A program made the translations under genes and the position numbers. This document shows, piece after piece, positions 1 through 42,824 of a stretch of DNA of 42,824 nucleotides. Below the pieces are notes generated by a model. That model saw only the letters and a program-made list of their open reading frames with translations. It searched no databases and was not told the DNA's origin. This DNA comes from Omnitrophica bacterium GWA2_41_15 (lineage in GTDB: Bacteria > Omnitrophota > Gorgyraeia > Ghiorseimicrobiales > Ghiorseimicrobiaceae). The stretch is taken from contig CAKKQO010000035.1 of NCBI GenBank assembly GCA_919902105.1, positions 24,723 to 67,546 on the forward strand. Direction: 5' to 3'. Position 1 is the first letter of the stretch, and each line of letters begins with the position of its first letter.

Positions 1-50
1 GAGGAGAGAGTAAAACACGACATTGTGTCGTTATCAATGGAGGTATTATA

Positions 51-293
51 ATGGCAGTGATAATCAGGTTAGGAAGGCCGGGGAAATCGGCAAATAAGAA
101 AATTTTCTTTAGGGTTAATGTGATGGATAGAGCTAAGGCGCGGGATTCGCGTTTTATCGAGCAGGTGGGTTATTATGATCCCAGTAAAAAGCCCGCAGTT
201 GTATCTTTAAAAAAAGACAGAATTGATTACTGGCTTTCTAAAGGGGCGACTTTAAGCCAGACGGTAAAGAATTTGCTTAAAAAAACAAAGTAG
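51..293 (+). CDS. rpsP: 30S ribosomal protein S16
   Basis: Small-subunit protein that binds 16S rRNA early and stabilises the 30S body. The 80-residue product has the usual S16 length and layout, starting MAVIIRLGRPG, with the middle motif GYYDPSKKP and the end motif YWLSKGATLSQTV. The start is supported by a strong GGAGG a few bases upstream (about 39-43). It is the first complete gene of the window; the next gene, yajC, lies 144 bases away across a hairpin repeat. Identification is secure. Confidence 0.96.
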   Translation: MAVIIRLGRPGKSANKKIFFRVNVMDRAKARDSRFIEQVGYYDPSKKPAVVSLKKDRIDYWLSKGATLSQTVKNLLKKTK

Positions 294-314
294 GGAAATT
301 AATGTATATATCTA

Positions 315-427
315 TACCGAAAGCAAAACACTGCGAAAATTTCAGAGAAATTTTCTTGCAGCTTTCGGTATTAATTCCGACATATAATTTACGTCGACAT
401 AGTCTCCGTAAATTATGTCGTCATTAA
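315..427 (+). repeat. Composite hairpin element, rpsP-yajC gap (central + right hairpin)
   Basis: The central hairpin pairs TACCGAAAGC (315-324) with its complement at 361-370, with an inner A/T stem. It abuts a right hairpin, 371-427: outer TTAAT/ATTAA, TC/TC internal loop, CGAC/GTCG, a 2-base bulge (AT), then ATAATTTAC/GTAAATTAT. No left hairpin is visible in 294-314. Here the downstream gene keeps a normal GGAGG directly after the element, unlike rpoC or rplN. Confidence 0.85.
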
Positions 428-437
428 GGAGGTTAAA

Positions 438-716
438 ATGCCACAGGTAGCGTCTAATCCATTATTACAGCTTATTCCATTTCTTTTTATTTTTGTAATT
501 TTTTATTTTTTAGTGATTAAACCGCAGAAAGATAAGGCAAGGCAGCATCAGAAGACCATTGATGCATTAAAGAAGAACGACGAGATAGTAACTATCGGCG
601 GTATCCACGCAACAGTGCTCAATGTCAAAGAAAAAACATTGGTTGTCAGGATAGACGATAATACTAAAATAGAAATTGATAAAAGCGCGGTAGGCAGGTT
701 GGAAAAGACGGCGTAG
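438..716 (+). CDS. yajC: Sec translocon accessory subunit YajC
   Basis: Small inner-membrane protein that associates with SecDF and SecYEG. The 92-residue product has an N-terminal membrane segment (about residues 12-28), followed by the family signature FLVIKPQKDKARQHQ and a cytoplasmic domain containing DEIVTIGGIHATV. AAGGAGG sits 5 bases before the ATG, just after the hairpin element. It is followed after 20 bases by secDF, the classic yajC-secD-secF order, so the two are probably co-transcribed. Confidence 0.95.
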   Translation: MPQVASNPLLQLIPFLFIFVIFYFLVIKPQKDKARQHQKTIDALKKNDEIVTIGGIHATVLNVKEKTLVVRIDDNTKIEIDKSAVGRLEKTA

Positions 717-736
717 CTTAAGAAGAAAGGGGCACG

Positions 737-2923
737 ATGAATAAAAAGCTCTTCTGGAAAATCGTTTCTATATCGCTATTAATATTGGTAAGTATCTGGT
801 ATGCCTTTCCCTTAGAGAAGCGGATAAATTTAGGCTTGGATTTACAGGGCGGGATGCACTTAGTTCTAAAAGTAGATACATCTAAACTGCCGAAAGAAGC
901 CAAGCCCGGCGCCCAGGAACGAGCCTTGGAAGTAATCCGTAACCGTATAGATTTGTTTGGGGTAAAAGAACCGACTATTCATTTGCAAGGCGAAGATGAA
1001 ATTGTTGTCCAGCTCCCAGGGCTTACCGATAGAAACCGCGCTTTAGAACTTATTGGCAAGACCGCATTGTTAGAATTTAAGTTAGTTTCTGATAACGCAG
1101 AAGATTTTAAGGCTGCCTTAGAAGGGAATACGCCTGAAGGTTATGAGTTAAAATACGTGGAAAACGATAAAGACCAGCCGATACTTTTAAAGAAGGCAGC
1201 GGAATTAGCCGGTGATACTTTAATCAATGCAGATGTGCAGTTTGACCAGAGCGGATTCGGCGAGCCGCAGGTAGGTATTGAGTTTAATGCTGAAGGGGCA
1301 AAAAAATTCTCGGAAATAACTCAAAGCAATGTGGGTAAAAGGCTGGCTATTGTGCTGGATGAGAAGATTTTATCGGCCCCGCGCATAAATGAGCATATTC
1401 CTTCGGGGAAGGCAGTGATTACCGGCAGGTTTACTCCTGATGAAGCGAAAGATTTAGCTATACAGTTAAAGGCCGGCGCTTTACCTGCGCCGCTGTATAT
1501 AGAAGAGGAAAGGACGGTCGGGCCCCTCCTGGGGCAGGATTCCATAAAGAAAGGCGTATTCGCCAGCATCGTAGGTACTGCCGGCGTATTTATATTTATG
1601 GCGGTTTATTACCTGCTTGCGGGAGTTATTGCCGATTTCGCTTTGCTCTTGAATTTCTTATTTATCTTGGCGGGATTAAGCCTGTTTGGCGCGACTTTGA
1701 CTTTGCCGGGTATCGCCGGTATTGTGCTTACCTTAGGTATGGCAGTAGATGCAAATGTCCTGATTAACGAGCGTATCCGCGAAGAATTAAGGCTGGCTCG
1801 GCCTCTACGTATGGCAATAAGCAATGGTTATGATAAGGCCTTTAGCGCCATATTCGATTCAAATTTTACTACGCTTATTGCCGCATTTTTGCTTTTTCAA
1901 TTCGGCACAGGCCCTATCCGCGGATTTGCGGTGACCTTATCCATCGGCCTTCTTGCCAGTATGTTTACGGCCATCGTAGTCACGCGGACTATTTTTGAAT
2001 TATTGCTTGCGGCGAAGATACTTAAAACATTGCCGATGCTAAGATTTATGAAGGAAAATACCCGTATCGATTTTATCGGCAGAAGGAAAATATTTTTTAC
2101 TTTATCGGTTATAATAATAGCCTTAGGATTAGGCTTGTTTATTTCTAAAGGCAGAGCGATGTATGGAATTGATTTTGTCGGAGGGCAGGTTCAGGAATAT
2201 AGCCTTTCTCCCGCGGTAACTACCGAAGAGATACGCGCCAGCCTTAAAGAGATAGGTTTAGCCGAGGCTGTAATTCAACAGGTTAAGGATAGCCCAAACG
2301 TGGTGATTATCCGCACTCAAGCCGATGCTTCGCAGGCAGTCGAGAAGAAGCTAAAAGAACGTTTCCCTGAGAGAAAAATAGATATTTTAAGGATTGAGAA
2401 AGTTGGCCCTGCGGTAGGCAAGCAGCTGAAAGCTAAGGCGGCCTTGGCGCTCTTGTATTCTTTGCTGGGCATCCTTGTATATATCGGCTTACGATTTAAA
2501 CGTTTTGATTTTGCCTTTGCCGGCATCGTCGCGCTTTTTCACGACATCCTCATTGCCTTGGGATTTATGGCCTTTGGCAGGCGCGAAGTAGACTTGCTTA
2601 TTATTACCGCGCTTTTAACTATTGCGGGTTATTCCATAAACGACACAATAGTTATTTATGACCGTATTCGGGAATTAATGCGTTTAGGCCGCAAGTTAAG
2701 CTTTGCTGATGCGATAAATTTAGCGGTTAATCAGTGTTTAAGCCGCACAATCCTGACCAGCGCAGTTACACTTTTTGTGGTTATAGCATTATTTGTGTTC
2801 GGCGGAGAAATCTTAAGCAATTTTGCCTATTGTCTTTTAGTTGGTTTTCTCTCCGGTGTTTATTCTACTGTTTACATTGCCAGCCCTCTTGTTCTTCTTT
2901 GGCACAGGAACAAAAATAAGTAG
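737..2923 (+). CDS. secDF: Fused protein translocase subunit SecDF
   Basis: Proton-driven membrane protein that helps pull exported proteins through SecYEG. The 728-residue chain joins SecD (about 1-435) and SecF (about 440-728). SecD signs: an N-terminal membrane helix (6-24), GLDLQGG (33-39), a large periplasmic domain, and GMAVDAN (334-340) with the conserved Asp338 of the fourth helix. SecF signs: GIDFVGG (477-483) and GYSINDT (631-637). Hydrophobic segments fit the expected twelve membrane helices. An AAGAAAGGGG tract precedes the ATG. Fusion into one gene is known in some bacteria (for example Bacillus). The mfd gene follows after 7 bases. Confidence 0.96.
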   Translation: MNKKLFWKIVSISLLILVSIWYAFPLEKRINLGLDLQGGMHLVLKVDTSKLPKEAKPGAQERALEVIRNRIDLFGVKEPTIHLQGEDEIVVQLPGLTDRNRALELIGKTALLEFKLVSDNAEDFKAALEGNTPEGYELKYVENDKDQPILLKKAAELAGDTLINADVQFDQSGFGEPQVGIEFNAEGAKKFSEITQSNVGKRLAIVLDEKILSAPRINEHIPSGKAVITGRFTPDEAKDLAIQLKAGALPAPLYIEEERTVGPLLGQDSIKKGVFASIVGTAGVFIFMAVYYLLAGVIADFALLLNFLFILAGLSLFGATLTLPGIAGIVLTLGMAVDANVLINERIREELRLARPLRMAISNGYDKAFSAIFDSNFTTLIAAFLLFQFGTGPIRGFAVTLSIGLLASMFTAIVVTRTIFELLLAAKILKTLPMLRFMKENTRIDFIGRRKIFFTLSVIIIALGLGLFISKGRAMYGIDFVGGQVQEYSLSPAVTTEEIRASLKEIGLAEAVIQQVKDSPNVVIIRTQADASQAVEKKLKERFPERKIDILRIEKVGPAVGKQLKAKAALALLYSLLGILVYIGLRFKRFDFAFAGIVALFHDILIALGFMAFGRREVDLLIITALLTIAGYSINDTIVIYDRIRELMRLGRKLSFADAINLAVNQCLSRTILTSAVTLFVVIALFVFGGEILSNFAYCLLVGFLSGVYSTVYIASPLVLLWHRNKNK

Positions 2924-2930
2924 TCAGTCT

Positions 2931-4829
2931 ATGCAATTCCGGTCAATCAAGCTTTACAAAGAAGAGAACATTGACTTGAATAAGCTATTGGAATCCCTTG
3001 TTGATTTTGGTTACAGCCGCCAGAATAAGGTTTTTGATGAGGGAGATTTTGCCTTAAGGGGAGGAATTTTAGATATATTCCCGGTTAGCTTTGAATACCC
3101 GGTGCGTGTTGATTTAGAAGATAACCGGATAAATAACATTAACAGTTTTGAAATTCCATCCGGCGCGCCTATTTTTGAGCATACCTTAATTATAATCCTG
3201 CCTAGAAGAAAAAGCGGTTTATCTAAATTAAGGCATTTCAGCGAAGAGGAGCCATTAGAGAGTTTCATCGACGTCAATATCGGCGATTATGTCGTGCATA
3301 ATCAATACGGGATCGGCAGGTTTATGGGTTTAGAAAAAATTGAGAAGAGCGGAATAAAGCGCGGCCATATGGTGATAGAGTACGCTGACGGCGATAAGTT
3401 GTATGTCCCTGAAGATTTTATGCATCTGGTGCAGAAGTATGTCGGTTTTAAGCGAATGCCACCGCGGCTTTATCGATTAAATAGCAAAGAATGGCAGAGG
3501 GTTAGAAATCAGGCAAAAAAAGGCATAGAGAAAACAGCTTTTGAGCTCTTGCGTATTCAAGCCGCTAGATCCGCCATCTTGGGATTTAAATTTTCTTCTG
3601 ATACTGAATGGCAGAGAGAGTTCGAGAAAACCTTCCCTTTTAGGGAAACACCTGATCAGTTAAAAGCCTCCCAGGATATAAAGAAAGACATGGAAGCTGG
3701 TAAACCCATGGATAGGCTTCTCTGCGGCGATGTGGGTTACGGTAAGACTGAAGTGGCCATGCGCTCAGCATTTAAGGCTGTGATGGATAATAAACAGGTC
3801 GCCTTTTTAGTCCCGACGACAATTCTGGCGGAGCAGCATTACCATAATCTAACAAGCCGTATAAAAGATTTTCCTGTAAACGTAGCGATGCTTTCACGTT
3901 TTAAAACGGAAAAAGAGCAGGGAAATATTATTAAAGGGTTAAAAGAAGGCAATGTCGATATCGTTATTGGTACGCACAGGCTTTTATCCGAAGATATCGT
4001 ATTTAAGGATTTAGGGTTATTAATTATAGATGAAGAACAGCGTTTTGGTGTTAAGGCAAAAGAACGCCTTAAATCCTTGCGTCTTAGCGTCGATGTTTTA
4101 ACCTTAACCGCAACGCCCATACCGCGCACTTTATATATGAGCCTAATGCAAGCGCGTGATTTGTCCATAATCAATACGCCTCCCAAGGACAGAATTGCTG
4201 TGAAGAGCCAAATTTGTCAATTTGATGAGGGGCTAATCAGTCAGGCAATTTATAATGAACTAAATCGAGGCGGCCAGGTTTATTTCGTGCATAACCGTAT
4301 TTTAGACATTGAGGATATTTTTGAAAAAGTTAAGAGACTTTCGCCGCAAAAAGCCCAGGTTATGATTGCACACGGACAGATGCCTGCCGAAAGGTTAGAA
4401 AAAGTAATGCTGGGATTTTTAAAAGGTGAGATAGATATTTTAGTCTGCACGATGATTATTGAATCAGGCATAGATGTGCCAAACGCCAACACTTTGATTG
4501 TAAATGAAGCGGAGAATTTCGGCCTTTCGGATTTACATCAGTTAAGGGGTAGAGTGGGTAGATTTAACCGTCAAGCCTATAGCTTTTTTCTTGTCACGGA
4601 TAAAGCCAGCTTAAACAAGGAAGCCCTGATGCGGTTTGAAGCACTCTCGACCTATAGCGGATTAGGTTCCGGTTTTAAAATAGCATTTGAGGATTTAATG
4701 ATTAGGGGCGCTGGAAATCTATTAGGCACACAACAGCACGGATATATCAATGCTATTGGTTTTGATTTATACTGCCGCCTATTGCGGGAAGTCATCTCCG
4801 AGTTTAAAACAAGAGAGGAAATAAAATGA
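2931..4829 (+). CDS. mfd: Compact transcription-repair coupling factor (Mfd-like translocase)
   Basis: DNA translocase that displaces stalled RNA polymerase and recruits UvrA. The product is only about 632 residues against roughly 1150 in E. coli. Visible parts: a segment resembling the UvrA-binding domain 2 (1-90, with LRGGILDIFP around Arg43 and YPVRVD around Arg59); the polymerase-interacting CarD-like domain (about 112-178, VVHNQYGIGRF); and superfamily-2 motor domains with Walker A GDVGYGKT (266-273), DEEQ and TATPIPRTL. Missing are domain 1a, the region between domain 2 and the polymerase-binding domain, and the C-terminal clamp domain. I chose ATG 2931, because an in-frame start at 2841 would translate the end of secDF. 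No good ribosome-binding site is seen, so coupling to secDF is likely. The stop overlaps the next start (ATGA). Confidence 0.88.
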   Translation: MQFRSIKLYKEENIDLNKLLESLVDFGYSRQNKVFDEGDFALRGGILDIFPVSFEYPVRVDLEDNRINNINSFEIPSGAPIFEHTLIIILPRRKSGLSKLRHFSEEEPLESFIDVNIGDYVVHNQYGIGRFMGLEKIEKSGIKRGHMVIEYADGDKLYVPEDFMHLVQKYVGFKRMPPRLYRLNSKEWQRVRNQAKKGIEKTAFELLRIQAARSAILGFKFSSDTEWQREFEKTFPFRETPDQLKASQDIKKDMEAGKPMDRLLCGDVGYGKTEVAMRSAFKAVMDNKQVAFLVPTTILAEQHYHNLTSRIKDFPVNVAMLSRFKTEKEQGNIIKGLKEGNVDIVIGTHRLLSEDIVFKDLGLLIIDEEQRFGVKAKERLKSLRLSVDVLTLTATPIPRTLYMSLMQARDLSIINTPPKDRIAVKSQICQFDEGLISQAIYNELNRGGQVYFVHNRILDIEDIFEKVKRLSPQKAQVMIAHGQMPAERLEKVMLGFLKGEIDILVCTMIIESGIDVPNANTLIVNEAENFGLSDLHQLRGRVGRFNRQAYSFFLVTDKASLNKEALMRFEALSTYSGLGSGFKIAFEDLMIRGAGNLLGTQQHGYINAIGFDLYCRLLREVISEFKTREEIK

Positions 4830-5740
4830 AGACGATATCATTCGTTATATTTTTGTTATTGGCAAATTTAGTTTTTGCGCAGGAAAATTTATCAACGGCG
4901 TTACAGCAGGATAAGATAGTTGCTGTTGTTAATCACGAGGTAGTTACTCAGAGCGAATTAGAAGAACTATTGGCAGTATTTTATATGCAGCTCGCTAATC
5001 AATATTCGACAGAGCGCATAGAAGAGGAGATGGAAAAGATGCGCAAGGTTCTCCTTGGCCGCCTTATCGAAGATAAATTAATTTTAGAGGAAGCAAAAAA
5101 GCAAAAGTTAGAGGTACCCGAGCAGGTGTTCGAACAAAGATTTGCTGAAATAAAAACTCAATTTAAAAATGAAGCTGAATTTCAGAGCGCTTTAGAGGAG
5201 CAAGGGCTGACACTATCTGATTTTAAGAAAAGGATAAAAGAGCAATTATTGATGTCTACGATGGTTGAGCAAAAGGTAAAAAAGGGCATAACTGTCAGTC
5301 CTTCCGAGATAACGGCATATTATCAGGCGTATCCGGCTGAATTTATAAGGGTTGAATCTGTTGAGGTAGATTCTATTCTTTGTGCATCTAAAGATTCGGC
5401 GCAAAGGGCGCTCTCTCTTTTATCTAACGGCAAGGATTTTAAAGAGGTAAAGGATGAGTTTTCTGCGGGCTCGTCTTTAGGGCTCATTAAAAAAGGAGAG
5501 TTAGCCAAGAATATAGAAGATGTAATTTTTAACCTGAAGGAGGCAGAAACCTCACGTGTAGTTGAGACTGAGACGGGTTTTTATATTTTTAAATTGCTCA
5601 GGGAAATTCCAGAGGCAAAAGCATCTCTATCGGATATGCAAGAAAAAATTAGAGATTATCTCGTAAGAGAGAAAATGGATAAACGTTTTAGCGAATGGAT
5701 TGAGGACTTGAAAAAAAACGCCTATATAATTATCAAATAA
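4826..5740 (+). CDS. SurA/PrsA-like periplasmic peptidyl-prolyl isomerase (foldase)
   Basis: Exported folding chaperone. The 304-residue product begins with a signal peptide (about 1-18, ending FAQ). A SurA N-type chaperone domain follows (about 28-150, starting DKIVAVVNHEVVTQSELEE), then a degenerate parvulin domain (about 165-265) and a C-terminal helix that would pack on the chaperone domain. The usual HIL motif of active parvulins reads SVEVDSILC, so isomerase activity is doubtful and a holdase role is plausible. The start overlaps the mfd stop by 4 bases and has GAGAGGA before it. The order surA-pdxA-rsmA matches that in E. coli, which supports a SurA-like assignment. Confidence 0.85.
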   Translation: MKTISFVIFLLLANLVFAQENLSTALQQDKIVAVVNHEVVTQSELEELLAVFYMQLANQYSTERIEEEMEKMRKVLLGRLIEDKLILEEAKKQKLEVPEQVFEQRFAEIKTQFKNEAEFQSALEEQGLTLSDFKKRIKEQLLMSTMVEQKVKKGITVSPSEITAYYQAYPAEFIRVESVEVDSILCASKDSAQRALSLLSNGKDFKEVKDEFSAGSSLGLIKKGELAKNIEDVIFNLKEAETSRVVETETGFYIFKLLREIPEAKASLSDMQEKIRDYLVREKMDKRFSEWIEDLKKNAYIIIK

Positions 5741-5797
5741 AATTTGCCTCATGAGCGGATAAATTTTATTTGATGCCGCAAATGCTTTTGCGGCGCA
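5738..5797 (+). repeat. Two-hairpin repeat, surA-pdxA gap (copy 1 of an inverted pair)
   Basis: The element starts on the foldase stop codon. An A/T stem, TAAAATTT with AAATTTTA, encloses a GCCTCATGAGCGG-type loop. It is followed by a GATGCCGCAAA / TTTGCGGCGCAA hairpin with a 4-base loop (core 5775-5794). The same unit occurs in reverse complement at 10023-10083. No T-run follows, so this is not a typical intrinsic terminator. The rest of the gap to pdxA is A/T rich. Confidence 0.75.
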
Positions 5798-5814
5798 AAA
5801 GAAAAAATTAATCT

Positions 5815-6762
5815 ATGCACAATAAAACGATTTTAATCACTATGGGAGACCCCTCTGGTATAGGGCCAGAGGTTGTGGTGAAGTCGCTTTTAAACCAGAG
5901 GATAAATAAACAAGCAAGATTTATCGTCGTCGGAGACCATTTCGTCTTAAATAAAATAAAAGGCTTTAAGCATCTGGAGAAAGACATAGAGCTTATAGAT
6001 TTAGAGAATGTAGGCAGGAAAAGTTTTTCCTTTGGTAAGGTTAAGGCGGAATATGGCAAAGCCGCCATAGCATACATAGATAAAGCCTTGGATTTAATAA
6101 AAGAAAGAGGGATAAAGGCCTTGGTTACGGCTCCGGTGAGTAAGGAAGCAATCGCTCTGACAAATAAAGATTTTTCAGGGCAGACCGGATACTTAGCCAA
6201 AAAAACTAATGCTAAACACACGGCAATGTTATTAGTGAATGATAAGCTAAAAGTGGCCTTGGTTACTCAGCATATTCCCTTAAAAGACGTAGCCGAAAAA
6301 ATTACAACTGCTAAAATATGTGAGATTATTAAACTGACCAGCGCTTTTCTTAAAAAATTTTATCATATTAAGAGCCCGAATATTGCAATATCCAGCATTA
6401 ATCCCCATGCTTCAGATAACGGCCTTATTGGAGATGAGGAAGATGCCAAAATAATCCCTGCCATTAAGCGGATTAAGGCGCAAGTTAACTGTCACGGCCC
6501 CTACCCTGCAGATACTCTGTTTAACTTGGCGCTTGCCAACAAATTTGACGCGGTTATCGCGATGTATCACGATCAGGCGCTTATTCCTTTAAAAATAACA
6601 GGAAAGATGAGCGGGGTAAATATTACCGCCGGGCTTCCTTTTATCCGTGTTTCTCCCTTACACGGCACTGCCTTTGATATTGCAGGCAAAAACAAAGCCA
6701 ACCCTTCCAGTATGATTTCTGCTATAAACATATCCCAGAAATTTTTAAAAAATGTATCCTGA
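5815..6762 (+). CDS. pdxA: 4-hydroxythreonine-4-phosphate dehydrogenase-like protein PdxA
   Basis: NAD-dependent oxidation and decarboxylation of 4-phosphohydroxy-L-threonine in the DXP-dependent pyridoxal phosphate pathway. The 315-residue product has the full family layout: ITMGDPSGIGPEV (8-20), TAPVSKEAI, TQHIPL with His153, NPHASDNG, MYHDQ with His252, and SPLHGTAFDIAG near the end. Odd point: the first metal-ligand motif, normally GHTE, reads GQTG at 122-125, so one of the three zinc-binding histidines is Gln123. Either activity uses an altered metal site or the substrate differs. There is no clear Shine-Dalgarno (A-rich leader). It overlaps rsmA by 11 bases. Confidence 0.9.
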   Translation: MHNKTILITMGDPSGIGPEVVVKSLLNQRINKQARFIVVGDHFVLNKIKGFKHLEKDIELIDLENVGRKSFSFGKVKAEYGKAAIAYIDKALDLIKERGIKALVTAPVSKEAIALTNKDFSGQTGYLAKKTNAKHTAMLLVNDKLKVALVTQHIPLKDVAEKITTAKICEIIKLTSAFLKKFYHIKSPNIAISSINPHASDNGLIGDEEDAKIIPAIKRIKAQVNCHGPYPADTLFNLALANKFDAVIAMYHDQALIPLKITGKMSGVNITAGLPFIRVSPLHGTAFDIAGKNKANPSSMISAINISQKFLKNVS

Positions 6763-7555
6763 TTTTTCACCTAAAAAAAGCCTCGGCCAGAACTTCCTTT
6801 TTGACAGAAATATCCTTAATAAAGTAGTTTCATCTTTAGGGCTCAATAATGACGATACAGTATTAGAAATTGGCGCCGGCCTTGGCACGCTTACTTCTTT
6901 GCTTGTTGAAAAGGCGCATAAAGTAATTGCCTTAGAGATTGATAAGAGGGCGGTAGCTTTGCTTAATGCTAAATTTAAGAATAACAGTAAGATAGAAATC
7001 ATCGAGCAGGATTTTTTAAAATATGATATTAAGCAGAAGTTTTTTAAGAAAAAGCTTAAAGTTGTAGGGAATATCCCTTTTTATATTACCACACCCATAA
7101 TTGAACGTTTGTTTAATTTTCGCGATAGAATAGAATCCATCTTTCTTACCGTGCAGAAAGAGGTTGCAGAACGTATTACGGCTTTACCTTCAACAAAAGA
7201 ATATGGCGCCTTAACTTGTTTTGTGCAGTATTATACCTTGCCAGAAATTTTATTTAATATTAAAGCCGGTTCTTTTGTGCCTGCGCCGAAAGTAGATGCC
7301 GCCCTTTTGAAGCTAGAAATACTTAAAGATCCATACTGTGATGTTAGCAATGGGGAGCAGTTTTTTAGAATGGTAAGATACGGTTTTAGCCAGCGGCGTA
7401 AAACCTTTGTAAATGCATTAAGTCCTATGTTTAAGAAAGAGCTATCTAGTTCTGTAATTAAAGAGTTGGGTTTTAACCCCAAAATAAGGATAGAAAATCT
7501 CTCTCTGAAAGATTTGGCAGCCTTCTTTAATTATTTAAAAGCCATTTCTACGTAA
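6752..7555 (+). CDS. rsmA: 16S rRNA dimethyladenosine transferase RsmA (KsgA)
   Basis: Uses S-adenosylmethionine to dimethylate two adjacent adenosines in the 3' terminal helix of 16S rRNA, a late 30S checkpoint. The 267-residue product starts MYPDFSPKKSLGQNFL, the usual N-terminus. It has the SAM-binding LEIGAGLGTLT, the acidic ALEID and the catalytic NIPFY motif, then the C-terminal rRNA-binding domain including SQRRKTF. The start lies inside the end of pdxA, so translation is probably coupled. The surA-pdxA-rsmA order is conserved in many proteobacteria. Confidence 0.95.
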   Translation: MYPDFSPKKSLGQNFLFDRNILNKVVSSLGLNNDDTVLEIGAGLGTLTSLLVEKAHKVIALEIDKRAVALLNAKFKNNSKIEIIEQDFLKYDIKQKFFKKKLKVVGNIPFYITTPIIERLFNFRDRIESIFLTVQKEVAERITALPSTKEYGALTCFVQYYTLPEILFNIKAGSFVPAPKVDAALLKLEILKDPYCDVSNGEQFFRMVRYGFSQRRKTFVNALSPMFKKELSSSVIKELGFNPKIRIENLSLKDLAAFFNYLKAIST

Positions 7556-7590
7556 CTCCTTGATTGATAAGTAATTAGTAAAAGAAATAT

Positions 7591-7619
7591 TTGACATTTT
7601 ATATAAGATTCGATATAAT
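7591..7619 (+). promoter_or_regulatory. Consensus sigma-70-type promoter for the response-regulator unit
   Basis: TTGACA at 7591-7596 and TATAAT at 7614-7619 with exactly 17 bases between them: a perfect match to the housekeeping consensus. Transcription would begin near 7626, giving a leader of about 175 bases before the first receiver gene at 7801. It lies just downstream of rsmA and starts a new unit. Confidence 0.85.
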
Positions 7620-7639
7620 TGCTACATAATGATAAAAAT

Positions 7640-7790
7640 ATTTGCTCCTTATTTAGACGCTTGTCTAGAAATTGCGGGACTGCGCAAACTCCGAAGTCAA
7701 TGGTTCGACATTGCTCGCCAGCCTAAAGCGAAGTCGAAGGATTCTCCCGCCTCTTACCCCGCATCTTACGGGGCGGCGGGGTCATTGAGA
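7640..7790 (+). repeat. Hairpin-rich leader with REP-like palindrome upstream of receiver gene
   Basis: At 7696-7741 is a palindrome pairing GGTTCGAC with GTCGAAGG; a related copy lies at 10511-10563. It is followed by a GC-rich nested hairpin (CCGCC..CCCCG / CGGGG..GGCGG) like the central hairpin of the rpsD-rpoA gap. The right end is GTCATTGA, the same terminus as the composite elements elsewhere, and then GAGGAG for the receiver gene. The earlier part (about 7650-7692) looks like a worn copy of the central hairpin seen in the rplV-rpsC gap. Confidence 0.65.
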
Positions 7791-7800
7791 GGAGTTTAAA

Positions 7801-8184
7801 ATGGCTAAGACAACAATTATGGTCGTAGACGATGAAGTTGATTTTAATTATATGATGAGTTATTGGCTGAAAGCCAAAGGCTATAATGTTATATCCAAAA
7901 GCAACGGAATGGACGCCCTCGAGGTAATTAAAAAAAATAATCTGGATATGGTATTTTTGGATATAGCTATGCCGCTTATGGACGGAGTTGAGGTTTTGAA
8001 GCAGATTAGAAAGCTCGATAAAGATTTACCGGTGATAATGATTACCGCCTATGGAACACAAGATAGGGTGGATATGTGCCAGAAATCTGGCATTTCGGGT
8101 TTTTTTGCTAAAGAAGATAATTTCGATTCTTTATTAGAGATTATTGATACTGTATTAAAGCTCCATAAAGGGCTGAAAAAATAG
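7801..8184 (+). CDS. Single-domain response regulator (CheY-like receiver)
   Basis: 127-residue stand-alone receiver domain. It has the acidic pair Asp10-Asp11, the predicted phosphoacceptor Asp54 in VFLDIAMP, the switch Thr in MITAYG and the conserved Lys in FFAKED. There is no output domain, so it should act by protein contact, perhaps relaying phosphate to or from a partner. GAGGAG lies 7 bases before the ATG. Its stop overlaps the start of the next receiver by one base. No histidine kinase is encoded in the window, so the signal source is unknown. Confidence 0.9.
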   Translation: MAKTTIMVVDDEVDFNYMMSYWLKAKGYNVISKSNGMDALEVIKKNNLDMVFLDIAMPLMDGVEVLKQIRKLDKDLPVIMITAYGTQDRVDMCQKSGISGFFAKEDNFDSLLEIIDTVLKLHKGLKK

Positions 8185-8579
8185 TGAAACCTAAGGATAA
8201 AATTAAATTATTAGTCGTAGATGACGAAGAACTTATTTGTAATTATATTGAGCACAGATTTACCAAAAGGGGGTTAGAGGTATTTTTTGCGCTCTCAGGA
8301 GAAGAAGCGTTAATTATTTTTGAAAACAAAAAGCCCGACGTTGTTATTTTAGATATAATGATGAAAGGAATTGACGGAGTAGAGACGCTTAAGAGAATTA
8401 AAGAGAAATATATCCTGCCTAAAGTGATAATAGTCAGCGCGGTAAATAATCAGGAAAAAATTAGAGAGTTAAAAGCATTGGGAGTTTCTGATTATTTAAC
8501 CAAACCCATCCTTTTAAAAGAGCTGGATACGTTAGTAATGAATTTTGCTAAGGAAATCAAAACAGCAAAGAGCAATTAA
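8184..8579 (+). CDS. Second single-domain response regulator
   Basis: 131-residue receiver starting with GTG that overlaps the previous stop (TAGTG). The acidic residues are Asp13-Asp14-Glu15, the predicted phosphoacceptor is Asp57 in VILDIMMKG, the switch Ser is in IIVSAV, and the invariant Lys is in YLTKPI. It is divergent from its neighbour, so this is not a recent duplication. It ends TAATG, overlapping the HD-GYP start, so all three genes form one tightly coupled unit. Confidence 0.9.
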   Translation: MKPKDKIKLLVVDDEELICNYIEHRFTKRGLEVFFALSGEEALIIFENKKPDVVILDIMMKGIDGVETLKRIKEKYILPKVIIVSAVNNQEKIRELKALGVSDYLTKPILLKELDTLVMNFAKEIKTAKSN

Positions 8580-9871
8580 TGCTGGATAAGAAAGTATCAC
8601 GGCAGAAGACCCTGCGTAAGAAAAAGAAAACCCTATCATTTAATGAATACAAGCGTTCGCTCGAGTTGGCTACCGAGGGAATGGTAGAAATTCTTGATAT
8701 CGAGCGGCTTATCCGCCTCATTGTTTATATGGTGGTAAAAAAGGCCAGGCTAATTCATGCAGGCCTTCTTTTATATAACGCAGAGAAAAAATCTTATATC
8801 TTAAGCAGTTCTCGAGGGCTGCGTGGCTCAGTGATTCCTAAAGAATATATCCGTATCCAACCCGGTGAGCCGATAATAAAATTTTTTCAAGCGCGCCGAG
8901 GTTATTTGCTTAATAAAAGCGGGGCGATCCGCGTCGAAGATTTAAATAGGTTTTTAAGAAATAAAAGACTTTTTAAAAAAGACAAGCCCTTGAGAGAATT
9001 AATGCTCGAGGTAAAAGATGAGATGGTAAATTATGAAGCAGCTGCTTTTGTTCCGGGGTATTTTCAGACGAAAAATCTTTTAGGGGTATTGTTTCTAGGG
9101 GAAAAAAATAACGGAGAAAAGTTCAAACAGGAAGAACTCGATTTTTTCATGGCGCTTGCGCGTACGGCAGTTATGGCGATAAGAAGCGCCCAGTTGTATA
9201 AAAATATCCAGAAGATATTTTATGGTGTAATTAAAGCTATGGCTTTAAGTATTGAAAAATTTGACCCGGCCTTTACCCGTCCGCATATGGACAGGATGTT
9301 TAAAATGGGCTCGCGTATGATTAATAAATTAGAAAAAAGAAAAGTCGAGCTTCCTGATATGCCTAAAGAATTGTTTATTTCTTCTATATTCTTGCATGAT
9401 ATCGGAAAGCAATATACGCCGAGAGAGATACTGCATAAAGAAGGCAGTCTTACTAAAGAGGAATGGGATATGCTTAAAAGGCACCCTATTGATGGGGCAG
9501 AGATTTTTGAGCAGATAGAAGGATTGGAAGAAGTTGCGCGGATTATACGTTATCATCAGGAGAAATACGACGGAACAGGTTATCCCGATGGGTTAAAGGC
9601 AGGCGCAATTCCTTTGGGCGCACGTATTGCCGCGGTGCTTGATGCTTTTGATGCAATGACGAATTCGCGCCCTTACAGGAAAAAGCCTTTTAGTATAAAG
9701 GATGCCGTCAAAGAATTGATTAAAGAAAAAGGCAGGCAGTTTGATCCTGAGTTGGTTGATGTGTTTGCAGAAGTTCTATTGGAAGAGGGCATGATTTCTT
9801 TTTCAGAGCTTAAAGAAATATATCCCGACATTTCTCTAGGATTCCTTTTTGATAGCCTTATTTCTCGATAA
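8579..9871 (+). CDS. GAF domain / HD-GYP domain protein (probable cyclic-di-GMP phosphodiesterase)
   Basis: 430-residue cytosolic protein with no membrane segment. The N-terminal part is basic, a GAF-like sensor domain spans about 33-205, and an HD-GYP domain spans about 208-410. Metal and catalytic residues are visible: His236, HDIGK (273-277), His302, HQEKYDGTGYPDG (326-338) with the GYP signature, and LDAFDAMT with Asp355 and Asp358. HD-GYP enzymes typically hydrolyse cyclic-di-GMP to GMP. Directly following two receivers, it is likely the output of a phosphorelay acting in trans. Substrate and trigger are inferred. Confidence 0.9.
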   Translation: MLDKKVSRQKTLRKKKKTLSFNEYKRSLELATEGMVEILDIERLIRLIVYMVVKKARLIHAGLLLYNAEKKSYILSSSRGLRGSVIPKEYIRIQPGEPIIKFFQARRGYLLNKSGAIRVEDLNRFLRNKRLFKKDKPLRELMLEVKDEMVNYEAAAFVPGYFQTKNLLGVLFLGEKNNGEKFKQEELDFFMALARTAVMAIRSAQLYKNIQKIFYGVIKAMALSIEKFDPAFTRPHMDRMFKMGSRMINKLEKRKVELPDMPKELFISSIFLHDIGKQYTPREILHKEGSLTKEEWDMLKRHPIDGAEIFEQIEGLEEVARIIRYHQEKYDGTGYPDGLKAGAIPLGARIAAVLDAFDAMTNSRPYRKKPFSIKDAVKELIKEKGRQFDPELVDVFAEVLLEEGMISFSELKEIYPDISLGFLFDSLISR

Positions 9872-9993
9872 ACCCCGTACGGATAGGCCATCTAAAGATG
9901 GCCGTCTATAAAACACTAAACCGTAGATAAATTCTATGCTTCTAAAGATATCATTTACCATATAAACGGGTTATTCGTCATCTCGTACGGGGT
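9872..9993 (+). repeat. ACCCCG-type long-stem element after the HD-GYP gene
   Basis: The outer stem ACCCCGTACG (9872-9881) pairs with CGTACGGGGT (9984-9993). Just inside the left arm is GATAGG..CCGTCTAT with a perfect GGCCATC/GATGGCC hairpin (9886-9903). It starts immediately after the stop codon. A reverse-orientation relative with different stem bases sits upstream of rpmJ (38827-38949). With no T-run it may or may not terminate transcription. Confidence 0.8.
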
Positions 9994-10022
9994 AAATCCT
10001 TATAAAAATATTAAAAAATGCT

Positions 10023-10083
10023 TGCGCCGCAAAGGCTTTTGCGGCATCGCGAGAAATTTAAGCGGCAAGTTTGCAAATTTCTC
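10023..10083 (-). repeat. Two-hairpin repeat (copy 2, inverted) abutting the tRNA-Thr promoter
   Basis: Reverse complement of the surA-pdxA unit: the CGCCGCAAA/TTTGCGGCATCG hairpin (core 10026-10045), then a GAGAAATTT / AAATTTCTC stem. The last stem base touches the -35 hexamer at 10084, so the palindrome could act as an operator or just as a boundary. Confidence 0.7.
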
Positions 10084-10111
10084 TTGACAAAAAAAATATC
10101 TATTATATACT
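10084..10111 (+). promoter_or_regulatory. Promoter of the tRNA-Thr / rpmG / secE / nusG unit
   Basis: TTGACA at 10084-10089 and TATACT at 10106-10111 with a 16-base spacer. A second TATACT at 10113-10118 is too far away. It lies 20-odd bases before the tRNA 5' end, the expected distance for a tRNA promoter, and probably drives much of the downstream block. Confidence 0.75.
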
Positions 10112-10130
10112 ATATACTTTATGTAAAACT

Positions 10131-10203
10131 GCCCTCGTAGCTCAGTTGGCAGAGCACGTCCTTGGTAAGGACGGGGCCATCGGTTCAATTCCGATCGAGG
10201 GCT
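10131..10203 (+). tRNA. tRNA-Thr (anticodon GGT)
   Basis: 73 bases with a full cloverleaf. Acceptor GCCCTCG pairs with CGAGGGC; D-arm GCTC..GAGC; anticodon stem CGTCC/GGACG around loop TTGGTAA (anticodon GGT, reads ACC and ACU); T-arm ATCGG TTCAATT CCGAT. The discriminator base is T and CCA is not encoded. Placement near rpmG, tRNA-Trp and secE is common in bacteria. Confidence 0.96.
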
Positions 10204-10280
10204 CTGTCCGACGGAGAAATAGCAATATTGCTACGATATACCCTACGATTTACAGCGTTAAAAATCCTGCTTAAATATTC

Positions 10281-10345
10281 GGGGTAAATCTCAAGCGGTA
10301 ACTTACACAAAATTTTATTTTAAGTTACTCAGTAGCGCTTATTTA
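10281..10345 (+). repeat. Hairpin in the rpmG leader with GGGG at its base
   Basis: Outer TAAAT (10285-10289) pairs with ATTTA (10341-10345), then AAGCG with CGCTT and GTAACTTA with TAAGTTAC. GGGG (10281-10284) lies directly before the hairpin and the rpmG ATG is 6 bases after it. Upstream, the tRNA-Thr to rpmG gap also holds the perfect palindrome TAGCAATATTGCTA. Confidence 0.65.
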
Positions 10346-10351
10346 AAGAAT

Positions 10352-10501
10352 ATGCGTGAAATTATTACATTAGAATGCGTCGATTGTAAAAACCGCAATT
10401 ACACTACTACTAAGGACAAAAAAAAACACCCAGAAAGATTAGAACTAAGCAAGTTCTGTAAGTTCTGCAGTAAGCGCACGGTGCACAAGGAACTGAAATA
10501 A
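10352..10501 (+). CDS. rpmG: 50S ribosomal protein L33 (zinc-binding form)
   Basis: 49-residue ribosomal protein of the 50S E-site region. It starts [17 protein letters not shown] and carries two CxxC pairs (Cys9/Cys12 and Cys36/Cys39), the zinc-ribbon version of L33. The gene sits between tRNA-Thr and tRNA-Trp, a frequent bacterial arrangement. No normal Shine-Dalgarno precedes the ATG; the nearest G-rich tract is GGGG on the far side of the leader hairpin. Confidence 0.95.
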
Positions 10502-10510
10502 ATAAGGAAC

Positions 10511-10563
10511 GTCGGTTAATGGTTCGACTTTGCTCACCATCAATCCTGAGCGTAGTCGAAGGA
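10511..10563 (+). repeat. REP-like palindrome between rpmG and tRNA-Trp
   Basis: GGTTCGACTTTGCTCACC is followed by CCTGAGCGTAGTCGAAGG, forming an imperfect stem. It matches the palindrome at 7696-7741 in layout and in most arm bases. Palindromes of this GAGCGTAGTCGAAGG type occur between genes in many bacterial genomes. Confidence 0.65.
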
Positions 10564-10568
10564 GGGCA

Positions 10569-10675
10569 TCCCACACTTTTAAAATAAATAGGGGTGTCGG
10601 TTAACGGTAAACCACTGGTCTCCAAAACCAGGACTGGGGGTTCAATTCCCTCCACCCCTGTAGAAAAGTGTGGGA
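10569..10675 (+). repeat. 12-bp inverted repeat flanking tRNA-Trp
   Basis: TCCCACACTTTT (10569-10580) and its exact complement AAAAGTGTGGGA (10664-10675) enclose the whole tRNA-Trp. In the primary transcript they would form a perfect 12-bp stem closing over the tRNA, a plausible processing signal separating tRNA from mRNA. Confidence 0.85.
10590..10660 (+). tRNA. tRNA-Trp (anticodon CCA)
   Basis: 71 bases. Acceptor AGGGGTG/CACCCCT; short D-arm GGTT..AACC; anticodon stem CTGGT/ACCAG with loop CTCCAAA (anticodon CCA); T-arm GGGGG TTCAATT CCCTC; discriminator G. CCA is not encoded. Position directly before secE is the classic bacterial arrangement. An open frame running through it from 10594 is not a real gene start. 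Confidence 0.96.
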
Positions 10676-10713
10676 CGATTCCTACCGCGCCTGCTAAAAA
10701 GTTCATAAAAGTT

Positions 10714-10977
10714 ATGGAGTTTTTAGTAAATAATTTTAGTAAAATAATTTTAGTAATAGCCGTAGTGGCTTTGCTTAGCTTAGTTATAAAAAACTATGCG
10801 AAGGTCAAAAAATTTGTTTTAGAGGTCAAGACAGAATTAAAAAAAGTTTCTTGGTCAAGCAGGCAGGAGCTAATTAGTGCGACTTTAATGGTAATAGTAA
10901 TCACGGCCTTTCTGGCTGTATTTATCGGCATAGCAGACCTTAGCTTTTCTAAGGTTTTGCGTTTAGTAATTAGATAA
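10714..10977 (+). CDS. secE: Preprotein translocase subunit SecE
   Basis: Essential small subunit that clamps SecY. About 87 residues: an N-terminal membrane helix (about 9-27), the conserved amphipathic segment VKTELKKVSWSSRQEL, and a C-terminal membrane helix (about 58-80). I chose ATG 10714 because longer in-frame starts run back into tRNA-Trp. No clear Shine-Dalgarno is seen. The order tRNA-Trp, secE, nusG, rplK is standard. Confidence 0.93.
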   Translation: MEFLVNNFSKIILVIAVVALLSLVIKNYAKVKKFVLEVKTELKKVSWSSRQELISATLMVIVITAFLAVFIGIADLSFSKVLRLVIR

Positions 10978-10998
10978 CCTTAAAAAGAGGTAAGTTAC

Positions 10999-11526
10999 GT
11001 GAAAAAGTGGTATGTGGTGCATACCCAGACTGGTTCTGAAGATAAAGTAAGGGTAGGATTAGAAGGCAGGATTGCTTCCTCAGGTTTATCCGATTCAATA
11101 GGAAGATTACTCATCCCAACGGAGCAGATTTCTGAAATTAGAAGCGGCAAAAAAAGGATTTCTGAGAGAAAATTTTTCCCGGGGTACTTATTAGTTGAGA
11201 TGGAATTAAACGAACAGACTTATGTTTTAATAAAGGGCACACCAGGAGTCACTGGTTTTATCGGTGTAATGAATAAGCCTATGCCTTTGCCAGAAACCGA
11301 AATAGAAAATATCTTAAAGCGTTCCCAGGAAACGCAGGTTAAGCCCAGCCCTAAGATAATCTTCGAGAAGGGGGAGCAAGTGCGTGTAACTGACGGGCCT
11401 TTTGTGAATTTTAATGGTACAATTGACGAGATTTACCCAGAAAAAGGCAAGATTAAGGTTTCGGTATCTATATTTGGCAGGTCAACGCCAGTAGAATTGG
11501 AATATTGGCAGGTAGAAAAAATTTAA
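10999..11526 (+). CDS. nusG: Transcription elongation/termination factor NusG
   Basis: Binds the RNA polymerase clamp to aid elongation and links it to Rho or to S10. The 175-residue product starts [16 protein letters not shown] (NGN domain to about residue 110, with [11 protein letters not shown] and the GVTGFIG motif). It ends with the KOW domain (about 125-175; [28 protein letters not shown]). The start is GTG with AGAGGT upstream. It is followed by rplK after one base. Confidence 0.97.
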
Positions 11527-11527
11527 C

Positions 11528-11953
11528 ATGGCAAAGAAACTAACCGCACAAATAAAATTACACGTTCCCGCCGGCTCGGCAAATCCTGCCCCTCCGGTAG
11601 GGCCTGCTCTTGGCCAGCACGGTGTAAATATTATGAAGTTCTGTAAGGACTTTAATGAGAAGACCAAAGGCAGGGATGGGCTTATACTTCCGGTAGTAAT
11701 CAGTGTATACGAAGATAAGAGCTTTGATTTTATTATCAAGAGCCCGCCTTCGTCGGTTTTATTAAAAAGGGCTTGTAACTTAGCTAAAGCCTCAGGTAAG
11801 GCAGGCAAGGAAAAGATTGCCCAGGTAAGCCGCAGAGAGGTCGCGGAAATTGCTAAACAAAAGATGCAGGATTTAAATACCTTAAATTTAGAGCAGGCAA
11901 TTAAGACTGTATGCGGGACAGCGCGCAGTATGGGCATTGAAGTTGTAGATTAA
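11528..11953 (+). CDS. rplK: 50S ribosomal protein L11
   Basis: Part of the GTPase-associated centre, which stimulates EF-G and stringent-response signalling. At 141 residues it has the normal length. The N-terminal domain carries the proline-rich [15 protein letters not shown] motif that moves on factor binding; the C-terminal domain carries the rRNA-binding [10 protein letters not shown] end. It is one base after nusG and 16 bases before rplA. The Shine-Dalgarno is weak, so translation may be coupled to nusG. Confidence 0.97.
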
Positions 11954-11969
11954 TATATTTTAAGAAAAG

Positions 11970-12650
11970 ATGAACAAACATAGCAAACGTTTTAATGAGG
12001 CATTAAAACTAGTAGACGAAAAGAAAACATACACTCTTGAGGAAGCTATTGGTGTTTTAAAAAAGACACCCGTGACAAAGTTTGATCAATCTATAGATAT
12101 AGATATACATTTAAACGTTGATTCGAAAAAGTCAGATCAGATGGTGCGCGGAACAGTGGTTCTGCCTGCGGGGACCGGTAAAAAGATGCGTGTGGCAGTA
12201 TTTTGTAAAGGCGAGATAGAAAAAGAAGCAAAAGCAGCTGGTGCCGATTACGTTGGCGGGCAGGACTTAATCGATAAAGTTGCCGCAGGCTGGATGGATT
12301 TTGATGTAGCGGTTGCCAGCCCTGATATAATGAAAGAATTAAGCAAATTAGGCAAGATTTTAGGCCCGCGCGGACTAATGCCTTCTCCCAAGAGCGGCAC
12401 TGTAACGAATAATGTAGCGCAGGCAATAAAAGAGATTAAGGGCGGGAAAATCGAGTTTAAGGTGGATAAACAGGGAGGGATGCATTCTGCAATAGGTAAG
12501 CTTTCTTTTTCAGAAAAAGATATTTATGAAAATGCCTCTAAGTTTATCGAAAGTTTAAATGCGGCAAGGCCCCAGTCGATAAAAGGAAAATTTGTTCAGT
12601 CTGCATCTATTTCTACGACAATGGGGCCGGGTTTAAAAATAGACATCTAA
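11970..12650 (+). CDS. rplA: 50S ribosomal protein L1
   Basis: L1 stalk protein guiding deacylated tRNA out of the E site; in many bacteria it also represses its own operon. The 226-residue product has the two-domain L1 fold, with GTVVLPAGTGKKMRVAVF, the hallmark KLGKILGPRGLMPSPKSGTV (about 126-145) and the C-terminal SISTTMGPGLKID. The stop codon TAA is also the first three bases of a GGATAG-type repeat. Confidence 0.97.
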   Translation: MNKHSKRFNEALKLVDEKKTYTLEEAIGVLKKTPVTKFDQSIDIDIHLNVDSKKSDQMVRGTVVLPAGTGKKMRVAVFCKGEIEKEAKAAGADYVGGQDLIDKVAAGWMDFDVAVASPDIMKELSKLGKILGPRGLMPSPKSGTVTNNVAQAIKEIKGGKIEFKVDKQGGMHSAIGKLSFSEKDIYENASKFIESLNAARPQSIKGKFVQSASISTTMGPGLKIDI

Positions 12651-12738
12651 TCCTACAAGGATAGGCCATCCTAATTCCTTTACCCACTAGGGTAGACTTT
12701 CTACTCCTTTGAAAGAAAGGTCTAAAGGATGGGCCTAA
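12648..12738 (+). repeat. GGATAG-type hairpin element, rplA-rplJ gap
   Basis: It starts at the rplA stop as TAATCCTACAAGGATAG. AGGCCATCC then pairs with GGATGGGCCT near 12726-12736 (one-base bulge), with two smaller hairpins inside. The AGGAT near the rplJ start lies in the 3' arm and would be hidden when folded. Relatives occur at 32574 and 37801. This gap is where L10 leader control sits in other bacteria; no recognisable L10 site was found. Confidence 0.75.
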
Positions 12739-12742
12739 TGCC

Positions 12743-13276
12743 ATGGAAAGAATCGGGAAAGTTTACAGAAGCACCATAGAGAAAGATTTTAAAGAGAAGC
12801 TATCCTCAACAACAAATAGTTTATTTGTAGTCAAATACTCAGGCCTAAAGGCGCCGGAATTGGCGGAATTCAGGAATAATTTATCTCGCCTAAAAAGCAA
12901 GGTTTTTGTAGCTAAGAATTCATTAGTCAGGCGGGCCTTAAAAGAGGCGCAATTAGAGGATTTAATTAGCCTAGTAGAAGGGCAGGCGGCAGTAATTTTT
13001 GCTTATGATGACCCGCTCTCAATATGCAAGGCTATTTCCGCCTTTAGTAAGGGACATACAGCGCTGGAATTTGCCGGCGGCATTTTAGAAAAGCGCTTGG
13101 TTAATAAAAACGACCTCGCATCCTTGGTTAATATACCTTCAAAAGACGAGTTGCGGGCAAAGTTAGTTTTCTGCATGAAGGCAGGGATAAATAATTTTGT
13201 GTTTATTTTAAGCGGGATTTTAAGAAAGCCGCTAAATGTTTTAAATGCCATAAAGAATAAGAAAGAAGGTAAATGA
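12743..13276 (+). CDS. rplJ: 50S ribosomal protein L10
   Basis: Base of the ribosomal stalk, which carries L7/L12 dimers. The 177-residue product has the L10 N-terminal domain (FVVKYSGLKAPELAEFRNNLS, KVFVAKNSLVRRALKE, GQAAVIFAYDDP) and a C-terminal helical tail for L7/L12. The start at 12743 is supported by the MERIGKVYRSTIEKDF opening; only AGGATGGG at some distance could serve as Shine-Dalgarno. The stop TGA lies inside the left end of the next repeat. Confidence 0.95.
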   Translation: MERIGKVYRSTIEKDFKEKLSSTTNSLFVVKYSGLKAPELAEFRNNLSRLKSKVFVAKNSLVRRALKEAQLEDLISLVEGQAAVIFAYDDPLSICKAISAFSKGHTALEFAGGILEKRLVNKNDLASLVNIPSKDELRAKLVFCMKAGINNFVFILSGILRKPLNVLNAIKNKKEGK

Positions 13277-13386
13277 AGCCATAACTTATGGAGCTGATAG
13301 AGTGACATAAGTTATTTGGCTGAATTTATCCCGAAGCCTGCGCAGTAAATTTCGAAGAAATTTACAAGCGTTTAGGCAAGGGGACA
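13270..13386 (+). repeat. Composite hairpin element, rplJ-rplL gap (left + central)
   Basis: Left hairpin 13270-13328: TAAAT/ATTTA, GA/GA internal loop, AGCC/GGCT, bulge TT, then ATAACTTATG/CATAAGTTAT. The rplJ stop TGA forms part of the loop. The central hairpin has GCCTGCGC with GCGTTTAGGC and an inner perfect GTAAATTTC/GAAATTTAC stem (13345-13365). There is no right hairpin; rplL has its own AAGGAG. Confidence 0.85.
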
Positions 13387-13413
13387 AATAATTAAGAAAA
13401 AAGGAGAACAGAC

Positions 13414-13806
13414 ATGGAAGCGAAATTAGAGCAGATAGTAAAATCAGTAGAAGAATTAACTGTCCTTGAGCTTGCTGATTTAGTAAAGGTGCTGGAGGAT
13501 AAGTTCGGCGTAACAGCTGCCTCGCCAATGATGGCTGGTCCAATAGCGGCTGGGGCAGGTGCTGGCTCAGGCGCGGCCGCGGCAGCTGAAGAAAAGACTT
13601 CTTTTACGGTTGTCTTAGCTAATACCGGAGGGAATAAAATTGCGGTAATTAAAGAAGTGCGCGCTGCCACCAACTTAGGTTTAAAGGAAGCCAAAGACTT
13701 GGTAGATTCTGCCCCCAAGACAGTTAAGGAAAATATGCCGAAGAGCGAAGCCGAAGAACTAAAGAAAAAGTTAGAAGCAGCCGGCGCAACCGTAGAATTG
13801 AAATAA
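13414..13806 (+). CDS. rplL: 50S ribosomal protein L7/L12
   Basis: Stalk protein that recruits translational GTPases. The 130-residue product has an N-terminal dimerisation domain (about 1-32), an Ala/Gly-rich hinge (about 36-60), and a C-terminal factor-binding domain with [20 protein letters not shown] and the end GATVELK. It is preceded by AAAAAAGGAG. It is separated from rpoB by an 88-base gap with one imperfect hairpin. Confidence 0.97.
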
Positions 13807-13859
13807 AGTAACCAGATACCAGTTGCCAGAAACTAGAAAAATTCTGGAAACTGGTTACT
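13807..13859 (+). repeat. Imperfect hairpin, rplL-rpoB gap
   Basis: AGTAACC (13807-13813) pairs with GGTTACT (13853-13859), and CAGTT (13820-13824) with AACTG inside. The arms contain a repeated CCAGATACCAG-type motif. It starts directly after the rplL stop. This is where attenuation between stalk genes and polymerase genes occurs in some bacteria, but no T-run follows. Confidence 0.6.
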
Positions 13860-13894
13860 GGATTCTGATTTCTCCAGAGTGAAACGAAGGGAAT

Positions 13895-16800
13895 ATGGTT
13901 AAACGCAAAAATTTTGCCCGTATTAAAGAGGTATATGACCTGCCGAATCTGTTAGATATACAGACTGTCTCGTATATCAGCTTATTACAGGAAAATATTC
14001 CCGTAAAAGATAGGGAAAATGTAGGGCTAGAGGAAGTTTTTAATGAGGCTTTCCCCATTGAAAGCCATGATAAGAAGATACGGCTTGAATTTATAAGTTA
14101 TTCTTTGGGCAGGCCTAAGTATAATATTTTAGAATGCAAAAAACGCGGCATGACTTACGCTGCAACTTTAAAGGTAAAGTTAAAATTAACTACGCCGGAT
14201 GAACTCAAGGAACAAGAGGTTTATTTCGGCGAAATACCGTTAATGACTGAAACAGGCACCTTTATTATAAACGGAGATGAAAGAGTAATTGTCAGCCAGC
14301 TTCAGCGTTCTCCGGGTGTCTGTTTTGAAGAAGAGGTGCATCCGACGGGCAAAAAGATATTTTATGGCCGTATTATTCCTTACCGCGGTACCTGGCTTGA
14401 GTTTAAATACGATTTATCCGAGAGTATTCTTGCCTATGTAGACAGGAAAAGAAGTTTCCCCGCAACCCAGATTTTGCGTATTATGGGTTATGCATCCAAT
14501 GAAGAGATTGTTAAGGCCTTTGGCAAGGAATACAACGAGATTTCAAATACTTTTAAGAAAGATTATACTAAAAACAAAGAAGAGGCCTTGATAGATTTTT
14601 ACCGAAAAGTTAGGCCGGCTGAACCGGTAACTGTAGAATCTGCGGAAAACTTATTTTATCGTTTATTTTTTGATCCGAAGAGATATGACTTAGAAAGAGC
14701 CGGCAGGTTTATTTTAAACCGTAAGTTAAATCTCAATGTTCCAATAGAGCGAAGGACATTGGACATTAATAGCGTTATTGAGGTAATCAGGTATTTGATA
14801 AATTTAAATCAGGGTATAGGCAATATCGATGATATCGACCATCTTGGTTCCCGCCGCGTAAAAACCGTAGGTGAATTAGTGCAGAATCAGGTGCGTATTG
14901 GATTGGCGCGCTTAGAGCGTTCTATCCGGGAAAGATTATTAGTGCTGGGGAATTTTGATAATTTAATGGTGCACCACCTAATTAATTCTAAGCTTTTATC
15001 CAGCCAGATAAAAGATTTCTTTGGCAGAAGCCAGCTATCGCAGTTTATGGATCAGATTAACCCTTTAGCAGAGATGACCCATAAGAGGAGGCTGAGCGCT
15101 CTTGGCCCAGGAGGCCTTTCCCGAGAGCGGGCCGGTTTTGAAGTGCGCGATATCCATCCATCGCATTATGGCCGTGTTTGTCCGATAGAGACACCCGAAG
15201 GCCCGAATATCGGCCTTATTGCATCTTTAAGCTGTTTTGCGCGGATAAATGAGTTAGGCTTGCTTGAGACGCCGTATCGTAAAGTTGAAGACGGCCGCGT
15301 AACCCGTAAGATTGAGTATTTGACTGCCGACATAGAAGAAAATAAAGTTATTGCACAGGCTAATGCCGCTTTAGGCAGTGATGGCCATTTTTCAGATAAA
15401 GAAGTATCTTGCCGGTATAAAGGAGATTTTCCTAAGATGTCGCCGCATAAAATTGATTATATGGATGTTTCTCCTAAACAGCTGGTATCTGTAGCCGCCT
15501 CCTTAATTCCTTTCTTAGAGCATGATGATGCTAACCGCGCTTTGATGGGATCAAACATGCAGAGGCAGGCTGTTCCTTTAATGATTACCGAGTCCCCTTT
15601 AGTAGGCACCGGTATGGAAGAAAAAGTTGCGGCTGATTCCGGCACGGTAGTAAGAGCAAAGAAAGAAGGTAAAGTTAATGCAGTTGACGCTAATTCTATC
15701 AGCATAGGAAAAGACAAATATGTTTTAAATAAATTTATGCGCTCTAATGCCAATACCTGCATAAATCAGAAACCCATTGTTTCTTTAGGAGAGAGAGTAG
15801 TAGAGGGGCAGGTGATTGCCGACGGTCAAGCCACAGACAAAGGAGAATTGGCGTTAGGTAAAAATCTTCTTTGTGCTTTTATGTCTTGGCGAGGATATAA
15901 TTTTGAAGATGCTATTTTAATCAGCGAAAGAATAGTTAAAGATGATGTCTTTACCTCTATACACATTGAGGAATTTGAGCTAGAAGCAAGAGAGACCCGC
16001 TTGGGTAATGAAGAAGTTACCCGGGATATACCTAATGTAGGTGAAGAGGCCTTAGCGAATTTAGACGAAGGCGGCATTATCAGTATTGGTGCGGAGGTTG
16101 AACCGGAAGATATTTTAGTAGGGAAAGTTACCCCTAAAACCGAGTCAGAGTTGTCTCCTGAGGAGCGTCTGCTTCGCGCTATTTTTGGAGAAAAAGCTCA
16201 GGATGTGCGGGATACGTCTTTAACAGTTCCGCCCGGCATTGAGGGAGTAGTGATTGATGTGCATGTTTTCCAGAGGAAAGAACGCGGCAGAAAAACCAAG
16301 GAAGAGAGAACAAAAGAGCTAAAGGCGATGAAAGAGATTAAAAGATTTTATGCTCAGGAAATAGAATATTTAGAGCAGGAAAAATTAGAAAAAATAGCGC
16401 AGGCCTTAAATATAGATAGGAAGAAAGCTATTAAAATAGATATAAATTCCAATGATACAGCTAAGCGAATAGCGCAAGTCTACGAGGGTCAGATTAAAGA
16501 GTTAATATCCGAAGAGGAGCAGGAGATTGAGAAAGTTAAGCGCGGTGATGAATTAACGCCGGGAGTCTTAAAGAAAGTAGTGGTTTATATTGCTACGAAG
16601 AGAAAGCTCGCGGCAGGAGACAAATTGGCGGGTAGGCATGGCAACAAAGGTGTGGTGGCGAGGATTATTCCTGAAGAAGATCTGCCGTTTTTACCCGATG
16701 GCAGGCCTATAGATATAGTTTTAAACCCGTTAGGTGTCCCCTCCCGTATGAATGTGGGGCAGATTTTAGAGACGCATTTAGGCTGGGCGGCGAAAGTTTT

Positions 16801-17299
16801 AGGCATTAAGGTGTGTGGTCCGGTATTCGACGGTGTTAGCGAGGCCGAGATAAGAGAAATGATGAGAAATGCTGGTCTTCCTGAAGGAGGCAAGATTAAC
16901 TTGCGCGATGGGCATACTGGTGAATCTTTTGATCAAAAAGTCACCGTGGGTTTTATCTATATGATGAAGCTCATCCATTTAGTAGATGAGAAAATACACG
17001 CTCGCTCCATCGGGCCATATTCTTTAGTAACCCAACAGCCTTTAGGCGGAAAAGCCCAATTCGGCGGACAGCGCTTCGGCGAAATGGAAGTCTGGGCGCT
17101 TGAGGCGTATGGCGCCGCTTTTACTTTGCAGGAGATGCTGACGGTAAAAAGCGATGATGTTAAAGGCAGGACTAATATTTATGAGGCAATCGTAAAGGGA
17201 GAACAACGGCTGCATACGGGAATCCCTGAATCGTTCAATGTTTTGATTAAGGAACTGCAAGGGTTATGTTTAGACATTAAGACAGAAAAGGTAAAATAA
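13895..17299 (+). CDS. rpoB: RNA polymerase beta subunit
   Basis: Catalytic-core subunit of RNA polymerase. The 1134-residue product is compact next to 1342 in E. coli, so lineage-specific insertions are absent. It starts [17 protein letters not shown]. The rifampicin pocket (about 15017-15115) reads [19 protein letters not shown] then [13 protein letters not shown], keeping the Asp, His and Ser that mutate in resistance; Ile replaces the Asn at E. coli 518. Further motifs are [26 protein letters not shown] and [20 protein letters not shown] near the end. AAGGGAAT precedes ATG. The TAA stop opens the next hairpin element. Confidence 0.98.
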
Positions 17300-17446
17300 G
17301 TGAAGACATAATTTACGTCTGCGTACGCAGACGTAAATTATAAGTCTGAACTTACCCCGCCGCATTCTTGCAGAATGCAAGAGGCGGGGTTAATTCGCGC
17401 AAATAACTTACTCACACTTCGTGTTCGTAAGTTATGCGCTCATTAA
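17297..17446 (+). repeat. Complete three-hairpin composite element, rpoB-rpoC gap
   Basis: Left hairpin 17297-17354 (TAAGT/ACTTA, GA/GA, AGAC/GTCT, bulge AA, then ATAATTTACGTCTGCG paired throughout). Central hairpin 17355-17389 (CCCCGCC/GGCGGGG). Right hairpin 17390-17446 (TTAAT/ATTAA, TC/TC, GCGC/GCGC, bulge AA, ATAACTTAC/GTAAGTTAT). The three abut with no spacer. The rpoB stop is the first triplet and the rpoC ATG follows one base after the last. Confidence 0.92.
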
Positions 17447-17447
17447 A

Positions 17448-20400
17448 ATGATAGACGACGTTATTTCTTTTAATAGTATTTCTATAAAGATAGCTTCGCC
17501 GCAGACGATTAAGTCTTGGTCAAGAGGAGAAGTGAGGAAGGCTGAGACCATCAATTACAGAACGCTAAAGCCTGAGAAGGACGGTTTATTCTGTGAGAAG
17601 ATTTTTGGCCCGGTGCGCGACTGGGAGTGCAATTGCGGTAAGTATAAAGGTATTAAACATAAAGGAACGGTCTGCGATAGATGCGGTGTTGAGATTACCA
17701 AATCGCAGGTTCGGCGTGAACGCATGGGCCATATCGAATTAGCTTGTGTCGTTACGCACATCTGGTTTTTTAAGGTTGTGCCCAGCCGTTTTACCGCTCT
17801 CTTAGATATGACTCTGCGTGATATAGAGAAAGTTATCTATTACGAAGAATACGTAGTGCTTGATCCCGGCGAATCTCCCTTAAAGAAAAAAGAATTGCTT
17901 TCCGAAGAAAAATACCGGGAGGCTCTGGAAAAATACGGTGCAACATTTCGCGCAAAAATCGGCGCAGAGGCAATCAGGGATTTGTTAAAAGAGGTAGATT
18001 TAAATGCCTTATCCCGTAAGGTTTCTAAAACGCTAGAAGAGAATAAAGACAGCGCTAGTGCCCTCAAGACCAGCAAGACCCTAAAAATTATTGAAGACCT
18101 TAAGAATTCCGGTAATAAGCCGGAATATATGATTGTTGAGGTGCTTCCGGTAATTCCGCCGGATTTAAGACCGCTAGTCCCGCTTGATGGCGGAAGGTTC
18201 GCCACCAGCGATTTAAATGATTTATACCGCCGAGTGATTAACCGCAATAACCGTTTAAAGAAATTAATCGAACTCAACGCCCCGGATATTATCATTAGGA
18301 ATGAGAAGCGCATGCTGCAGGAGGCGGTAGATGCGCTTTTAGATAATGGAAGACATGGCAGACCTGTGCCGGGAGCAAATAATCGGCCGCTGAAATCTCT
18401 TTCCGATATGTTAAAAGGCAAACAGGGAAGGTTCCGCCAAAATTTATTAGGTAAACGCGTAGATTATTCGGGGCGTTCGGTAATTGTAGTCGGCCCGGAA
18501 TTAGCTTTGCATCAGTGCGGCCTTCCCAAGCGAATGGCATTAGAATTGTTTGAACCGTTTATTATTAAGAAACTACGCGAAAAAGGGTTTGTGCATACGA
18601 TAAAAGGCGCCCGACGTATGGTTGAGCGCGGCAAGATTGAAGTTTGGGATATTTTAGATGAAGTGATTAAGGACCATCCGGTGCTCCTAAACCGCGCGCC
18701 AACACTGCACCGCCTGAGTATTCAAGCCTTTTTTCCTGTGCTTATTGAAGGCAAAGCGATTAAGATACATCCTTTAGTCTGCACTGCTTTTAATGCCGAT
18801 TTCGACGGCGACCAGATGGCAGTACACCTACCGCTTTCTTTAGAGAGCCAGGTGGAATGCCGCGTCCTCATGCTTTCCATAAATAATATATTTTCCCCTG
18901 CCGATGGACGCCCGATATTAACCCCTACCCAAGATATTATTTTAGGCATTGCATATTTAACTAAGGAAAAAGCTGGTTCGCTTGGTGAAGGTAAGATATT
19001 CTCAGAGCCACAAGAGGCGGTAATTGCTTATAATGATAAGGCAATAGATTTACACGCCAAAATCAAGGTAAGAATCCCTATCATTTTCGACATATCCGAG
19101 TACAAGGTGATTAAGGAAACAAAGCTAATTGAAACTACTGTGGGGCGGGTATTTTTTAATAACTGCCTGCCGGCTGAGTTTGGCTTTGTTAATGAGGCCT
19201 TAGTCAAGAAAAATGTAGGTGAAGTTGTTGCGGCCTGCTATAAACGGTTCGGCCACAGCCGCACGATAAAATTACTTGATGATTTAAAAAGACTGGGATT
19301 TGAATTTGCTACTATTTCCGGGCTCTCAATTTCCGTGGATGATTTAAAGATCCCTAAACAAAAGGATGAAGTATTAGCTGACGCTCGCGCAGAGGTGGCT
19401 AAGGTCGAAGATCAATATCGCAAAGGTGTCATTACTTACCGCGAACGTTACAATAAAATAATTGATATCTGGACGCATGCGACAGACCGCGTTTCCGATT
19501 TAGTATTTAAGGGAATGGATACTTTTAATCCGATATTTATGATGGCAGATTCTGGAGCGCGCGGCTCCCGCCTGCAGATTAGGCAATTGGCCGGTATGCG
19601 CGGCTTAATGGCTAAGCCGTCGGGTGAAATTATTGAAAGCCCGATCACAGCAAACTTTAGAGAAGGTTTGACTGTTTTGGAATATTTTATTTCAACGCAC
19701 GGTGCGCGTAAGGGTTTGGCTGATACTGCACTTAAGACTGCCGACGCCGGTTACTTAACCCGTCGTCTCGTTGATGTGGCTCAAGAGGTGATTATCAACG
19801 AGTATGACTGTAGCACCTTAAACGGTATTACTATCAGCGCAATTATTGAAGGTGATGAAGTAGTGGTCAGCCTTAAGGACCGTATTATCGGAAGAATTGC
19901 TTTAGATAATATCGTGGATATTATAACTGACGAAGTCGTGGTGGAGGCAGGCGAGGAAATTACAGAAGAAAAAGCGGATATGATTGAGCGTTTAGGCATT
20001 GAAAAGATCCGCATCAGGAGCGTTTTAACCTGCGAAACACCTCGCGGCGTATGTATTAAATGTTACGGCCGGAATTTAGCTACCGGTAGGTTAGTTGAAC
20101 CGGGCGAGGCAATTGGGATTATTGCTGCGCAGTCGATAGGAGAACCCGGAACACAGTTGACCATGAGAACTTTCCATATCGGAGGCACGGCCAGCCGCGT
20201 AGTTGAGCAGTCATACCTTAAAGCAAAGAATAAGGGTATCCTAAAATATCATAATTTAAAGACTGTAGATATGGGCAAGGAGTTCGTGGTTTTAAATAGA
20301 AACGGAGCAATCAGTATTAATGACGAGCAGGGCAGGGAATTTGAGCGCTATACTGTGCCTCAGGGCGCCTTTATTTATGTTGATAATGAAAAAACTGTTG

Positions 20401-21497
20401 TTAAAGATGCAATATTTATGCGCTGGGACCCATATACTATTCCTATTTTAACGGAAGTAGCCGGCATGGTTAAGTTTGAGGATGTTAAAGAAAATATTAC
20501 TATGCGCAAGGAATTGAACCCCACTACCAAGTTAGTAGAGAGGGTAGTTGTTGAGCATAGAGCAGATTATCACCCGCAGATTATTATTTTGGATGAAAAA
20601 GAAGCGGTGGCCGGGATTTATCCTTTGCCGGCAGGGGCGCATATTTTGGTTGAAGACGGCGATAAGATTAAGGCCGGTCGGATGTTAGCGAAGATCCCGC
20701 GGGTGGTAGGTAAAACCAGAGATATTACCGGCGGCCTGCCGCGGGTGGCAGAATTATTTGAAGCCAGGCGCCCGAAAGACCCGGCAGTTATTTCGGAAAT
20801 CGACGGTTTTGTAGAATTTGGCGAATCTAAAAAGGGCCAGCGTGTAATTGTAGTGAAAAGCCCTACAGGGATGACCAGGGAATATGCTATCCCGCATGGA
20901 AAACACCCCAACGTTTATAAGGGCGACCGCGTCGACGCAGGACAGCAGTTAACCGATGGGCCGGTGGTTCTGCAGGATATTTTAAGGGTCTGCGGCGATA
21001 AAGTTCTGCAGGAATATTTAGTTAATGAAGTGCAGGAAATTTACCGCTTACAAGGCGTGCGTATTAATGACAAGCATATTGAGTTGATCATTAGGCAGAT
21101 GCTTAAAAAAGTACGTATTGATAACGCCGGCGATACCTCATTTTTAACCGGTCAACAAGTGGATAAATGGACATTCCGCGAACAAAATGAAAAGCTCAAG
21201 AAAAAGGGCGGCAAACCCGCATCTGCTACGCCTTTACTTTTAGGTATTACCAAGGCTTCGCTTAATACGGAAAGTTTTATTTCTGCGGCGAGTTTCCAAG
21301 AAACTACCAAGGTACTTACGGAGGCAGCTGCCGCAGGAAAACACGATGAACTATTTGGGCTAAAAGAAAACGTAATCGTCGGGCATCTGATCCCGGCGGG
21401 AACAAGTTTTCCTGAGCATCAAAATATCGAGCTCATAAAACGTTTACAACCAGAGCAAACAGTAGTTGCAGAGAATCTCGATGAGAAATTAACGTAA
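17448..21497 (+). CDS. rpoC: RNA polymerase beta' subunit
   Basis: Largest polymerase subunit, which supplies the catalytic magnesium site. The 1349-residue product starts at ATG 17448 ([18 protein letters not shown]); an in-frame GTG 27 bases earlier lies in the hairpin and is rejected. Features: N-terminal zinc site (Cys61, 63, 76, 79), [12 protein letters not shown] (Asp451, 453, 455), the bridge-helix region with MRTFHIGG nearby, a second zinc cluster around [16 protein letters not shown], and the C-terminal [14 protein letters not shown] segment. No Shine-Dalgarno is adjacent; GGCGGGG sits before the right hairpin. Confidence 0.97.
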
Positions 21498-21507
21498 GGA
21501 TTATAAG

Positions 21508-21879
21508 ATGCCGACGATAGCGCAATTAATTAGGAAAGGTAGAATATTAAAGAAAAAGAAATCTAAGTCTCCGGCATTAAAAGGCTGTCCGCAAAGGCGC
21601 GGCGTATGTGTTCAGGTGAGAACCATGACTCCGAAAAAGCCCAATTCAGCGTTGCGAAAAATTGCCAGAGTCAGGCTTACTACAGGGATAGAAGTTACGG
21701 CTTATATCCCCGGCGAGGGACATAACCTGCAGGAGCATTCGATAGTTTTAGTCAGAGGCGGAAGAGTTAAGGATTTGCCGGGTGTACGTTATCATATTGT
21801 ACGCGGAACACTAGATACCGCAGGGGTTGCTAACAGAAAACGAAGCCGTTCTAAGTACGGAGCAAAGGTAGGTAAGTGA
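21508..21879 (+). CDS. rpsL: 30S ribosomal protein S12
   Basis: Decoding-centre protein. At 123 residues it starts [12 protein letters not shown] and has [11 protein letters not shown] and [27 protein letters not shown]. The lysines whose mutation gives streptomycin resistance are wild type in both loops. It follows rpoC after 10 bases with AAGGA upstream. The stop TGA overlaps the GA of the next element's internal loop. Confidence 0.98.
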
Positions 21880-22111
21880 GTGCACAATTTATGGGATCCG
21901 CCGTAGGCGGAGACATAAATTGTATGCACGAACTTACCCAGCACTAATTTGAAAAAACACTTTGAATCTACTAATAAAAGGGTAAATTTCATTAAAACCT
22001 ATAAATATATAACTCCAACACTAATTACAAATTAGTGCTGGGTTAATTCGCAGACGGCCTTACGGCCTACGACTTAGCGTCGTTGTACTCCGCAAGTCGT
22101 CTGCTCATTAA
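21873..22111 (+). repeat. Complete three-hairpin composite element, rpsL-rpsG gap
   Basis: Left hairpin 21873-21936 (TAAGT/ACTTA, GA/GA, GTGC/GCAC, bulge AT, ACAATTTATG/CATAAATTGT). The central stem ACCCAGCACTAATTT (21936-21950) pairs perfectly with 22029-22043 around a loop of about 78 A/T-rich bases. Right hairpin 22043-22111 (TTAAT/ATTAA, TC/TC, GCAG/CTGC, then ACGACTT/AAGTCGT); its usual 2-base bulge is enlarged to about 15 bases. The rpsG ATG follows one base later. This is the longest gap in the ribosomal block and nothing else is seen in it. Confidence 0.9.
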
Positions 22112-22112
22112 A

Positions 22113-22583
22113 ATGAGAAGAAGAGCGAGAAAAAAAAGAGAAATAACAGCGGATGCAAAGTTTAACAGTAAAATAGTGGCTAAATTCATAAATATACTTA
22201 TGAAAAAAGGCAAGAAGTCTCTTGCCGAGAATATGGTCTATGATGCTTTGGAGAAATTGAAAGCCAAGACTAATGAACCGGATGCTTTAAAAATATTTTA
22301 TAAGGCCTTGGATAATGTGCGCCCTCGCTTGGAGGTAAAGCCGCGCAGGGTTGGCGGTGCAACATACCAGGTGCCGCAAGAGGTAAAACAGGACAGAGGT
22401 GTTTCGATTGCGCTGCGCTGGCTCAGGGATTTTGCCCGCGCGCGTAAGGGAAAGCCGATGCTCGAGAAGTTAACAGAGGAGATTTTTGCCGCCTATAAAG
22501 GCGAAGGCTCTTGTATTAAGAAAAGAGATGATACGCATAAGATGGCTGAGGCAAACAAGGCCTTTGCCCACTTTAGGTGGTAA
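22113..22583 (+). CDS. rpsG: 30S ribosomal protein S7
   Basis: Primary 16S rRNA binder of the 30S head, near the E site. 156 residues starting MRRRARKKREI, with GKKSLAENMVYDAL, RPRLEVKPRRVGGATYQVP, and the end KMAEANKAFAHFRW. I chose ATG 22113; an upstream in-frame TTG would read the hairpin. There is no adjacent Shine-Dalgarno (GCTGGG lies before the right hairpin). The TAA stop begins another element. Confidence 0.96.
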   Translation: MRRRARKKREITADAKFNSKIVAKFINILMKKGKKSLAENMVYDALEKLKAKTNEPDALKIFYKALDNVRPRLEVKPRRVGGATYQVPQEVKQDRGVSIALRWLRDFARARKGKPMLEKLTEEIFAAYKGEGSCIKKRDDTHKMAEANKAFAHFRW

Positions 22584-22699
22584 ATGAAGCCATAACTTAT
22601 GGAAGCCGTTAGGCTGACATAAGTTATTAGGCTGAATTTATCCCGCGGAGTATCGCAAAAATATCGCAGAGATTTTTGCGATAGTAAACGAAGCGGGAT
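22581..22699 (+). repeat. Composite hairpin element, rpsG-fusA gap (left + central)
   Basis: Left hairpin 22581-22640 (TAAAT/ATTTA, GA/GA, AGCC/GGCT, bulge TA, ATAACTTATG/CATAAGTTAT), nearly identical to the rplJ-rplL copy except in the loop. Central: ATCCCG/CGGGAT (22640-22699) with an inner perfect 12-bp stem TATCGCAAAAAT/ATTTTTGCGATA. No right hairpin; fusA has its own AGAGGT. Confidence 0.88.
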
Positions 22700-22738
22700 T
22701 GATAAGGAAATACAGGTCAAGATTTAGAGAGGTCATAC

Positions 22739-24829
22739 TTGCCCAAATATCCGTTAGAAAAGATAAGAAACATTGGTATTATTGCCCATATCGATGCGGG
22801 CAAAACGACAACTACCGAACGTATTCTTTTTTATACTGGCAAGACGCATAAGCTCGGCGAAGTCCATGAAGGCACAGCGATAATGGATTGGATGGTGCAG
22901 GAGCAGGAAAGAGGTATTACGATTACAGCCGCCGCGACTACCTGTTTTTGGAGAGATTGCCGTTTTAATATAATTGATACACCGGGCCACGTGGACTTTA
23001 CCGTAGAAGTAGAAAGGTCATTAAAGGTTTTAGACGGTGCCGTGGTAGTTTTTTGCGGCGTAGGGGGAGTTGAGCCGCAGTCAGAGACAGTCTGGCGCCA
23101 GGCGGATAGGTATAACGTCCCCCGCCTTGCTTACGTAAACAAAATGGATAGGACCGGCGCTGATTTTCCTAATGTGCTTGCGCAGATGCATGAACGCCTA
23201 GGCGCAAATGCCGCAGCCATTCAAATTCCTTACGGACAAGAAGAGGCATTTGCCGGCGTAATTGATTTAATCAGTCAAAAATTATGTTTTTATAAGGATG
23301 ACACGGGTAAGACATACGAACTTTTAGATATCCCGGCTGATTATAAAGAGAAGGCAGAAAAGGCCAGAGAAGTGATGCTCGAGAAATTATCCGAAGCAGA
23401 TGACGCAATTATGGAAAAATTCTTAAATAACCAGCCAATAAGCGCAGAAGAGATTCATAAATCCATACGCACGGCAGTGATCAAAGGGCATTTTGTGCCG
23501 GTATTATGCGGATCATCGTTTAGGAATAAAGGGGTCCAGCTGCTGTTAGATGCGGTCTGCGATTATCTTCCTTCGCCCAAGGATATCCCGGCGATTAAAG
23601 GTATGAATGAAAAAGGCGAGTACGAAGAGATATCTGTTTCTGAGAGTTCGCCTTTTTGCGCCTTGTGTTTTAAGGTAGCCACCGACCCCTATGTAGGGAA
23701 ATTAAATTATATTCGTGTATATTCCGGTAAACTTACTTCCGGAGTTTATAGCTATAATTCTACCCGCCGCCTAAAAGAAAGAGTAGCCAAAATCGTACAG
23801 ATGCATGCGAATAAGCAAGAGATAATTCAAGAGGTCTCTCTGGGCGATATTGCCGCTATAGTGGGGCTGCGCGATACAAAGACAGGGGATACTCTTTGTG
23901 AACAAGATGCGCCGATAATACTTGAGCCGATGAAGTTTCCTGAACCGGTTATTTCCCAGGCAATTGAGCCAAAGACAAAGGCGGATCAGGAAAAGCTTGC
24001 GATGGCCCTAAAGAAGTTAGAAGAGGAGGATCCATCTTTTCGTGTGACCTATGATTCTGAAACCGGAGAAAATATAATCTCTGGGATGGGGCAATTGCAT
24101 TTGGATATAATCATCGATAGAATTTCCCGGGAGTTTAATGTTTCGGCAAATATCGGCAAACCCCAAGTTGCTTACAAAGAGACATTAACCAAGCAGGTCG
24201 CAAGCGTAGGAAAATTTATCCAGCAGTCAGGCGGGCGCGGCCAATACGGCCATGTAGTTCTTGAAATGTTTCCTAAAGAAGAAGGTTCTAAGAATGAAAT
24301 CGAATTTATAGACAAAATTCGGGGAGGCTCAATTCCGCGGGAGTTTATCCCTGCCGTTAAAAAAGGGGTGTTAGCTGCGGCAAAGAATGGAGTCATAGCC
24401 GGCTATCCGGTAATTGATGTGGTGGTAACTTTGGTAGATGGCTCTTACCATGAGGTTGATTCTTCGGAATTGGCATTTCATATGGCTGCGGGCATTGCAT
24501 TTTCTGAAGGAATGCGTAAGGGCAGCCCGATATTGCTTGAGCCGATAATGGATATAGAGGTAGTAGTACCGGAAGAATTTATGGGCACGGTAATCGGAGA
24601 CTTAACTTCTAAGCGCGGTAAGATTATCGCCGTAGGCAAACGCGCCAAGTTAAGAGCGATTAGGGGTAATGTTCCCTTAGCTGAAATGTTTGGTTATGCC
24701 ACAACTTTAAGGTCTATTACTCAAGGCAGAGGTTCTTCTACAATGGAGCCCTCCGCTTATGCAGAGGTGCCTTCACATATATCGCAAAAGATAGTAACTC
24801 AAGTATCGCCAACAAAACCAAGGGCTTAA
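22739..24829 (+). CDS. fusA: Elongation factor G
   Basis: GTPase that drives tRNA-mRNA translocation and ribosome recycling. The 696-residue product starts with TTG (AGAGGT 7 bases upstream) as [28 protein letters not shown]-motifs: AHIDAGKT (P-loop), [18 protein letters not shown] and NKMD. Domains II to V follow, with GRGQYGHV in domain IV and [14 protein letters not shown] near the C-terminus. Canonical length and str-operon position indicate the housekeeping EF-G. Confidence 0.97.
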
Positions 24830-24835
24830 GGGAAG

Positions 24836-24856
24836 GGCCTGAATAAACATCAGGCC
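24836..24856 (+). repeat. Short hairpin, fusA-tuf gap
   Basis: GGCCTGA and TCAGGCC form a perfect 7-bp stem with loop ATAAACA, between the fusA stop and the tuf AAGGAGG. It is not followed by T residues, so probably not a terminator. Confidence 0.6.
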
Positions 24857-24874
24857 AAATTAAGGAGGTGTTGA

Positions 24875-26077
24875 ATGGCTAAAGAAAAATTTGTCAGAAG
24901 TAAGCCGCATGTAAATATTGGAACTATCGGGCACGTTGACCACGGCAAGACAACGTTGACTTCGGCGATAACTTTTGTGTTAAATAAAAAGGGCTATGCT
25001 GAGGCAAGGTCGTATGATTCTATTGATAATGCTCCGGAAGAGCGGGAAAGAGGCGTTACGATTAATATTTCGCACGTAGAGTATCAGACAGATGCCCGCC
25101 ATTATGCGCATATTGACTGCCCGGGCCATGCTGACTATATTAAAAACATGATTACCGGTGCGGCACAAATGGATGGCGCAATCTTAGTAGTTTCTGCTGC
25201 AGACGGCCCGATGCCTCAGACAAGAGAGCATATTCTGCTTGCGCGCCAGGTTAATGTTCCGGCAATTGTTGTGTTTTTAAATAAAGTAGATATGGTGGAT
25301 GACAAGGAATTAATTGATTTGGTTGAGATGGAAACAAGAGACCTCTTAATTAAATATAATTTTCCGGGGGATAAAACTCCGATTATTAAAGGCAGCGCTT
25401 TACAGGCTATGGGATGCGGATGCGCAAAAGATGATTGCCCAAAATGTAAACCCATTTCAGAGCTAATGAAGGCAGTTGATGAATTTATTCCTTTGCCAAA
25501 GCGTGAATTAGATAAGCCTTTCCTTATGGCTTGCGAAGATGTTTTCTCAATTGAAGGACGAGGAACAGTTGGAACAGGCAGGATTGAACGCGGTAAGGTA
25601 AAGTTAAATGATAACGTGGATATCGTCGGCCTTAAGCCGGAGATAGGCAAAACCGTAGTTACCGGCATTGAAATGTTCCGTAAACTGCTCGACGACGGGC
25701 AGGCCGGAGATAATGTGGGTTTACTTTTGCGCGGCGTAGAAAAGGGGCAACTAGAGAGAGGCATGGTATTGGCTGCTCCGGGTTCGATTACTCCGCATAC
25801 TAAATTTAAGGCGCAAGTGTATATTCTTAGTAAAGAAGAAGGCGGAAGGCATACGCCTTTCTTTAGCGGTTATCGTCCGCAGTTTTATTTTAGGACTACG
25901 GATGTTACTGGTAATGTAAAACTACCTGCTGGCACAGAAATGGTTATGCCCGGAGATAATGTAGTTTTAGAGGTAGAATTAATAGTACCTATTGCTATGG
26001 AGAAAGAGTCAAGGTTTGCTATTCGTGAAGGCGGCCATACCGTAGGTGCTGGGGTAGTTAGCGAGATTATTGCCTAA
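24875..26077 (+). CDS. tuf: Elongation factor Tu with a cysteine-rich loop
   Basis: GTPase that delivers aminoacyl-tRNA. 400 residues, AAGGAGG upstream. G-motifs: GHVDHGKT (19-26), [17 protein letters not shown] (81-88), NKVD (136-139) and GSAL (173-176). Domains 2 and 3 are normal ([37 protein letters not shown]). Unusual: at the end of the G domain the sequence reads [15 protein letters not shown], with Cys181, 183, 188 and 191 in a CxCx4CxxC pattern where most EF-Tu have an acidic linker. A metal site is possible. Confidence 0.97.
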
Positions 26078-26096
26078 GTTAAGACGGATTACGTGG

Positions 26097-26207
26097 CTCC
26101 TCGCCTAAACACCGCAAAAATCTCAGCGATATTTTTGCGGTAGGCTTCGGAGTCAATTCGCACAGTGATTTATGAGCGCTTCGCTCTATAAATCACGTGC
26201 TCATTGA
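26097..26207 (+). repeat. Composite hairpin element, tuf-rpsJ gap (central + right)
   Basis: Central hairpin: CTCC (26097-26100) with GGAG (26149-26152), GCCT with AGGC, ACCGCAAAAAT with ATTTTTGCGGT. Right hairpin 26153-26207: TCAAT/ATTGA (both sides changed relative to TTAAT/ATTAA), TC/TC, GCAC/GTGC, one-base bulge, GTGATTTAT/ATAAATCAC. The rpsJ ATG follows with no gap and has no adjacent Shine-Dalgarno; GGAG lies directly before the hairpin. Confidence 0.9.
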
Positions 26208-26507
26208 ATGCAAAAAATACGGATAAAACTAAAGGCATATGACCATAGGTTATTGGATCAGTCTATCCAGGAGATAGTTGAGACTGCGAAGCGTACGGGT
26301 GCCAGGGTTTCAGGCCCGGTACCTCTTCCGACGAAAAAAGAGGTATATACAGTCTTGCGTTCTCCGTTTATTGACAAAAAGTCTAGAGAACAATTCGGAT
26401 TGTATACGCATATGCGCCTTGTGGAGTTGGTGGAACCAACAGCTAAAACCATTGATGCTCTGCGCAGGTTAAACCTGCCTGCGGGTGTAGCAGTGGAAAT
26501 AAAGTAA
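26208..26507 (+). CDS. rpsJ: 30S ribosomal protein S10 (NusE)
   Basis: 30S head protein and transcription antitermination partner of NusG/NusB. 99 residues: [53 protein letters not shown], the typical S10 sequence. It opens the S10 block. The start codon abuts the right hairpin of the preceding element, and its own TAA opens the next element, so the gene is bracketed by repeats on both sides. Confidence 0.97.
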
Positions 26508-26655
26508 AGCGAGGACATGACTTACGGAATCCGCCGTAGGCGGAGACGTAAGCCATAAGTCCGAACTTATCCTTGACATCTTTGATGTCAAGGATTAATT
26601 CCGACAGATAATTTACCTCAGGCATTTTGCCTTCCGTAAATTATGTCGTCATTAA
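26505..26655 (+). repeat. Complete three-hairpin composite element, rpsJ-rplC gap
   Basis: Left hairpin 26505-26569 (GA/GA, GGAC/GTCC, bulge AA, ATGACTTACG/CGTAAGCCAT with one mismatch; the outer 5 bp are partly decayed). Central ATCCTTGACAT/ATGTCAAGGAT (26569-26595). Right 26595-26655 (TTAAT/ATTAA, TC/TC, CGAC/GTCG, bulge AG, ATAATTTAC/GTAAATTAT). The left loop shares GATCCGCCGTAGGCGGAGA-like sequence with the rpsL-rpsG copy. AGGA (26591-26594) precedes the right hairpin; rplC ATG is one base after it. Confidence 0.9.
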
Positions 26656-26656
26656 T

Positions 26657-27268
26657 ATGATAGGTCTGTTAGGAAAAAAAATTGGGATGACTCATAAATT
26701 CAGCGAGGATGGTAAGTTTATCCCCGTCAGCGTCCTGGAAGCAGGGCCATGTTTTGTTTTGCAGTCTAAAGATAAGAGTTTACAGCTTGCTTTTGATAAG
26801 GTTAACCCTAGAAAGGTAACGCGTCCTTTGGCAGGATTATTTAAGAAAGCCGGCGTTGAACCGCATGCTTTTATTAAGGAGATCAAGGTGGATAATGCCA
26901 AGGACTATAAGCCCGGCCAGGAGCTAAAGGTAGATGTTTTCAAAGAAGGGGATTTTGTGGATGTCTCTGGTATTTCAATAGGTAAGGGTTTTTGCGGCGG
27001 TATGAAGCGCTGGCATTGGGCAGGCGGGCCGAAGACTCACGGTCATACTTCACATCGCAGGGTTGGTTCTATTGGTTCCAGCACATCTCCCGGCCGTGTC
27101 TTTAGAGGCCACCATATGCCGGGGCATATGGGTAATAGAGCAGTTACCACGCAGAATCTTAAAGTTATAAAAATTGATAGCACGAATAACCTTTTGGTGG
27201 TAAAAGGCGCGGTTAGCGGAGCGAAGAATGGTTATTTAATCATCCGGAAAGCAAAAAAGAAAAAATAG
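26657..27268 (+). CDS. rplC: 50S ribosomal protein L3
   Basis: Early-assembly protein whose loop approaches the peptidyl-transferase centre. About 203 residues starting MIGLLGKKIGMTHKF; the loop region has GMKRWHWAGGPKTHGHTSHR and SPGRVFRGHHMPGHMG. I chose ATG 26657 over an in-frame TTG 30 bases earlier inside the hairpin. There is no adjacent Shine-Dalgarno. It is followed by rplD after 47 plain bases. Confidence 0.96.
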   Translation: MIGLLGKKIGMTHKFSEDGKFIPVSVLEAGPCFVLQSKDKSLQLAFDKVNPRKVTRPLAGLFKKAGVEPHAFIKEIKVDNAKDYKPGQELKVDVFKEGDFVDVSGISIGKGFCGGMKRWHWAGGPKTHGHTSHRRVGSIGSSTSPGRVFRGHHMPGHMGNRAVTTQNLKVIKIDSTNNLLVVKGAVSGAKNGYLIIRKAKKKK

Positions 27269-27315
27269 TCTCTAGTGTGTTGTTCTCTTGGGTGTAAATT
27301 CAGGGGTTAATTAAT

Positions 27316-28038
27316 ATGGGCGTACCAACAAAAAAACAAACCAAAGTGCAATCGAAAAACTCTAAGGCTAACGATTCTGCGCTTGAGTTTAAACTACCGG
27401 TTTATAACCTCGAAGGAAAACAGATAGAGGAAATGAAGTTAGAGAAGACTGTTTTTGACGGAGAGATAAATAAGAAAGTATTGTATCAAGCAATTGTCTC
27501 TTATCAGGCAAATATGCATTCAGGGAATGCTGCCACTAAAACCCGGGGAGAAGTTTCCGGAGGCGGGAAAAAACCTTGGAGGCAGAAGGGCACAGGCCGG
27601 GCAAGGGCGGGTTCAACACGTTCTCCGTTATGGAAACATGGCGGCGTAGTATTTGGGCCGCATCCCAGAGAAAGAGGCTACTCTCTGCCAAGCAGGATAA
27701 AACTACTTGCTTTAAAATCAAGCCTTAATGCAAAACTGAATAAAGAAAATATACTTTTAATTGATGATTTTAGCCCTAGCCGCTATAAGACCAAAGAGAT
27801 AGCGCAAATTTTAATGAAGTTGCCTAATTTAAACGATGGGGCAAAATTAAAAGAGCGGACATTGGGTATCCTCTCGGTGGCAGAGGAGATTTTAAGATGT
27901 ATGCGTAATATTTATAATTTAGAGATTGTTAGGCCGTCTGATGTCACTGCCTATGATATTTTAAAGGCCAAAAAGATAATACTTAGCAAAAATAGTATTA
28001 AGGAAATTGCCAAACGGATAAGTGGAAGCAAATCTTAA
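27316..28038 (+). CDS. rplD: 50S ribosomal protein L4 with N-terminal extension
   Basis: Lines the exit tunnel and in many bacteria represses the S10 operon. 240 residues. The L4 core starts near residue 27 (KLPVYNLEGK) after a Lys/Gln/Ser-rich extension. Tunnel-loop motifs: KTRGEVSGGGKKPWRQKGTGRARAG and SPLWKHGGVVFGPHPRERGYSL. The first ATG is supported by AGGGGT 8 bases upstream, so the extension is probably translated. No L4 leader-binding structure was recognised upstream of rpsJ. Confidence 0.95.
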   Translation: MGVPTKKQTKVQSKNSKANDSALEFKLPVYNLEGKQIEEMKLEKTVFDGEINKKVLYQAIVSYQANMHSGNAATKTRGEVSGGGKKPWRQKGTGRARAGSTRSPLWKHGGVVFGPHPRERGYSLPSRIKLLALKSSLNAKLNKENILLIDDFSPSRYKTKEIAQILMKLPNLNDGAKLKERTLGILSVAEEILRCMRNIYNLEIVRPSDVTAYDILKAKKIILSKNSIKEIAKRISGSKS

Positions 28039-28059
28039 GATAGAAGCTAAAAGTTAAAG

Positions 28060-28338
28060 ATGGATAATTACGATATAGTTAAAACATTAATCCGCACCGA
28101 AAAAGCTACTCTTTTATATGAGCCGAATGCAAAATACGCTTTTTGGGTAAATAGGGTTGCCAATAAATTGCAGATAAAAAAAGCTGTGGAGCAGATTTAT
28201 AAGGTGAAGGTTGACAGAGTAAATACGCATATACTAAAAGGCAAGGCCAAAAGAATACGTTATCAGCTGGGTTATACTTCTGATTGGAAAGAGGCGATAG
28301 TTACTTTAAAAGAAGGAAACAAGATAGAGACGACTTAA
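28060..28338 (+). CDS. rplW: 50S ribosomal protein L23
   Basis: Sits at the tunnel exit and docks trigger factor and signal recognition particle. 92 residues, starting [18 protein letters not shown], with [26 protein letters not shown] and the end motif [14 protein letters not shown]. Lies 21 bases after rplD and one base before rplB; the ribosome-binding site is weak, so it is probably coupled. Confidence 0.96.
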
Positions 28339-28339
28339 A

Positions 28340-29173
28340 ATGGGCATAAAAAAATATAATCCAACATCGCCGAGCATGCGTTTTATCACGCGTTCGGATT
28401 TTGCAGAAATTACTAAAGATAGGCCGGAAAAATCTTTGCTTAGGCCGCTAAAAAAGACCGGCGGCAGGAATTGTTATGGCCGTATTACTGCCAGATTCAT
28501 CGGCGGCGGGCATAAAAGAATGTACCGCGTTATTGACTTTAAACGTGATAAGAAAAACGCAGCAGGCAAGGTAATCGCTATCGAGTATGACCCTAACCGT
28601 TCAAGCCGTATTGCGCTTTTAGAATACCCAGATAAAGAAAGGCGTTATATCATCGCACCATTAGAGTTAAAAATTGGAGATGAGGTTGCCAGCGGTGAAA
28701 GCCTTGATATAGAGGTTAAGCTGGGAAATTGCCTGCCTTTGGCAAATATTCCTACGGGAACATTGATACACAACATTGAACTTATAAAAGGCCAAGGCGG
28801 AAAAATTGTCAGAAGCGCGGGCAGTTGCGCGCATATTATGGCGAAAGAAAATAATTTCGCCCACGTAAAGCTTCCTTCGGGAGAAGTCAGATTAATAAAG
28901 TTGGATTGTCGCGCTACTATCGGGCAAATCGGCAATGTTGACCATGATGCAATTTCTTTGGGTAAGGCTGGCAGGTCTAATTGGCTGGGTAGAAAACCGC
29001 ACACGCGCGGCTTGGCAATGAATCCTGTTGACCATCCGCACGGCGGGGGTGAGGGAAAATCCGGCCAGGGAAATCCGCATCCGGTTACGCCTTGGGGTAA
29101 ACCCACAAAAGGATTTAAGACGAGGAAGAAAGTTAAATATTCAGATAAGTATATTGTTAAAAGGATAAACTAA
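28340..29173 (+). CDS. rplB: 50S ribosomal protein L2
   Basis: Core protein needed for subunit joining and peptidyl-transferase assembly. 277 residues: [14 protein letters not shown] start, [33 protein letters not shown], and the highly conserved [15 protein letters not shown] with the histidine next to the active site. Lysine-rich C-terminus. One base separates it from both rplW and rpsS. Confidence 0.98.
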
Positions 29174-29174
29174 T

Positions 29175-29462
29175 ATGGCACGCTCAGTTAAAAAAGGCCC
29201 ATTTGTAGATGAAAGATTGTTAGAAAAGATAGAGAGGGCGGCTAAATCCGGTTCTCGGCAGCCGATAAAAACTTGGTCGCGCAGATCAACTATTACTCCC
29301 GATTTTGTAGGCTGGACATTCGCAGTACATGATGGACGCAAACATATCCCTGTATTTATTACCGAGAGTATGGTGGGCCATAAGTTAGGTGAGTTTGCCC
29401 CTTCAAGAATATTCAGGAAACACGGCGGCGTAAAAGCTAAGAAAGCAGTAGAGAAGACATGA
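29175..29462 (+). CDS. rpsS: 30S ribosomal protein S19
   Basis: 30S head protein contacting the P-site tRNA and bridge B1. 95 residues: [63 protein letters not shown] is upstream. The stop overlaps the rplV start by 4 bases (ATGA). Confidence 0.97.
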
Positions 29463-29794
29463 TAGCTAAGGCGGAAAATAAATTTATTAGGCTTGCTCCG
29501 CGTAAGGTAAGAGAAGTCATAAATCTTATCCGCGGTGAGGATACTAGAAAGGCACAGGCCTTGCTTTGTAATTTAAATCGGCGGCCTGTGGCAACAGTAC
29601 AAAAGACGCTGACGTCCGCTATTGCCAATGCGAAGAGCAAGGGCATAGAAGAAGGACAGTTATATATTTCCCGTATTACTGCTGATGAGGGGCCGATGTG
29701 GAAAAGATTCAGGGCTGCGAGTTTCGGCAGGGCAACAGAAATATTCAGAAGAACCACGCATTTGAGAATAGAACTGGATTTAAAAGGTAAATAA
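29459..29794 (+). CDS. rplV: 50S ribosomal protein L22
   Basis: Forms part of the exit-tunnel constriction. 111 residues, beginning [21 protein letters not shown], with [26 protein letters not shown] and the hairpin-tip region [20 protein letters not shown]. Starts inside the end of rpsS (ATGA overlap), so translation is coupled. Confidence 0.96.
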
Positions 29795-29797
29795 AAG

Positions 29798-29912
29798 TCC
29801 CTCGCCTAAGCGCTTGTCCCGAAATTTCGGGACTACGCAGGCTTCGGGATTAATTCCCCCCGTTGATTCGTTTTGCATTCGTAAAGCGAATCAAAACGGC
29901 GGGGGTCATTAA
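29798..29912 (+). repeat. Composite hairpin element, rplV-rpsC gap (central + divergent right)
   Basis: Central: TCCC (29798-29801) with GGGA (29846-29849), GCCT with AGGC, and an inner GTCCCGAAATTTCGGGAC palindrome. The same plan as the tuf-rpsJ copy but with compensatory outer bases. Right hairpin 29850-29912 keeps TTAAT/ATTAA and TC/TC, but its stem is CCCCC/GGGGG plus GATTCG/CGAATC. rpsC has its own GGAG after the element. Confidence 0.8.
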
Positions 29913-29921
29913 GGAGAAAAG

Positions 29922-30599
29922 GTGGGGCAAAAAGTCAGTCCGTTACTATTAAGAATAGGTTTTATAAAAAATTGGAGCAGCCTGTGGTTTGCCAACCGGC
30001 AGGATTACGCTAAATTTATCGCCGAAGACGCAAAAATTCGCACATATATTAAAGAAAAATTCCGCCAGGCGTCAATATCAAAGATTGTAATTGAAAGAGT
30101 AGGGGTAGCGCGGGTTAAGATTTATACGGCGCGCCCAGGTGTAATTATTGGCAGGCACGGCGCAGATATTGATAGATTAAAGGCAGACTTAGGTAAGCTT
30201 ATTAACAAAGAATTAATAATTGATATTATAGAAGTAAAGAATCCAGCATTAGATGCCCAGATTGTTGCGCAAAATATTGCTTTTCAATTAGAGAAGAGAG
30301 TAGCTTATAGAAGGGCAATAAAAAGGTCGATTGAGCAGGCAATGAGCGCTGGAGCAAAAGGGATAAAGATTTCTTGCGGCGGCCGCTTAGCAGGCGCAGA
30401 AATATCTCGGACAGAGAAATACAAAGAAGGCAAAATTCCTTTGCAGACATTCAGGGCAGATATTGATTATGGTTTTGCCGAGGCATTGACTACTTATGGG
30501 CTTATCGGTATAAAAACATGGATTTATAAAGGCGATGTTATTGATAAGAAAAGAGCTACTTTAGGAAGTAGCGGACCAGAAGCCGTTAAGTCCAACTGA
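29922..30599 (+). CDS. rpsC: 30S ribosomal protein S3
   Basis: Guards the mRNA entry tunnel. 225 residues starting with GTG (GGAG upstream): GQKVSPLLLRIGF. The KH domain has PGVIIGRHGADIDRLK with the GxxG loop, and the C-terminal domain has GAKGIKISCGGRLAGAEISRTE and DIDYGFAEALTTYGLIGIKTWIYKGDV. Normal length and order. Confidence 0.97.
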   Translation: MGQKVSPLLLRIGFIKNWSSLWFANRQDYAKFIAEDAKIRTYIKEKFRQASISKIVIERVGVARVKIYTARPGVIIGRHGADIDRLKADLGKLINKELIIDIIEVKNPALDAQIVAQNIAFQLEKRVAYRRAIKRSIEQAMSAGAKGIKISCGGRLAGAEISRTEKYKEGKIPLQTFRADIDYGFAEALTTYGLIGIKTWIYKGDVIDKKRATLGSSGPEAVKSN

Positions 30600-30621
30600 A
30601 GTTAAACTTTGAGGTATAGTT

Positions 30622-31041
30622 ATGGCTTTAATGCCTAAAAGAGTAAAGTATAGAAAAACCCAGCGGGGTAAAATGCGAGGCGTGGCCTTGCGCGGAAGCA
30701 ACGTTAATTTCGGGGAGTTTGGATTAAAGGCGCTTGCAAACAGTTGGATAAAAAGTATTCATATTGAAGCGGTACGGGTAATTATTGCCAGACAGCTTCA
30801 CCGCGGGGGTAAGCTTTGGATAAGAATTTTTCCGCATAAATCTGTAACTAAGAAACCTGCGGAAACCCGTCAAGGAAAAGGCAAGGGTGATTTAGATCAT
30901 TGGGTGGCGGTAGTGAAACGTGGCCAGGTATTGTTTGAGTTAGGCGGTATCCCCGAGGAGGCAGCACGGCAAGCATTTAGGCTTGCCGCATTCAAACTGC
31001 CTATCAGGACGAAGTTTGTAAAACGCGCGCATGCATATTAA
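30622..31041 (+). CDS. rplP: 50S ribosomal protein L16
   Basis: Late-assembly protein that helps seat the A-site tRNA. 139 residues: [83 protein letters not shown] fits the first ATG (30622); the more usual L16 start would be the ATG at 30631. Confidence 0.96.
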
Positions 31042-31046
31042 TACTG

Positions 31047-31150
31047 ACACCTCGCGCTAATCGGAATTGCGCGAGTGTTGTCTATCTGACAAAATGAACC
31101 CCGCCCTTCCTAAAGGGTTGGGGATAAGTATTTGAAAGGAAGAGCGGGGT
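31047..31150 (+). repeat. Two hairpins in rplP-rpmC gap, the second covering the rpmC start
   Basis: The first stem is CTCGCGC/GCGCGAG extended by ACA/TGT (31047-31078). The second is ACCCCGC (31098-31104) plus CTTCC with GGAAG plus GCGGGGT (31138-31150). GGAAG is the apparent rpmC Shine-Dalgarno, and the GT of its GTG start is the last two bases of the stem, so folding would hide both. Confidence 0.75.
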
Positions 31151-31358
31151 GAAAAAAGAGAATTTTACTAATTTAAGCATAGACGAACTAACTCATAAGC
31201 GGCAAACTCTAAAACAGGAATTGTATAATTTAACTTATCAACGTAAATCCGGCCGGGTAGATAAGCCAAACTTATTTTCTAAGCATAGAAAAGATATTGC
31301 GAGAATTGAAACGCAATTAACCAGATTAAGAAAGGTTGAGAATGACGCAAGTAAGTAA
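31149..31358 (+). CDS. rpmC: 50S ribosomal protein L29
   Basis: Tunnel-exit protein next to L23. 69 residues forming the usual two-helix hairpin: [33 protein letters not shown], then [16 protein letters not shown]. Starts with GTG that overlaps the end of a GC-rich stem. Overlaps rpsQ by 17 bases. Confidence 0.93.
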
Positions 31359-31593
31359 TATAAGAAAAGAAAGAATTGCCGTAGTATTGAGCAATAAAAT
31401 GCAAAAGACTATTATCGTAAGGGTGGAGCGGGCAAGCCGCCATCCGGTTTATGGTAAGGTAGTAAAAAAAGCTAGTAAATTTAAAGTTCATGATGAGAAA
31501 AATATTGCAAAAATCGGCGATAGGGTAAGAATTAGAGAGACTCGGCCGCTTTCTAAGGAGAAACGCTGGAAGTTAATAGAAGTCTTAAAATAA
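31342..31593 (+). CDS. rpsQ: 30S ribosomal protein S17
   Basis: 16S rRNA binder with an OB fold. 83 residues: [34 protein letters not shown] and [26 protein letters not shown] 31342 lies inside the end of rpmC and is preceded by AAGAAAGG; an in-frame TTG two codons earlier is less likely. Confidence 0.95.
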
Positions 31594-31602
31594 TGGAACT
31601 CA

Positions 31603-31714
31603 CTCCTTGCCTAATCACCGCAAAAATCTCTTTGATATTTTTGCGGTAGGCTTCGGAGTTAATTCGCACCTATAAGTTACGTCGCTAACGCTCCGTAACT
31701 TATGTGCTCATTAA
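31603..31714 (+). repeat. Composite hairpin element, rpsQ-rplN gap (central + right)
   Basis: Central: CTCC (31603-31606) with GGAG (31655-31658), GCCT/AGGC, ACCGCAAAAAT/ATTTTTGCGGT, almost identical to the tuf-rpsJ copy. Right 31659-31714: TTAAT/ATTAA, TC/TC, GCAC/GTGC, bulge CT, ATAAGTTACG/CGTAACTTAT. The rplN ATG is one base later without a local Shine-Dalgarno; GGAG touches the base of the hairpin. Confidence 0.92.
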
Positions 31715-31715
31715 A

Positions 31716-32084
31716 ATGATACAGGTTAGAAGCATATTAGACGTGGCAGATAACACCGGAGCAAAGAAGGCCTCTTATATAAATGTTTTAGGGAGAAAAA
31801 ATCAGCTTACTGCATGTATTGGCGATGTTGTAGTAGTGAATATCAAGGAGTCTAGCCCCGATGCATCAGTGAAAAAAGGTGAAGTCAGTAAAGCAGTGGT
31901 GGTTAGGACAAAGGCACCTATTCGTAGAAGCGATGGTTCAGTGCTAAGGTTTGACCGTAATGCCGTAGTGCTTATCGATAATCAGCTAAATCCTAAAGGT
32001 AGCCGTGTTTTTGGGCCAGTAGCAAGGGAATTACGCGATAAGAATTTTATGAAAATAATTTCCCTTGCACCGGAGGTTGTGTAG
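31716..32084 (+). CDS. rplN: 50S ribosomal protein L14
   Basis: Subunit-interface protein. 122 residues: [78 protein letters not shown] 31716 gives the canonical N-terminus; an in-frame GTG 12 bases earlier lies in the hairpin. The stop TAG is the start of the next repeat. Confidence 0.97.
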
Positions 32085-32200
32085 TGCACTGTCAAATTAA
32101 TTTTTGATAAACAGCGCACAGAGCAATTGAACAATAGACAATAGAACAATAGACAAACAAAAGCTCAATTGCGGTCTATTTTCGATTGTTCTATTGTTCA
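32082..32200 (+). repeat. TAG-TGC repeat, rplN-rplX gap (copy 1)
   Basis: Starts on the rplN stop. GTGCACTGT pairs with ACAGCGCAC (32084-32119). It is followed by GAGCAATTGAACAATAGAC and several CAATAGAC-like direct repeats, with two competing pairings: GCAATTGA with TCAATTGC, or GAACAATAG (32129-32137) with CTATTGTTC (32192-32200). Same order of parts as at 33365-33480. Confidence 0.8.
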
Positions 32201-32243
32201 AAAAGGCATTCAACCGATAAGAACTAAATAACAGGATAGTAGT

Positions 32244-32576
32244 ATGTTAAAAATAAGAAAAGGCGATACAGTATTTGTAATAGCTGGTAAAGATAAAGGA
32301 AAAACCGGCAAGGTGATTAGGGTTTTCTTAAAACAAAGCCGTGCTTTAGTAGAAGGTATTAATCGCGTGAAGAAAGCAATGCGCAGAACGAGCCAAGACC
32401 AAAAAGGCGGAATTATCGAACTAGAGCTGCCTATACATATTTCTAATTTAGAAGTTTTCTGTAAAACTTGTGGTAAGCCTGCGCGCGTCGGAATAAAGAT
32501 GCAGGAGAATTTGGCTGTGGCAAAAAAGGCCAAGAGTAAAGTAAGATTTTGCAAACGCTGTAAAGAGGTTGTGTAA
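32244..32576 (+). CDS. rplX: 50S ribosomal protein L24
   Basis: Assembly initiator of the 50S subunit, near the tunnel exit. 110 residues with a KOW motif (KGDTVFVIAGKDKGKTGKVIRV), HISNLEVFCKTCGKP and a final CKRC. The four cysteines (73, 76, 103, 106) make a probable zinc site seen in many L24. ACAGGA is upstream. The stop TAA is part of a GGATAG-type repeat. Confidence 0.96.
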   Translation: MLKIRKGDTVFVIAGKDKGKTGKVIRVFLKQSRALVEGINRVKKAMRRTSQDQKGGIIELELPIHISNLEVFCKTCGKPARVGIKMQENLAVAKKAKSKVRFCKRCKEVV

Positions 32577-32620
32577 TCCCACAGGGATAGACCTTACTAA
32601 TTCCTTTGAAGGAAGGGTCT
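32574..32620 (+). repeat. GGATAG-type hairpin element, rplX-rplE gap
   Basis: TAATCCCACAGGGATAG begins on the rplX stop; AGACC pairs with GGTCT, and TTCC with GGAA inside. The GGAAGG in the 3' arm is the rplE Shine-Dalgarno, so the element both ends one gene and can mask the ribosome-binding site of the next. Relatives at 12648 and 37801. Confidence 0.75.
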
Positions 32621-32621
32621 T

Positions 32622-33176
32622 ATGGAAAAGAAAAAAACACCTAGACTTAAAGAAAAATACATTAACGAAATAATACCGGCAATGATGAAGGAATTTGGGT
32701 ATAAAAATAAGATGCAGGTGCCGCGCCTGGTAAAAATTGTAGTTAATATGGGTGTAGGCGAGGCAATAACTGACATTAAAATTATGGATAAGGCGCAAGA
32801 GGAATTAGCAGCTATTACGGGACAGCATCCGGTGCTCTGCCGGGCGAAGAAGGCAATCTCTAATTTTAAAATAAGAGAAGGCCAGCCTATAGGCTGTAAA
32901 GTAACCTTGAGGCGTAATATTATGTATGAGTTTCTGGATAGGTTTATGAATATAGCATTGCCCCGCATTAGGGATTTTAGAGGAGTATCGAATAAATCGT
33001 TTGATGAAAATGGCAGTTATAATTTGGGAATAAGAGAGCAGACTATTTTTCCCGAGATTGAATATGATAGAATCCCGCGCCTGCAGGGAATGAATATTAC
33101 TATTATTAGTAATAGCAAAACCGTAAAGGAATCTTTGGGTTTTCTTAGGCTGTTAGGCATGCCGTTTCAACAATAA
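32622..33176 (+). CDS. rplE: 50S ribosomal protein L5
   Basis: Binds 5S rRNA and contacts P-site tRNA. 184 residues: [100 protein letters not shown] upstream lies in a hairpin. rpsZ follows after 5 bases. Confidence 0.97.
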
Positions 33177-33181
33177 CAAAT

Positions 33182-33367
33182 ATGGCAAAAAAATCACAGA
33201 TTGCAAGATGTAAAAGGACAGCGAAGTTTGGCTCAAGGAAATATAATCGTTGTCCCATATGCGGTAGGTCAGGCGGATATCTGCGTAGGTTTCAGCTCTG
33301 CAGGATTTGTTTTAGAGAATTGGCATGGCGCGGGGAAATCCCAGGTGTAAAAAAAGCAAGTTGGTAG
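33182..33367 (+). CDS. rpsZ: 30S ribosomal protein S14, zinc-binding type Z
   Basis: 61-residue short S14 with Cys24, Cys27, Cys40 and Cys43 in the CPIC..CRIC pattern of the zinc form, and the end [18 protein letters not shown]. No clear Shine-Dalgarno; probably coupled to rplE. The stop TAG starts the second TAG-TGC repeat. Confidence 0.96.
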
Positions 33368-33480
33368 TGCGCTGTCTATTAAGAATTTATTTGACAGCGC
33401 ACAGAGCAATTGAGCAATAGACAATAGATAATAGACAAGCGAAAATTCAATTGCGTTCTATTTTCTCTTGTTCAAAAACT
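33365..33480 (+). repeat. TAG-TGC repeat, rpsZ-rpsH gap (copy 2)
   Basis: GTGCGCTGTC pairs perfectly with GACAGCGCAC (33367-33402); the first G belongs to the rpsZ stop codon. Then GAGCAATTGAGCAATAGAC, repeated AATAGACAA units and TCAATTGCG, as in the 32082 copy. The stem is closed by G-C where the other copy has A opposite G, so this is the better preserved copy. Confidence 0.82.
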
Positions 33481-33517
33481 CATTTAACAGCACGATGGTA
33501 TATAAGGAAGAGCTAAA

Positions 33518-33913
33518 ATGAACTGTACATATCTTATTGCTGATGTTTTAACGATGATGCGTAATGCAAATCGCGCAGGCAAGGAAAAGGTTGATGTTCC
33601 TGCCTCCAAAGTAGTCAAAGCAATACTAACTCTTCTTAAGAGAGAGGGTTATATAGAGGGTTTTAAGCCTTTAGAAGAGACAGATGCCAAGGGTTTTAGG
33701 GTATATTTTAAGTTTGATAAAAGTACACCGGTGATTAGCGGCTTAAAGTGTATATCTAAGCCTTCGTTACGCGTTTACTCTGGACAGTCTAAGGTGCCTA
33801 AGGTTTTAAGAGGGCAGGGGATAGCGATAATTTCTACATCTAAAGGTTTACTAACCGATAAAGAGGCCCGCGATTTAAAGATTGGCGGAGAAGTAATTTG
33901 CTATGTGTGGTGA
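33518..33913 (+). CDS. rpsH: 30S ribosomal protein S8
   Basis: Central-domain assembly protein and, in E. coli, the spc operon repressor. 131 residues: DVLTMMRNANRAGKEKVDVPASKVV, IISTSKGLLTDKEARDLKIGGEVICYVW. AAGGAAG upstream. No S8-binding helix like that of 16S was recognised near rplE. Confidence 0.96.
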   Translation: MNCTYLIADVLTMMRNANRAGKEKVDVPASKVVKAILTLLKREGYIEGFKPLEETDAKGFRVYFKFDKSTPVISGLKCISKPSLRVYSGQSKVPKVLRGQGIAIISTSKGLLTDKEARDLKIGGEVICYVW

Positions 33914-33916
33914 TAG

Positions 33917-34459
33917 ATGTCTAGAATAGGCAAGAAACCAATTGTAATTTTAGAAAAAGTAAAAGTAGAAGTTAAAGATATGATAGTTTCTGTGGAAGGG
34001 CCGAAAGGGAAACTAACCTATAAAATTCCTGCCGCAATAACTGTAGCGATTAGCGATGGTAAGGTTAATGTAGCCAGATGTAACGATACTAAAGCGGCAA
34101 AATCTTTACACGGCCTAACGCGCGCTTTGATTGCGAATATGATTAAAGGCGTTAGTTCCGGTTATAGTAAAGAGCTGGAAATTGTAGGAGTAGGTTATCG
34201 CTCAGAGATGAAGGGGAAAGACTTAGTGATGCAGTTAGGTTTTACTCACCCGGTGAATTACCCTCAGCCTGATGATATAAAAATAGAAGTAGTAAAGCAG
34301 ACAAAAATTATCATACAAGGGTTGGATAAGTGCCGCGTGGGCCAAGTTGCAGCAGAGATCCGTAAAATACGCCCGCCTGAGCCTTATAAAGGCACAGGCA
34401 TAAAGTATAAAGACGAACATATCCGCAGGAAGCTGGGCAAGGCTGCAGCCACAAAATAA
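33917..34459 (+). CDS. rplF: 50S ribosomal protein L6
   Basis: Two-domain protein near the factor-binding site. 180 residues: [56 protein letters not shown], and the end [26 protein letters not shown]. Three bases after rpsH; weak ribosome-binding site, likely coupled. Confidence 0.97.
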
Positions 34460-34467
34460 GTAGAGCC

Positions 34468-34830
34468 ATGAAAAAAAGATTAGATTTAGCCAGAGTTGCT
34501 CGTCATGACAGAATCAGGAAGCGGCTTTCCGGCACAGCACAGCGTCCGCGATTAAGTGTGTATCGCAGTCTCAAAAATACTTATGCACAGATTATTGATG
34601 ACGTCTCAAACCGTACGCTTTTATCTTTATCTACGCAGGATAAAGAGATGAAGAAGTCTTATGCTTATGGGGGCAATGTAAAGGCAGCGGGATTATTAGG
34701 GGAAGTTTTAGCAAAAAAAGCAAAGGAAAATGGTATAAGCAAAGTTGTCTTTGACAGGGGCGGATATCTCTACCACGGCAGGGTTCGCGCCTTAGCAGAA
34801 GGAGCAAGAAAGGCAGGCTTGGAATTTTAA
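34468..34830 (+). CDS. rplR: 50S ribosomal protein L18
   Basis: 5S rRNA-binding protein of the central protuberance. 120 residues: [34 protein letters not shown], and the end [26 protein letters not shown]. Lies 8 bases after rplF and one base before rpsE. Confidence 0.97.
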
Positions 34831-34831
34831 T

Positions 34832-35374
34832 ATGTTAAATACTATTACCTTAGAAGAGGGAAAAGAACTAGTAGAAAAAATTGTCAGCATTAACCGCGTG
34901 GCTAAGGTCACTAAGGGCGGCAAGAAGATTTGCTTTAGTGTGCTTGCGGTTGTGGGAGATACTAAGGGCAGGGTAGGGACAGCGTTAGGTAAGGCTAACG
35001 AAGTGCCGAATGCTATAAGAAAAGCGATAACTCACGCCAAAAAATCCATGGTTCGCGTTAAGTTAAGCGGCACAACCATACCTCATGAGGTGATGGGGCA
35101 TTTTGGAGCGGCAAAAGTGTTGCTTAAACCCGCGGCCGAAGGAACCGGCGTTATTGCCGCAGGTTCTGTCAGGGCTGTTTGTGAATGTGCCGGTATAAAA
35201 GACATCTTAACCAAATGCCTTAAGTCAAATAATCCGATAAACACAGTCAGGGCTACATTGGATGGTTTTGCTAAATTAAAATTGAGAATAAATACCGATT
35301 TAACAGTCAAGAATGAATCAAAAAGCGGTGAATCTAATCAGGCGTCCATCGATTCAGCTCAAGAGGGAACTTAA
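34832..35374 (+). CDS. rpsE: 30S ribosomal protein S5
   Basis: Accuracy and mRNA-entry protein. 180 residues: [16 protein letters not shown] equivalent ([16 protein letters not shown]), [54 protein letters not shown], then a short Ser/Glu-rich tail. The next gene is rplO after 5 bases, so L30 (rpmD), which lies here in many bacteria, is absent. Confidence 0.96.
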
Positions 35375-35379
35375 CTAAA

Positions 35380-35826
35380 ATGTATCTTACTGAGATAGAG
35401 CGGCCGCATGGTGCGAAGAAACGACGCAAAATTGTTGGCCGCGGCGAAAGTTCTGGCCATGGTAAAACTTCGACGCGGGGAACTAAAGGGCAGAGGGCAC
35501 GTTCAGGCAGGGGCCCTATTTTAGGTTTTGAAGGGGGCCAGACACCCTTAATCCGAAGAATACCAAAACGCGGATTCCATCATAGCCCAAAACAGGCATT
35601 TCAGATAGTCAATATTGGCAGCTTGGCTAAACTTAAGACGGATACGCCGATTAACCCGGAATTGCTTCAGACCAGAGGTTTGATAAAAAATAAAAATAAG
35701 CCAGTTAAGATATTAGGCGAAGGAAAAGTAAGCGTTTCTCTGCTGGTAAAAGCGCATGCATTCTCTAAAGGCGCAAAAAACGCAATTGAGAAAGCAGGCG
35801 GGAAGGTAGAATGCTTAGAGCCTTAG
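35380..35826 (+). CDS. rplO: 50S ribosomal protein L15
   Basis: Late-assembly protein extending into the 50S core. 148 residues: KKRRKIVGRGESSGHGKTSTRGTKGQ, FEGGQTPLIRRIPKRGF, and a C-terminal domain ending KAGGKVECLEP. Overlaps secY by 16 bases, implying translational coupling. Confidence 0.96.
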   Translation: MYLTEIERPHGAKKRRKIVGRGESSGHGKTSTRGTKGQRARSGRGPILGFEGGQTPLIRRIPKRGFHHSPKQAFQIVNIGSLAKLKTDTPINPELLQTRGLIKNKNKPVKILGEGKVSVSLLVKAHAFSKGAKNAIEKAGGKVECLEP

Positions 35827-37157
35827 CTAATTCTTTTAAGATTCCTGATCTAAAAAGAAAGATTTTAGTAACCTTAGGCTTATTAGTAGTGTATAGATTA
35901 GGCTGTTTTATCCCTACACCGGGTATAGATAGCCAGGCCTTAGCAGAATTTTTTAATAGGATCTCCCGTACGCAGGGAGGAACGCTCTTTGGCATAATGA
36001 ATATGTTTTCCGGCGGTGCAATGGAGAAGCTGACCATATTTGCCTTGGGGATTATGCCTTATATATCGAGCTCGATTATCTTACAGCTCTTAACTGCGGT
36101 AATACCGGCGCTGGAGAAGTTGGCTAAAGAAGGAAAAGCCGGGCACGAGAAGATTAATCAGTATACTAGGATAGGCACGGTAATTCTTGCGGTAATACAG
36201 TCTTATTTTATCGCCTTATGGCTGGAAAGTCCGGCGCGTTTCGGGGGTTTGAGCATAGTGCTATTTCCCGGCTGGAAGTTTAGGCTACTTACGGTATTTA
36301 CGCTTACCGCAGGCACAATTTTTATTATGTGGCTGGGAGAGCAGATTCAGGAAAGAGGTATCGGTAATGGCATATCTTTAGTGATTACGGCGGGTATTAT
36401 TTCTCGAATTCCTACGGCAGCAAACCAGTTATGGGAGCTGGTGTCGCCTTTTAAACCTCAGAGCCGTCTACTTTCGCCTTTTACGCTTTTGGTTATGGCG
36501 GTGTTATTGGCGGGGGTTATTTTTGCGGTAACCACTATTACTCAGGCACAGCGTAAGATTCCGGTACAGTATGCCAGGCGTGTGGTGGGTAGGAAAATTT
36601 ACGGCGGGCAAAGCACTTATATACCGTTAAAGGTGGATCAATCGGGGGTAATTGCGATTATTTTTGCCCAGTCGATAATCCTTTTTCCAGCAACCATCGC
36701 GGCATTTATTCCAAATCCGGCTTTTCAGCGTTTGGCAGGAAATTTAATGCGCGGACATTTGCTCTATACAGTTATCTATGCGCTTTTGATAATATTTTTC
36801 TGTTATTTTTATACGGCAATAGTTTTTAACCCCATAGATATATCCGAGAATATGAAAAAATACGGCGGTTTTGTACCGGGGGTGCGGCCCGGAGCACCGA
36901 CAGCCGATTTTTTAGATTTCATAATGACGCGGATAACGCTGGCAGGAGCTTTATTTATTGCGCTTATCGCTATCTTTCCGGATATGATAATGGCCTGGCT
37001 TAAAATCCCTTATCTCGTCGCTTCATTTTTTGGCGGCACAGGAATCCTGATTGTGGTGGGCGTGATGTTAGATACAATAAGGCAGATTGAGTCCAATCTA
37101 ATTATGCATAATTACGAAGGTTTTATGAAGTCAGGCCGTATCAGAGGCAGGCGTTAA
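35811..37157 (+). CDS. secY: Preprotein translocase subunit SecY
   Basis: Channel-forming subunit of the Sec translocon. 448 residues with about ten hydrophobic segments. Motifs: YRLGCFIPTPGID after the first helix, the plug region with GGAMEKLTIFALGIMPYI, GIGNGISLVI, PVQYARRV and the cytoplasmic loop YGGFVPGVRPGAPT. The start is within the end of rplO. With secE and secDF in the window the translocon set is nearly complete. Confidence 0.97.
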   Translation: MLRALANSFKIPDLKRKILVTLGLLVVYRLGCFIPTPGIDSQALAEFFNRISRTQGGTLFGIMNMFSGGAMEKLTIFALGIMPYISSSIILQLLTAVIPALEKLAKEGKAGHEKINQYTRIGTVILAVIQSYFIALWLESPARFGGLSIVLFPGWKFRLLTVFTLTAGTIFIMWLGEQIQERGIGNGISLVITAGIISRIPTAANQLWELVSPFKPQSRLLSPFTLLVMAVLLAGVIFAVTTITQAQRKIPVQYARRVVGRKIYGGQSTYIPLKVDQSGVIAIIFAQSIILFPATIAAFIPNPAFQRLAGNLMRGHLLYTVIYALLIIFFCYFYTAIVFNPIDISENMKKYGGFVPGVRPGAPTADFLDFIMTRITLAGALFIALIAIFPDMIMAWLKIPYLVASFFGGTGILIVVGVMLDTIRQIESNLIMHNYEGFMKSGRIRGRR

Positions 37158-37162
37158 TATAT

Positions 37163-37834
37163 ATGCGGATTATTTTATTGGGGCCTCCGGGTGCCGGCAA
37201 GGGCACACAGGCAAAGCTGCTTAAAGAGAATTTTAATCTGGCGCATATTTCTACCGGGGATTTATTACGCAAGGCCGTAGCAGATAATACAATTATAGGA
37301 AAGACTGTAAAAAGTTATATGGATAAGGGCAATCTTGTTCCGGATAATTTAGTGATAGAGTTGTTAAAGGAACGCTTATCTCTCCAAGATATAAACTGCG
37401 GCTTTATCCTCGATGGTTTCCCCCGCAACGTTGCCCAGGCTCAAGTTTTAGATAAGGTTTTTAGAGATAGGAACCTGAATATAGATTATGTTATTTATTT
37501 AAAGGCTGATGCGCCGGTGATAATTCAGCGGCTTTCTGGCCGGCGCGTATGCTCAAAGTGCCAGGCAAATTTTCATATTACTAATATGCCGCCCAAAAAA
37601 GAGGGCATATGCGATAACTGCGGGAGTCACCTTTATCAACGTAATGATGATAAAGTCGAAGCGATAAAAAACAGGCTTAAGGTTTATTTAAAAGAAACAG
37701 CGAGTTTAATTGGTTATTATCTTAAGCAGAATAAATTGTTTGAAATGGACGCTAATTTTCCAGCGCCGCTTGTATTTGAAAAAATAAAAAACGTTTTTTC
37801 TAATCCTACAAGGATAGTCCTTCCTGATCCTTAA
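37163..37834 (+). CDS. adk: Adenylate kinase (long form, zinc LID) with repeat-encoded tail
   Basis: Interconverts ATP + AMP and 2 ADP. 223 residues: P-loop GPPGAGKGT (7-15), STGDLLR, DGFPRN, RLSGRRVC. The LID domain has four cysteines (130, 133, 150, 153) typical of zinc-bearing long adenylate kinases. Five bases after secY, the usual order. The last ten residues (NPTRIVLPDP) are read from a GGATAG-type repeat; at two other sites the same repeat supplies a stop codon immediately, here it is in another frame. Confidence 0.96.
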   Translation: MRIILLGPPGAGKGTQAKLLKENFNLAHISTGDLLRKAVADNTIIGKTVKSYMDKGNLVPDNLVIELLKERLSLQDINCGFILDGFPRNVAQAQVLDKVFRDRNLNIDYVIYLKADAPVIIQRLSGRRVCSKCQANFHITNMPPKKEGICDNCGSHLYQRNDDKVEAIKNRLKVYLKETASLIGYYLKQNKLFEMDANFPAPLVFEKIKNVFSNPTRIVLPDP

Positions 37835-37847
37835 AAGGAAGGGACTA
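37801..37847 (+). repeat. GGATAG-type hairpin element overlapping adk end and map leader
   Basis: TAATCCTACAAGGATAG then TAGTCC/GGACTA and TTCCT/AGGAA pairing. The 5' half is translated as the Adk tail. The 3' arm contains GGAAGGG, the map Shine-Dalgarno. Its first 17 bases are identical to those of the 12648 copy. Confidence 0.82.
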
Positions 37848-37852
37848 AATAG

Positions 37853-38602
37853 ATGGTAGCAATGCGGACCGAAGAAGAGATTGCCCAAATCAGGCATGCC
37901 GGTCATATCTTGGCAAGGGTATTTGCGAAGCTCAAGAATAAGATAATCTGCGGCATTAGCACACAGGAGCTCGATGACTATATCAAATCTTTGGTTGAAG
38001 AGCATGGCGGTCTTTGCGCATTCTTAGGTTATCGCGCGTATCCTGCAAATAGTTGTATCTCGCTAAATGAGGAAGTGGTTCACGGTATCCCCTCTTTAAA
38101 AAAGCTCTTAAAAGTTGGCGATATTGTCAGCGTTGATATAGGAGTAAAGTTTGGCAGTTGGTTTGCAGATGCAGCGGTTAGTTATCCGGTAGGTAACATA
38201 GAGACGAGCCGCAAAAAACTGATTGATGTAACTAAGAAAGCCTTAGATTTAGGGATAAGAGAGGCCTACGCCGGTAATTTTTTATCCAATATTTCTTATA
38301 GTATCCAGCGTTATGCGGAGTCTTTTGGTTTTTCGGTGGTACGCGATTTAGCAGGCCATGGCATAGGTAAAAATATTCATGAGGAGCCCGAGATCCCCAA
38401 TTACGGAAGGCTCGATTGCGGTATCACGCTAAAAAAGGGGATGGTTTTGGCAATTGAACCTATGGTGAATATGGGCGGTTGGGAGGTAGAGGTATTACCC
38501 GACGGATGGACGGTAGTAACAAAAGACAGGCTTCCTTCTGCGCATTTCGAGCATACAATCGCCATTACGGATAATGGGCCGGAGATTTTAACACGGCTAT
38601 AA
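37853..38602 (+). CDS. map: Methionine aminopeptidase, type I
   Basis: Removes the initiator methionine from new proteins. 249 residues. Metal ligands are visible: Asp95 (VDIG), Asp106 (FADAA), His169 (LAGHGIG), Glu202 (AIEPM) and Glu233 (FEHT), plus His78 and His176 of the substrate pocket. It follows adk, a standard spc-region order. The ATG at 37853 fits GGAAGGG spacing; ATG 37862 is an alternative. Confidence 0.97.
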
Positions 38603-38610
38603 AAGGCATA

Positions 38611-38826
38611 ATGAAAGAAGAATCAATAGAGGTTGAGGGGACAATAAAGGAATCTTTGCCTAATGCGATGTTTCGAGTTGAATTAGATAATAAACATATG
38701 GTGCTGGCGCATGTTTCTGGAAAAATAAGGATGCATTTTATAAGAATTCTTCCCGGTGATAGGGTAAAATTAGAGCTTTCTCCTTATGATTTAAGCCGGG
38801 GCCGTATAATTTATAGGACTAAATAA
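38611..38826 (+). CDS. infA: Translation initiation factor IF-1
   Basis: OB-fold factor that binds the A site during initiation. 71 residues: [60 protein letters not shown]. Lies 8 bases after map. Its stop is followed directly by an ACCCCG-type element. Confidence 0.97.
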
Positions 38827-38949
38827 ACCCCGTTAGAGATAACGGGAAAGGTATTTACAGGGAGTTAATTAATTTATTGAAACAGGAGTTTTTAATTGTA
38901 TTAGTGCCAGATAGACGGTCGTCTAAAGACGACCTATCTCTAACGGGGT
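38827..38949 (+). repeat. ACCCCG-type long-stem element, infA-rpmJ gap
   Basis: ACCCCGTTAGAGATA (38827-38841) pairs perfectly with TATCTCTAACGGGGT (38935-38949), 15 bp. Next to the right arm is GATAGACGGTCGTC..GACGACC, the reverse-complement layout of the 9872 copy with different but still complementary stem bases. rpmJ starts 3 bases after it, so GGGG, its only Shine-Dalgarno-like tract, is in the stem. Confidence 0.85.
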
Positions 38950-38952
38950 AAA

Positions 38953-39066
38953 ATGAAAGTAAAAGCTTCAGTAAAAAGAATCTGTGCAAAATGCAAGATT
39001 GTTAGGCGGCAGAGAAATATTTATGTTATCTGTTCAAACCCCAAACATAAGCAGAGACAGGGATAA
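38953..39066 (+). CDS. rpmJ: 50S ribosomal protein L36 (zinc-binding form)
   Basis: 37-residue zinc-ribbon protein: [20 protein letters not shown], with Cys11, Cys14, Cys27 and His32 as metal ligands, ending KHKQRQG. Position between infA and rpsM is universal. Translation start lies 3 bases beyond a 15-bp stem. Confidence 0.97.
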
Positions 39067-39075
39067 GGAGGAGAA

Positions 39076-39489
39076 GTGCCGAGGATTTTAGGTATAGATA
39101 TACCCAAAGAAAAAAGAATAGAGATTTCACTTTGTTATCTCTATGGAATAGGCAGGGCTTTATCCAATAAGATTCTTCAAGAGGTAGGTGTTGACCCTAA
39201 TAAGAGGGCAAAAAACCTTACCGAAGAGGAAGTTTCCAAGATAACAGCGGCTATCCAAAAAGGATATAAAGTAGAGGGAGATTTACGCAGGGATATTTCG
39301 CAGAATATAAAGAGGCTGATGGATATTGGTTCATACCGCGGCTTGCGTCATAAAAAAGGCCTGCCGGTACGGGGTCAGCGTACACGTACAAACGCCCGCA
39401 CCCGCAAAGGCCCGAAGCGTAATGTGGGTATCATGAGAGCTAAGGAAGTTAGCGTGCCCAAACCAGCGGCACCTGCTAAAAAAGTATAG
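39076..39489 (+). CDS. rpsM: 30S ribosomal protein S13
   Basis: 30S head protein forming bridges to L5. 137 residues with GTG start (AGGAGGAGAA upstream): [25 protein letters not shown], then the basic C-terminal [22 protein letters not shown]. The C-terminal tail ([13 protein letters not shown]) is somewhat longer than usual. Confidence 0.97.
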
Positions 39490-39500
39490 GAGTAGTTATT

Positions 39501-39917
39501 ATGGAAGCACAGCCACAACAGCAAGAAGTTGCAAAGGTAAAATCAGTAAAGAAAAAGAAAAAGGCGATTAATGTAACGAGCGGCATTGCCCATATATTAG
39601 CTTCTTTTAATAATACCATAGTTACCATTACCGACAGGCAAGGCAATGTTCTTACTTGGTCTGCTCCCGGGTCGGTAGGCTTTAGCGGTTCAAAAAAATC
39701 TACTCCTTTTGCAGCGCAGATGGCGGCGTCCGATGCGGCTAAGAAAGCTAAGGATTTAGGGATCAAAGAGTTAGATGTTTATGTAAAAGGTCCGGGATCA
39801 GGGAGAGAATCTGCTATTAGGGCTTTGCAGGCAGCAGGAATTACCATAAAGTTGATAAAAGATGTTACCCCTATTCCTCATAATGGTTGCCGCGCGCAGA
39901 AGAAAAGAAGGGTGTAA
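39501..39917 (+). CDS. rpsK: 30S ribosomal protein S11
   Basis: Platform protein near the mRNA exit. 138 residues: Gln/Lys-rich N-terminus, then [45 protein letters not shown], and the end [18 protein letters not shown]. Eleven bases after rpsM. Confidence 0.97.
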
Positions 39918-39951
39918 ATGACGACATCCCGACATATTGTCGGGGTCATTG
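39915..39951 (+). repeat. Short hybrid repeat, rpsK-rpsD gap
   Basis: TAAATGACGAC, identical to the left end of the rpoA-rplQ element, is joined through a CCCGACATATTGTCGGG hairpin to GTCATTGA, the right end of other elements; AATGAC pairs with GTCATT. It looks like an internal-deletion derivative keeping only the outer termini. The rpsK stop is its first triplet. Confidence 0.7.
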
Positions 39952-39966
39952 AGGGAGGTCTACTTA

Positions 39967-40593
39967 ATGTCCAAAGATAGTAACGCTTCTTGCAGGCTTT
40001 GCCGCAGAGAGGGAATGAAATTATTTTTGAAGGGGCTGCGTTGTATAGGCGATAAATGTGCTTTTATCCGCCGCAGTTTTGCTCCGGGTAAGCATGGTAA
40101 AATGCCTTCCAAGCTGTCGAACTATGGCTTACAATTAAGGGAAAAACAGAAGGTGAAAAGGATGTATGGTTTGAGAGAGCGGCAATTCAGGCGTTATTTT
40201 AATATTGCCGCGCGTATTAAGGGAGTAACCGGTAAAATCCTAATTCAATTATTAGAAAGAAGATTGGATAACGTTATCTTTAGAGCCGGTTTTGCCGTAT
40301 CCCATAATCAGGCGCGTTTCATTGTCAATCACGGGCATATCTATGTAAACAACCGCAGAGTAAATATTCCTTCTTATTTAGTCAAAGCTGGCGATATAAT
40401 TGAAGTAAGGGGGAAGGAAACTTTATTAAAGAATATAAGAGAGACTTTACAAGTAATTAAAGATTGGCCGAAAGTTTCCTGGATTAACGTGGATAATGTT
40501 AATCTAAAAGCAAAGGTATTGCGGCTTCCGGAAAAAGAAGATTTACACTTGCCTGTGCAGGAACAATTGATAGTGGAGTTATATTCTAAGTAA
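39967..40593 (+). CDS. rpsD: 30S ribosomal protein S4 (Cys-containing form)
   Basis: Primary 16S rRNA binder and helicase at the mRNA entry. 208 residues starting MSKDSNASCRLCRREG. Cys9, 12, 26 and 31 form a probable zinc site. APGKHGKMPSKLSNYGLQLREKQK and the S4 RNA-binding domain (LERRLDNVIFRAGFAVSHNQARFIVNHGHIYVNN) follow. GAGGGAGG fits ATG 39967; an in-frame earlier TTG-type start is rejected. Confidence 0.97.
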   Translation: MSKDSNASCRLCRREGMKLFLKGLRCIGDKCAFIRRSFAPGKHGKMPSKLSNYGLQLREKQKVKRMYGLRERQFRRYFNIAARIKGVTGKILIQLLERRLDNVIFRAGFAVSHNQARFIVNHGHIYVNNRRVNIPSYLVKAGDIIEVRGKETLLKNIRETLQVIKDWPKVSWINVDNVNLKAKVLRLPEKEDLHLPVQEQLIVELYSK

Positions 40594-40612
40594 TAATATT
40601 AATTGAAACTTG

Positions 40613-40704
40613 TTCCGCCTCAAACCCCGCAAAATGCGGGGCGGCGGAATTAATTCGCACTTATAAGTTACATCATTTCATTCTGTAACTTATGTGCTCA
40701 TTAA
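40613..40704 (+). repeat. Composite hairpin element, rpsD-rpoA gap (central + right)
   Basis: Central TTCCGCC/GGCGGAA (40613-40649) with inner CCCCGCA/TGCGGGG. Right 40650-40704: TTAAT/ATTAA, TC/TC, GCAC/GTGC, bulge TT, ATAAGTTAC/GTAACTTAT. Here no Shine-Dalgarno precedes the right hairpin, and the gene has its own AAGGAG after it. Confidence 0.9.
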
Positions 40705-40717
40705 GGAGCGAGGGAAA

Positions 40718-41707
40718 ATGGGGATAAAATGGAAAGATTTTCAGATGCCTAAACGGTTGGAATGCGATGAATCTACTTATGCGCCTAATTACGGTAGATT
40801 TATTGCGGAACCGTTTGAGCGCGGTTATGGCGTAACCTTGGGAAATTCTTTAAGGCGTGTGCTTCTTTCATCAATAGAAGGCAGTGCGGTTACTTCGGTT
40901 AAGATAGAGGGCGTATCGCACGAGTTTTCGACGATTTCTGGCGTTTCGGAAGATGTGACTGATATAATTTTGAATATAAAACAATTAGTTATTCGTTCCT
41001 ACGCCAAGACTCCCAAGGCCATTTCTATAAAAGCGGATAAAAAAGGAGAAATTAAGGCAGGGGACATCGTTACCGATGAGACTATAGAGATTCTGAATCC
41101 TGACTTACATATCGCTACCCTTTGCGAAAATACCAAATTTAATCTGGAGATGGAAGTAGGCCGCGGACGTGGATACGTCACATCTGAAGCAAATAAAAAG
41201 GATAGCCAAGGTATAGGCGTAATTGCTATTGATTCAATATTTGCCCCAGTGCGTAATGTTAATTTCTATGTAGAAAGTACGCGTGTAGGACAAAAGACAG
41301 ATTATGATAAGTTAATAGTAGAAATAACCACAAATGGAAGCATCAGTCCTAAGGATGCGCTTCTCTATGCCTCCAATATTTTACAGCGGCATTTAGATGT
41401 CTTTGTTAACTTTGGACAGCTCCCCGAGGAAGAAGAGGAAGAGGCTTTAAACCCCGAAGAAGAGGCTTTATATGAAAAACTCAAACTTCCTATATCAGAA
41501 CTTGAACTTTCTGTGCGCAGCTCTAATTGCCTAAAAGAAACAAATATCAGGACAATCGGAGATTTAGTAAAGAGGACAGAGGCGGATTTGTTGGGCCTGC
41601 GTAACTTCGGGAAAAAATCGCTTACCGAAATCAAAGAACTGATTGCTTCTTTGGGATTATCTTTAGGGATGGATGTGGATTTAAAGAAAATAAAGAAAGA
41701 AAAATAA
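40718..41707 (+). CDS. rpoA: RNA polymerase alpha subunit
   Basis: Assembly platform of RNA polymerase. About 329 residues. The N-terminal dimerisation domain (1-230) has [31 protein letters not shown]; an acidic linker ([13 protein letters not shown]) leads to the C-terminal DNA-binding domain with [21 protein letters not shown] and [17 protein letters not shown] 40718 chosen with GGAG and GAGGG upstream; an in-frame GTG in the hairpin would add 8 residues. Confidence 0.97.
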
Positions 41708-41802
41708 ATGACGACATAACTTACGACGCTGATAAAGCGGAGTAAGTTATGAGTCGGAATTTACCCCCGTTGCTTCGCTTTGCGAAGCAAAGCGACGGGG
41801 GT
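41705..41802 (+). repeat. Composite hairpin element, rpoA-rplQ gap (left + central)
   Basis: Left 41705-41763: TAAAT/ATTTA, GA/GA, CGAC/GTCG, bulge GA, ATAACTTAC/GTAAGTTAT; the rpoA stop is its first triplet. Central 41763-41802: ACCCCCGT/ACGGGGGT with an inner TTCGCTTTGCGAA-type palindrome. No right hairpin; GAAGGAT serves rplQ. Confidence 0.9.
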
Positions 41803-41817
41803 ATTGAAGGATAAAGA

Positions 41818-42438
41818 ATGCGTCATAAGGTAAATAAATCAAGACTGTCTCTTTCCAAAAGCCAGAGGAAAGCATTAATGAGAGCTTTAGCTCGCTCCGT
41901 AATAATAAATGGGAGGATTAAAACTACGAGAGAGCGGGCGAAGAATGCTAAACCCTTAGTTGAGCATCTAATTTCTTTAGGCAAAGATGGCAGCCTGTCT
42001 GCAAAAAGAGAAGCTTATAGGATATTACAGGATCATTCTTTGGTTTCAAAGTTGTTTAAGGAAATCGCCATCAAATTTAAAGATAGAGCCGGCGGCTATA
42101 GCCGTATTCTTCTTTTTGGCAGGCGCAGGGGGGATGGTACGGAAATGGCTTTATTTGAATTATCCGAGCTCATCAAGGAAAAAAAGCCGGATTCAGTTAA
42201 GAAGGAAAAAGAAAAAGCTAAGCCTATAGAAGAAAAATTCCATAAAATGCATCCTAAGAAGCCGCTTGAAGTTAAGGAAAAAGAAGAGTTAATGCCATTA
42301 CCTAAAGAAAAACCAAAACCTGCGCCCGAAGAAGAAAAGAAACATAAAAAGATGGAAATAACCGATAAGAAAAAGACGCATAAAAAATTCTTAGGGGGTT
42401 TAAGGAGTTTCTTTAAGAAGGAAAGAGACAGTCTCTAA
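41818..42438 (+). CDS. rplQ: 50S ribosomal protein L17 with long charged C-terminal tail
   Basis: Tunnel-exit region protein. The L17 core is residues 1-118 (MRHKVNKSRLSLSKSQRKALMRALARSVI, IKTTRERAKNAKPLVEHLISL, GGYSRILLFGRRRGDGTEMALFEL). It is followed by about 88 residues of Lys/Glu/Pro-rich sequence with little predicted fold, ending KKFLGGLRSFFKKERDSL, which could form a basic amphipathic helix. The tail function is unknown; its location suggests contact with rRNA or nascent-chain factors. Confidence 0.95.
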   Translation: MRHKVNKSRLSLSKSQRKALMRALARSVIINGRIKTTRERAKNAKPLVEHLISLGKDGSLSAKREAYRILQDHSLVSKLFKEIAIKFKDRAGGYSRILLFGRRRGDGTEMALFELSELIKEKKPDSVKKEKEKAKPIEEKFHKMHPKKPLEVKEKEELMPLPKEKPKPAPEEEKKHKKMEITDKKKTHKKFLGGLRSFFKKERDSL

Positions 42439-42440
42439 TA

Positions 42441-42824
42441 ATGAATATGCTTGCCAAGCGAGCAAGAGATATAGAACCTTCTTCTACGCTTGCTATTACC
42501 GCCCGCGCCAAAAAAATGCGTAAGGACGGCTTAGATGTAGTAAATTTTGCCGCGGGAGAGCCGGATTTTGATACCCCCCAATATATCAAAGAAGCCGCTA
42601 TAAGCTCAATAGAAGAAGGTTTTACTAAATATACGCCCTCCAGCGGCATTGGCGAACTTAAAGCTGCCATCCAAAAAAAATTAAAATCCGATAATAATTT
42701 AGATTACGAACTTGAGCAGATCGTTGTTTCTTGCGGGGCGAAACATTCTCTTTTTAATATAATTCAGGTTTTAGTTGATAAAGGCGAAGAGGTAATTATT
42801 CCTTCTCCTTACTGGGTAAGTTAC
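42441..42824 (+). CDS. Pyridoxal-phosphate aminotransferase, class I (aspartate aminotransferase-like), partial
   Basis: Only the first 128 residues are present; the gene runs off the window. The N-terminus (LAKRARDIEPSSTLAITARAKKM, NFAAGEPDFDTPQYIKEAA, YTPSSGIGELKAAI) and VSCGAKHSLFNIIQVL followed by PSPYWVSY match aspartate/aromatic aminotransferases of the AspC Ib type. The PLP-binding lysine lies beyond the end, so substrate cannot be judged. It starts 2 bases after rplQ, so it may be co-transcribed with the alpha operon. Confidence 0.9.
   Translation, partial: MNMLAKRARDIEPSSTLAITARAKKMRKDGLDVVNFAAGEPDFDTPQYIKEAAISSIEEGFTKYTPSSGIGELKAAIQKKLKSDNNLDYELEQIVVSCGAKHSLFNIIQVLVDKGEEVIIPSPYWVSY

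Follow-up and report, generated by a model that had tools for sequence, protein, structure and literature searches.

A short repeat in the genome of Omnitrophica bacterium GWA2_41_15 meets its neighboring genes in two ways: at rplA and rplX it provides the stop codon, and at adk translation runs on into it and lengthens the protein. What kind of sequence is this repeat, and are the stop codons and the protein tail functions of it or by-products of the way in which it arrived? Here, we answer these questions from the window, i.e. the whole stretch of 42,824 nt of DNA that was analyzed, together with related genomes. The genomes compared are draft assemblies, and genes outside the window were called in this analysis.

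Copies of the repeat at three gene junctions

A covariance model built from 10 copies of the repeat, read together with reading frames and relatives, gives the following features in the window:

12648..12738, forward strand: composite copy at the rplA/rplJ junction (covariance model), with the right TAA of the outer element at 12736-12738; its sequence TAATCCTACA starts at 12648
12680..12725, forward strand: second element of the rplA/rplJ composite, placed within the loop of hairpin 2 of the outer one (covariance model)
32574..32622, forward strand: copy at the rplX/rplE junction with TAA/TTA ends (covariance model and relatives without the element); its sequence TAATCCCACA starts at 32574
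37163..37834, forward strand: adk, the last 10 residues of which, NPTRIVLPDP, and the stop codon are read from the element (reading frame, relatives)
37801..37848, forward strand: copy at the adk/map junction, with a net insertion of 45 nt (covariance model)

The two simple copies, at adk and rplX, score 69 bits with an E-value of ~1e-16; both belong to the training set, and scores for copies of the source genome are inflated because some of these copies trained the model. Among independent copies in other genomes, the highest score is 74 bits. The 10-mer of the initial annotation (TAATCCYACA) alone, with at most one mismatch, gave 10 matches versus 5.4 expected, which is not clearly above chance, as 5 of 100 shuffles reach 10; a 14-mer searched with the same tolerance in the whole genome gave 14 matches versus 1 for the reversed control.

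As the initial annotation had it, the TAA of the copy at 12648 is the stop codon of rplA (reading frame 11970-12650) and that of the copy at 32574 is the stop codon of rplX (32244-32576). At the rplX/rplE junction, the right TTA in addition provides the A (at 32622) of the rplE ATG (TTA + TG) and, thus, the element also contributes to a start codon.

The C-terminal tail of Adk

The end of adk reads TCT AAT CCT ACA AGG ATA GTC CTT CCT GAT CCT TAA through the element; its first TAA is out of frame here, and translation halts at an internal TAA after the ten extra residues, as had been described. In two genomes of the same family without the element (G002 and G003), Adk ends KKVLL* and KSVLL*, respectively, at the insertion point, and the tail is absent from all readable Adk sequences of more distant genomes of the class. 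The same-genus genome G001 has a decayed copy (23 bits) at the same adk site, and its tail has drifted to NSTKISLPGAFKERA, which is longer than the tail in the source genome. Because the decayed copy occupies the same site, the adk insertion is older than the split between the source species and the G001 species. The proposal had been that the tail is a by-product of insertion and that Adk C-termini of relatives lacking the repeat should be compared, with the same tail in such relatives as the observation against it; the opposite was seen. Thus, the comparison supports that the Adk tail is a translated repeat and the element an insertion. If the tail were instead an ancestral or selected C-terminal extension with only a secondary resemblance to the repeat, it would be natural that it stays open in two species; however, the tailless relatives, the 69-bit match of this DNA to a dispersed repeat, and the drifted and longer tail in G001 make this explanation barely credible.

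Architecture of the element

The full element has the form TWA-[~42 nt]-TWA (W, A or T), i.e. a 48-nt unit with two dissimilar hairpins, and its net insertion of 45 nt consists of the ~42 nt with the two hairpins plus one TWA triplet. The order of its parts is hairpin 1 (YCC..GGR), TAG, hairpin 2 (NCCWTCC..GGAWGG with a bulged G and N') and CTWA. In the adk copy, these are the left TAA (37801-37803), hairpin 1 (ATCCT-ACA-AGGAT), TAG, hairpin 2 (TCCTTCCT..AGGAAGGGA) and CTAA with the right TAA (37846-37848). The start of this copy at 37801 stands as initially annotated, while its end moves from 37847 to 37848 with TWA at both ends.

The hairpins are conserved as pairings. In 43 copies from other genomes that were aligned to the model, none of them used to build it, 95% of the base-pair cells are standard, and two-sided changes number 37 versus 8.6 after shuffling and 1-5 with the pairing slid. 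N and N' form a Watson-Crick pair in 141 copies and a G-T pair in 2, which suggests pairing as DNA rather than as RNA. Among 161 copies, hairpin 2 is preceded by ATAG in 101 and by GTAG in 51; the first of these four bases is part of hairpin 1, and the TAG pairs with CTA. Copies at two loci (L033 and L227) have TAC..GTA (L033) or TAT..ATA in place of TAG..CTA, and because this compensatory change keeps the pairing, TAG/CTA is part of the stem.

Distribution and mobility

The covariance model places the element at ~30 sites in the source genome. Among relatives, copies number up to 99 in G023, 81 in G006 and 48 in G003, and 27 of 237 genomes of the phylum have at least one. The distribution is patchy, with 0-99 copies among related genomes and none in many close relatives; at both rplX/rplE and rplA/rplJ, the element is absent in all three relatives G001-G003. 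Copies occur in either orientation, within protein-coding sequence and within other copies. The nested composite of rplA/rplJ is present as one unit at three other places in the genome (four loci in total), another nested copy lies at C82, and tandem copies, head-to-tail where seen, share a single TWA. Because copies are nested, tandem and patchy, we regard the element, on comparison of sequences, as mobile. At L109 (G000 contig C2, ~1110-1445), at least four tandem and nested copies lie near a stretch of N, an indication that the assembly breaks at arrays of the element. Viral contigs contained no exact match to a 25-base consensus.

These observations bear on whether the repeat is, rather, a native RNA element of ribosomal-protein operons, such as a terminator or a processing or translational-coupling hairpin, that overlaps stop codons by chance. 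The starts of rplE, map and rplJ (32608-32625, 37834-37855 and 12726-12745, respectively) are closely preceded by the 3' arm of hairpin 2, which is rich in purines (GGAAGGG/GGATGGG) and similar to a Shine-Dalgarno sequence enclosed in a hairpin. A role in RNA would account for this position and for the presence of all three window copies between probably co-transcribed genes. Nevertheless, we consider it very improbable: it is contradicted by the empty rplX and rplA sites in relatives, and the placement of copies in either orientation, within proteins and within one another, as well as the scarcity of G-T at N/N', argue against it. In addition, an Rfam scan of the window yielded only two tRNAs at gathering thresholds and no family for the element.

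Target site

Copies are flanked by TWA on both sides. In the pooled genomes, the two end triplets are equal (TAA/TAA or TTA/TTA) in 73 copies and mixed in 20 (Fisher p=1.4e-8). A W carried by the element, as in a guide-type specificity, was rejected, as a nearest-neighbor test for W shared by the most alike copies gave no signal. Because W matches at both ends and is unrelated to the copy's own sequence, it belongs to the site, and TWA has the appearance of a target-site duplication. Of 122 isolated copies, 100 have C or T immediately before the left TWA versus 56% in the window (p ~1e-9), with A nearly excluded, and the preferred target is, thus, YTWA. In mixed genomes, about one-fifth of the copies have unequal W, e.g. 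the rplX copy with TAA/TTA, and part of this fifth is one composite counted four times. The unequal ends exceed what mutation would easily yield, and a duplication model is incomplete in this respect. An IS200-like scheme in which the right triplet is owned by the element would explain the unequal ends but not the correlation of W.

Unequal ends and tandem arrays would also fit a spread of copies by template switching or gene conversion at short homologies without a dedicated transposase, as would the fact that none of the enzyme searches described below named a mobilizer. By contrast, the sharp ends of nearly all copies, the fixed YTWA target and the precise 45-nt in-frame insertions point to site-specific cutting, and we find this route improbable.

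Gene ends and reading frames

In the source genome, a terminal triplet of the element is used as a stop codon (TAA from TWA, or TAG from the complement of CTAA) at 7 of ~18 scorable sites versus 11% of tolerated TWA sites (p=0.002), a modest excess that depends on the gene calls from this analysis and is weaker for the five strict TAA cases. G023 and G056 show little or no such effect. An MreD-like protein of the source genome also ends in element-coded residues. Therefore, the initial suggestion of insertion at gene ends holds as a frequent outcome, but not as a rule, given the YTWA target, the copies inside reading frames and the copy inside a hairpin loop. Gene ends are favored, as TAA itself fits TWA and whatever follows a stop codon is dispensable. 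Thus, gene ends are not the target as such, TAA stop codons being TWA sites at which insertion is tolerated, and there is no need to assume a separate preference for stop codons.

Twelve copies are located entirely within reading frames, most of them in core genes, and all 12 add 45 nt (15 residues), compared with 38 of 71 among the remaining copies of these genomes (p=0.001). The hosts include:

source genome: prs and a small conserved gene
G003: lpxC-fabZ, prmC, the 5-formyltetrahydrofolate cyclo-ligase gene, kdtA and smc
G023: cobT, a clamp-loader delta'-like gene and others

Host names were read from the sequences, and PDB matches confirm prs, lpxC, cobT, 5-FCL and prmC. Homologues of solved structure have a gap of ~14-15 residues at or beside the element. 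The Prs orthologues in G001-G003 lack exactly those 15 residues, the prs site being empty in these three relatives, and in an AlphaFold model of Prs from four sequences (pLDDT 65, i.e. mediocre) the insert lies in a low-confidence loop between two strands. The peptides spanning the inserts are ASNPARIDHPIPLKDGSK in Prs and VFSNPTR in Adk. Inserts are read in several frames and from either strand; selection therefore does not favor one particular peptide, and what is constrained is length together with freedom from stop codons. Intragenic copies make up only 12 of 83 although ~87% of TWA sites are coding and, therefore, most intragenic insertions were presumably removed by selection.

We suggest, with a probability of roughly 85%, that we are dealing with a mobile DNA element, very small and non-autonomous, that inserts at YTWA and is left with TWA on both sides, and that stop codons and protein tails are by-products. 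In this model, a transposase acting in trans would recognize the folded single-stranded DNA of the element, as suggested by the Watson-Crick covariation of the hairpins and by the conserved bulged G. The strong correlation of the flanks is consistent with insertion at YTWA that leaves TWA on either side. Insertions that break genes would be purged by selection, and three kinds of survivors would remain. Those on or near stop codons would supply the stop codon, with TWA giving TAA and CTA giving TAG; those at gene ends may let translation enter the element and halt at an internal stop codon, as in Adk and the MreD-like protein; and those within genes would be stop-free inserts of exactly 45 nt, as in Prs, LpxC, PrmC, CobT and others. 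Stop codons and tails would, in other words, reflect target sequence and selection and not functions of the element.

Candidate mobilizing enzymes

The transposase of this model could differ in how it cuts. In an IS200/IS605- or REP-type mechanism, a Y1 HUH transposase would cut single-stranded DNA after a short site without duplicating the target; the cut site would stay in the target on the left and be owned by the element on the right, and hairpin 2, with (A/G)TAG before and CT after it, would be the recognition hairpin. In TnpA-REP systems, GTAG is thought to be a guide, with cleavage at CT (PMC8266576), and the TAG and CT around hairpin 2 resemble these motifs; unequal ends, as in the rplX copy, also fit. 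Y1 genes are present in 48 of 59 relatives and, in a tree of 46 Y1 proteins, one clade is almost confined to element-bearing genomes, albeit in a biased sample. However, in an unbiased search, genomes where no element was found also proved to have close Y1 homologues (77-78% identity), and the genome with the most copies lacks the over-represented clade. Moreover, none of 20 Y1 regions in element-bearing genomes has an element within ~1 kb of the transposase gene, the tag is mostly ATAG, and equal W at both ends, unrelated to the element sequence, is unexpected without duplication. On balance, a Y1 HUH mechanism is a distinct possibility, but not the one we favor.

The Y1 loci searched did not include an autonomous parent, i.e. 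a tnpA element with the same ends, and Y1 genes of element-rich genomes have no copy next to them, an IS605 in G052 being the exception. In that genome, two IS605-like transposon copies (L102 and L103) each have one copy of the element next to the left end and a second, in-frame copy close to where tnpB ends. This IS605 was rejected as the parent, as its own end hairpin appears different, and the copies inserted as passengers.

Relation to known repeats

TIR-type MITEs with a TA duplication, such as RUP and Correia, are non-autonomous, have a short A/T target duplication and carry terminal inverted repeats. The element shares the first two properties, but it has only internal hairpins and no terminal inverted repeats (left end TCC... 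versus right-end complement GNCCC...). To IS200/IS605 miniature elements and TnpA-REP systems (PMC8266576), it is linked by subterminal hairpins with a bulged base, short motifs resembling cleavage sites and CT by the right hairpin. Unlike the IS200/IS605 miniature elements, it has neither a remnant of an autonomous element nor an adjacent transposase gene, and its TWA flanks are correlated as in a duplication.

According to Di Nocera et al. (2013, PMC3733652), the termini of REPs often provide a TAG stop codon, and a number of REPs are located within ORFs. Only some RAYT genes are GTAG-flanked. The element and GTAG REPs have in common a hairpin after TAG, the supply of stop codons, copies in ORFs and a dispersed, patchy and clustered distribution. 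By contrast, a GTAG REP is one hairpin with an unpaired GTAG tag and occurs mostly in head-head dimers, whereas the element has two hairpins in fixed order, a TAG that is paired with CTA and is preceded more commonly by A than by G, tandems that run head-to-tail, and TWA flanking both ends. The Rickettsia palindromic elements (RPE; Ogata et al. 2000, 2002), which are ~150 bp long and lie in frame in genes, are the classic case as far as the account in PMC10969869 goes. Similar to RPE, the element is short palindromic selfish DNA, with many families or copies, that lies in frame in unrelated core genes; however, compared to RPE as described, it has only 45 nt, two dissimilar hairpins, TWA at both ends and a host in another phylum.

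Because stop codon supply and in-frame insertion have been described for REPs (PMC3733652) and RPE (PMC10969869), the behavior of the element is therefore of an already known kind. As far as our searches reached, its architecture, size, TWA flanks and host are undescribed in the literature searched, in which nothing relevant on such an element in Omnitrophota was found, and we do not claim membership in REP or RPE. We think it rather unlikely that the element represents a minimal class of mobile DNA distinct from REP, IS200/IS605 and TIR elements, defined by two unlike hairpins that lack terminal inverted repeats, YTWA targets with TWA duplication and stop-free 45-nt inserts that persist in essential genes. 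Protein-coding palindromic elements are chiefly known from Rickettsia and, if unrelated, a family about three times shorter in a distant uncultured phylum would mean that mobile DNA adding 15 residues to core enzymes arose more than once. The genes prs, adk and lpxC provide clean presence/absence pairs for testing the tolerance of enzymes to inserts, and the copy-number contrast over 237 related genomes makes the search for the mobilizing enzyme tractable by genomics.

Other repeats in the window

A second, unrelated repeat is present at 32081-32145 and 33364-33428 and starts with GTAG, after which comes a strong hairpin (TGCGCTGTC..GACAGCGCA). The TAG serves rplN (31704-32084) and a small ORF (33182-33367), respectively, as stop codon, a use as described for GTAG REPs (PMC3733652). 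Further dispersed inverted-repeat families of 25-80 nt, including CGTAAGTTATG..., CCGAACTTACCC... and GCCGTAGGCGG..., are intergenic in the window and lie at 361-427, 17296-17453, 21874-22118, 26097-26662, 31603-31721, 40610-40711 and other positions.
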